From NCBI GenBank assembly GCA_026414995.1, contig JAOAHY010000012.1, positions 1-40,078 on the forward strand: a DNA stretch of 40,078 nucleotides, written 5' to 3'. The first letter of the stretch is position 1. Every line of letters begins with the position of its first letter. The DNA is from Caldisericia bacterium (GTDB taxonomy: Bacteria; Caldisericota; Caldisericia; B22-G15). Positions 1 to 40,078 of the stretch are shown here, in pieces. A program made the translations under genes and the position numbers. Below the pieces are notes generated by a model. It did no database searches, was not told the DNA's origin, and worked only from the letters and a program-made list of their open reading frames with translations.

Positions 1-42
1 AGGTAGGTGTACGAGAACGTGCGCCTGGATCACCTCCTTTCT
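1..42 (+). rRNA. rrs: 16S ribosomal RNA, 3' end only
   Basis: The window opens in the last helix and tail of 16S rRNA. The tail GGATCACCTCCTTTCT (27-42) holds the anti-Shine-Dalgarno CCTCC, which fits the AGGAGG sites before many genes here. Helix 45 can be drawn as AGGTGTACG, loop AGAA, CGTGCGCCT. The usual bacterial stem has GCCGT facing GCGGC; here both sides have changed together, so the helix is conserved by compensation. The tetraloop reads AGAA where GGAA is usual. The 3' boundary is approximate. Confidence 0.95.
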
Positions 43-156
43 AGGGAGCCATTTCTTTGGGTATAAGCAAGTACTGCTTAGTTTTGAGGGTATTAACCCT
101 CTTTTTATTCTGTACCTTGAAAATTAGTGATTTGATTCTGATCTCTCAACTTACCT
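43..156 (+). other. 16S-23S internal transcribed spacer, no tRNA
   Basis: This short spacer has no tRNA gene: no cloverleaf or T-loop GTTCGA-type motif is visible. It holds a small hairpin at 64-82 (TAAGCA and TGCTTA arms), a terminator-like hairpin at 86-106, a TTGAAAA element near 117-123 like those in Firmicutes spacers, and from 123 the left arm of the 23S processing stem. Confidence 0.85.
86..106 (+). terminator. Terminator-like hairpin inside the rRNA spacer
   Basis: Inverted repeat GAGGGT (86-91), loop ATTA, ACCCTC (96-101), followed directly by five T. It has the form of an intrinsic terminator but sits between co-oriented 16S and 23S genes. It may be a processing or pausing element, may be overridden by rRNA antitermination, or may attenuate read-through. 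Function is inferred only from shape. Confidence 0.45.

Positions 157-165
<9 letters not shown>
123..165 (+). repeat. Left arm of the 23S pre-rRNA processing stem
   Basis: This stretch is almost exactly complementary to 3198-3240 downstream of 23S. The paired arm runs about 43 bases with one bulged base, one mismatch and one G-U pair. It includes the mature helix 1 (AAGTCAAG with CTTGACTT) and extends outwards through CTCTCAACTT. Such long stems bring the 23S ends together for RNase III-type cleavage. The right arm lies in the 23S-5S spacer. Confidence 0.85.
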
Positions 166-3207
<3,042 letters not shown>

Positions 3208-3256
3208 GCTAAGTTGAGAGATCAGTATCAAATTACTAATTTTCGTTATTATTCAT

Positions 3257-3392
3257 GGGCTCTGGTGATTAAAGCGAAGGGGAAACACCCGGCTCCATTC
3301 CGAACCCGGAAGTTAAGCCCTTCAGCGCCGATGGTACTGAGGAGGGAAACCCCTCGGGAGAGTAGGTCATCGCCAGGGCCCTTTTTATTTTT
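3257..3392 (+). terminator. rRNA operon terminator built on the 5S closing stem
   Basis: GGGC at 3257-3260 pairs with GCCC at 3378-3381, continuing the 5S terminal helix outwards without a break. The stem is followed by TTTTTATTTTT (3382-3392). The intrinsic terminator therefore shares its stem with 5S. Confidence 0.75.
3261..3377 (+). rRNA. rrf: 5S ribosomal RNA
   Basis: The sequence has the 5S hallmarks: a terminal stem formed by CTGGTG (3262-3267) and CGCCAG, the core block CCATTCCGAACCCGGAAGTT, and the arm GGGAGAGTAGGTC near the 3' end. Length is about 117 bases, as is usual. It is last in the 16S-23S-5S operon, about 50 bases after 23S. Exact ends are inferred from the terminal helix. 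Confidence 0.95.
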
Positions 3393-3393
3393 A

Positions 3394-3402
3394 TGCTAAT
3401 AT
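3394..3402 (+). promoter_or_regulatory. Extended -10 promoter of the PLP-homeostasis gene
   Basis: TG-C-TAATAT fits the extended -10 form TGnTATAAT. It lies just after the rRNA terminator, so a promoter is needed here. The expected start of transcription (about 3409) is only a base or two before the ATG at 3411, and no Shine-Dalgarno sequence is present. Confidence 0.5.
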
Positions 3403-3410
3403 AAATATGT

Positions 3411-4076
3411 ATGAATAAAGATTATATAATAAAAAACATTGAAAAAATTTTTAATGAAATTCCAAATTATGTTAATGTCGTTGCAGTTATAAAAAATAGA
3501 AATATAGAAGAAATTGATTTAGCAATAAAAGGTGGTATTAAAATATTAGGAATAAATTATGTTAAAGATGGTTTAAATATTTATAATTTTTTTAAAAATA
3601 AAACAGAATTTCATCTTATAGGCCATCTTCAATCAAATAAAATATCTAAAGCTATAAAAATATTTGATAAAATTCAAACAATAGATTCTATAGAGCTATC
3701 TTATGAAATTAATGAAAAATTAAAAAAAGAAGATAAAATTTTACCTATTTTTATTGAGATTAACATTGCAAAAGAAAAGAGTAAGTTTGGTATAAATCCA
3801 GAATATATATATGAATTTTCAGAAAAGTTATCAAATTTTGATAACTTGGTTATAGAAGGTTTAATGACAATGGGTCCAAATGTACCTGATAAAGAGATTA
3901 TTAGAAAATATTTTAAAGAAACAAGAATTATATTTGAAAATTTAAAAAAATTAAATTATAAAAATTTTAATTTAAAATATTTATCAATGGGGATGTCAGA
4001 TTCTTATAGAATTGCAATTGAAGAAGGATCAAATATGATAAGAATTGGAAGAAAAATATTTGAAAAAAATGAATAA
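3411..4076 (+). CDS. yggS: YggS/PLPBP-family pyridoxal phosphate homeostasis protein
   Basis: This 221-residue protein belongs to the YggS/PROSC family, single-domain alanine-racemase-like barrels that bind pyridoxal 5'-phosphate and balance PLP and amino-acid pools without known catalysis. Family signatures appear in order: VVAVIK near residue 23 (the Lys is the PLP-binding position), FHLIGHLQSNK near 67, the GLMTMGP block near 152, and near the C terminus LSMGMSDSYRIAIEEGSNMI followed by RIGRKIF. Length matches the family (about 220-230). It is a single-gene unit between the rRNA terminator and the next promoter. The ATG at 3411 is chosen because the family start lies close by and no upstream in-frame start exists. 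It has no ribosome-binding site. Confidence 0.93.
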   Translation: MNKDYIIKNIEKIFNEIPNYVNVVAVIKNRNIEEIDLAIKGGIKILGINYVKDGLNIYNFFKNKTEFHLIGHLQSNKISKAIKIFDKIQTIDSIELSYEINEKLKKEDKILPIFIEINIAKEKSKFGINPEYIYEFSEKLSNFDNLVIEGLMTMGPNVPDKEIIRKYFKETRIIFENLKKLNYKNFNLKYLSMGMSDSYRIAIEEGSNMIRIGRKIFEKNE

Positions 4077-4141
4077 AATTATGTTAAACTTAAATGGAAC
4101 AAAGATGATTAAATTTATTCTAAATAATTTAGGAGGAGTTA

Positions 4142-5590
4142 ATGAAAAAAAGTTTGTTTTGTTTAGTGATAATAATTTTAATTTCACCTTTATTTATTGG
4201 TTTAAAATTCCAAAATCCTAAAATTTATATTGAACCACAAAATATGAGTGTTATCTCAGGAGGTTTTGGAAGTTTTGATATAAGAATTAGCAATATAACA
4301 GATCTTTATGGCGCATCTTTTGATATAAATATTCCACTTTCAAATTTAATTGTTGAAGATACATATATAAGTGATTCAAAAGATAATGAAACAAATATTT
4401 TAGTAAAAGATAAAAGAAATATAGTTTTATTAAAAGCAGTTAAACAAAATGAGAACAGAATAATTATAGGTATATCAAGAATTGGTCAAATTAATGGAAT
4501 TACAGGTTCGGGGCTTCTATTGAATGTTAAAGTAAAAGGGGGAAATGTAGGTGTTTATGATATAACATTAAACAATATTTACCTTTTTGATTCTAAAATG
4601 AGACAAATTCAAGTTGATACTATAGATGCAAAAACAAAAATAACTGTTTATCCAGTAGATTCAACACCACCAACAATAAAATTTATAAAAACACCCCCAC
4701 AAGAAACAAATCAAACTTTAAGTATAGAATTTCAATGGGAGGGTAGTGACGATAAAACTCTTCCTGAAAATTTAATATATTCATATAAGTTAGATGATTC
4801 TCCTTGGAGTGATTGGAAAAAAATAACAAAATTTTTAACACCCAATTTAAAAGAAGGTGACCACACTTTTTCTGTAAAAGCAAAAGATGAAGCAAACAAT
4901 GAATCAAATATAATTACATATACTTTTAAAATTGATATAACACCACCTATACTTGAAATATCATCTCCTTTATCGAATATTGAAGTTTTAGAAAAAATAT
5001 TAGAAATTAAAGGAAAAACTGAGCCAGGTATTACTGTTAAATCAAAAGATATTTCTGTAATTTCTGATCAACAAACAGGTGATTTTAAAATTTCATATAC
5101 TTTAAATGAAGGTGAAAATAAAATAGAAGTTAAAGCAATTGATAAAGCCGGAAATGAAACAATCAAAACATTAATAATTAGATATAAGGCAAGAACTATT
5201 ATTAGACTCCAAATTGGAAATCTTATGGCAGTTTTAAATGATAAAACAATAATTCTTGAATTAGCTCCTTTTATAGAAAATGGAAGAACATTAGTTCCAC
5301 TAAGATTTATTGCTGAATCATTTGGCGCTAAAGTAAATTGGGAACCAAAAGAACAAAAGATTACTATAACCCTTGAAACCAAAACCATAACTCTTTGGGT
5401 TGGGAAAAAGGAAGCTCTTGTAAACAATCAAAGATATTATCTTGAGGTACCTCCAAAAGTTATTGAGATTCCTGAAATTGGTGGTGGAAGAACTGTTGTT
5501 CCACTTCGTTTTGTTTCTGAAGCATTAGGTGCAAAAGTTGATTGGGATCCTGATTTACAAATAATAACAATTACATATCCAGGATATTAA
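4142..5590 (+). CDS. Secreted cohesin-like protein with Ig-like and two stalk domains
   Basis: The product has 482 residues. Residues 1-22 form a signal peptide (MKKS, then a hydrophobic run). Residues about 28-165 look like a cohesin-type beta-sandwich: repeated ISNITDLYG-type strands and GSGLLLNVKVKG, as in cohesins near SGNGTLFTI. Two Ig-like modules follow (about 175-265 and 268-346), the second with the EGENKIEVKAIDKAGN pattern of glucodextranase-type Ig domains. Residues 360-480 hold two copper-amine-oxidase N-terminal (stalk) repeats, each with RTLVPLRF or RTVVPLRF followed by an E-alGAKVdW motif. Stalk domains are common on secreted proteins of anaerobes. A strong AGGAGG site (about 4131-4136) precedes the ATG. 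The next secreted protein follows after 12 bases. The role is inferred to be envelope or extracellular scaffolding; no catalytic domain is seen. Confidence 0.75.
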   Translation: MKKSLFCLVIIILISPLFIGLKFQNPKIYIEPQNMSVISGGFGSFDIRISNITDLYGASFDINIPLSNLIVEDTYISDSKDNETNILVKDKRNIVLLKAVKQNENRIIIGISRIGQINGITGSGLLLNVKVKGGNVGVYDITLNNIYLFDSKMRQIQVDTIDAKTKITVYPVDSTPPTIKFIKTPPQETNQTLSIEFQWEGSDDKTLPENLIYSYKLDDSPWSDWKKITKFLTPNLKEGDHTFSVKAKDEANNESNIITYTFKIDITPPILEISSPLSNIEVLEKILEIKGKTEPGITVKSKDISVISDQQTGDFKISYTLNEGENKIEVKAIDKAGNETIKTLIIRYKARTIIRLQIGNLMAVLNDKTIILELAPFIENGRTLVPLRFIAESFGAKVNWEPKEQKITITLETKTITLWVGKKEALVNNQRYYLEVPPKVIEIPEIGGGRTVVPLRFVSEALGAKVDWDPDLQIITITYPGY

Positions 5591-5602
5591 TTAGGAGGAG
5601 AA

Positions 5603-8600
5603 ATGAAAAATAAATTATTATTAAACCTTTTTATTTTAATTTTATTTTTTGGTTTAACAAACATTAATGTTTACGGAAATTTAAAACAAACATCTTCTTG
5701 GACAACTTTTATGAAAGATTCAAGGCATACTGGTTTAGCAGATATAGAAATAGATCCTAATAAATTACCAAAAACAGACGATCCGGTTGCTAAAAGTGAA
5801 TTATCTACTAATTCGAAATCTTCACCAATTGTAGCAAATGGTTTTGTATATGTTGGAGACGCTTCAGGTAAAATATATGCATTCAGTATAAATGATGCAA
5901 AAAATGTTATTGTTTCTGGTGGTAATTGGCAACCAAAATGGACTTATCAAACCCCTAATATTATTAACGGTTCACCTCTTTATTATAATGGAAAAATTTA
6001 TGTTTGCTCAGGTGGTGATGTTAATAAAACAAGTGGTATTTATGCTATAAATGCTTTAACAGGTCAAAAAATTTGGGAGTTTTCAGATTTAAACCAACCT
6101 ACAATTTTTAGAGGGCAAGCAGAGGGATCTCCTATAGTTGCTGAAAATAGAATTATTTTTGCAACAAATGGGATTGAATCATATGTATATGCATTAGACC
6201 CAGAAACAGGAGGTCTTATTTGGAGATTTCCTCTTTCAAACCATGGAGTAAAAGGATCACCATGCTTTCTTGGAGGTTCAGTTTATGTTTTAACTTTTGA
6301 TGGTTTTATATACGCAATAGATATATTAAGTGGTTCTTCACCCATTTCACCATATAAACCAACAGGTATATCAGCATTCCAAAATTATTCATCAATTTCA
6401 ACTGATGGAAATTATCTTTATATACCTGTAAAATCTCAATACTCCTTTGAAAATGGTAAAATAGTTTTTCTAACAACACTTCTCTCATTTGTTAGAGAGT
6501 TTTCTACTAATAGTCATTTTTCAGCAACTGCAGCTATTGGTGATGATTCAATTTATATTGGTGATGAACTTGGTAGATTTTATTCGATTGAAAAAACTAC
6601 AGGTACTATAAGGGGTGGTTTTCCTTTTCAAACAGGTGGAAAAATAGAGAGTTCAGCTGCAATTTCAGGAAATTATATTTATTTTGGTTCAAACGACAAA
6701 AAAATTTATGGATTAAACAGAAGAACTGGTCAAAAATTATGGGAATATGAAACTCAAGGTGAAATTCAATCATCACCAGCAATCGCAGAAGGTGGTTTAT
6801 TTTTTGTGTCGCAAGATCATTATTTATATGCATTTTTTGAAAATGATTTTGATATAAATATATCTCCTGATAGTCAAGTAACATATGTTGGAGGTGAAGT
6901 TACTTTTTCTATTAATATTTTACCTTTTAGCAATTTCTCTGGTAGCGTAGAATTATTTCTTGAAAATGCACCATCTAATTTAATTTATAAATTTGAACCT
7001 AAAGTACTAACAGATCAAGTTAAAAGTTCAACATTAAAAATAAATATTCCTGAAGGTGTTAATGCTGGAACTTATAATATGAAAATTGTAGCTAGAAGCT
7101 TAATTTCTAGAAGATCAAAAAATATAAGACTATCAGTTAATGTTCAACCATATTTTTCATTAAATGTTAATCCTGAAAAAGGAGAGGTATTTATAGGTGA
7201 TGATGAATTTATTTTTAATGTATCTTTCTCTGCATATGGTGGATTTACAGATACTATTTCATTATCAATAGAGAATCCACCTTCTGGAATTCAATATGAA
7301 TTTAATCCTCAAACAATATCTATATCAAACCCTAATTCTAAACTTACTGTTAGAGCTATATTGGCAACAATTCCCCAATCATACACTTTAAGAATAAAAG
7401 GTATAAGTGGCTCAATAATAAGAACAAAAGATGTGACTTTAATTGTAAAGCCACAAGTAGAAGGTTCGTTTGTGATTAATGTTTCAAATGTTTTAAATAA
7501 TATTTATCAAGGTGAAACAGGTATTTTTAGAATATCTCTTGATGGAATAGGTGGTTTTAATACAAAAGTTAAATTGATTTTATTAAATCCCCCACCCAAT
7601 AGTGAAGTTAGATTTTCTCCACAGGAGATATTTCCTGGTCAAACATCTACTTTAACAATTACAACATCAGATACAACACCTGCTAATTCATATTTATTGA
7701 CACTTGTTGGTAGAGGTGGAGGTAAAAGTTTTACTATAACCATTAATTTAACAGTATTAGTAAAACCAACAGGTGATTTTAAAATTGAAATTGAACCCCC
7801 ATTTGAGAGAAATGTTACTAAAGGAGGCACTTTATTTTATATAGTTAAAGTAAAAAGAGATAATATTTTTAAAGATAATGTCAATCTTAAACTAGAAATT
7901 CAAGACATATCAATGCCACAAGGATTAACTTATAGTTTTTCACCAGAAACAATTCCTTATGTAATTGATACTTCTTATCTTAAAATAGAATTTCCAAATA
8001 ATATAAATTCAGGAACTTATAAATTTGTGATTAAGGGTGAAAGTGGGAGTAAAATTAGAGTTCAAAATATAATTGTCTCTGTTTATGATCAAGGAGATAC
8101 AAATATTTCTTTATTGCCATCACAGATTAATGTAACAAACGGCGAACAATTTAATGTTGATATAAATATAAACAATGTTACAAATCTAGTATCACTAAAT
8201 TTGTATATTATTTTTGATCCCTCTCTAATTCAGGTTGAAGAAATTAAATTAGGAAATTTCTTATCAAGTGATAATATTACTCCTATTTTTTCATATAAAA
8301 TTTATAATCTTGAAGGTTATTTGATTTTACAAGGCGTTAGACCTCAAATAAAAGGTGTTAGTGGAAATGGTACTCTTTTTACAATAACATTTAGAAGTAT
8401 AAAAGAAGGGGATCTCAATTTAAAAATAGCAAATTTAAATTTATATAACACAATACCTAATTATATTCCATGTAAAGTATATACTAATAATATAAAAATA
8501 TCAGCATCAGGTGGAGTAAAAGGTGATGTTAATGGAGATAAAATAGTTAATGGTTTAGATTTAATACTTCTAATGCAAGCTTTTGGTTCAACTCCAAAAG

Positions 8601-8701
8601 ATCAAAATTGGAATCAGAATTGCGATTTTAATGGTGATTTAATTATTAATGGAATAGATTTAATAATCTTAGCCCAAAATTGGGGAAAAGTAATACCATA
8701 A
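5603..8701 (+). CDS. Secreted PQQ-type beta-propeller with Ig-like, cohesin-like and dockerin domains
   Basis: The product has 1032 residues with a signal peptide (1-25). Residues about 65-415 carry at least seven PQQ-like blades, recognisable as SSPIVANGFVYVGD, GSPIVAENRIIF, IYFGSNDKKIYGL and TGQKLWEYE. About 418-830 hold four Ig-like repeats, each starting with F-I-V-P-like strands and ending in a V-K-P or V-Q-P linker. About 833-955 form a cohesin-like module (NVTNGEQFNVDININN, SGNGTLFTITF). The C terminus (974-1032) is a dockerin with two duplicated calcium-binding loops, GDVNGDKIVNGLDLILL and CDFNGDLIINGIDLIIL. Having a cohesin-like module and a dockerin in one chain, beside another cohesin-like protein, suggests self- or partner-assembly at the cell surface. 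No enzyme domain is seen. An AGGAGG site precedes the ATG and the gene is translationally close to its neighbour. Confidence 0.8.
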   Translation: MKNKLLLNLFILILFFGLTNINVYGNLKQTSSWTTFMKDSRHTGLADIEIDPNKLPKTDDPVAKSELSTNSKSSPIVANGFVYVGDASGKIYAFSINDAKNVIVSGGNWQPKWTYQTPNIINGSPLYYNGKIYVCSGGDVNKTSGIYAINALTGQKIWEFSDLNQPTIFRGQAEGSPIVAENRIIFATNGIESYVYALDPETGGLIWRFPLSNHGVKGSPCFLGGSVYVLTFDGFIYAIDILSGSSPISPYKPTGISAFQNYSSISTDGNYLYIPVKSQYSFENGKIVFLTTLLSFVREFSTNSHFSATAAIGDDSIYIGDELGRFYSIEKTTGTIRGGFPFQTGGKIESSAAISGNYIYFGSNDKKIYGLNRRTGQKLWEYETQGEIQSSPAIAEGGLFFVSQDHYLYAFFENDFDINISPDSQVTYVGGEVTFSINILPFSNFSGSVELFLENAPSNLIYKFEPKVLTDQVKSSTLKINIPEGVNAGTYNMKIVARSLISRRSKNIRLSVNVQPYFSLNVNPEKGEVFIGDDEFIFNVSFSAYGGFTDTISLSIENPPSGIQYEFNPQTISISNPNSKLTVRAILATIPQSYTLRIKGISGSIIRTKDVTLIVKPQVEGSFVINVSNVLNNIYQGETGIFRISLDGIGGFNTKVKLILLNPPPNSEVRFSPQEIFPGQTSTLTITTSDTTPANSYLLTLVGRGGGKSFTITINLTVLVKPTGDFKIEIEPPFERNVTKGGTLFYIVKVKRDNIFKDNVNLKLEIQDISMPQGLTYSFSPETIPYVIDTSYLKIEFPNNINSGTYKFVIKGESGSKIRVQNIIVSVYDQGDTNISLLPSQINVTNGEQFNVDININNVTNLVSLNLYIIFDPSLIQVEEIKLGNFLSSDNITPIFSYKIYNLEGYLILQGVRPQIKGVSGNGTLFTITFRSIKEGDLNLKIANLNLYNTIPNYIPCKVYTNNIKISASGGVKGDVNGDKIVNGLDLILLMQAFGSTPKDQNWNQNCDFNGDLIINGIDLIILAQNWGKVIP

Positions 8702-8770
8702 AAATTATTGATTTTTTTAAAAAATATATTAAATTTTAATTAAAAATATTTTTAAAAATAGGAGGTTAAA

Positions 8771-8908
8771 ATGTCACCAAAAAAAGCAACAAAAAAGACA
8801 ACAGCAAAAAAAGTTGAATCTAAAGCTAAGGAAACAAAAAAGGTAGAAAAAACTGAAAAAAAAGCAACAAAAAGGAGTGGGTGCGGGAGTAAAAAGAAAG
8901 AAAGTTAA
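8771..8908 (+). CDS. Small lysine-rich basic protein, 45 residues
   Basis: An ATG preceded by a textbook AGGAGG site (8760-8765) opens a 45-codon frame. It begins MSPKKATKKTTAKKVE and ends TKRSGCGSKKKES. Roughly two fifths of the residues are lysine, with alanine, threonine and glutamate, plus one cysteine near the end. The composition resembles low-complexity tails of histone H1-like or ribosome-associated proteins, but no family can be named. It follows the dockerin protein by 69 bases and could share its mRNA. Downstream, at about 8925-8952, an AT-only imperfect hairpin ending in TTTTTT could be a weak terminator. Translation is supported mainly by the ribosome site and clean start; function is unknown. 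Confidence 0.6.
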   Translation: MSPKKATKKTTAKKVESKAKETKKVEKTEKKATKRSGCGSKKKES

Positions 8909-8990
8909 AATAAATTAAAAACTTAAAAATTTAACATATTAAATTATTTTTTCACTATAATTTTATTTATATTATTAATATTTTTATTTA

Positions 8991-8999
8991 TGTTATACT
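8991..8999 (+). promoter_or_regulatory. Extended -10 promoter of the helicase operon
   Basis: TG-T-TATACT is a good extended -10 box. Transcription would start near 9006, about seven bases before the ATG at 9013. No Shine-Dalgarno sequence lies between. No clear -35 box is seen, which is usual for extended -10 promoters. Confidence 0.55.
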
Positions 9000-9012
9000 T
9001 ATTTTGGTATAT

Positions 9013-11130
9013 ATGGGTTTTATAAAGAATTTGATAGATAAAGAATTAAATGAGAATCAAAAAGAAGCTGTTCTTCATACCGAAGGTCCACTTCTTGTTT
9101 TCGCGGGTGCAGGAAGTGGTAAAACAAAAACTCTAACATTTAGAGTTGCGTATTTAATTGAAGAGTTAAAAATAAATTCTAAAAATATTTTAGCAGTAAC
9201 ATTTACTAATAAAGCAGCCGAGGAGATGAAAGATAGAATAAAATTACTTCTAAATAGGAATATAGATTTTATGTGGATAGGAACATTTCATTCTATTTGC
9301 GCAAGAATTTTAAGAGATGAAATACATAATTTAGGATATAACAAAAACTTTTCTATAATTGATGAAGATGATTCAGTAAAAATTATAGAAGAATCAATAA
9401 AATTTTTAGATTTATCTAAAAATTATTTTATTCCTCAAGATATTTTTTCAAAAATTTCTTTTATAAAATCAAGAGGATTTTTTGTTGATGATTTTAAACC
9501 AAAAGATGCATATGAAGATATATTAAAAAAAATTTTTTTAAGATATGAAGAAATAAAAAAGTTTGGTAATATGCTAGATTTCGATGATTTAATTAATTTT
9601 GTAACTAGACTTCTTAATACTAATGATGTTATTGCAAGGGTGTATTCTGAAAAGTTTAAATTTATTCTTGTAGATGAATATCAAGATATAAATCCCTCAC
9701 AGCATAAACTTTTAAAAGCATTAACAAAATATAATAAAAACATTTTTGTTGTAGGAGATGATGATCAAAGTATTTACAAATTTAGAGGTTCAAGTTCAGA
9801 ACTTATGCTTTCATTTAAATATGATTTTGAAGAAGTTAAAGTTGTTTATCTTACAGAAAATTATAGGAGTAGAGAATTAATTGTAAATGCTGCGAAAGAG
9901 TTAATTTCAAACAATAAAAAAAGAGAAGAAAAACCTCTTTTTGCTATAAAAGAGGGTGGAAACAAAATTAAACTATATTCAGCTTTAAACGAAATAGATG
10001 AAGCTAGGTTTGTAGTTAATAAAATAGAAGAATTAATAAATTTAGGGGTTAAGCCAAATGAAATTGCAATATTATATAGAACCAATGCTCAATCTAGAAA
10101 TTTTGAAGACTTTTTAATTCTTAAAAATATTCCTTATAGATTAGTTGGTGGTATAAAATTTTATCAAAGAAAGGAAATTAAGGATATTATTTCCTATTTT
10201 AGGATTATTTTAAATGATAGAGATTTTTTATCTCTTGAAAGAGTTTTCAATTATCCAAAGATTGGTATAGGTGAAAAGACATTTGAAAAAATAAAAGATT
10301 ATTTAGAAAAAGGATTTTCTTTAGAAGAGACTTTGGAAGAAATAATTTCATATATGAAAAATAAAAAAATTGAAGAGGGTTTAAGAAAGTTTCTTTTAAA
10401 TTATAGAAATTGGAAAGAGAATAAAGATGATATATTCAATTTAATAGATTCAATACTTAAAGATACTAATTTTCTTGATGAGCTTGATGATGAACGAAAA
10501 GAGAATATTTATGAATTTTTAAATATAATTAAAGAATTTTATGAAAGAACACAAAGCAAAAATCTCGAAGATTTCCTTCAATATATTTCATTAATAAGTG
10601 ATGTTGACACTATTGATGCCTCTGAAAAAATAACATTAATGACGGTACATTCTGCAAAAGGACTTGAATTTCAAATAGTTTTTATTGTTGGTTTAGAAGA
10701 TGGCCTATTCCCTCATTTTAAGTCACTTCTTTCAAAAGATGATATTGAAGAAGAAAGAAGGCTTCTTTATGTCGCAATGACTAGAGCAAAGGAAGATTTA
10801 TATTTTACTTATAGTTTAAGGAGAACAAGAAGAGGAATTCCAGATTTTCCTGAAATTTCTAGATTTATAAAAGAGATACCCTCTAAATACTTTGAGAATT
10901 TATGTGAAATTGTTGAAGATAAAGAAAATTTAACTAATTTTATTGATAATAAAACAAACCACGATTTTAAAATTAATAAAAATGAAGTCATTTATCATGA
11001 AGAGTTTGGATACGGTAAAGTATTAGATTTTGTTAATGATAATATAAATCCATATATTATTGTTGATTTTGGAGATGGCGATATTAAAAAACTTTCAATT
11101 AAATATTCAAAAATAAAAAGAGGTGAATGA
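9013..11130 (+). CDS. pcrA: UvrD/PcrA-type superfamily 1 DNA helicase
   Basis: This ATP-dependent 3'-5' DNA helicase acts in nucleotide excision repair, mismatch repair or clearing of transcription and recombination complexes. Motifs appear in order: LNENQKEAV (Q motif), AGAGSGKT (Walker A), TFTNKAAEEM, GTFHSICARILR, LVDEYQD (Walker B DExQ), VGDDDQSIYKFRGS, TENYRS, and EEERRLLYVAMTRAK (motif VI). The last about 50 residues (HEEFGYGKVLDF, IIVDFGDGDIKKL) match the PcrA C-terminal Tudor-like domain that contacts RNA polymerase. From the ATG at 9013 the product is 705 residues, usual for PcrA. A TTG at 9004 would add three residues but lies at or before the predicted transcription start. It heads a packed operon running to hup. 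Confidence 0.92.
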   Translation: MGFIKNLIDKELNENQKEAVLHTEGPLLVFAGAGSGKTKTLTFRVAYLIEELKINSKNILAVTFTNKAAEEMKDRIKLLLNRNIDFMWIGTFHSICARILRDEIHNLGYNKNFSIIDEDDSVKIIEESIKFLDLSKNYFIPQDIFSKISFIKSRGFFVDDFKPKDAYEDILKKIFLRYEEIKKFGNMLDFDDLINFVTRLLNTNDVIARVYSEKFKFILVDEYQDINPSQHKLLKALTKYNKNIFVVGDDDQSIYKFRGSSSELMLSFKYDFEEVKVVYLTENYRSRELIVNAAKELISNNKKREEKPLFAIKEGGNKIKLYSALNEIDEARFVVNKIEELINLGVKPNEIAILYRTNAQSRNFEDFLILKNIPYRLVGGIKFYQRKEIKDIISYFRIILNDRDFLSLERVFNYPKIGIGEKTFEKIKDYLEKGFSLEETLEEIISYMKNKKIEEGLRKFLLNYRNWKENKDDIFNLIDSILKDTNFLDELDDERKENIYEFLNIIKEFYERTQSKNLEDFLQYISLISDVDTIDASEKITLMTVHSAKGLEFQIVFIVGLEDGLFPHFKSLLSKDDIEEERRLLYVAMTRAKEDLYFTYSLRRTRRGIPDFPEISRFIKEIPSKYFENLCEIVEDKENLTNFIDNKTNHDFKINKNEVIYHEEFGYGKVLDFVNDNINPYIIVDFGDGDIKKLSIKYSKIKRGE

Positions 11131-11711
11131 TGAATGAATTAGGGTTAATTCATTGCTACACTGGAGATGGTAAAGGTAAAACAACTTCAAGTATAGGAGT
11201 TATAATTAGAGCACTTGGACATCATTATAAAGTCGGTTTTATACAGTTTTTAAAGGGAATTAGTTATTATGGAGAGTTATTTTTTTTATATAATCTATAT
11301 CCATATGTGATTTTTTATCATTTTGGAAGAGACTGTCCAAAGTCTTCTATGATTAAACAAGGGTTTGAAAAATGTGATGCATCATGTAAATATTGTTTTA
11401 TAGATTTTAAAAATCCAAGTGAAGAAGATTTAAAATATGTAAGAATTGCATTTGAAAAAGCAAAAGAAATTTCAAAGGATGTAGATATTCTTGTTCTTGA
11501 TGAAATAAATCTCGTATTAAAATATAATATGTTATCTATGAATGAATTTTTAGATTTTGTAAAAAACAAACCTGAAAAATTAGAGCTTATATTAACTGGA
11601 AGAGATGCTCCAAATGAAATTATTGAAATTAGTGATTATGTTACCGAATTCAAAATGATAAAACACCCATATAACAAAGGTATACTAGGTAGAAGAGGAA
11701 TAGAGTATTAA
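11127..11711 (+). CDS. cobO: Cob(I)yrinic acid a,c-diamide adenosyltransferase (CobO/BtuR type)
   Basis: The enzyme transfers the adenosyl group from ATP to cobalt(I) corrinoids, forming adenosylcobalamin precursors. Seen in the 194 residues: the family P-loop CYTGDGKGKTTSS (10-22), FIQFLKG, FHFGRD-type HFGRDC (65-70), VLDEINLVLKY (123-133) and LILTGRDAP. The family core is complete. An unusual stretch adds four cysteines (C70, C83, C87, C90; C-x12-C-x3-C-x2-C), which could hold a metal ion; this is an inference. Its start overlaps the helicase stop (ATGA), so the two are translationally coupled. No other cobalamin-synthesis gene is in the window, which is compatible with corrinoid salvage. 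Adenosylcobalamin would serve methylmalonyl-CoA mutase, whose partner epimerase is encoded at 30682. Confidence 0.88.
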   Translation: MMNELGLIHCYTGDGKGKTTSSIGVIIRALGHHYKVGFIQFLKGISYYGELFFLYNLYPYVIFYHFGRDCPKSSMIKQGFEKCDASCKYCFIDFKNPSEEDLKYVRIAFEKAKEISKDVDILVLDEINLVLKYNMLSMNEFLDFVKNKPEKLELILTGRDAPNEIIEISDYVTEFKMIKHPYNKGILGRRGIEY

Positions 11712-11715
11712 TATT

Positions 11716-12330
11716 ATGATAATTGCTGTTGACGGACCTTCTGCTTCAGGCAAGACAAGATTAGGAAAAAATTTATCTAATATCTTAGGAATCAAATTTA
11801 TCGATTCTGGAAGATTATATAGAATTGTTGCCTATCTATTTAAATCAGAAAATGGTAATTTAAAAAAATTTTTAAGATCTAAGAATTGGGCTGAGATTTT
11901 CAACAAATTCGATGATTCAATAGATCTTTATTCACCAGAGGTTTCAGATATAAGTTCAAAAATTTCTACAAATAGATGTGTGAGGAAAATAGTTAATAAT
12001 TATTTAAGAAATATTGCAAAATATGAAAGTTTGGTTATAGCTGGAAGGGATATTGGAACTGTTGTTTTTAAAAATGCAGACTTAAAAATATTTTTAACTG
12101 CTGATGAAGAAGAGAGAAAAAAAAGAAGAATCAAACAACTCCTTGAGAAAGGTTTCTCTCCTGATAAAATTGAAGAAGAACTTTCAAAAAGAGACATTAG
12201 AGATAGTTCTAGAAAATTATCACCTTTAAAACCTGCTAAAGATGCAATTATAATTGATAATACAAATTTATTAAAAGAAGAAACACTAAATATTGTTTTA
12301 AATGAATTAAAAAAGAGAGGTTTATTATGA
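11716..12330 (+). CDS. cmk: Cytidylate kinase
   Basis: Cmk phosphorylates CMP and dCMP with ATP in pyrimidine nucleotide metabolism. The 204-residue product starts with AVDGPSASGKTRLGK (P-loop, residues 4-18), then has FIDSGRLYR (the family DTGAMYR position), VIAGRDIGTVVFKNADLKIF near 115-135, and a lid region with repeated arginines (RKKRRIKQLLEKG, SKRDIRDSSRK). It is a little shorter than typical type I Cmk (about 220-230), mainly in the CMP-binding insert. It starts four bases after cobO and overlaps plsC by four bases. Only a weak ribosome site is seen, so coupling to the upstream gene is likely. Confidence 0.92.
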   Translation: MIIAVDGPSASGKTRLGKNLSNILGIKFIDSGRLYRIVAYLFKSENGNLKKFLRSKNWAEIFNKFDDSIDLYSPEVSDISSKISTNRCVRKIVNNYLRNIAKYESLVIAGRDIGTVVFKNADLKIFLTADEEERKKRRIKQLLEKGFSPDKIEEELSKRDIRDSSRKLSPLKPAKDAIIIDNTNLLKEETLNIVLNELKKRGLL

Positions 12331-12974
12331 AAAGTCTATTTAGAAAGTTAATTTATCTTTTACTATATCTAGTTGCATTTCTATTATTTAAAACATTCTT
12401 TTTCTTTAAAGTATATGGCAAGGAAAATGAACTTAATGGAGGTGGTATAATTTTCGTTGCAAATCATAATTCATGGTTTGATTTTCTAATTATGGCAATA
12501 TCTCTTAAACCAAACAAATTTATTCATTTTTTAGCAAAAGAAGAGGTTTTTAAAGGATTTCTTAAATATTTTTTAAATTTTATGGAAATAATTCCTGTTA
12601 AAAGAGATAAACTTGACAGAAATGTTATTAAACTAGGTATGTATTACTTGACCAAAAATGAAAATTTAGGAATTTTTCCAGAAGCAACTAGAAGTCCAGA
12701 TGGAAAATTCCAAGTCGACAACTTTCATTCAGGAGCGAATTTTTTCTCTTTGAAAAATAAATCTCCTATTCAAATGATTTTAATTAAAGGAAGTTTTAAA
12801 GCCTTTCCAAGAGGAAGTAAATTTCCAAAACTTTTTACAAGTATTAGAAGTAAAATTTATCCACCTATTTACCCAGATAAATATATAAATAGAGAATTTA
12901 ATGTCGAAACTCTTAATGAATATACTGATGAACTTAAAAATCTATTTATTGAAAGATTGAAAGAGGATTTTTAA
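12327..12974 (+). CDS. plsC: 1-acyl-sn-glycerol-3-phosphate acyltransferase
   Basis: PlsC acylates lysophosphatidic acid to phosphatidic acid at the inner membrane. The N terminus has a hydrophobic segment (about 6-28). Catalytic block I is NHNSWFD (NHx4D, near 47-53); block III is FPEATRS near 117-123, where the family usually has FPEGTRS. The intervening IPVKRDK fits block II. Length (215) is normal for short PlsC. It overlaps cmk through ATGA and is followed three bases later by ispH. With gpsA in the same operon, it supplies bacterial ester-lipid synthesis. Confidence 0.88.
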   Translation: MKSLFRKLIYLLLYLVAFLLFKTFFFFKVYGKENELNGGGIIFVANHNSWFDFLIMAISLKPNKFIHFLAKEEVFKGFLKYFLNFMEIIPVKRDKLDRNVIKLGMYYLTKNENLGIFPEATRSPDGKFQVDNFHSGANFFSLKNKSPIQMILIKGSFKAFPRGSKFPKLFTSIRSKIYPPIYPDKYINREFNVETLNEYTDELKNLFIERLKEDF

Positions 12975-12976
12975 AT

Positions 12977-13807
12977 ATGGAAATTATTGAAAGTAAATAT
13001 TTAGGTTTTTGTAGTGGTGTAAAAAGAGCTTATAAATTGGTCAAAGAAAAGTTAAATAAAGGAACGAAAGTTTATATAAATAAAGAACTTGTTCATAATA
13101 AGGATGTTAATATTGAACTAGAAAAAGAAGGTCTTATTATTTCAAAAAATATTGAAGAAATTCCAGATAATAGCATATATACAGTACCTGCCCATGGATT
13201 AAGTTTAGATGATTTTAAGATTGCCAATAATAAAAATTTAATAATAATTGATGCTACTTGTCCTTTTGTAATAAAATCATTAAAAATTGGAAAAAAAGTA
13301 CTTCAAGAAGGAAAATATTTGTTTATAGTTGGAGAAAAAACCCATCAAGAAATAATTTTTTTATATTCCAACTTAAAAGGAGAAAGGACTTTTGTTATAG
13401 ATGAAAATGATGAAATACCTTATATAAATGGAAAAGTTGGAGTTATAATTCAATCTACAAAAAGTGAAGAATATTATGAACATATGAAAAATAAAATAAA
13501 AGCAAAAGTTAAGGATGTTGTCTTCTACAATACAATCTGTAAAGAAAGCCAAAAAAGGCAAATGGAGGTTAAAGAATTAGCAAAAAAAGTAGATATTCTT
13601 CTTGTAATTGGTGGCAAAAATTCATCTAATACTAAAAGATTATACGAAATAGGAAAAAAATTTGTTAAAACATATCACATTGAAAATGAAAATGAAATTG
13701 AGAGACAATGGTTTATTGATGTAAAAAGGGTTGGAATTATTTCTGGAACTTCAACACCTAATTTCATTATAGAGAAGGTAAAAGAAAAATGTTTAAAATT
13801 GCAATAG
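12977..13807 (+). CDS. ispH: 4-hydroxy-3-methylbut-2-enyl diphosphate reductase
   Basis: IspH is the [4Fe-4S] enzyme of the last step of the MEP isoprenoid pathway, giving IPP and DMAPP. In 276 residues the three cluster cysteines are present: C12 (GFCSGVKRA), C95 (DATCPFV) and C188 (YNTICKES). Substrate-site histidines H40, H73 (PAHG) and H123 and the proton-relay glutamate E125 (THQEI) match the positions known in E. coli. GGKNSSNTKRL and SGTSTPNFIIE complete the signature. It is slightly shorter than E. coli IspH (316), as in many anaerobes. The 3' end overlaps der by 19 bases in another frame. Confidence 0.95.
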   Translation: MEIIESKYLGFCSGVKRAYKLVKEKLNKGTKVYINKELVHNKDVNIELEKEGLIISKNIEEIPDNSIYTVPAHGLSLDDFKIANNKNLIIIDATCPFVIKSLKIGKKVLQEGKYLFIVGEKTHQEIIFLYSNLKGERTFVIDENDEIPYINGKVGVIIQSTKSEEYYEHMKNKIKAKVKDVVFYNTICKESQKRQMEVKELAKKVDILLVIGGKNSSNTKRLYEIGKKFVKTYHIENENEIERQWFIDVKRVGIISGTSTPNFIIEKVKEKCLKLQ

Positions 13808-15105
13808 TTGGAAGACCTAACACTGGTAAATCTACCTTATTTAATACTTTAATTAAAAAAAGTAAGGCAGTAACCTATGAATTACCTGGAACAACAAGAG
13901 ACTATATTTATGGGGAAGGAATAATAAATGGTAAAAAAGTTTCATTTTTAGATACAGGTGGAATTTCATTTAATGAAAAGACTGAGATTGGCGAAAAAAT
14001 TAGAATGCAAGTAGAAATTGCAATTGAAATTAGTGATCTTGTAATATTTCTTATTGATGGAAGTATAAAGACAGTAACTGACGAAGATAGAAAAATTTCT
14101 AAAATTTTACATAGAAAGAATAAAGAAACCATTCTTGTTTTAAATAAATGTGATTTAAATGAAGCTTGTGATGATTCATATTTATATTTAGAGCTTGGTT
14201 TTGGAGAACCAATAAAAATTTCTGCTATTAAAAAAATAGGAATTGATGCACTTATAGATAAAATAAATGAAAAGATAAAATTCGAGGAAAAAGAGGAAAT
14301 AAAAATTTTAAAGGATATTCCTAAAATTTCAATTATTGGAAAACCAAATGTTGGGAAATCAACGCTTTTAAATGCAATTGCGAATTTTGAAAGATCTATT
14401 GTTTCAAATGAACCTGGAACAACTAGAGATATAGTAGAACATTTAGTAAATTATAAATCAAAAGATTATATTTTTCTTGATACTCCTGGTATTAGAAAGG
14501 GTATTTTAAAAGATTTAGATTTTTATGTATCATTAAGAGCAATAAATGCAATAAAAGAGAGTGATATAGTTCTTTTTATTATTTCTTGTGAAGATGTTTC
14601 TAGAACCGATGAACATCTAATGAGTTTAATTTTAAAAAATAAAAAATCAGGAATTCTTGTTATGAATAAACTTGATAAATTAGACATAAAGAAATTAAAT
14701 AATTTCCTTAATGAAGTTGCATATCGATTAAATGAAATTCTTTTTTACCCTCAAGTAATGATCTCAGCATTAAAAAAAGAAAACATAGAAATGGTTTTTA
14801 AATTAATAGATGTTGTTTTTAAAAACATAAAAAAAGAGTTAAAACAAAATGAAATAAAAGATATGATTTTTGAACTTATCATAAATCATCCACCACCAAG
14901 AAAAGGAAAAAAATTATTAAAAATTTACGATGTTCTTATAAAAAATAATAATATAAAAGAAATTTATTTAATTGTAAATGATAAAGATTTTTTAAAGAAA
15001 GATTATATAAGATATCTAGAAGATAGAATTAGAAATAAATATGATTTAAAAGGAGTTTTTATTGATTTTATAATTAAAGAAAAAAGGAAGGCAAAAGAAA
15101 AATGA
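13789..15105 (+). CDS. der: Ribosome biogenesis GTPase Der (EngA)
   Basis: Der has two tandem GTPase domains and a KH-like tail and acts in 50S subunit assembly. In 438 residues the first G domain shows GRPNTGKSTL (7-16), DTGGI and NKCD; the second shows GKPNVGKSTLLNAI (about 184), DTPGI and MNKLD. The C-terminal part (about 345-438) has HPPPRKGKKLLKIYD, the KH-like domain motif. Length is typical (about 435-490). The start codon lies inside the ispH frame, 19 bases before its stop. The gene overlaps gpsA by four bases. Confidence 0.95.
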   Translation: MFKIAIVGRPNTGKSTLFNTLIKKSKAVTYELPGTTRDYIYGEGIINGKKVSFLDTGGISFNEKTEIGEKIRMQVEIAIEISDLVIFLIDGSIKTVTDEDRKISKILHRKNKETILVLNKCDLNEACDDSYLYLELGFGEPIKISAIKKIGIDALIDKINEKIKFEEKEEIKILKDIPKISIIGKPNVGKSTLLNAIANFERSIVSNEPGTTRDIVEHLVNYKSKDYIFLDTPGIRKGILKDLDFYVSLRAINAIKESDIVLFIISCEDVSRTDEHLMSLILKNKKSGILVMNKLDKLDIKKLNNFLNEVAYRLNEILFYPQVMISALKKENIEMVFKLIDVVFKNIKKELKQNEIKDMIFELIINHPPPRKGKKLLKIYDVLIKNNNIKEIYLIVNDKDFLKKDYIRYLEDRIRNKYDLKGVFIDFIIKEKRKAKEK

Positions 15106-16088
15106 AAATTGGAATTTTAGGTGGTGGAGGCTGGGGAACATCTCTAGGATTACATTTATATAGAAAAAAGTTTGATATTATAACATGGTTCCATTCAGAA
15201 GAAACTCTTAAAGTAATCAAAGAGACAAGAGAAAACATATTTTATTTACCTGGTTTTATTATCCCAAATGAAATTGAATTAACAAATTATTTAGAAGAAG
15301 TAATAGAGAATACTGATATTATTTTTATTGTTATTCCTTCACAATATGTAAGAGAAGTTATTATGAAAATAGATAAGAATAAAATTAGGAACAAAATTTT
15401 TCTTATAGCATCTAAAGGAATAGAGATGAAAACTGGAAAAAGAATGAGCGAAGTATTAGAAGAAGTTTTAGAAACCAAAAATTATGCTATTCTTTCTGGA
15501 CCAAATTTTTCAAAGGAAGTTGCTCTAAGAATACCAACATCAACAGTTGTAGCATCAAAAGATGAAAATTTGTGTTTGATATTTCAAAACCTCTTGACAA
15601 ATGAGTATTTTAGAGTATATACTTCAAGAGATAGCATTGGAGTTGAGATTGGAGGGAGTTTGAAAAATGTTCTTGCAATTGCATCCGGTATATCTGACGG
15701 ATTAGGCTTTGGAGTTAATACAAAAGCGTCATTAATAACTAGAGGAATAAAAGAGATGATAAGAGTAGGAAAAAAGTTTGGAGCAAATGAAGAGACATTT
15801 TATGGACTCTCTGGTTTAGGAGATCTTGTTGCAACTTCTTTTTCAAATCTATCAAGAAATAGATGGTTTGGAGAGATGATAGGAAGAGGCATAAAACCAA
15901 AAGAGATAATATCTTCAACAAGACAAGTGATAGAAGGAGTATATACTGCAAAAGTTATTTATGAAAATAATAGTGAACTTGATTTACCAATTATTACTGA
16001 AGTTTATAATATATTATATAAAAATAAAGAACCAATGCTTTCTGTTAGAAATTTAATGACAAGGATTTTGAAAAGTGAAGAAAATTAG
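15102..16088 (+). CDS. gpsA: NAD(P)-dependent glycerol-3-phosphate dehydrogenase
   Basis: GpsA reduces dihydroxyacetone phosphate to sn-glycerol 3-phosphate for phospholipid synthesis. The N-terminal Rossmann motif is GILGGGGWGTSLG (3-15). Other family blocks are FIVIPSQYVREV, ASKGIEM, SGPNFSKEVA (near 132), EIGGSLKNVLAIASGISDGL (with the catalytic lysine) and GLSGLGDLVAT. Length 328 matches the family. It is coupled to der through ATGA and is the last closely packed gene before hup, 52 bases on. Confidence 0.95.
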   Translation: MKIGILGGGGWGTSLGLHLYRKKFDIITWFHSEETLKVIKETRENIFYLPGFIIPNEIELTNYLEEVIENTDIIFIVIPSQYVREVIMKIDKNKIRNKIFLIASKGIEMKTGKRMSEVLEEVLETKNYAILSGPNFSKEVALRIPTSTVVASKDENLCLIFQNLLTNEYFRVYTSRDSIGVEIGGSLKNVLAIASGISDGLGFGVNTKASLITRGIKEMIRVGKKFGANEETFYGLSGLGDLVATSFSNLSRNRWFGEMIGRGIKPKEIISSTRQVIEGVYTAKVIYENNSELDLPIITEVYNILYKNKEPMLSVRNLMTRILKSEEN

Positions 16089-16140
16089 TTTAAAATTAAT
16101 AAAATTAATAAAAATTTTTAAGAAAGGAGGAAAAGTTTAA

Positions 16141-16419
16141 ATGACTAAGCCAGAAATTGTTTCAGCAATTGCAGAAAAAGCTGGTGTAACAAAAAAAGTT
16201 GCAGCAGCAACATTAGAAGCATTCATTGAAACAGTAATGGATGCTTTAAAGAAGGGGGAAAAGGTTGCACTTGTAGGTTTTGGAACATTTGAAGTAAGAG
16301 AAAGAAAACCAAGAAAAGGAATTAATCCTCAAACAAGAAAACCAATTCAGATCCCAGCAAAGAAAGTTCCAGCATTCCGTGCAGGAAAAGAACTTAAAGC
16401 AATAGTTCCAAAAAAGTAG
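16141..16419 (+). CDS. hup: HU-family DNA-binding protein
   Basis: HU is a dimeric histone-like protein that bends DNA. The 92-residue product has the typical start MTKPEIVSAIAEKAGVTKK, the core VGFGTFEVRERKPRKG and the beta-arm NPQTRKPIQIPAKK that wraps the minor groove. The arm keeps the NPQT and proline needed for intercalation. A perfect AAAGGAGG site lies about ten bases before the ATG. GC content is a little higher than in neighbours, with preferred codons, as expected of a highly expressed gene. A strong terminator follows at once. Confidence 0.96.
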   Translation: MTKPEIVSAIAEKAGVTKKVAAATLEAFIETVMDALKKGEKVALVGFGTFEVRERKPRKGINPQTRKPIQIPAKKVPAFRAGKELKAIVPKK

Positions 16420-16437
16420 TTCTAAGGAATTACTAAA

Positions 16438-16476
16438 AGAGGGAGGAAAATTATTTTATATCCTCCCTCTTTTTTA
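16438..16476 (+). terminator. Intrinsic terminator after hup
   Basis: A perfect 10-bp inverted repeat, AGAGGGAGGA (16438-16447) and TCCTCCCTCT (16461-16470), encloses a 13-base AT-rich loop and is followed by TTTTTA. It is the clearest intrinsic terminator of the protein-coding part of the window and closes the pcrA-hup gene run. Confidence 0.92.
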
Positions 16477-16485
16477 TTTCTATTT

Positions 16486-16513
16486 TTGAAATTATAAATA
16501 ATTATGATAAAAT
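16486..16513 (+). promoter_or_regulatory. Promoter of the XRE regulator
   Basis: TTGAAA (16486-16491), 16-base spacer, TAAAAT (16508-16513) with an extended TG at 16505-16506. The predicted transcription start (about 16520) lies about three bases before the ATG at 16523. No ribosome-binding sequence fits between them. A second TATAAT at 16513-16518 would put the start inside the ATG. Confidence 0.6.
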
Positions 16514-16522
16514 ATAATTAGT

Positions 16523-17113
16523 ATGAATTTAAGAGAAAGATTAATAGAGTTAAGAAAAAGATTAGGTTTAACAAGAACTGAATTTGCTGCTAAAATTGGA
16601 GTTTCAGCTGCTTATATTCATATTCTTGAAAGCGGAAAGCAAGAAATAACCTTAAGAGTCTTAGAGAGTATATCTAAATCTTTTGAAATACCAATAACAT
16701 ATTTTTTTGAAAATATTAATTTAAATGACGAAAATAAAATTGAGTTAAAAAAATATAAAATAAATTACTTAATAAATCAAAATAAAGAATTAATTAAAGG
16801 TGAATTTGGTGAAATTTATTTACCTAAAAGACAGTTTAATAATAAATACTTTATTATAAAATATCTTGGAGAAAATATCCCGCAATTTGAATTAAATAAA
16901 GGAAATTTTATAGTTGTTTCAAAAGAAGATGAATTATACAACCAAGATAAATTAATTGTTCAAATTGGTAAAAATGTAAAATTTTGTATTTTATGTATTA
17001 AAAGGGGAAACTATATTCTTTTACCAGAGAATGAAAGTGATTTTTCATTTATTCTTGATGAAAATAAAATGAATATTTTGAAAATAAATAAAATTGTTAG
17101 TGTTGAAGAATAG
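16523..17113 (+). CDS. XRE-family regulator with degenerate LexA/S24-like C-terminal domain
   Basis: The product has 196 residues. Residues 1-62 are a helix-turn-helix of the XRE type (LRERLIELRKRLGLTRTEFA, then VSAAYIHILESGKQE). After a linker, about 98-175 resemble the C-terminal fold of LexA/CI/UmuD repressors: a strand FIIKYLGENI, then a DGD-like turn replaced by NKGNFIVV, a QDKLIVQIG strand and a final YILLPENES like the LexA LLPEN. The nucleophile position (usually GDSM) reads GENI, with Asn118 in place of serine; K153 might occupy the lysine position. If the fold is right, it cannot self-cleave and would act as a ligand- or partner-sensing repressor. It is a single gene; its 3' end overlaps the convergent rdgB by 17 bases. 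Target genes are unknown. Confidence 0.7.
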   Translation: MNLRERLIELRKRLGLTRTEFAAKIGVSAAYIHILESGKQEITLRVLESISKSFEIPITYFFENINLNDENKIELKKYKINYLINQNKELIKGEFGEIYLPKRQFNNKYFIIKYLGENIPQFELNKGNFIVVSKEDELYNQDKLIVQIGKNVKFCILCIKRGNYILLPENESDFSFILDENKMNILKINKIVSVEE

Positions 17114-17714
17114 TTTTATAAAAAATTATAAATTTTTCTATAGCTTTACTTCTATGACTTATTTTGTTTTTTTCCTCAAAAGTAAGTTCTCCAACAGTTT
17201 TTGAAAATTGTGGTAAATAAAAAATTGGATCATATCCAAAACCAAATTCTCCTCTTTTTTCGTAAAAAATATATCCTTCAAGTTCACCTGTGAAAATTTC
17301 TTCATGATTTTCATCTTTATAAACAACTACTGCAATAAATTTAGCTTTTCTATTTTCAAAAGGCACATCTTTTAACATATAAAGTAACTTTTCTATATTT
17401 TTGTTAAAATCGCCACTATTATCATAAAATCTTTTAGAATGAACTCCAGGTAATCCACTTAAAATTTCAACAGATAAACCTGAATCATCTGCTATTGTTG
17501 GAATTTTTGTTAATTCAAAGCCATATCTTGCTTTTATTAGAGCATTTTCTATAAAAGTATTACCTATCTCATCTGGTGAGTTAAAATTTGGAAAATTTTT
17601 TGGAGTTAATATCTCTAAATTAAGTTCTTTTAATAAATAAATATATTCATTTAATTTTCCTATATTTTCAGTAGCTATAAATAACTTTTTTGAGCAATTC
17701 TTTTTCATATTCAA
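17097..17714 (-). CDS. rdgB: XTP/dITP pyrophosphatase (RdgB/HAM1 family)
   Basis: The enzyme hydrolyses non-canonical purine nucleoside triphosphates (XTP, ITP, dITP) to monophosphates, sanitising the nucleotide pool. In 205 residues: FIATENIGKLNEY (family S/T-x-N-x-x-K motif) near the start, TFIENALIKARYG, ADDSGLSVEILSGLPGVHS (catalytic Asp region) and GFGYDPIFYLP, then SHRSKA near the end. The start is ATG at 17714 or the ATG two codons later; no nearer start exists, so the gene truly overlaps the end of rph by 41-47 bases in another frame. rdgB and rph are often neighbours in bacteria. Confidence 0.93.
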   Translation of the reverse strand: MNMKKNCSKKLFIATENIGKLNEYIYLLKELNLEILTPKNFPNFNSPDEIGNTFIENALIKARYGFELTKIPTIADDSGLSVEILSGLPGVHSKRFYDNSGDFNKNIEKLLYMLKDVPFENRKAKFIAVVVYKDENHEEIFTGELEGYIFYEKRGEFGFGYDPIFYLPQFSKTVGELTFEEKNKISHRSKAIEKFIIFYKTILQH

Positions 17715-18405
17715 TTATTTTACTTATCCCTTTCCAACCTACTTTTATCATACTAAATAATTCTTCAAGTGAATAATCTCTTTTTTCTGCAGTGCCCTGA
17801 ATTTCAACTAATTTTTTATGTTCGTTCATAACAAGATTAAGATCAACTTGTGCATCAAAATCTTCGTTAAAATCTAAATCAACTATAATTTCATCATTAT
17901 ATATTCCTACACTAATTGCACCAATAAAACTTCTAATTGGAAAATAAGGAATTTTTCCATTTTTATATAACTTAGCTAATGCAATATACATTGCAACAAA
18001 ACCACCATTTATAGCAGCAGTTCTTGTTCCTCCATCTGCTTGAATAACATCTGTGTCGATCCAAATTGTTAAACCTGAAATTGCTGTTAAATCAACTGCT
18101 GCCCTTAATGATCTTCCTATTAATCTTTGGATTTCTTGAGATCTTCCTTCAATTCGTCCTTTATCAATATCTCTTATAGTCCTCGGATAAGTTGAGCCTG
18201 GAAGCAATGAATATTCAGCAGTAATCCAACCTGAATTCATATTCTTTAAGAAAGGAGGAACTTTTTCCTCAATCATTGCAGTACAAATAACTTTAGTATC
18301 ACCCATTTGTACAAGAGCTGAGCCATTTGGGTATTTTAAAAAATCTATATCAATCTTAAATTCTCTTATATCTTCATTACCTCTTCCATCTTTTCTTTTA
18401 ATCAA
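17668..18405 (-). CDS. rph: Ribonuclease PH
   Basis: RNase PH is a phosphorolytic 3'-5' exoribonuclease that trims tRNA 3' ends. The 245 residues contain YPNGSALVQMGDTKVICTA, WITAEYSLLPGST, GRIEGRSQEIQRLIGRSLRA with the phosphate-binding arginines, and DTDVIQADGGTRTAAINGG, all diagnostic. Length is typical (about 240-255). Translation begins at a TTG (complement of 18403-18405), chosen because AAAGGAGAG stands about eight bases upstream and the product begins MIKRKDGR, aligned with the family start. It is the first gene of a minus-strand pair with rdgB. Confidence 0.95.
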   Translation of the reverse strand: MIKRKDGRGNEDIREFKIDIDFLKYPNGSALVQMGDTKVICTAMIEEKVPPFLKNMNSGWITAEYSLLPGSTYPRTIRDIDKGRIEGRSQEIQRLIGRSLRAAVDLTAISGLTIWIDTDVIQADGGTRTAAINGGFVAMYIALAKLYKNGKIPYFPIRSFIGAISVGIYNDEIIVDLDFNEDFDAQVDLNLVMNEHKKLVEIQGTAEKRDYSLEELFSMIKVGWKGISKIIEYEKELLKKVIYSY

Positions 18406-18427
18406 GACTTCTCTCCTTTCTTTTAAA

Positions 18428-18457
18428 ATTATAACTTTTATGTAAAAATTTTGTCAA
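18428..18457 (-). promoter_or_regulatory. Promoter of rph-rdgB
   Basis: Read on the minus strand: TTGACA (18457-18452), 18-base spacer, TATAAT (18433-18428). This near-ideal housekeeping promoter lies just upstream of the rph ribosome site and points away from secD. Confidence 0.7.
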
Positions 18458-18500
18458 ATTAAAATATATTTATGATATTATATTATTGTTGTCATTAATC

Positions 18501-18528
18501 TTGACTTTGATTAATTTTAAAATAAAAT
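18501..18528 (+). promoter_or_regulatory. Promoter of the secD operon
   Basis: TTGACT (18501-18506), 16-base spacer, TAAAAT (18523-18528). The leader would be about 30 bases and holds the secD ribosome site TAGGAGG, so this transcript is not leaderless. Confidence 0.55.
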
Positions 18529-18564
18529 TATTTAGGTTTGTTTATTTATTTTTAGGAGGAATAT

Positions 18565-19791
18565 ATGAGATTGAAAAACTATTTAGGTAGACTAATTTTT
18601 CTTCTTGTTGTTATAGCAATAGGTGTCTGGGCAGTAAAAACAAAAACTCCAACACTTGGTCTAGATCTTAAAGGTGGAGTTCACATTGTTCTTGAATGTG
18701 TAGATACTGAACAGGTTAAAGCAACTCCAGAATTAGTTGAAAGCACAAGAGCTGTTATAGAAAAAAGAGTTAATGCTCTTGGTATTTCTGAAGCAGTTGT
18801 TCAAAGAGAGGGAGGATTAAATAGCAAAAGAATAATTATAGATATTCCAGGTCAAAGAAATTTAAAACTTGAAGATATTGAAAATTTAATTGGTAAAACT
18901 GCTCTTTTACAATTTAAACTCGAAGATGGAACTGTAATTTTAACAGGAGCAAATTTAAAAGATGTTAGAGTTCAGTTAAATACAGATCCAGCAAAAAAAG
19001 GACAAGCAGTAATTGCATTTGAACTTGACTCTGAAGGGACACAAAAATTTGCTCAAGCAACTAAAGAAAATATTGATAAACATATTGCAATATATTTAGA
19101 TGAAGATTTACTTATGAATCCTGTTGTAAAAAGTGAAATACCAGATGGAAAAGGAGTGATAGAAGGAGATTTTACAGTAGATCAAGCATCTCAGTATGTA
19201 GCACTCCTACAAGGAGGTTCTCTTCCTCTTAAAGTTAATATTCTTTCATCTGAAATAATTGGTCCATCTCTTGGTGAAGATATGGTTGCAATGAGTATTA
19301 AAGCAGCAATTTTAGCGTTAATTTTAATTGTATTATATATGACAGTATATTATAGATTGATGGGCTTTTTAGCATCTATTGCACTTCTAATTTTTGTTCT
19401 TGTTGATTTAGCAGTTTTAATACTTTTAAATGCAACTTTTTCATTACCTGCAATTGGAGGTTTTGTTTTGACCCTTGGTATGGCAGTAGATGCTAATGTA
19501 ATAATATTCGAAAGAATAAAAGAAGAAATAAGAAGTGGAAAAACTTTAAAAACTGGTATAAGTTTAGGATTTAATAAAGCATTTAGAACTGTTTTAGATT
19601 CAAATATTACGACACTTTCAGGTGCACTAGCAATTATTTATTTTGGAATTGGTTTAATAAAAGGTTTTGGAGTTACTTTAACAATTGGAATATTAATTTC
19701 ATTCTTTTCAGCAATATTTACAACAAGACTTCTTTTAGATCTTTTTTCTTCGACACCACTTGCAAAAAATGGAAAAATTTTTGGTTATTAA
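18565..19791 (+). CDS. secD: Protein translocase subunit SecD
   Basis: SecD and SecF form a proton-driven membrane complex that helps pull exported proteins from the SecYEG channel. The 408 residues show a first membrane segment (about 8-25), the family motif LGLDLKGGVHIVLE, a periplasmic domain with VEKRVNALGISEAVVQREG-like ordering (kept as KRVNALGISEA), and a C-terminal block of five membrane segments with TLGMAVDANVIIFERIKEE and SNITTLSGALAI. It is shorter than E. coli SecD (615) because the large first periplasmic domain is reduced, as in many thermophiles. A TAGGAGG site precedes the ATG; secF follows after 12 bases. Confidence 0.94.
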   Translation: MRLKNYLGRLIFLLVVIAIGVWAVKTKTPTLGLDLKGGVHIVLECVDTEQVKATPELVESTRAVIEKRVNALGISEAVVQREGGLNSKRIIIDIPGQRNLKLEDIENLIGKTALLQFKLEDGTVILTGANLKDVRVQLNTDPAKKGQAVIAFELDSEGTQKFAQATKENIDKHIAIYLDEDLLMNPVVKSEIPDGKGVIEGDFTVDQASQYVALLQGGSLPLKVNILSSEIIGPSLGEDMVAMSIKAAILALILIVLYMTVYYRLMGFLASIALLIFVLVDLAVLILLNATFSLPAIGGFVLTLGMAVDANVIIFERIKEEIRSGKTLKTGISLGFNKAFRTVLDSNITTLSGALAIIYFGIGLIKGFGVTLTIGILISFFSAIFTTRLLLDLFSSTPLAKNGKIFGY

Positions 19792-19803
19792 AGGAGTGGA
19801 AAG

Positions 19804-20838
19804 ATGAGATTATTTAGTATTGAAAATTTACAATTTATACCAAGAAGAAAATTTTATTTTTCAATTTCTCTTATTTTAATTTTGATCTCAATTATAGCAA
19901 TAATTTTCAATTACATTACAATTAAATCTCCGTTAAATTATGGTTTAGATTTCACAGGAGGAACAATTCTTGATTTGAAATTTGAAAAAAACCCAACTGT
20001 AAGTGAAGCAAGAGATATATTAAAAGAATTTGGATATGGTTCTGGTGTTATTCAAGTATCTCAAGATGGTAGATTAATTGTAAGAATTAATCAGAAAAAT
20101 TTAACTCCTGAAGAAAGAGAGAAAATATTTACAAAACTTGAGGAAAAATTTGGAAAACTTGATAGAGAAAACTTGAGGCTATCATCTATTGGACCAACAA
20201 TAAGCAGTGAATTAAAAAGATCAGGAATAATTGCTTTACTTGTTGGTTTATCATTTATATTTATCTATATTACTTTAAGATTTCAATTTAGATTTGCAGT
20301 TGTAACGATACTTGCTCTTATTCACGATACTATAATAACAGTAGGACTTCTTGCTTTAATTAGACAACAAGTAAATAGTCCATTTATTGGTGCCTTACTT
20401 GCAATTATTGCATATTCTGTTCAAGATTCTGTTGTAGTTCTTGACAGAGTTAGAGAAAATTTAAAAATTTTAAAAGATAAATATTCTTATGATGATATTA
20501 TTAATATAAGTATTCAACAATCATTCACACGTTCTTTAAACACTTCATTAACAACACTACTTGCTATTATTGCAATACTTATCTTTGGAGGTTCAACAAT
20601 AAGAGATTTTTCATTTACACTTCTTTTTGGAATCACTGCTGGAACATATTCATCAATATTTATTGCTGCACCACTTCTAGTTGTTTGGAATAAGTTAAGT
20701 AAACATAAAATAGAGGAAGTAAAGAAAGAGATCAAAATCTCTGAAGAAATAACAAAGGCTCAAGTTGCAACAAATCCAATTAAAATAAATCAAAATAGAC
20801 CAAAAAATAAGAAAAAGAAAAAAGGAGGTAAAAAGTAA
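19804..20838 (+). CDS. secF: Protein translocase subunit SecF
   Basis: The partner of SecD. The 344 residues have a first membrane segment (about 19-38), the motif [16 protein letters not shown] (about 46-61), a small periplasmic domain and five C-terminal membrane segments with [20 protein letters not shown] and [10 protein letters not shown]. The C-terminal cytosolic tail ends in a dense basic run ([10 protein letters not shown]), which may contact the ribosome or acidic lipid; this is inference. The codons for that run (AAAAAAGGAGGTAAA) also contain the ribosome-binding site of the next gene, apt, which begins one base after the stop codon. Confidence 0.94.
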
Positions 20839-20839
20839 A

Positions 20840-21352
20840 ATGAATTTAAGACAATTTATAAGAGACATACCTGATTTCCCCCAAAAAGGGGTTCTTTTTA
20901 GAGATATAACTCCTCTTTTAAAAAATAAAGATGCATTTAAAGAAGCAATTAATTTAATGGTTGAACCATTCAAAAATGAAAAAATTGATTTAGTAGTTGG
21001 TATAGAAGCGAGAGGTTTAATTTTAGCATCACCAATTGCATATAATTTAAATGCTGGTTTTGTACCAATTAGAAAACCAGGAAAACTTCCTTGGAAAACC
21101 GAAAGAAAAGAGTATGAACTTGAGTATGGTATGGCAATTTTAGAAGTTCATTTAGATTCAATACAAAAAGGTGATAGAGTATTAATTGTTGATGATGTTC
21201 TAGCAACTGGTGGAACAGCTAAAGCAGCTGCAGAACTTGTAGAAAAACTAGGTGGAATTGTTGTTGGTTTTGATTTTCTTATTGAGTTAGTTGATTTAAA
21301 AGGAAGAGATATGCTAATAAAATATCCACTTTTCTCTATTTTGAAATTATAA
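20840..21352 (+). CDS. apt: Adenine phosphoribosyltransferase
   Basis: Apt converts adenine and PRPP to AMP (purine salvage). The 170-residue product shows [20 protein letters not shown] at the N terminus (7-26), [26 protein letters not shown] and the PRPP loop [17 protein letters not shown] near 116-132. Length is typical. It stands in the secD-secF-apt-rsh order that is common in bacteria. It recycles adenine, for example that released by MTA phosphorylase, which is encoded nearby (mtnP). Confidence 0.95.
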
Positions 21353-21359
21353 TTATTAT

Positions 21360-23384
21360 ATGGAAGATGAAAAAACGAAACTTATCTCCGAAGTTGAACT
21401 TTGGGAGGTTTTTAGAGATAAATTAAAAGATAAATTCTCTGAGAAAGAGATTAGAGATTTAGAGGATATTTACCTTTTTGCCAAAAAGGCTCATGAAGGA
21501 CAAGAAAGAGCATCTCATGAGCCTTATATTTTACATCCTTTAAATGTTGCATTAATTTTACTTGATTTTAATGTTGATTTTTCCACTCTTGGAGCAGCTA
21601 TACTTCATGATGTTGTTGAAGATACAAATGTTTCAATAGATACAATTAGAGATAAATTTGGTAAAGAAATATCAAATTTAGTTGATGGTGTAAGTAAAAT
21701 TTCACAGATAAAGTTTTTATCTCTTGAAGATTGGAAACTTGAGAGTTTAAGAAAAGTTTTGATAGCAATGGCTTCTGATTTTAGAGTTGTTTTCATAAAA
21801 CTTGCAGATAGATTACATAATATGAGGACCTTAAAATATTTACCTCAAGATAAAAGAAAGGAAATTGCAAAAGAAACTATGGAGATTTATGTTCCACTTG
21901 CACATAGATTAGGTATATATACTTTAAAATGGGAGCTTGAGGATCTTTCTTTTAAATATCTTGAGCCAGAAATATTTCAAGATTTAAAAATAAAAGTTTC
22001 AAAAAAAAGAGAAGAAAGAGAAAAGGAAATTGAAGATATAAAAAAAGAGATAGAAAAGCTTCTTGAAGAAAATGGAATCAAATCAAGAGTAGAAGGAAGG
22101 GCAAAAAACCTATATTCAATTTATAGGAAAATGAAACAAGAAAACAAAACTTTTGAAGAGATATTTGATTTAACTGCATTAAGAGTAATAGTATCTACTG
22201 TCTCAGATTGTTACAAAACACTTGGTTTAGTACATACTAGATGGAAACCTCTTCCAGGAAGAATTAAAGATTATATTGCCATTCCTAAACCAAATGGTTA
22301 TCAATCTTTACATACAACTTTAATTGGAGATAACGGAGAACCATTTGAAATTCAGATAAGAACTGAAGAAATGCATAAAAAATGCGAAATGGGAATGGCA
22401 GCCCACTGGATTTATAAAGAAGGAGGAAAAAAGATTGATCCTGATTTGTCAAAAAAAATTAATTGGATAAGACAAATTTCTGAATGGCAAAGAACAATTC
22501 CATCTGCAAGGGAATTTATTAATAGAGTTAAAGAAGATATATTTTCAGACGAAATTTTTGTTTTTACCCCTAAAGGTGAAATTATAAATTTACCTCAAGA
22601 TGCTACTCCAATTGATTTTGCTTATAAAATTCATACAGAAATAGGTCATAAATGTGTCGGAGCAAAAGTTAATGGAAGAATTGTTCCTCTTGATTATAAA
22701 CTAAAAACCGGAGATAGAGTTGAAATATTAACTTCAAAAAATTCCCCTGGCCCTTCCAGAGATTGGTTAAAATTTGTAAAAAGTTCGTCAACTAAGGAAA
22801 AAATAAGACAATTTTTTAGGAGAAAAGAAAAAGAAACTGAAATAGAAACTCAAAAAGAAGAAATACAGGATAGAGAAGATAAGGGAGTTCGTCTTGAAAG
22901 AAAAGTAAAAACTCAAAGCAAACTTGGGATTATTGTTGAAGGACTTAAAGGAAACCTTCTAATAAATTTAGCAAAATGTTGTACTCCAATACCTGGAGAT
23001 GAAATAATTGGTTATATTTCTAAAGGCAGAGGTATAGTTATTCATCGAAGAGATTGTAAAAATTTACTTTCAATTTTAGGTCAAGAAAAAGAAAATATAA
23101 ATAAAATCGTAAATGTGAGTTGGGCTGAAGATACAAAAATTTTATATCCCGTTAAAATTGATATTTATGTTAAGGATGAGCCAGGTGTTTTAAATAATAT
23201 TGTTTCAATTATCTCTAAATATAATTATAATATTGAATCTATTAATGCACCTCCTGCTAGAAATAAAGAGAGAACAACTATTATATATATGACTCTTCAA
23301 ATTCCAGGGTACAGTAGATTAAAAGAACTAATTAATGAAATTAGAACAGTTCAAAATGTATTAGATGTTAAAAGAGGCGAATAA
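21360..23384 (+). CDS. rel: Bifunctional (p)ppGpp synthetase/hydrolase (Rel/SpoT, RSH)
   Basis: RSH enzymes make and degrade (p)ppGpp, the stringent-response messenger. The 674 residues hold, in order: an HD hydrolase domain (HEGQERASHEPYILHPL, then ILHDVVEDT, then KLADRLHNMRTL), a synthetase domain (SIYRKMKQ, PLPGRIKDYIAIPKPNGYQS, EIQIRTEEMH), a TGS domain from about 400 (VFTPKGEIINLPQDATPIDF), a zinc-finger-like/CC motif region (LAKCCTPIPGDEI, RRDCKNL) and a C-terminal ACT domain (about 595-674). The RIKD motif in the synthetase is the form found in bifunctional enzymes, and hydrolase residues are intact, so both activities are expected. No ribosome site precedes the ATG; a TATAAT at 21348-21353 lies six bases before it, so an internal, leaderless promoter is possible. 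Confidence 0.94.
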   Translation: MEDEKTKLISEVELWEVFRDKLKDKFSEKEIRDLEDIYLFAKKAHEGQERASHEPYILHPLNVALILLDFNVDFSTLGAAILHDVVEDTNVSIDTIRDKFGKEISNLVDGVSKISQIKFLSLEDWKLESLRKVLIAMASDFRVVFIKLADRLHNMRTLKYLPQDKRKEIAKETMEIYVPLAHRLGIYTLKWELEDLSFKYLEPEIFQDLKIKVSKKREEREKEIEDIKKEIEKLLEENGIKSRVEGRAKNLYSIYRKMKQENKTFEEIFDLTALRVIVSTVSDCYKTLGLVHTRWKPLPGRIKDYIAIPKPNGYQSLHTTLIGDNGEPFEIQIRTEEMHKKCEMGMAAHWIYKEGGKKIDPDLSKKINWIRQISEWQRTIPSAREFINRVKEDIFSDEIFVFTPKGEIINLPQDATPIDFAYKIHTEIGHKCVGAKVNGRIVPLDYKLKTGDRVEILTSKNSPGPSRDWLKFVKSSSTKEKIRQFFRRKEKETEIETQKEEIQDREDKGVRLERKVKTQSKLGIIVEGLKGNLLINLAKCCTPIPGDEIIGYISKGRGIVIHRRDCKNLLSILGQEKENINKIVNVSWAEDTKILYPVKIDIYVKDEPGVLNNIVSIISKYNYNIESINAPPARNKERTTIIYMTLQIPGYSRLKELINEIRTVQNVLDVKRGE

Positions 23385-23837
23385 ATGAGATGTGTAATTC
23401 AAAGAGTAAAAGAAGCAAAAGTAAAAGTTAATAATGAGGTGAAATCAGAAATTAAAAATGGTTTTCTTATTTTATTAGGTATTCAAATTCAAGATGGTGA
23501 TGAAGATATAAATTATCTTATAAGAAAAGTTTCAAATTTAAGAATTTTTGATGATGAAAATGGGAAATTAAATCTTTCCATAAAAGATGTGAATGGCGAA
23601 ATAATGGTTATATCTCAATTTACACTTTATGGAAATTTAAAAGGAGGATATAGACCTGATTTTACTAGAGCTGAAAAGGGAGCAAAAGCAGTTGAATTAT
23701 ATAATAAATTTATCGAAAGTTTAAGAAAAGAAGGATTTGTAGTTAAAGAAGGTGTCTTTGGTGCTTATATGGATGTTGAACTTATAAATGATGGACCTGT
23801 AACAATAATTATAGATTCAAGATTGAAAGATTTTTAA
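23385..23837 (+). CDS. dtd: D-aminoacyl-tRNA deacylase
   Basis: Dtd removes D-amino acids (and glycine from tRNA-Ala) wrongly attached to tRNA. The 150 residues start MRCVIQRVKEAKVKV and include LLGIQIQDGDED, ISQFTLYG (SQxxL active-site motif), GYRPDFTRAEKG and the Gly-cisPro motif NDGPVTIII. Length is typical (about 145-150). It starts directly after the rsh stop; only a weak GAGG precedes it, so translational coupling is likely. The 3' end overlaps the convergent mtnA by 21 bases. Confidence 0.95.
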   Translation: MRCVIQRVKEAKVKVNNEVKSEIKNGFLILLGIQIQDGDEDINYLIRKVSNLRIFDDENGKLNLSIKDVNGEIMVISQFTLYGNLKGGYRPDFTRAEKGAKAVELYNKFIESLRKEGFVVKEGVFGAYMDVELINDGPVTIIIDSRLKDF

Positions 23838-24842
23838 TATATTCTCTTCAAATGGTTTATATATTACCCCTTTTTCAGTTATTATTCCAGTAATATTAAC
23901 ATTTGGTGTAACATCAAAAGAAGGATTAAAAACTTTTGCTTCATCGAGTGTTATTTTTATTTCTTTTATATATTTTATCTCGTTTTCATTTCTTTCCTCA
24001 ATTGGAATCTCATCTCCATTTTTAATACTAATATCAATTGTTGATGTTGGAGCTGCAATATAAAAAGGTATTTTATGTTCTTTTGCAAGAACAGATAAAG
24101 TGTATGTTCCAATTTTATTTGCTGTATCACCATTTCTTGCAATTCTATCTGCTCCAACAATAACTTTATTAACTAATCCAATTTTCATAACATAACCTGC
24201 CATTGAATCTGTAATTAAAGTTGAGTCAATTCCCTCTCTTAATAATTCAAAACCTGTTAATCTTGCTCCTTGAAGATAAGGTCTTGTTTCAGTGTAATAA
24301 ACTTTTATATTTTTTCCATTTCTAAAAGCATATTTAATTACACCAAGAGCTGTTCCTGGGCCTAATGTAGCAAGTGAACCTGTATTACAATGAGTTAAGA
24401 TAGTATCTCCATCATTTATTAATTTTTCACCAATATTAGATATTAATATACACCTCTCCTCCTCTTCTCTTTCTATTTTAAGGGCTTCATTGAGTAAAAT
24501 TTCTAAAACATGTTTATTTTTAAAATTTTCTAAAAGTTTTTTTTTCATTCTATTTATTGCCCACATTAAATTTACTGCTGTAGGTCTTGCTGAAATTAAT
24601 TCATTTGAAACAATTTCATAATCTTCTAATTTATTTTTTTCATATAATTCCTTTATCCCTAAATAAAAACCATATGCTGCAGTAACCCCTATTACTGGTG
24701 CACCTCTTGTTTTCATTTCTTTAATTGAATTTTTAACCTCTAAATAACTTTTACAATTCTCATATTTAATTTCAAATGGAAGCAATCTCTGGTCTAAAAT
24801 TAAAAGAGTATCTTTTTCCCATTTAATTGGTTTAATATCCAT
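23817..24842 (-). CDS. mtnA: S-methyl-5-thioribose-1-phosphate isomerase
   Basis: MtnA isomerises 5-methylthioribose 1-phosphate to methylthioribulose 1-phosphate in methionine salvage. The 341 residues show the family blocks ILDQRLLPFE, RGAPVIGVTAAYG, ARPTAVNLMWAINRM, ILTHCNTGSLATLGPGTALG (catalytic Cys), ETRPYLQGARLT and VGADRIARNGDTANKIGT (catalytic Asp). Length is typical. The ATG directly follows the mtnP stop; its ribosome site GGAGG lies in the last mtnP codons. No downstream salvage genes (mtnB, mtnC and others) are in the window, so the fate of the product is unknown. Confidence 0.94.
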   Translation of the reverse strand: MDIKPIKWEKDTLLILDQRLLPFEIKYENCKSYLEVKNSIKEMKTRGAPVIGVTAAYGFYLGIKELYEKNKLEDYEIVSNELISARPTAVNLMWAINRMKKKLLENFKNKHVLEILLNEALKIEREEEERCILISNIGEKLINDGDTILTHCNTGSLATLGPGTALGVIKYAFRNGKNIKVYYTETRPYLQGARLTGFELLREGIDSTLITDSMAGYVMKIGLVNKVIVGADRIARNGDTANKIGTYTLSVLAKEHKIPFYIAAPTSTIDISIKNGDEIPIEERNENEIKYIKEIKITLDEAKVFNPSFDVTPNVNITGIITEKGVIYKPFEENILKIFQS

Positions 24843-25586
24843 TTAAACCTCCAATTTTATTTCTTTAATTATTTCTAAAATCGCCTTTTTCAAAATAGGA
24901 AGTTTATTGTTCATTATTTCAACAACTTCAATGTGAGAAATTTTTTTATCTGAAATTCCTGCTGCAAAATTTGTAACTATTCCAATTGATGCATATTGTA
25001 TGCCTACTTCATTTGCAAGAGTTACTTCAGGTGTTCCAGTCATTCCAACTAAATCTCCACCAACAATTTTCAACATTTTTATTTCTGCTTTTGTTTCATA
25101 TCTTGGTCCATTCATTGTTACATAAGTTCCACTACTATGATAATTTAAATTTAATCTATTAAATACATTTTTTATTATTTCTCTTAAATATTTTGAGTAT
25201 GGTTCTGTCATATCTATATGTTTAAAGTCACCTGGTGTATCAAAAAATGTCGATTCTCTTCCATCTGTAAAATCAATAAATTGATCAATAATCACAAAAT
25301 CACCTGGTTTCATATTTTCGTTTAAGGAACCACAAGCAGAAGTTGCAATAATAAATTTAACATCAAGCTCTTTCATTCCCCAAATAATTTTTCTATAAGG
25401 TATAAGATGAGGTGGTAATTGATGTCTTTTCCCATGTCTTGCAACAAACACAATTTCTTTTTCAAAATATTTTCTTAAAGTATACTCAAAAATTCCAAAA
25501 GGAGTTATCAAACTATCTTCTTTAATAATTTCAATTTCATCAAAATTATATACACCACTTCCTCCAATAATTCCAATTCTTATCAT
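24843..25586 (-). CDS. mtnP: S-methyl-5'-thioadenosine phosphorylase
   Basis: The enzyme splits methylthioadenosine with phosphate into adenine and methylthioribose 1-phosphate, the substrate of the adjacent MtnA. Within 247 residues: IGIIGGSGVYNFDEIE at the start, ARHGKRHQLPPHLIPYR, SACGSLNENMKPGDFVIIDQ, NGPRYETKAEI and DLVGMTGTPEVTLANE near 180-195. These are the family signatures of MTAP rather than of generic purine nucleoside phosphorylase. A strong AAGGAGG stands before the ATG. It lies 39 bases after the PHP gene on the same strand. Confidence 0.93.
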   Translation of the reverse strand: MIRIGIIGGSGVYNFDEIEIIKEDSLITPFGIFEYTLRKYFEKEIVFVARHGKRHQLPPHLIPYRKIIWGMKELDVKFIIATSACGSLNENMKPGDFVIIDQFIDFTDGRESTFFDTPGDFKHIDMTEPYSKYLREIIKNVFNRLNLNYHSSGTYVTMNGPRYETKAEIKMLKIVGGDLVGMTGTPEVTLANEVGIQYASIGIVTNFAAGISDKKISHIEVVEIMNNKLPILKKAILEIIKEIKLEV

Positions 25587-25625
25587 TTATCACTTCCTCC
25601 TTTTAAAAAACTGAATTTCATTTTA

Positions 25626-26681
25626 TCATAAAAATTTTTCATATTTAGTTTCATCTAAAAGATAAATTGGATTTGAATAAATCCAAGGTTTATAGTTAAA
25701 CCTATGAAAAACTTCTGTTTCAATTCTATAAATTCCAAAAGGAACATTTTTTAAATAAATTTCTTTATCATACTTTTCAAAATATTTTTTGCCATCTTTT
25801 ATAATTCTAATAAGACATTTTTTAGGAGTTTTTATAATTAAATTTTCTTTTCCTTGAAATAAAACCTTTCTTCCTATTAAATAAAAATCACCCCCTTTTT
25901 CCAAACCAAAAATAAAACCTTTTCCATCTCCAAGATATTGGTGAATTATATAAATGTTTCCATTTTTCAATGAATTAAAAACCAAATTTTTATTTAAATT
26001 ACTTTCCTCTGTTATTATATTTGTTCTTATTGAATTAAAATAATAATTAAAAGGAAATGTTTGAATTTTAAGTTTTTTAAAAATTTTAAAATATAAAAAA
26101 TGTGCATCAAGAGTTCCTATACCTATAACTTTCCTTGTTTGATTTAATTCATCCCACTTATTGAGAGTTTTATAGTTTGGAATATCCCTATCAAGTCCAG
26201 GAAAAAAATAAAAAAGTATATAAGTAAATAAATTTAATCTTTCACCACCATCACATGTATAATTAAAAATTGATAAACCAGTGAAATTTTTTATATCCCA
26301 ATTTTTCCATGCCATATTAGCTTCTTTTTTAATAAATCTATTACCATTAAAAAAAGGATGTTCAATAAAAGATAAACCTCCTTCTTTATCTATTCTATTG
26401 ATGTTATTTTGAGAGTCATTAGAAGGTTCAATTAAATTTTCTATACCAATTGCAAGAATATGATCTCCATGATAAGGCGTTATCTCTTCACCAACAATTA
26501 ATAATTTATTATTATAATAACCTTCAAATTTTTTTCCTTCTATTGTATTGTGGTCAGTTATTATTAAAAAATCAATATTAAATTTTTTAGCATATTTTAT
26601 TAATTCAAGTGGTGTTAATTCACTATCCTTAGAATAAATTGTATGTAAATGAATAACTCCTGAAAAGTGATAAAAATTCAT
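25626..26681 (-). CDS. PHP-domain metallohydrolase with unknown C-terminal domain
   Basis: The 351-residue product has a PHP (polymerase and histidinol phosphatase) metal-dependent hydrolase domain at residues about 5-215. Metal-binding motifs seen are HLH (11-13), YSKDS with D19, TDHN (42-45), GEEITPYHGDH (64-74), FIEHP and GTLDAH. These are enough for a trinuclear metal site. From about 225 the chain turns into a beta-rich region with no recognised motif. The substrate is unknown; related stand-alone PHP proteins are phosphoesterases. It is the first gene of a minus-strand group with mtnP and mtnA. No ribosome site precedes the ATG, which lies about nine bases after a -10 box. Confidence 0.75.
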   Translation of the reverse strand: MNFYHFSGVIHLHTIYSKDSELTPLELIKYAKKFNIDFLIITDHNTIEGKKFEGYYNNKLLIVGEEITPYHGDHILAIGIENLIEPSNDSQNNINRIDKEGGLSFIEHPFFNGNRFIKKEANMAWKNWDIKNFTGLSIFNYTCDGGERLNLFTYILFYFFPGLDRDIPNYKTLNKWDELNQTRKVIGIGTLDAHFLYFKIFKKLKIQTFPFNYYFNSIRTNIITEESNLNKNLVFNSLKNGNIYIIHQYLGDGKGFIFGLEKGGDFYLIGRKVLFQGKENLIIKTPKKCLIRIIKDGKKYFEKYDKEIYLKNVPFGIYRIETEVFHRFNYKPWIYSNPIYLLDETKYEKFL

Positions 26682-26690
26682 ATCATTAAA

Positions 26691-26740
26691 ATTTTAACAT
26701 CAGTTTACTCATTGACAAAAGATCTCAAAATTTATAATAT
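26691..26740. promoter_or_regulatory. Divergent promoters sharing one -35 element (PHP gene and ffh)
   Basis: Plus strand: TTGACA (26712-26717), 17 bases, TAATAT (26735-26740), serving ffh. Minus strand: TTGTCA (26718-26713), 16 bases, TAAAAT (26696-26691) with an extended TG, serving the PHP gene. The two -35 hexamers overlap by five bases, so one polymerase would exclude the other. Both -10 boxes end about ten bases from their start codons and no ribosome sites intervene. Confidence 0.6.
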
Positions 26741-26750
26741 TTATTTTGAA

Positions 26751-28037
26751 ATGTTTGAAAATTTAAGAAAAGGCATAAGAGATATATTAGATAGATTTGG
26801 AAGAAAAGGTCTTTTAACTAGAAATGATATTGAAGAAGGGTTAAATGAATTAAAAAAAGTTTTAATAAGTGCAGATGTCAATTTAAAAGTAGTGAAAGAT
26901 ATACTTAAAAGAGTTGAAGAAGAGGCACTTAAAGAGGAAGTTTTAAAATCTGTTTTACCTGAAGAACAAATTACAAAGATTGTATTTGATGTACTTTTAA
27001 AAATAATAGGTAAAAGTGCACCATTAAAATTTTCTTCAATACCACCAACAGAAATTGTTTTATTCGGAATTCAAGGAAGTGGTAAAACAACAACTGCAGG
27101 AAAACTTTCTTATTTTCTAAAAAATAAAGGTTATAGAAGTTTACTTGTACCTCTTGATCTCAAAAGGCCAGGAGCAATAAAACAACTTGAAGAAATATCA
27201 AACATAGTGGGTGCCTCTTTTTATTTTGAAGAAAATTTAGAAGTTTTTAAGTTAATAAAAAGAGCAAAAGAGATTGCTAAAAAAGAAAGAATTGAATTTG
27301 TTATTTATGATACACCTGGAAGAATTCATATTGATCAACAAATGATGAAAGAATTGAAGGATATAAGAGAAGAGATAAAACCTACTGAGTCTTTTTTAGT
27401 AGCATCATCACTTTTGGGTCAAGGAAGCGTTGATATAGCACTAGAGTTTAAAAGAATGGTAGGTTTAACTGGAATTATTGCAACAATGCTTGATGGTGAT
27501 TCTAAAGGTGGAGCAATTTTATCAATGAGATATGTAACTTCTGTTCCTATAAAATTTATAGGTGTTGGTGAAAAAATTGATGACCTAGAAGAATTTGATG
27601 AAGAGTCACTTGTTTTAAGAATTCTTGGTCAGCCAGATATTAAAGGTCTTGTTAAAAAAATTGAAACATTAAAGGAAGAGAAGAAAGAAGTTGCAAAGAA
27701 GGAGAAATTTAATCTTGAAACATTTCTAAACCAGATTGAATCAATTGAAAAGATGGGTGGTTTTTCATCAATTTTAGGATATTTTCCAATGATTTCTGAT
27801 TCAATAAATTTTGATGAGAAAAATATTAAAAAAATGAAAGTAATTATCCAATCTATGACAAAAAAGGAAAGATTGCATCCAGAAATTATTGATGGTGATA
27901 GAAAAAAAAGAATTGCAAAAGGTTCTGGAACGACAATTAATGATGTTAATATTTTATTAAAAAATTATAAATTGATGAAAAGTATGCTGGAAAATAAAAA
28001 TTTAGATAAAATTCTCAAAAGAGGAGGAATTTTTTGA
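26751..28037 (+). CDS. ffh: Signal recognition particle protein Ffh (divergent)
   Basis: Ffh binds signal sequences and 4.5S/6S RNA and with FtsY targets proteins to SecYEG. From ATG 26751 (MFENLRKGIRDIL, the family start) it has 428 residues. An in-frame ATG at 26667 would add 28 residues unlike the family and would begin upstream of the predicted promoter. The NG domain has GIQGSGKTTTAGKL (G1); the M domain has MGGFSSILGYFPM and RKKRIAKGSGTT for RNA binding. Several GTPase motifs are unusual: the DTYRP box reads DLKRP, DTAGR reads DTPGR, and TKLDGD reads TMLDGD, losing the G4 lysine. This may alter nucleotide binding. It is the first gene of a long operon and has no ribosome site. Confidence 0.9.
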   Translation: MFENLRKGIRDILDRFGRKGLLTRNDIEEGLNELKKVLISADVNLKVVKDILKRVEEEALKEEVLKSVLPEEQITKIVFDVLLKIIGKSAPLKFSSIPPTEIVLFGIQGSGKTTTAGKLSYFLKNKGYRSLLVPLDLKRPGAIKQLEEISNIVGASFYFEENLEVFKLIKRAKEIAKKERIEFVIYDTPGRIHIDQQMMKELKDIREEIKPTESFLVASSLLGQGSVDIALEFKRMVGLTGIIATMLDGDSKGGAILSMRYVTSVPIKFIGVGEKIDDLEEFDEESLVLRILGQPDIKGLVKKIETLKEEKKEVAKKEKFNLETFLNQIESIEKMGGFSSILGYFPMISDSINFDEKNIKKMKVIIQSMTKKERLHPEIIDGDRKKRIAKGSGTTINDVNILLKNYKLMKSMLENKNLDKILKRGGIF

Positions 28038-28243
28038 TATTGAAAGAATATAAAAATTTTTCTATAAAAATTGATAAAAATTTTTGTAAAGAGTGTCTTA
28101 TTTGTTATAAAGTATGTCCAAAAAAAGTTTTTGATAAAAGTGATTCAGGTTTAATATTTGTAAAAGATGAAAATTCATGCATCGGTTGTAGAATTTGTGA
28201 AAATTTATGCCCAGATTTTGCAATTGAAGTGGAGGAGTTATGA
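28034..28243 (+). CDS. korD: 2-oxoacid:ferredoxin oxidoreductase delta subunit (2[4Fe-4S] ferredoxin)
   Basis: This 69-residue protein carries two CxxCxxCxxxCP motifs (CKECLICYKVCP at 18-29 and CIGCRICENLCP at about 51-62), each binding a [4Fe-4S] cluster. It passes electrons from the KorAB core to ferredoxin. The TTG start at 28034 overlaps the ffh stop codon and stands six bases after AGGAGG (28022-28027); a TTG two codons later is possible. The next gene, korA, overlaps its stop. Confidence 0.88.
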   Translation: MILKEYKNFSIKIDKNFCKECLICYKVCPKKVFDKSDSGLIFVKDENSCIGCRICENLCPDFAIEVEEL

Positions 28244-29343
28244 GAGAATTTTTACAAGGTAATGAAGCATGTGCATATGGAGCAATAGATGCAGGACTTG
28301 ATTTTTTTGCAGGATATCCAATTACACCATCTAGTGAAATACTTGAGGTATTATCATATGAATTACCGAGAAGAGGAAAAATGTTTATTCAAATGGAAGA
28401 TGAAATTGCATCAATTTGTGCAGTGATTGGTGCTTCATTGTCTGGAAAAAAAGCATTAACAGCAACGTCTGGTCCAGGATTTTCATTAATGCAAGAAGCA
28501 CTTGGTTATGCATGTATGACTGAAGCACCATGTGTAATAGTTGATGTAATGAGAGGAGGTCCATCAACTGGATTACCTACTAATATAGGACAAGGAGATT
28601 ATATGCAAGCAAAATGGGGTACTCATGGAGATCATCCTATTATAATCTTTTCACCAGGTACTGTGAATGAATTTTACCATTTAACAAAAATATCTTTTGA
28701 TATCGCTTTTTATTATAGGAATCCAGTAATAATTCTTTCAGATGAAATAGTTGCTCATATGAGAAGTTTAATAGACAGAGATAATAAAATTTTTGATATC
28801 TCTTTAAGAGATGAACCTTTTAGTGAAAAAACATATGACTTTGAACATGATTTATATAAAAAACCATTTATAGGAGAGGGTAAAAAAGTAAAAGTGACTG
28901 GACTTTTTCATGATGAGTCAGGTTTTCCAACGACAAATCCTAAAATGATTGAAAAGAACCTTTTACATTTAATGAGAAAAATAGATATTTTTAAAGAAAA
29001 AATATTTTTTTACGAAACAGATATAGATTCCACAACAGAAATAGCTTTAGTTGGTTTTGGAATAATGGGTGTTGTTGTTAAAGAATTAAAAAAAGAAATA
29101 TCTTTAAAAGGGTTAAAGATTGGTTTTTTTAGACCTATAACTTTAAATCCAATTGAAGAAGATAAAATAAAAGAAATTTTTAAAAATGTTAAAAAAGTAT
29201 TTGTAATGGAATTAAATATGGGTCAACTATATCTTGATATTAAAAGAATTTTATGTGATAAAGATGTTAAAAATATAAATTTCTTTAAAGGAGATTTACC
29301 TGATTTTGATGAATTAATGAGTTCTATTGAGGTAAATTTATGA
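28240..29343 (+). CDS. korA: 2-oxoacid:ferredoxin oxidoreductase alpha subunit
   Basis: The alpha subunit of a four-subunit enzyme that oxidatively decarboxylates a 2-oxoacid to acyl-CoA with ferredoxin reduction; in reverse it fixes CO2. In 367 residues: QGNEACAYGAIDAGLDFFAG then YPITPSSEI (the pyrimidine-binding conserved block), EDEIASICAVIGASLSGKKA, TATSGPGFSLMQEA and RGGPSTGLPT. This form is typical of 2-oxoglutarate (Kor) or related 2-oxoacid enzymes rather than of pyruvate oxidoreductase, but substrate cannot be settled from sequence alone. GGAGG precedes the ATG, and both ends overlap neighbours by four bases. Confidence 0.9.
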   Translation: MREFLQGNEACAYGAIDAGLDFFAGYPITPSSEILEVLSYELPRRGKMFIQMEDEIASICAVIGASLSGKKALTATSGPGFSLMQEALGYACMTEAPCVIVDVMRGGPSTGLPTNIGQGDYMQAKWGTHGDHPIIIFSPGTVNEFYHLTKISFDIAFYYRNPVIILSDEIVAHMRSLIDRDNKIFDISLRDEPFSEKTYDFEHDLYKKPFIGEGKKVKVTGLFHDESGFPTTNPKMIEKNLLHLMRKIDIFKEKIFFYETDIDSTTEIALVGFGIMGVVVKELKKEISLKGLKIGFFRPITLNPIEEDKIKEIFKNVKKVFVMELNMGQLYLDIKRILCDKDVKNINFFKGDLPDFDELMSSIEVNL

Positions 29344-30161
29344 ATTGGAGAGATTTTTTAGATTTAAGCAAACTACCAACTATTTTTTGTGCAGGTTGTG
29401 GATTAGGTATAGGATTAAGGGCAATTCTTGAAGCATTTGCCGAAGAAAAGTTAGATAAAAATGATTTAATTTTTGTATCAGGAATCGGATGTTCATCAAG
29501 AATTCCAGGATATGTTGATTTTGATTCAGTTCATACTATTCATGGAAGAGCAATTGCATTTGCAACTGGAATAAAACTAGCAAATCCCAAAAAACATGTT
29601 TTTGTAATAACAGGTGATGGAGATGGTCTTGCAATTGGTGGAAATCATATGATACATGCAGCAAGAAGAAATCTCAACATTAATGTTTTTTTATTTAACA
29701 ACATGATATATGGTATGACAGGGGGGCAAGCATCACCAACAACTCCAGCAGGAATTAAAACATCAACATCACCTTTTGGAAAATATGAACCAAATTTTGA
29801 TGTTGTGAAACTTTTAATTGGCGCAGGTGCTACATTCGTTGCAAGAGGTTCAGTATATTATTATAACCATTTAGTTAATATAATTAAAAGAGGAATAGAA
29901 CATAAAGGATTTTCTTTTGTCGAAATACTTTCTCCTTGTCCAACATATTATGGAAGATATATAAATATTAATAATCCTTCTGAATTTTTCATAAAACAAA
30001 AAGAATTAGTTTATAGAATTGAACAGAATGAAAAAATTTCTGACCAAGATAAAAAAACAAAAATTCCAATTGGTATATTTGTTGATGAAACTAAATCAGA
30101 TTTTGAGACAATTTACAATGAAATTCACAGGAGGAATAATGAAAAGAAGTTTTTTGTTTAA
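29340..30161 (+). CDS. korB: 2-oxoacid:ferredoxin oxidoreductase beta subunit
   Basis: The beta subunit binds thiamine diphosphate and a [4Fe-4S] cluster. In 273 residues, CAGCG (C17, C20), C51 (GIGCSS) and the cysteine of SPCPTYYG near 202 are the four cluster ligands of the family. The TPP motif is GDGDGLAIGGNH followed by NNMIYGMTGGQ with the usual asparagines. HTIHGRAIAFATGIKLA is also diagnostic. Coupled to korA (ATGA) and overlapping korC by 23 bases. Confidence 0.92.
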   Translation: MNWRDFLDLSKLPTIFCAGCGLGIGLRAILEAFAEEKLDKNDLIFVSGIGCSSRIPGYVDFDSVHTIHGRAIAFATGIKLANPKKHVFVITGDGDGLAIGGNHMIHAARRNLNINVFLFNNMIYGMTGGQASPTTPAGIKTSTSPFGKYEPNFDVVKLLIGAGATFVARGSVYYYNHLVNIIKRGIEHKGFSFVEILSPCPTYYGRYININNPSEFFIKQKELVYRIEQNEKISDQDKKTKIPIGIFVDETKSDFETIYNEIHRRNNEKKFFV

Positions 30162-30681
30162 TGGTAGGGGAGGCCAGGGAGTAATTTTTATTTCAGTAAT
30201 TTTAGCCAAAAGCGCAATTCAATCAAATTTATATTCAATTCAAACACAGCATTATAGTGCTGCTCAAAGAGGAGATATTGTAAAATCATTAGTTTTAATA
30301 TCTGAAGAAAACATTAATTATCCAAAAGCAAAGGTTGTCGATTTCTTTATTTCATATAATTTGAAAGCATTTGAAAATTATAAAGATTCAATTGGTGAAA
30401 ATACCATTATTATTTATGATTCAAGTTACGATGATATTAATAAATATAATTTTAATAATATTTATAAAATTCCATTTACAAAGATTGCATTGGAAATGTT
30501 TAATATAAAAGAGCCAATGAATTTAATATCTCTAGGATTTTTATCTAATTTTTTAGATTTTATCTCGTTGAATTCATTTTTAGATGTATTAAATAATTTA
30601 GAAAAAGGTGATAAAAAAATTAACATTGAAGCTTTTTTATTAGGAAGAGAGTTAAAAGTTTTTCAAAAAAAGGAGGTTTAA
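30139..30681 (+). CDS. korC: 2-oxoacid:ferredoxin oxidoreductase gamma subunit
   Basis: The gamma subunit completes the KorDABC complex. ATG 30139 is chosen: it follows AGGAGG (30129-30134) and gives MKRSFLFNGRGGQGVIFISV, which aligns with the family start (GxGGQGV). An in-frame upstream ATG at 30019 would lie deep in korB and has no ribosome site. The 180-residue product has THYSAAQRGD-like QHYSAAQRGDIVKSLVLIS and a variable C terminus. It is slightly divergent but positionally secure. The next gene starts one base after its stop. Confidence 0.88.
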   Translation: MKRSFLFNGRGGQGVIFISVILAKSAIQSNLYSIQTQHYSAAQRGDIVKSLVLISEENINYPKAKVVDFFISYNLKAFENYKDSIGENTIIIYDSSYDDINKYNFNNIYKIPFTKIALEMFNIKEPMNLISLGFLSNFLDFISLNSFLDVLNNLEKGDKKINIEAFLLGRELKVFQKKEV

Positions 30682-31080
30682 ATGTTTGAATTAATTGATC
30701 ATATTGGTATAGCAGTTAAAAATCTTGAATCGGTTAAGAATTTATATAAAAATATCTTAAATCTCGACTACTTTTATGAAGAAGAGTTAATAGAAAATAA
30801 AGTTAAAGTTTTAGTGTTTAAATTTGGTGATACAAATGTGGAATATCTTGAACCTCTAACAGATGATTCTCCAATCAAAAAATTTATTGATTCAAAAGGA
30901 GAGGGTTTGCATCATATAGCATTTAAAGTTAAAAATATTGAAGAAAAACTTGAGCTCTTAAAAGAAAAAGGAGTAATTTTAATTGATGAAAAGCCAAGAA
31001 GAGGCTCGCATAATAAAAAAATTGCATTTATACATCCAAAATCGATTTTCGGCACTTTAATTGAGTTAGTTGAAGAATGA
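30682..31080 (+). CDS. mce: Methylmalonyl-CoA epimerase
   Basis: The enzyme interconverts (2R)- and (2S)-methylmalonyl-CoA between propionyl-CoA and succinyl-CoA. The 132 residues form a pair of glyoxalase-fold modules with metal ligands H7 (LIDHIGIAVK), the GEGLHHIAFKV histidine and the C-terminal glutamate (GTLIELVEE); PRRGSHNKKIAFIHPKS is the family signature. Length is typical. AAAGGAGG precedes the ATG. Its place behind kor genes suggests use in succinyl-CoA/propionyl-CoA metabolism with an adenosylcobalamin mutase encoded elsewhere. Confidence 0.92.
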   Translation: MFELIDHIGIAVKNLESVKNLYKNILNLDYFYEEELIENKVKVLVFKFGDTNVEYLEPLTDDSPIKKFIDSKGEGLHHIAFKVKNIEEKLELLKEKGVILIDEKPRRGSHNKKIAFIHPKSIFGTLIELVEE

Positions 31081-31586
31081 GAAAAATACTTCTTTTACTC
31101 ATTATTTTCTCTTTACCTATAATTAAAATTGATAAATCTTTTCGTGTTATCTATTTTCAGAATGAAACAACAAAACTTGTTTTTCCTGTAGCTATTGGAA
31201 CACCAAAAGATGAAACAAAAGAAGGTGTTTTTAAGATTATAAATAAAAGCATTGATCCTAATTGGTTCATAGATGGAAAAGTATATCCACCATATAAAGA
31301 ATCAAAAGAGAATGCACTTGGAATTAGATGGTTAGGTATCAGTTGGATAGGATATGGAATACATGGAACAAATGAGCCATTCTCTATTGGTAAGAATAAA
31401 TCCCAGGGATGTATAAGATTACAAAATAAGGATATTGTAATTTTATATCAATATTTAGACATAGGTGATAAAGTTCAAATTTTTTCATCTGAAATAGATG
31501 ATGATTTTAAAAAAGGCCTTTCTTTGTTATATAATTTTTACAATTTAAAAACTTTTATTGAAGAAAAAGTAAATAAGGAGGATTAA
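31077..31586 (+). CDS. L,D-transpeptidase (YkuD domain), secreted
   Basis: YkuD enzymes form or edit peptidoglycan cross-links with a catalytic cysteine. The 169-residue product starts with a short signal-like segment (MRKILLLLIIFSLPI). The YkuD core spans about 22-136 with PVAIGTPKDETKEGVFKI and the active-site block YGIHGTNEP...SQGCIRL (near 93-115), which holds the catalytic His, Ser and Cys. The C terminus (about 140-169) is a short helix-like tail. It is coupled to mce through ATGA. With the class A PBP at the end of the window it shows a peptidoglycan wall. Confidence 0.88.
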   Translation: MRKILLLLIIFSLPIIKIDKSFRVIYFQNETTKLVFPVAIGTPKDETKEGVFKIINKSIDPNWFIDGKVYPPYKESKENALGIRWLGISWIGYGIHGTNEPFSIGKNKSQGCIRLQNKDIVILYQYLDIGDKVQIFSSEIDDDFKKGLSLLYNFYNLKTFIEEKVNKED

Positions 31587-31588
31587 TT

Positions 31589-32620
31589 ATGAATTTAAAT
31601 CTTCTTCAAAAACTTTTACAGACACCAGGAGTCTCGGGTTATGAATCAAAGATAAGAAATTTAATAAAAGAAGAATTAGAAAATAAAAATTTGGATAAAA
31701 TTTTTATTGATAAAATTGGAAATTTAATTGCGATCAAAAAAGGTATAAAAGATAAAAAAATTCTATTAATTTCTCATATGGATGAACTCGGTCTTGTAGT
31801 ATCTTCAATTGACGAGAATGGTTTTATAGGATTTAAAAAAATTGGAGGAATTGATGATAGATTATTAATTTCAAGAGTTGTAAAAATTTTAGGGGTAGAA
31901 GAGGTTATAGGTGTTATAGGTTTATTGCCTCCTCATCTTGTTGTTGATTCTAAAAATGAAGGTGTTATTCCATGGCACAATTTAAAAATTGATATAGGAG
32001 TAAAAAGTAAAGAGGAGGTATTTAAAAAGGGAATAAAAATTGGCGATCCAATAGTTTTTCAAAAGGAGATTTATTATAATGATGATTATATTATAGGAAG
32101 GGGTCTTGATGATAGATATGGTTGTTTTTTATTAATTGAATTAATAGAAAAATATAAAGAAATCAAACCACTTAATACATTAATTTTTGTTTTTAGTGTA
32201 GAAGAAGAAATAGGGTTAAGAGGAGCATCGGTTGTTGCTCCACAATTTAATCCTGATTTAACTATTGCAATAGATTCTGTATCTTCAACTGATATGAGAG
32301 ATACACCAACAGTATATAAAAATTCAGTTGTTATTGGAGATGGACCTGTTATAAGAAAAGTTGATGCTAGAATGGTTGTAGATGAAGAGCTATTTAATTT
32401 TGTTTATAAATTGAGTAAAGAAAATAATATCCCTATACAAATTAGTGTCTCAGGTGGCTCAACAGATGCATCAATTACAGAGGTTTCATATACAGGATTT
32501 AAATCTATTCCAATTTGTTTTCCAGTAAGATACACACATTCAACAGTAGAAATATCATCCTTAAAAGATGGAGAAAATTTAATTAAATTAATAGATAAAA
32601 TAGTAAATTATGACCTATAA
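31589..32620 (+). CDS. M42-family metallopeptidase
   Basis: M42 enzymes are large cytosolic aminopeptidase complexes with two metals, also annotated as glutamyl aminopeptidase or endoglucanase. In 343 residues the metal ligands and catalytic residues are visible: SHMDELG (first His and Asp), GLDDRYG (bridging Asp), SVEEEIGLRGA (catalytic Glu and ligand), AIDS and RYTHSTVE (last His). Domain order and length fit the family. AAGGAGG precedes the ATG at 31589. The next gene begins 11 bases before its stop. Confidence 0.9.
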   Translation: MNLNLLQKLLQTPGVSGYESKIRNLIKEELENKNLDKIFIDKIGNLIAIKKGIKDKKILLISHMDELGLVVSSIDENGFIGFKKIGGIDDRLLISRVVKILGVEEVIGVIGLLPPHLVVDSKNEGVIPWHNLKIDIGVKSKEEVFKKGIKIGDPIVFQKEIYYNDDYIIGRGLDDRYGCFLLIELIEKYKEIKPLNTLIFVFSVEEEIGLRGASVVAPQFNPDLTIAIDSVSSTDMRDTPTVYKNSVVIGDGPVIRKVDARMVVDEELFNFVYKLSKENNIPIQISVSGGSTDASITEVSYTGFKSIPICFPVRYTHSTVEISSLKDGENLIKLIDKIVNYDL

Positions 32621-33245
32621 TATTAATAAATTAAAAGAGATTAATAAAATTTATAATGAAATAAAAGATAAAATAGATGAAAGATTAAATGAATTTAAAA
32701 ATATTTTAAAAAATGGAAATGATGAAGATTTAATTTTTGAATTTATTTTCTGTCTATTAACTCCTCAATCAAAAGCAAAAATGTGTGATAAAGCAGTTCA
32801 AAATTTAAAAAAAAATTTCAATAAAGAATCATTAGAAAAAGCTTTATATGGAGTTAGATTTAAAAATAAAAAAAGTTTATATATAAAAGAATTTTTAGAA
32901 AAAATAAAAAAATATAAAAGTTTTAAAGAATTAATATTAAGTTTTGAAAATGATGAGCAAAGAAGAGTTTTTCTTGTTAAAAATTTTAAAGGAATTGGAT
33001 TAAAAGAGGCTTCTCATTTTTTAAGAAATATTGGACTTGGTGATAATTTTGCAATTTTAGATAGACATATTTTGAAAAATTTAAAAGAAATTGGTATAAT
33101 TGATAATATACCAAAAAATTTATCTTTTAAAAAATATAAAGAAATTGAAGATAAAATGAGATTATTTTCTAAAGATATTAATATAGATATGAAATCTTTA
33201 GATTTTATTTTATGGTATAAAGAAACAAGAGAGGTGTTTAAATGA
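32610..33245 (+). CDS. ogg: Ogg2-type 8-oxoguanine DNA glycosylase/AP lyase
   Basis: The enzyme excises 8-oxoguanine and cuts the abasic site. The 211 residues match the archaeal/thermophile Ogg2 group: FIFCLLTPQSKAKMCDKA (45-62), ALYGVRFKNKK, FKGIGLKEASHFLRNIGL with the catalytic lysine K132, and FAILDRHILKNL with the catalytic D151. This is the helix-hairpin-helix GPD arrangement; there is no iron-sulfur cysteine cluster. It overlaps the M42 gene by 11 bases and perR by four, so it is co-translated with the peroxide regulator, a sensible partner for oxidative DNA repair. Confidence 0.9.
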   Translation: MTYNINKLKEINKIYNEIKDKIDERLNEFKNILKNGNDEDLIFEFIFCLLTPQSKAKMCDKAVQNLKKNFNKESLEKALYGVRFKNKKSLYIKEFLEKIKKYKSFKELILSFENDEQRRVFLVKNFKGIGLKEASHFLRNIGLGDNFAILDRHILKNLKEIGIIDNIPKNLSFKKYKEIEDKMRLFSKDINIDMKSLDFILWYKETREVFK

Positions 33246-33661
33246 AAAAAGAGCTTAAGAAAAATGAATTGAAGGATTTGTTAATAAAAAAAGGTATAAG
33301 TCCTTCAATTCAAAGATTGAAAACACTTGAGTATCTTTATGAAAATAGAACTCATCCATCAGTTGATATGATTTATGATAAATTAAAAAATGAAATCCCA
33401 ACACTTTCAAAAACAACTATTTATAATGTTTTAAGAAAATTTATAAAAGAGGGATTAGTAAAAGAGATTACTATTGAGGGTAATGAAGTGAGATTTGATA
33501 TTTTTATTCAACCTCACGCTCATTTTAAATGCGAAAAATGTGGTAAAATATTTGACATCCCATATGAGAATGAAGCTTTCAATTTAAATGAGATAGAAGG
33601 TAATAAAGTAAAAAAAACAGAAATATTTTTTTTTGGAATTTGTAAAAATTGTTTGAAATAG
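33242..33661 (+). CDS. perR: Peroxide-responsive repressor PerR (Fur family)
   Basis: PerR is a dimeric metal-dependent repressor that loses DNA binding when peroxide oxidises its histidines. The 139-residue product has the winged-helix part (about 15-85, TTIYNVLRKFIKEGLV) and C-terminal metal part. Residues H38, D86, H92, H94 and D105 sit at the places of B. subtilis PerR H37, D85, H91, H93 and D104, one residue shifted, and C97, C100, C134, C137 form the structural zinc site. The Asp at the D104 place favours PerR over Fur. It is the last gene of the ffh-kor run and lies directly before the defence island, whose promoter carries a PerR-like box. Confidence 0.9.
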   Translation: MKKELKKNELKDLLIKKGISPSIQRLKTLEYLYENRTHPSVDMIYDKLKNEIPTLSKTTIYNVLRKFIKEGLVKEITIEGNEVRFDIFIQPHAHFKCEKCGKIFDIPYENEAFNLNEIEGNKVKKTEIFFFGICKNCLK

Positions 33662-33674
33662 TAATAAATTTAAT

Positions 33675-33711
33675 TTGACAAAAATTTATTAAAATTTTAT
33701 AATAATATTAA
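33675..33711 (+). promoter_or_regulatory. Consensus promoter with PerR-like operator for the defence island
   Basis: TTGACA (33675-33680), 17 bases, TATAAT (33698-33703): a perfect sigma70-type promoter. TTATAATAATATTAA (33697-33711) matches the PerR box TTATAATnATTATAA at 12 of 14 fixed positions and covers the -10 box. A separate inverted repeat AATAAATTT/AAATTTATT (33663-33671 and 33682-33690) surrounds the -35 box. Repression by PerR is inferred. Confidence 0.7.
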
Positions 33712-33738
33712 AATTGAATTATTTTTTAGGAGGTATTT

Positions 33739-34128
33739 ATGAACTTAAATGAACTATTTCAAACTGGAGACTGGAAAGGTGAAAAGCATGTTCCAGTAAT
33801 TGAAATTGAAGGAGAAATAAAAAAAGGTGAGTTAACTAAGGTTAATTTAACTGTTGGAAAAGAGATTCCCCATCCAAATACTACCGAACATCACATAAGA
33901 TGGATTTCTCTTTATTTTCATCCGAGAGGAGAAAAATTTCCATATGAAATTGGAAGAGCTGAATTTAACGCTCATGGTGAATCAACTCAAGGTCCTAATA
34001 CAAGTACAATTTATACAGCACCTACTGTTTCTTTTTTCTTTAAAACAGAGAAAGAAGGTAAATTAATCGCTTTCTCATACTGTAATATTCATGGATTGTG
34101 GAGTAATAGTTTAGATATAAATTTTTAA
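33739..34128 (+). CDS. sor: Superoxide reductase (neelaredoxin class)
   Basis: The enzyme reduces superoxide to hydrogen peroxide without producing oxygen, using electrons from rubredoxin. In 129 residues the iron-site ligands are present: E15-K16-H17 (EKHVP), H45 and H51 (HPNTTEHH), and C115 with H118 (SYCNIHGLW). The spacing matches P. furiosus superoxide reductase. There is no N-terminal desulforedoxin domain, so it is the one-iron class. A TAGGAGG site precedes the ATG, about 36 bases after the -10 box. It is the first gene of the island. Confidence 0.94.
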   Translation: MNLNELFQTGDWKGEKHVPVIEIEGEIKKGELTKVNLTVGKEIPHPNTTEHHIRWISLYFHPRGEKFPYEIGRAEFNAHGESTQGPNTSTIYTAPTVSFFFKTEKEGKLIAFSYCNIHGLWSNSLDINF

Positions 34129-34147
34129 AAGGAGGGTTAATTTAAAT

Positions 34148-34651
34148 ATGAAAAAAATGACAGAAAAATTTTTGCATGAAGCATTTGCAGGTGAATCAAT
34201 GGCTCATATGAAATATGCTATATTTTCTGAAATTGCAGAAAAAGAAGGTTTCAAAAATGTAGCAAGATTATTTAAAGCTATTTCATATGCTGAACTTGTT
34301 CATGCAACAAATCACTTGAGAAATCTTGGTTTAATAAAACACACTGTTGATAATTTACAAACAGGAATTGATGGAGAAACATATGAGATAGAAGAGATGT
34401 ATCCAGTTTTTAATAATGCAGCAAAATTTCAAGAAGAAAAAGGAGCTGAAATCTCAACTTATTATGCATTAGAAGCAGAAAAAATTCATGCTGTAATGTA
34501 TAAAGATGCAAAAGAAAAAGTAAAAGAAGGAAAAGATATTGAAATTGAAGATATATACATTTGCCCAGTATGTGGATTTACTCACATTGGAAATCCTCCT
34601 GAAAAATGTCCAGTTTGTGGTATTTCTAAAGAAAGATTTCATAAATTTTAA
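34148..34651 (+). CDS. rbr: Rubrerythrin
   Basis: Rubrerythrin is a peroxide-reducing diiron protein that takes electrons from rubredoxin. The 167 residues comprise a four-helix diiron domain (about 1-130) with EAFAGESMAHMKY, YAELVHATNHL and AEISTYYALEAEKIHAVMY supplying Glu and His ligands, and a C-terminal rubredoxin-like FeS4 domain with CPVCGFTHIG and CPVCGISKERF (two CxxC pairs). AGGAGGG precedes the ATG at 34148. Confidence 0.93.
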   Translation: MKKMTEKFLHEAFAGESMAHMKYAIFSEIAEKEGFKNVARLFKAISYAELVHATNHLRNLGLIKHTVDNLQTGIDGETYEIEEMYPVFNNAAKFQEEKGAEISTYYALEAEKIHAVMYKDAKEKVKEGKDIEIEDIYICPVCGFTHIGNPPEKCPVCGISKERFHKF

Positions 34652-34662
34652 GGAGGATGATA

Positions 34663-35190
34663 TTGGATTTAACTGCTTTATTTAAAATAAATTATGGTCT
34701 TTATATAGTTAGTTCAAAAAAAGACGATAAATATAATGGACAAATTGCAAATGCAGTAATACAAGTAACAGCAGAACCTCCAAAGATAGCTGTCTGTTTA
34801 AATAAGAATAACCTAACTCATGAATATATTGAAAGTAGCGGTGTCTTTTCTGTTTCAATTCTTTCAAAAGAGACTCCACTTACTTTGATTGGTCTTTTTG
34901 GATTTAAATCAGGAAGAGATGTTGATAAATTTAAAGAAACTAATTTTGAAATCGGAGAAAAAACAGGAGTTCCGATTGTTAAAGATTTCACAGTTGCTTA
35001 TATTGAATGTAAAGTTGTTGATAAATTTGATGTTGGAACACACTCTATTTTTGTTGGTGAAGTATTAAATTGTGGTAAATTTAATGATGATGAACCAATG
35101 ACATATGCATATTATCACGAAGTTAAAAAGGGTAAGGCAAGTAAAAATGCCCCAACCTTTATAAAAGAAAATAAAAATCAAGGAGGTTAA
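34663..35190 (+). CDS. Flavin reductase-like FMN-binding protein
   Basis: The protein belongs to the FMN-binding split-barrel flavin reductase family, related to the N-terminal part of high-molecular-weight rubredoxin (Hrb) and flavoredoxin. It probably supplies electrons to rubredoxin or the flavodiiron protein. Visible features: [19 protein letters not shown] near the start, [32 protein letters not shown], and [16 protein letters not shown]. The start is placed at TTG 34663, six bases after AGGAGG (34651-34656); an ATG at 34657 touches the site with no spacing. From TTG the product is 175 residues. Rubredoxin is encoded two bases after it, as if an Hrb had been split. Confidence 0.82.
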
Positions 35191-35191
35191 A

Positions 35192-35353
35192 ATGAAAAAA
35201 TATGAATGCCAAGTTTGTGGGTATATTTATGACCCTGAAGTAGGAGATCCAGACGGAGGTATTGCTCCAGGGACTCCATTTGAAGATTTACCAGATGATT
35301 GGGTATGTCCAGTTTGTGGAGCAGATAAAAGTAATTTTGTAGAAATGGAATAG
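35192..35353 (+). CDS. rub: Rubredoxin
   Basis: A 53-residue one-iron electron carrier. The four iron ligands are in CQVCG (6-10) and CPVCG (39-43), with the conserved [10 protein letters not shown] and WVC. AGGAGG (35181-35186) precedes the ATG. It lies two bases after the flavin reductase and two before the ferritin-like gene, and is the natural electron donor for the superoxide reductase, rubrerythrin and flavodiiron protein around it. Confidence 0.96.
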
Positions 35354-35355
35354 AT

Positions 35356-35859
35356 ATGAATAAAGATAGAATTTTAGATATTATAAAAAATGCTCTCCTT
35401 CTTGAATTAAGGGGGAGAGCATTTTACAAAAAAGCTAGAGAAGATTCAAAAATTGAAGAAGTTAAAAAAATTTTTGAAATAATGGAATTTGAAGAGGAAA
35501 AACATATCGATTTTTTAAACAAACAGTTCCAAAATATAATTAAAAATAACAAATTAATAACTATAAATGAATTTTCAGCTGAGTTTAAATCAATAGAGAA
35601 GAGTATTTTCGAAAAATTAATAGAAAAAATAAATATAACAGATTATGAATCTATGGCAATCTATATTGCAATAACTTTTGAAAAAGAAGCTGTTAATTTT
35701 TATGATTTGAAGCAAAAAGAATCAAAGGAAGATAGCGAAAGGAATATATTTTTGTTTTTGAGAGATTGGGAGAAAACGCATGTTGATTTTCTTTCAAAAA
35801 TTGATGAAAATTTAAAAGAAAAAGTATGGTTTGACAATAAATTTTGGCCTTTATATTAA
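35356..35859 (+). CDS. Ferritin-like (rubrerythrin-fold) protein without rubredoxin domain
   Basis: The 167 residues form a four-helix ferritin-like bundle. Two helix pairs carry repeated diiron-type motifs: LELRGRAFYKKA (E-x6-Y) with FEEEKHIDFL (E-x-x-H), then ITFEKEAVNFYDL with DWEKTHVDFL. It lacks the C-terminal CxxC pairs of rubrerythrin. Members are often called 'rubrerythrin-like' or 'ferritin family' and probably bind or oxidise iron. The start is two bases after the rubredoxin stop, with no clear ribosome site (TGGAATAG only), so coupling is likely. Confidence 0.82.
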   Translation: MNKDRILDIIKNALLLELRGRAFYKKAREDSKIEEVKKIFEIMEFEEEKHIDFLNKQFQNIIKNNKLITINEFSAEFKSIEKSIFEKLIEKINITDYESMAIYIAITFEKEAVNFYDLKQKESKEDSERNIFLFLRDWEKTHVDFLSKIDENLKEKVWFDNKFWPLY

Positions 35860-35875
35860 TTATAGGAGGAACAAT

Positions 35876-37060
35876 ATGAGCATAAGAGAGTTAAGAAAAG
35901 ATATTTATTTTGTTGGTTCAATAGATTGGGATAGAAGGTTATTTGATGAATTAATACCTCTACCTGATGGAACAAGTTATAATTCATATTTAATTAATGC
36001 AGATGATAAAATTATCTTAATTGATAGTGTTGATCCAACAAAGAAAAACGAATTGATTAATAATCTAAAAGAATTAAATATTAATAAAATAGATTATATT
36101 ATTTCACAACATGGAGAACAAGATCATTCTGGGACTATTCCTGATTTGTTAGAAATATATAAAGATGCAAAAGTTATAACAAACGAAAAGGGTAAAGAAC
36201 TTTTGATAACTCATCTTCATATTAAAGAGGATAGATTTCACTTAATAAATGATGGTGAAATTTTAAAAATTGGAAATAAAACTTTCAAATTTATTTTTAC
36301 CCCTTGGGTTCATTGGCCTGAAACTTTTGTTACATATTTAATTGAAGATAAAATTTTATTTACCTGCGATTTCTTTGGTTCACATAAAGCAACAAGTTCT
36401 ATTTTTGTTGATAATTATGCAAAAGCAGAGGATAGTGCAAAAAGATACTATGCAGAAATTATGATGCCCTTTAAAAATATTATTGCAAAAAATCTTGAAA
36501 AAATAAAGGATATTGACTTCCAAATTATTGCACCAAGCCATGGATATGTTTATGATAAACCAGAATTTATAATAAATCTTTACAAAGATTGGGTTTCTGA
36601 AATAGTTAAAAACAAAATAACAATTCTTTTTGTATCTATGCACGGTAGTACTAAAAACATGGTTGATTATATAACTAAAAGATTTGTTGAAGAAGGTATT
36701 GAAACAAAAAGATTTAATTTAACAAACTCAGATTTAGGAGAAATAGCGATGTCATTGGTAGATAGTGCATCTGTTATACTTGCAACTCCAACTGTTTTAA
36801 CTGGTCCCCATCCACTTGCACATTATGCCGCATATATTATGAATATATTAAAGCCAAAAACAAAATTTATTGGGTTAATCGGTTCATACGGGTGGGGAGG
36901 ACAAACTGTTAATATAATTAAAGATATTTTAAAAAATTTAAAAGCTGAATATCTTGGTGATTTATTAGTAAAAGGAAACCCAACAGAAGAAGATTATAAA
37001 AAATTAAATGAATTTTGTAATTTATTTATTAACAAACATAAGGAATTAAATCTTTTATGA
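35876..37060 (+). CDS. fprA: Flavodiiron protein (FprA/ROO type)
   Basis: The enzyme reduces O2 to water (or NO to N2O) with electrons from rubredoxin. From ATG 35876, preceded by AGGAGG, it has 394 residues; an in-frame ATG at 35831 lies inside the upstream gene and would add 15 unlikely residues. The metallo-beta-lactamase domain (1-245) has H79-x-E81-x-D83-H84 (QHGEQDHSG), H146 (WVHWPET), D165 and H222 (PSHG), the numbering known from D. gigas ROO. The flavodoxin domain (about 248-394) begins ILFVSMHGSTKNM for FMN. Length is standard. Cytosolic. Confidence 0.95.
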   Translation: MSIRELRKDIYFVGSIDWDRRLFDELIPLPDGTSYNSYLINADDKIILIDSVDPTKKNELINNLKELNINKIDYIISQHGEQDHSGTIPDLLEIYKDAKVITNEKGKELLITHLHIKEDRFHLINDGEILKIGNKTFKFIFTPWVHWPETFVTYLIEDKILFTCDFFGSHKATSSIFVDNYAKAEDSAKRYYAEIMMPFKNIIAKNLEKIKDIDFQIIAPSHGYVYDKPEFIINLYKDWVSEIVKNKITILFVSMHGSTKNMVDYITKRFVEEGIETKRFNLTNSDLGEIAMSLVDSASVILATPTVLTGPHPLAHYAAYIMNILKPKTKFIGLIGSYGWGGQTVNIIKDILKNLKAEYLGDLLVKGNPTEEDYKKLNEFCNLFINKHKELNLL

Positions 37061-37326
37061 ATTCAATTTTTTTACGAAAGTTAATTAAAAAATTTAATTC
37101 TATGAGATACCCTGAGTGTAAAGCTAAAACAATTAAAAATAGTAAAGACGAACTTATAATTGAGTTTAGTGGTACTGTTGCTTCATACTCATGTTGTTTT
37201 GATGAACATTTCAATGATTTAAAATATTTTTTTGAAGATAATGGTAATATTAAATTATATATTGATAATGTAAAAAGAAAAGATAATGAGAAATTTATAG
37301 TTAAATATAAATATAAACAAAATTAA
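37057..37326 (+). CDS. Uncharacterised 89-residue protein of the defence island
   Basis: I do not recognise a family. The protein starts MNSIFLRKLIKKFNSMRY, contains three cysteines (PECKAK and YSCCFDE), and has alternating strand/helix-like segments with a final basic tail. It has no signal peptide or membrane segment. The ATG overlaps the fprA stop (ATGA), which argues for real co-translation. A short metal-binding or redox adaptor for the flavodiiron protein is only a guess. No strong ribosome site is needed because of the overlap. Confidence 0.65.
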   Translation: MNSIFLRKLIKKFNSMRYPECKAKTIKNSKDELIIEFSGTVASYSCCFDEHFNDLKYFFEDNGNIKLYIDNVKRKDNEKFIVKYKYKQN

Positions 37327-37342
37327 TTAAAGGAGGTGCCAA

Positions 37343-37762
37343 ATGGCATCTGAACGTTTACTTGATTTATTAAATCAAGCAATTGCAAGAGAATTACAAG
37401 TTTCTATTCAGTACATGTGGCAACATGTTCAATGGAGAGGAGTTAAACATTTTGCTGTAATTGAAGAATTAAAAAATATATCAATACAAGAAATGAAACA
37501 TGCTGAAATAATTGCAGAAAGATTATTTTATCTTGGTGGAATTCCTACTACTAAACCTACACCAATTTATGTCGGAAATACATTAAAAGAGATGATTGAA
37601 CAGGATAAAAAAGATGAAGAGAATGCAATATCAATGTACAAAGAAATAATAAAGGTAGCGATTGATGAGGGAGACGTTACAACAAAGAGGATATTTGAAG
37701 ATATTCTTAAAGATGAAGAAGAGCATCATGATACCTTTACTTCACTTTTAGAGGAGATTTGA
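37343..37762 (+). CDS. bfr: Bacterioferritin-like iron storage protein
   Basis: The 139-residue four-helix ferritin shows ferroxidase-centre motifs: AIARELQVSIQY with E17, IQEMKHAEIIAERLFYLGG with E50 and H53, KKDEENAISMYKE, and LKDEEEHHDTF at the end of helix 4. M51 in the QEMKHAE block is at the place of the heme-ligand Met52 of E. coli Bfr. It is a little shorter than classical Bfr (about 155). AAAGGAGG precedes the ATG. It would store the Fe released under peroxide stress. The next gene starts inside its stop codon (TTGA). Confidence 0.86.
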   Translation: MASERLLDLLNQAIARELQVSIQYMWQHVQWRGVKHFAVIEELKNISIQEMKHAEIIAERLFYLGGIPTTKPTPIYVGNTLKEMIEQDKKDEENAISMYKEIIKVAIDEGDVTTKRIFEDILKDEEEHHDTFTSLLEEI

Positions 37763-38643
37763 AAAAATTAACTCAAGAAGATTTAAAAAAATTAATTGAT
37801 TTTCAAAAATTTGAAAAAACTGAACATATATTTTATAAATTACTTTCAAAGAGGGTAAAAGGAGAAAATAGGGGGGTTTTAGAAAAAATTTCATTTGAGG
37901 AGTTAAAACATTATAATTTGATTAAGAGTTATACAAATCAAGAATTAAAAGAAAAGAAGTTTTTTATTTTTATAAATATAATTCTTTCTTACATTCTTGG
38001 AATAACATTTTCAATAAAATTTATGGAAAGAGGTGAAAAAAGGGCTCAAAAAAATTATGAAAATTTGATTAAAAATATGGAAGAGGGTGAAAAAAAAGTA
38101 TTTTTAGAAATTTTAAATGAAGAAAATGCTCATGAAAATTATTTGACAAATTTAATAGATGAAGAAAAGGTAAATTTTATTGGTTCTATGGTCTTGGGAA
38201 TAAATGATGCTCTAATAGAATTAACTGGTGCTCTTGCTGGATTCACATTTACATTAAGAAACACAAATTTAATTTTTATTGTTGGTTTTATAACAGGATT
38301 TGCGGCAGCCTTATCAATGGCTTCATCAGAGTATATGTCAAAAAAGGCAGAAAAAGATGAAAGTGCAATTAAGGCTGCACTTTATACTGGTTTTACATAT
38401 CTAATAACTGTAATAATATTAATTTATCCATATTTGATTTTTAAAAATTACTTATTATCATTTTATTTAACATTGTTAATGGCTTTAGTTATTGTTTATA
38501 TTACATCACTTTTTATTGCGGTTGTAAAAGAAGTTTCTTTTAAACAAAGATTTTTTGAAATGTTTCTTTTAAGTTTTGGGATAGCGATTATTTCATATTT
38601 AGTAGGTTATTCTTTAAGAATTTTATTTAATGTGGAGGTATAA
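37759..38643 (+). CDS. mbfA: MbfA-like membrane protein: rubrerythrin domain fused to VIT1/CCC1 iron transporter
   Basis: The 294 residues combine an N-terminal ferritin-like part (about 1-135; FEKTEHIF, FEELKHYNL, LEILNEENAHEN supply Glu and Exx-His) with a C-terminal VIT1/CCC1 transporter (about 140-294). The latter contains MVLGINDALIELTGALAGFT, TGFAAALSMASSEYMSKKAE and further membrane segments. Membrane-bound ferritin (MbfA) proteins of this design export iron or manganese and confer peroxide tolerance. The TTG start overlaps the bfr stop and follows GAGGAG (37751-37756), coupling storage and export. Confidence 0.87.
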   Translation: MKKLTQEDLKKLIDFQKFEKTEHIFYKLLSKRVKGENRGVLEKISFEELKHYNLIKSYTNQELKEKKFFIFINIILSYILGITFSIKFMERGEKRAQKNYENLIKNMEEGEKKVFLEILNEENAHENYLTNLIDEEKVNFIGSMVLGINDALIELTGALAGFTFTLRNTNLIFIVGFITGFAAALSMASSEYMSKKAEKDESAIKAALYTGFTYLITVIILIYPYLIFKNYLLSFYLTLLMALVIVYITSLFIAVVKEVSFKQRFFEMFLLSFGIAIISYLVGYSLRILFNVEV

Positions 38644-38934
38644 ATGAATGAAAAGGTTATTGAGATTATAAAAAAGATTAAAGATCCTGAAACACAAGAA
38701 AGCATATATAATTTGGGGCTTGTTACTGGATTTACAATTGAGGATGATTCAATTGACCTATTTATGGACTTTATTTCTAGAACTAATGCATGTTTCTTTT
38801 GCAAAATTATTGCTTGGGATCTTATAAACAAAATTTCAGAAGATTTAATTAATGAATTAAAAAACATTGGTTTTCAAAGAGTAAGGTTGATTGATTATAT
38901 TAATCCTCAAATAGAATATAAAACTTACCCTTAA
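38644..38934 (+). CDS. MIP18-family (DUF59) iron-sulfur assembly-like protein
   Basis: The 96 residues have the MIP18 pattern: VIEIIKKIKDPETQESIYNL followed by GLV, then IEDDSIDLFMDF. Members (SufT, PaaD, CIA2) act in Fe-S cluster assembly or delivery. The usual T-x-x-x-CP region reads SRTNACFFCKI, with C50 and C53 as a CxxC. It begins directly after the mbfA stop, with GGAGG just before it, and closes the island. A role in rebuilding clusters after oxidative damage is inferred. Confidence 0.8.
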   Translation: MNEKVIEIIKKIKDPETQESIYNLGLVTGFTIEDDSIDLFMDFISRTNACFFCKIIAWDLINKISEDLINELKNIGFQRVRLIDYINPQIEYKTYP

Positions 38935-38958
38935 TTTTAAATTTTATTTAAAAGATTG

Positions 38959-38964
38959 TATAAT
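38959..38964 (+). promoter_or_regulatory. -10 box of the penicillin-binding protein gene
   Basis: TATAAT, preceded by TG, lies nine bases before the GTG at 38973. The predicted transcription start falls one or two bases before the start codon. No ribosome site is present and no -35 box is obvious. Confidence 0.5.
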
Positions 38965-38972
38965 ATTAAATT

Positions 38973-40078
38973 GTGAAAAAGAAAAGTAAAAGCATCTTTT
39001 TAAAGATAATAATTTCAATATTAATTATTATTTCAATTGTTGTTCTATTTGGGGCAATTTATATCTATAGAATTTACAATCAATATTCTGCTACCCTCCC
39101 AGATATAAAAGATATTCAATATGAACCACCTCAAAGTTCAGAAATTTATGATAGAGATGGAAATTTAATAAAAGTTGTTTTCTTTTCAGAAAATAGAATT
39201 TTTGTAAATCTTGATGAAGTTTCAAAATATTTTTTAGATGCATTAATAGCAAGTGAAGATGAAAGATTTTATCAACATAATGGAGTAGATTTTATTGCAG
39301 CAATAAGGGCTCTTTATACAAATATAAAAGCAGGAACAATAGTTTCAGGATTTTCTACTATCACAATGCAACTTGCAAGAGAACTCTTTTTAAGCAAAGA
39401 AGTGACCCTTGAAAGAAAAATAAAAGAGATGATTCTTGCACTCAGAATTGAAAAATTATATTCAAAAGAAGAGATATTAACATATTACATAAATCAAGTT
39501 TTCTTTGGTTCTGGTGCATATGGAGTTGAAGCAGCAGCAAGAAGATATTTTGGAAAACATGCAAAAGATCTTACACTTGCTGAATCAGCACTTCTTGTTG
39601 GAGTTCTTCCATCTCCAAGTGTAAATAATCCTATAGCTAATTTTGAAAGGTCAAAAATTGAACAAAAAAGGGTGCTTCAAAGAATGGTAAAAGTAGGTTT
39701 TATAACTCAAGAAGAGGCAGATAAAGCATATGAAGAAGAAATAACCCTAAAAGAGTATAAAGAAGACATATCTAATGATCCCAATGGATGGTTTATTGAT
39801 TATGTAAAGGATAGAGTGAGAGAAATTTTAGGTGAAGAGATTCTATATAAGGGAGGACTTAAAATATACACTACAATTGACCCTAAAATTCAAGATTTAG
39901 CATTTAAAACATTCAATAAAATTATTGAAGATAATGTTAAAGCAAAAATATTTTCAGATAAAAAAGATGAACTTGGAGTAAGACAACCTCAAGGTGCAGT
40001 GGTAATTCTTGATCCAAAAACAGGTGAAATTCTTGCAATGGTTGGAGGAAGAGATTATTCTGAAACTCAATTTAATAG
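38973..40078 (+). CDS. pbp1A: Class A penicillin-binding protein (PBP1A type), 3' end beyond window
   Basis: The frame opens with GTG at 38973 and is still open at the window end (368 codons). Residues 8-32 form one membrane anchor after a basic start (MKKKSKSIF). The glycosyltransferase 51 domain has the catalytic SEDERFYQHNG with E95, SGFSTITMQLAREL, RKIKEMILALRIEKLYSKEE-type helix (from 149), YYINQVFFGSGAYGVEAA and LLVGVLPSPSVNNP. After about 290 the transpeptidase region starts (QGAVVILDPKTGEILAMVGG), whose active site is outside the window. It polymerises peptidoglycan glycan strands. The GTG is chosen because it stands just after a -10 box and gives the family N terminus. Confidence 0.92.
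   Translation, partial: MKKKSKSIFLKIIISILIIISIVVLFGAIYIYRIYNQYSATLPDIKDIQYEPPQSSEIYDRDGNLIKVVFFSENRIFVNLDEVSKYFLDALIASEDERFYQHNGVDFIAAIRALYTNIKAGTIVSGFSTITMQLARELFLSKEVTLERKIKEMILALRIEKLYSKEEILTYYINQVFFGSGAYGVEAAARRYFGKHAKDLTLAESALLVGVLPSPSVNNPIANFERSKIEQKRVLQRMVKVGFITQEEADKAYEEEITLKEYKEDISNDPNGWFIDYVKDRVREILGEEILYKGGLKIYTTIDPKIQDLAFKTFNKIIEDNVKAKIFSDKKDELGVRQPQGAVVILDPKTGEILAMVGGRDYSETQFN

Follow-up and report, generated by a model that had tools for sequence, protein, structure and literature searches.

Two neighboring genes in the window analyzed here (a stretch of 40,078 nucleotides on contig 12 of the 1.27 Mb genome of an uncultured member of Caldisericia) probably encode a surface-anchored cohesin receptor, P0001, and an adaptor, P0002, of a cellulosome-like system that displays peptidases. 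Since the dockerin-bearing enzymes of this genome and of the class digest protein and not cellulose, the pair probably belongs to a surface protein-digestion complex. The two open reading frames (ORFs) share one frame, are separated by 12 bases, and have the positions given in a preliminary description of this DNA. Both proteins begin with a hydrophobic, signal-peptide-like stretch (read from the sequence by eye) and appear to be secreted. Their features are the following.

4142..5590, + strand: P0001, 482 aa, apparently secreted cohesin+stalk protein ('CU', anchor-type), with an N-terminal hydrophobic signal-like segment (ORF, Pfam, class HMMs)
4211..4657, + strand: P0001 predicted cohesin module, residues 24-172 (leave-clade-out HMM, AlphaFold2, Foldseek, own-genome profile search)
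4658..5200, + strand: P0001, two Ig-like spacer domains, Y_Y_Y at 205-266 and Glucodextran_B at 269-346 (Pfam)
5201..5587, + strand: P0001 C-terminal two-repeat Cu_amine_oxidN1 (PF07833) stalk, proposed surface anchor (Pfam, internal repeat)
5603..8701, + strand: P0002, 1032 aa, apparently secreted propeller-Ig4-cohesin-dockerin protein ('CD', adaptor-type) (ORF, Pfam, class HMMs)
5690..6841, + strand: P0002 PQQ/BamB-type beta-propeller, residues ~30-413 (PQQ_2 and Beta-prop_ACSF4 in Pfam; BamB-like in NCBIfam)
6842..8089, + strand: P0002, four Ig-like repeats, residues 414-829 (internal repeat test)
8096..8506, + strand: P0002 predicted cohesin module (PF00963; 8102-8503 by own-genome profile; AlphaFold2 and Foldseek)
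8519..8698, + strand: P0002 predicted type I dockerin with two intact calcium loops (PF00404; loop inspection)

The preliminary description had proposed cohesin-like modules in both proteins, with structure prediction of the modules alone as a check, and AlphaFold2 models compared by Foldseek returned cohesin folds and not ordinary Ig folds. The N-terminal module of P0001 had no Pfam match at E<=1 and was therefore tested in three ways: with an HMM, with a profile against the PDB, and with a structural model submitted to Foldseek. An HMM of Caldisericia cohesins from outside the P0001 clade matched residues 39-161 at 47.6 bits; the best score among 2000 shuffles in the same test was 8.9 bits. 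One-sequence phmmer gave no match in the PDB, and the cohesin family profile recovered cohesins there, the best being 2xdh at 2.2e-13. The AlphaFold2 model (pLDDT 96.9) had cohesins or cohesin-like modules as all of its first 46 Foldseek matches in the PDB, some of them modules inside larger scaffoldin constructs, with E values down to 1.1e-9. The non-cellulosomal Archaeoglobus cohesin 2xdh, which is among the top Foldseek matches, is one of the nearest relatives of the module. Judged by profile and predicted structure, the module is a cohesin fold. An ordinary Ig domain at this N-terminus was rejected on the leave-clade-out HMM, the model and Foldseek.

The Glucodextran_B match of P0001 is an Ig-like accessory domain and no carbohydrate-active enzyme domain. 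The two stalk repeats that had been noticed in this 482-residue protein correspond to the two-repeat PF07833 domain (residues 365-477, E 8.9e-47 in Pfam; positions 5231-5572 in the own-genome search), the halves of which align at a score of 119 against a shuffled maximum of 40.

For P0002, Pfam and the repeat test agree with the earlier reading of a PQQ-type propeller (PQQ_2, 1.3e-25) followed by four Ig-like repeats (first residues 414, 517, 620, and 724), whose mutual similarity exceeds that of shuffles (z 5.4-16.9). Pfam places Cohesin at residues 846-931 (27.0 bits, cut-off 24.1) and, 16 residues beyond the cohesin module, a dockerin whose Dockerin_1 match at residues 973-1025 reaches 36.9 bits (cut-off 22.9). 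The two calcium loops of this dockerin, DVNGDKIVNGLD and DFNGDLIINGID, are both intact, as had been described, and the repeats resemble each other (NGLD / NGID); by its sequence it is a dockerin with duplicated calcium-binding loops. The AlphaFold2 model of the cohesin-dockerin piece (pLDDT 94.7, pTM 0.74) matched cellulosomal cohesins and scaffoldins plus 2xdh in Foldseek. Both cohesins of the window thus qualify as cohesin folds on predicted structure and on profile (Pfam for P0002, the HMM for P0001). No carbohydrate-active domain, as had been stated, and no other enzyme domain was found by Pfam or NCBIfam in either protein, so the pair by itself is not a cellulosome.

The inventory of the host genome, built from profile searches plus fetched regions, supplied the genome-wide module count that had also been suggested, and it is small: only five cohesins (family profile) and four dockerins (above the Pfam cut-off). 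Besides P0002, the dockerin proteins are one S8 subtilase with a PA domain (Peptidase_S8; contig 28, truncated by the contig end), and two gingipain-like C25 peptidases (Peptidase_C25; contigs 15 and 17), both of which keep the His-Gly and Ser-Cys motifs. One cohesin each is present in P0001, P0002, the S8 subtilase, a protein of 377 aa, and a protein with an NHL propeller, and PF07833 is C-terminal in all of these except P0002 and the subtilase. The peptidase of contig 15 also has a very weak cohesin-like stretch (1e-7 with an iterated HMM that included it as a seed), which is outside the five counted. Cellulosome membership was rejected on this host-genome set, in which none of the four dockerin proteins (S8, C25, C25, propeller) is a CAZyme, the Pfam matches of the cohesin proteins include no carbohydrate-binding module (CBM), and no multi-cohesin scaffoldin is present.

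CU-type cohesin proteins of the host and of the class carry a C-terminal PF07833 where cellulosomal ones have SLH. The domain is among the commonest modules of extracellular-looking proteins in this genome, with 26 matches against four SLH frames, and no amine oxidase catalytic domain was seen in the host PF07833 proteins scanned. A surfaceome report noted it in surface and peptidoglycan-hydrolase proteins (PMC4137172). We infer envelope anchoring from that report together with the abundance of the domain, its C-terminal position, and a fusion to SpoIID described below; the stalk of P0001 is accordingly named a putative envelope anchor. One PF07833 carrier (L074:2453-11770) is 3105 aa long.

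The same modules recur across the class. A dockerin match was present in 49 of the 61 genomes searched, most class members among them, and in none of the five genomes of the same phylum that fall outside the class. Regions were fetched from ~20 genomes and their proteins sorted by HMMs for cohesin (C), dockerin (D), and stalk (U), which gave 133 cohesin/dockerin proteins: 57 CD, 44 CU, 31 D, and a single UC, in which the stalk precedes the cohesin. Dockerin and stalk occurred together in 0 of these 133 proteins, with a Fisher p of 1.5e-36 that overstates certainty because the regions were chosen for Pfam matches, some entries are fragments, and the genomes are related and not independent. A later sample of 22 proteins comprised 11 CU, 5 CD, 3 D, 1 UC, 1 truncated by a contig end, and 1 exception, a protein of 1560 aa that combines two cohesins with half a dockerin and a stalk (L145:1660-6342). 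This exception weakens an absolute rule that dockerin and stalk are never together; the two end modules are almost never found in one protein. No other multi-cohesin, scaffoldin-like protein was encountered in the class.

In nearly all sampled proteins, 0-10 residues separate the end of the stalk or dockerin from the C-terminus, and the linker between cohesin and dockerin measures 13-23 aa across sampled CD proteins. The order is reversed in L101:5935-9078 and L152:4860-8048, where a stalk is followed by a C-terminal cohesin; the L101 gene overlaps a dockerin-propeller gene, and PEGA domains were seen in L101. In L102:4786-6993 and L124:3869-6130 the dockerin lies mid-protein, with an esterase/S9-like hydrolase on one side and DUF11-type repeats on the other (Pfam, for L102).

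Cargo was assigned from similarity clusters and a Pfam/NCBIfam scan of their representatives. By these sequence assignments, the dockerin cargo of the class consists of peptidases (S8, C25, M6, M28) plus a few propellers. The largest cluster of dockerin proteins holds 47 S8 subtilases. Further clusters hold 12 C25 peptidases (one member being a CU protein joined by similarity), 7 M6 metalloproteases (the one scanned fell below the NCBIfam cut-off yet has HExxH), and 3 M28 aminopeptidases, and the esterase/S9-like pair with an internal dockerin forms a group of its own. Propellers of the P0002 kind form a 15-member cluster, 13 of them with a dockerin. S8 peptidases account for most CD proteins of the class, and no carbohydrate-active domain was found in any dockerin cargo representative scanned across the class.

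The regions that were read completely contain 16 cases of a CU gene directly beside a CD gene on the same strand, and no such case of two CU genes. One row (L107) has the order CD-D-CU and encodes an S8 subtilase (by cluster), a C25 peptidase (Pfam), and an NHL protein (by cluster). Relatives in the same genus and family keep the P0001-P0002 pair, and more distant versions of it occur in three further families, in one of which the P0001-like CU partner is fused to SpoIID, a peptidoglycan lytic domain (L077:6777-9746). P0001 and P0002 are an adjacent non-CAZyme cohesin/dockerin gene pair of the type known from Archaeoglobus fulgidus, in which the products of the neighboring ORF2376 and ORF2375 form a strong cohesin-dockerin binding pair (PMC9705933).

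How the parts would work together can be outlined. The C-terminal stalk of P0001 would hold this protein at the envelope, with its cohesin displayed on the Ig spacers, and the dockerin of P0002, the product of the next gene, would plug into that cohesin, a step suggested by gene adjacency and by the A. fulgidus precedent (PMC9705933). The cohesin of P0002 would then be a socket for another dockerin protein, which may be one of the C25 peptidases (contigs 15 and 17), the S8 subtilase (contig 28), or another CD protein. The propeller and Ig repeats of P0002 may serve as spacers or as substrate-holding parts. By type, CU proteins would be anchored receptors, D proteins terminal cargo, and CD proteins cargo that also offers a socket, so that a chain could form without a multi-cohesin scaffold. 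The step from P0002 to the peptidases is more weakly inferred than that from P0001 to P0002. Dockerin contact positions 10/11 vary with cargo (GL/GI, GV/GL, LI/GI, SE/AE), and several specificities may therefore coexist, in which case P0002 may not bridge to peptidases. Given that the host genome has no multi-cohesin scaffoldin, multi-enzyme clustering would be limited, and since P0002 has no peptidase of its own, its role is the least certain.

Extended to the whole class, this reading describes an envelope-anchored, protein-degrading complex (a 'peptidosome') in which PF07833 stalk proteins would serve as scaffoldin anchors of a new kind, and CD proteins, whether peptidases or propellers, would carry both plug and socket and chain without a multi-cohesin scaffoldin. 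We hold this broader proposal tentatively, at somewhat under an even chance. Caldisericum exceeded 30% of reads on tryptone and yeast extract with CO2/H2, and Caldiserica made up 0.17% of reads with H2/CO2 alone and 3.2% with tryptone and yeast extract alone (PMC6770359); because reads were low when the substrates were given separately, these cultures support peptide use weakly.

The preliminary description was borne out in taking the modules for real cohesins and a dockerin, without an enzyme and outside the cellulosome, and it lacked the peptidase context of genome and class and the type of anchor. Its proposal of a surface lattice or head-to-tail polymer deserves comparison with the anchor-and-adaptor reading. 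As a structural polymer, P0002 would join head to tail, each dockerin bound to the cohesin of the following copy, with P0001 as a cap at the cell, and the resulting filament or surface layer would have nothing to do with proteolysis. Cohesin and dockerin do share one chain with a short linker, the calcium-loop motifs are symmetric (NGLD/NGID), and an enzyme-free protein of propeller and Ig repeats fits a structural role. However, the prevalence of S8 peptidases among the CD proteins of the class means that this arrangement is not confined to structural proteins, and the other cohesins and dockerins of the genome are available for cross-binding. We consider such a polymer unlikely. Head-to-tail linkage of CD proteins as such may occur, a surface lattice built from P0001 and P0002 has no specific support, and an anchor and adaptor that display peptidases is the better-supported reading.

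It is quite improbable that the modules do not dock at all, the cohesin being a generic beta-sandwich spacer and the dockerin a calcium-stabilized C-terminal cap. The cohesins are divergent, that of P0001 lying below Pfam detection and some CD cohesins being very weak (E 1e-5 to 1e-4 with the class HMM), but both calcium loops are kept in 80 of 88 dockerins, and the rule by which a cohesin is followed by a dockerin or a stalk, together with the CU/CD gene pairing, is hard to explain without interaction. The PQQ_2 and BamB-like matches could also mean that P0002 acts through its propeller, either as an oxidoreductase of PQQ type or as an assembly factor like BamB, and that docking merely localizes the propeller. 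This we regard as very improbable, as the scores are far under the NCBIfam equivalog cut-offs (BamB 86.9 against 285, PQQ alcohol dehydrogenase 60 against 480) and no cofactor or haem domain was seen in P0002; a PQQ enzyme was rejected on these scores.

With the cellulosome (Clostridium thermocellum, Acetivibrio, and a mucinolysome variant, PMC12997984), the anchor-and-adaptor system would share cohesin and type I dockerin folds, the two calcium loops, and the roles of anchor, adaptor, and dockerin-bearing enzyme. It differs in that the Caldisericia cargo is peptidases and not carbohydrate-active enzymes, that the host-genome set is without multi-cohesin scaffoldin or carbohydrate-binding module, and that PF07833 replaces SLH on cohesin proteins. 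The A. fulgidus pair consists of consecutively numbered, non-cellulosomal ORFs that supply a cohesin and a dockerin with demonstrated binding, and its cohesin 2xdh is the best PDB profile match of the Caldisericia cohesin family. The Caldisericia partners, however, carry stalks, propellers, and peptidases and show a class-wide division into putative anchor, adaptor, and cargo (the comparison with A. fulgidus covering its cohesin and dockerin).

In ANME archaea, non-cellulosomal cohesin/dockerin proteins have likewise been proposed to tether functional proteins to the surface of the cell; there, dockerin cargo commonly consists of transporter binding proteins, S-layer proteins carry dockerins, and a scaffold has up to five cohesins (PMC9012536), whereas in Caldisericia the cargo is peptidases and a protein nearly always has one cohesin. 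Dockerin-bearing subtilisins, S8 proteases fused to a dockerin, occur in scattered prokaryote genomes as single architectures (PMC2605481), to which the Caldisericia set adds partners with cohesin and stalk and peptidase cargo of several families. Non-cellulosomal cohesin/dockerin proteins and dockerin subtilisins are already known. The literature searched describes no class-wide set that combines peptidase cargo with stalk anchors, and a literature search on names in 'Caldiseric' only returned no paper on Caldiserica/Caldisericota and dockerins.

The role of non-cellulosomal cohesins and dockerins is left open in the cited work (PMC9012536 and its references). Nearly all-peptidase cargo, one type of anchor domain, and paired genes suggest a concrete and testable answer. 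If it is correct, the principle of the cellulosome would extend from sugars to proteins, the feeding of a poorly studied lineage would be explained, and a surface role would be suggested for PF07833, a domain named for an enzyme absent from its carriers here. Thermophilic members could also supply heat-stable docking pairs for protein engineering.

In the window, a 23S-5S rRNA pair (158-3378) and an alanine-racemase-N/YggS-like gene lie 5' of P0001, and a UvrD-type helicase gene lies 3' of P0002. The two rRNA genes have ~50% GC in a genome region of ~25% GC.
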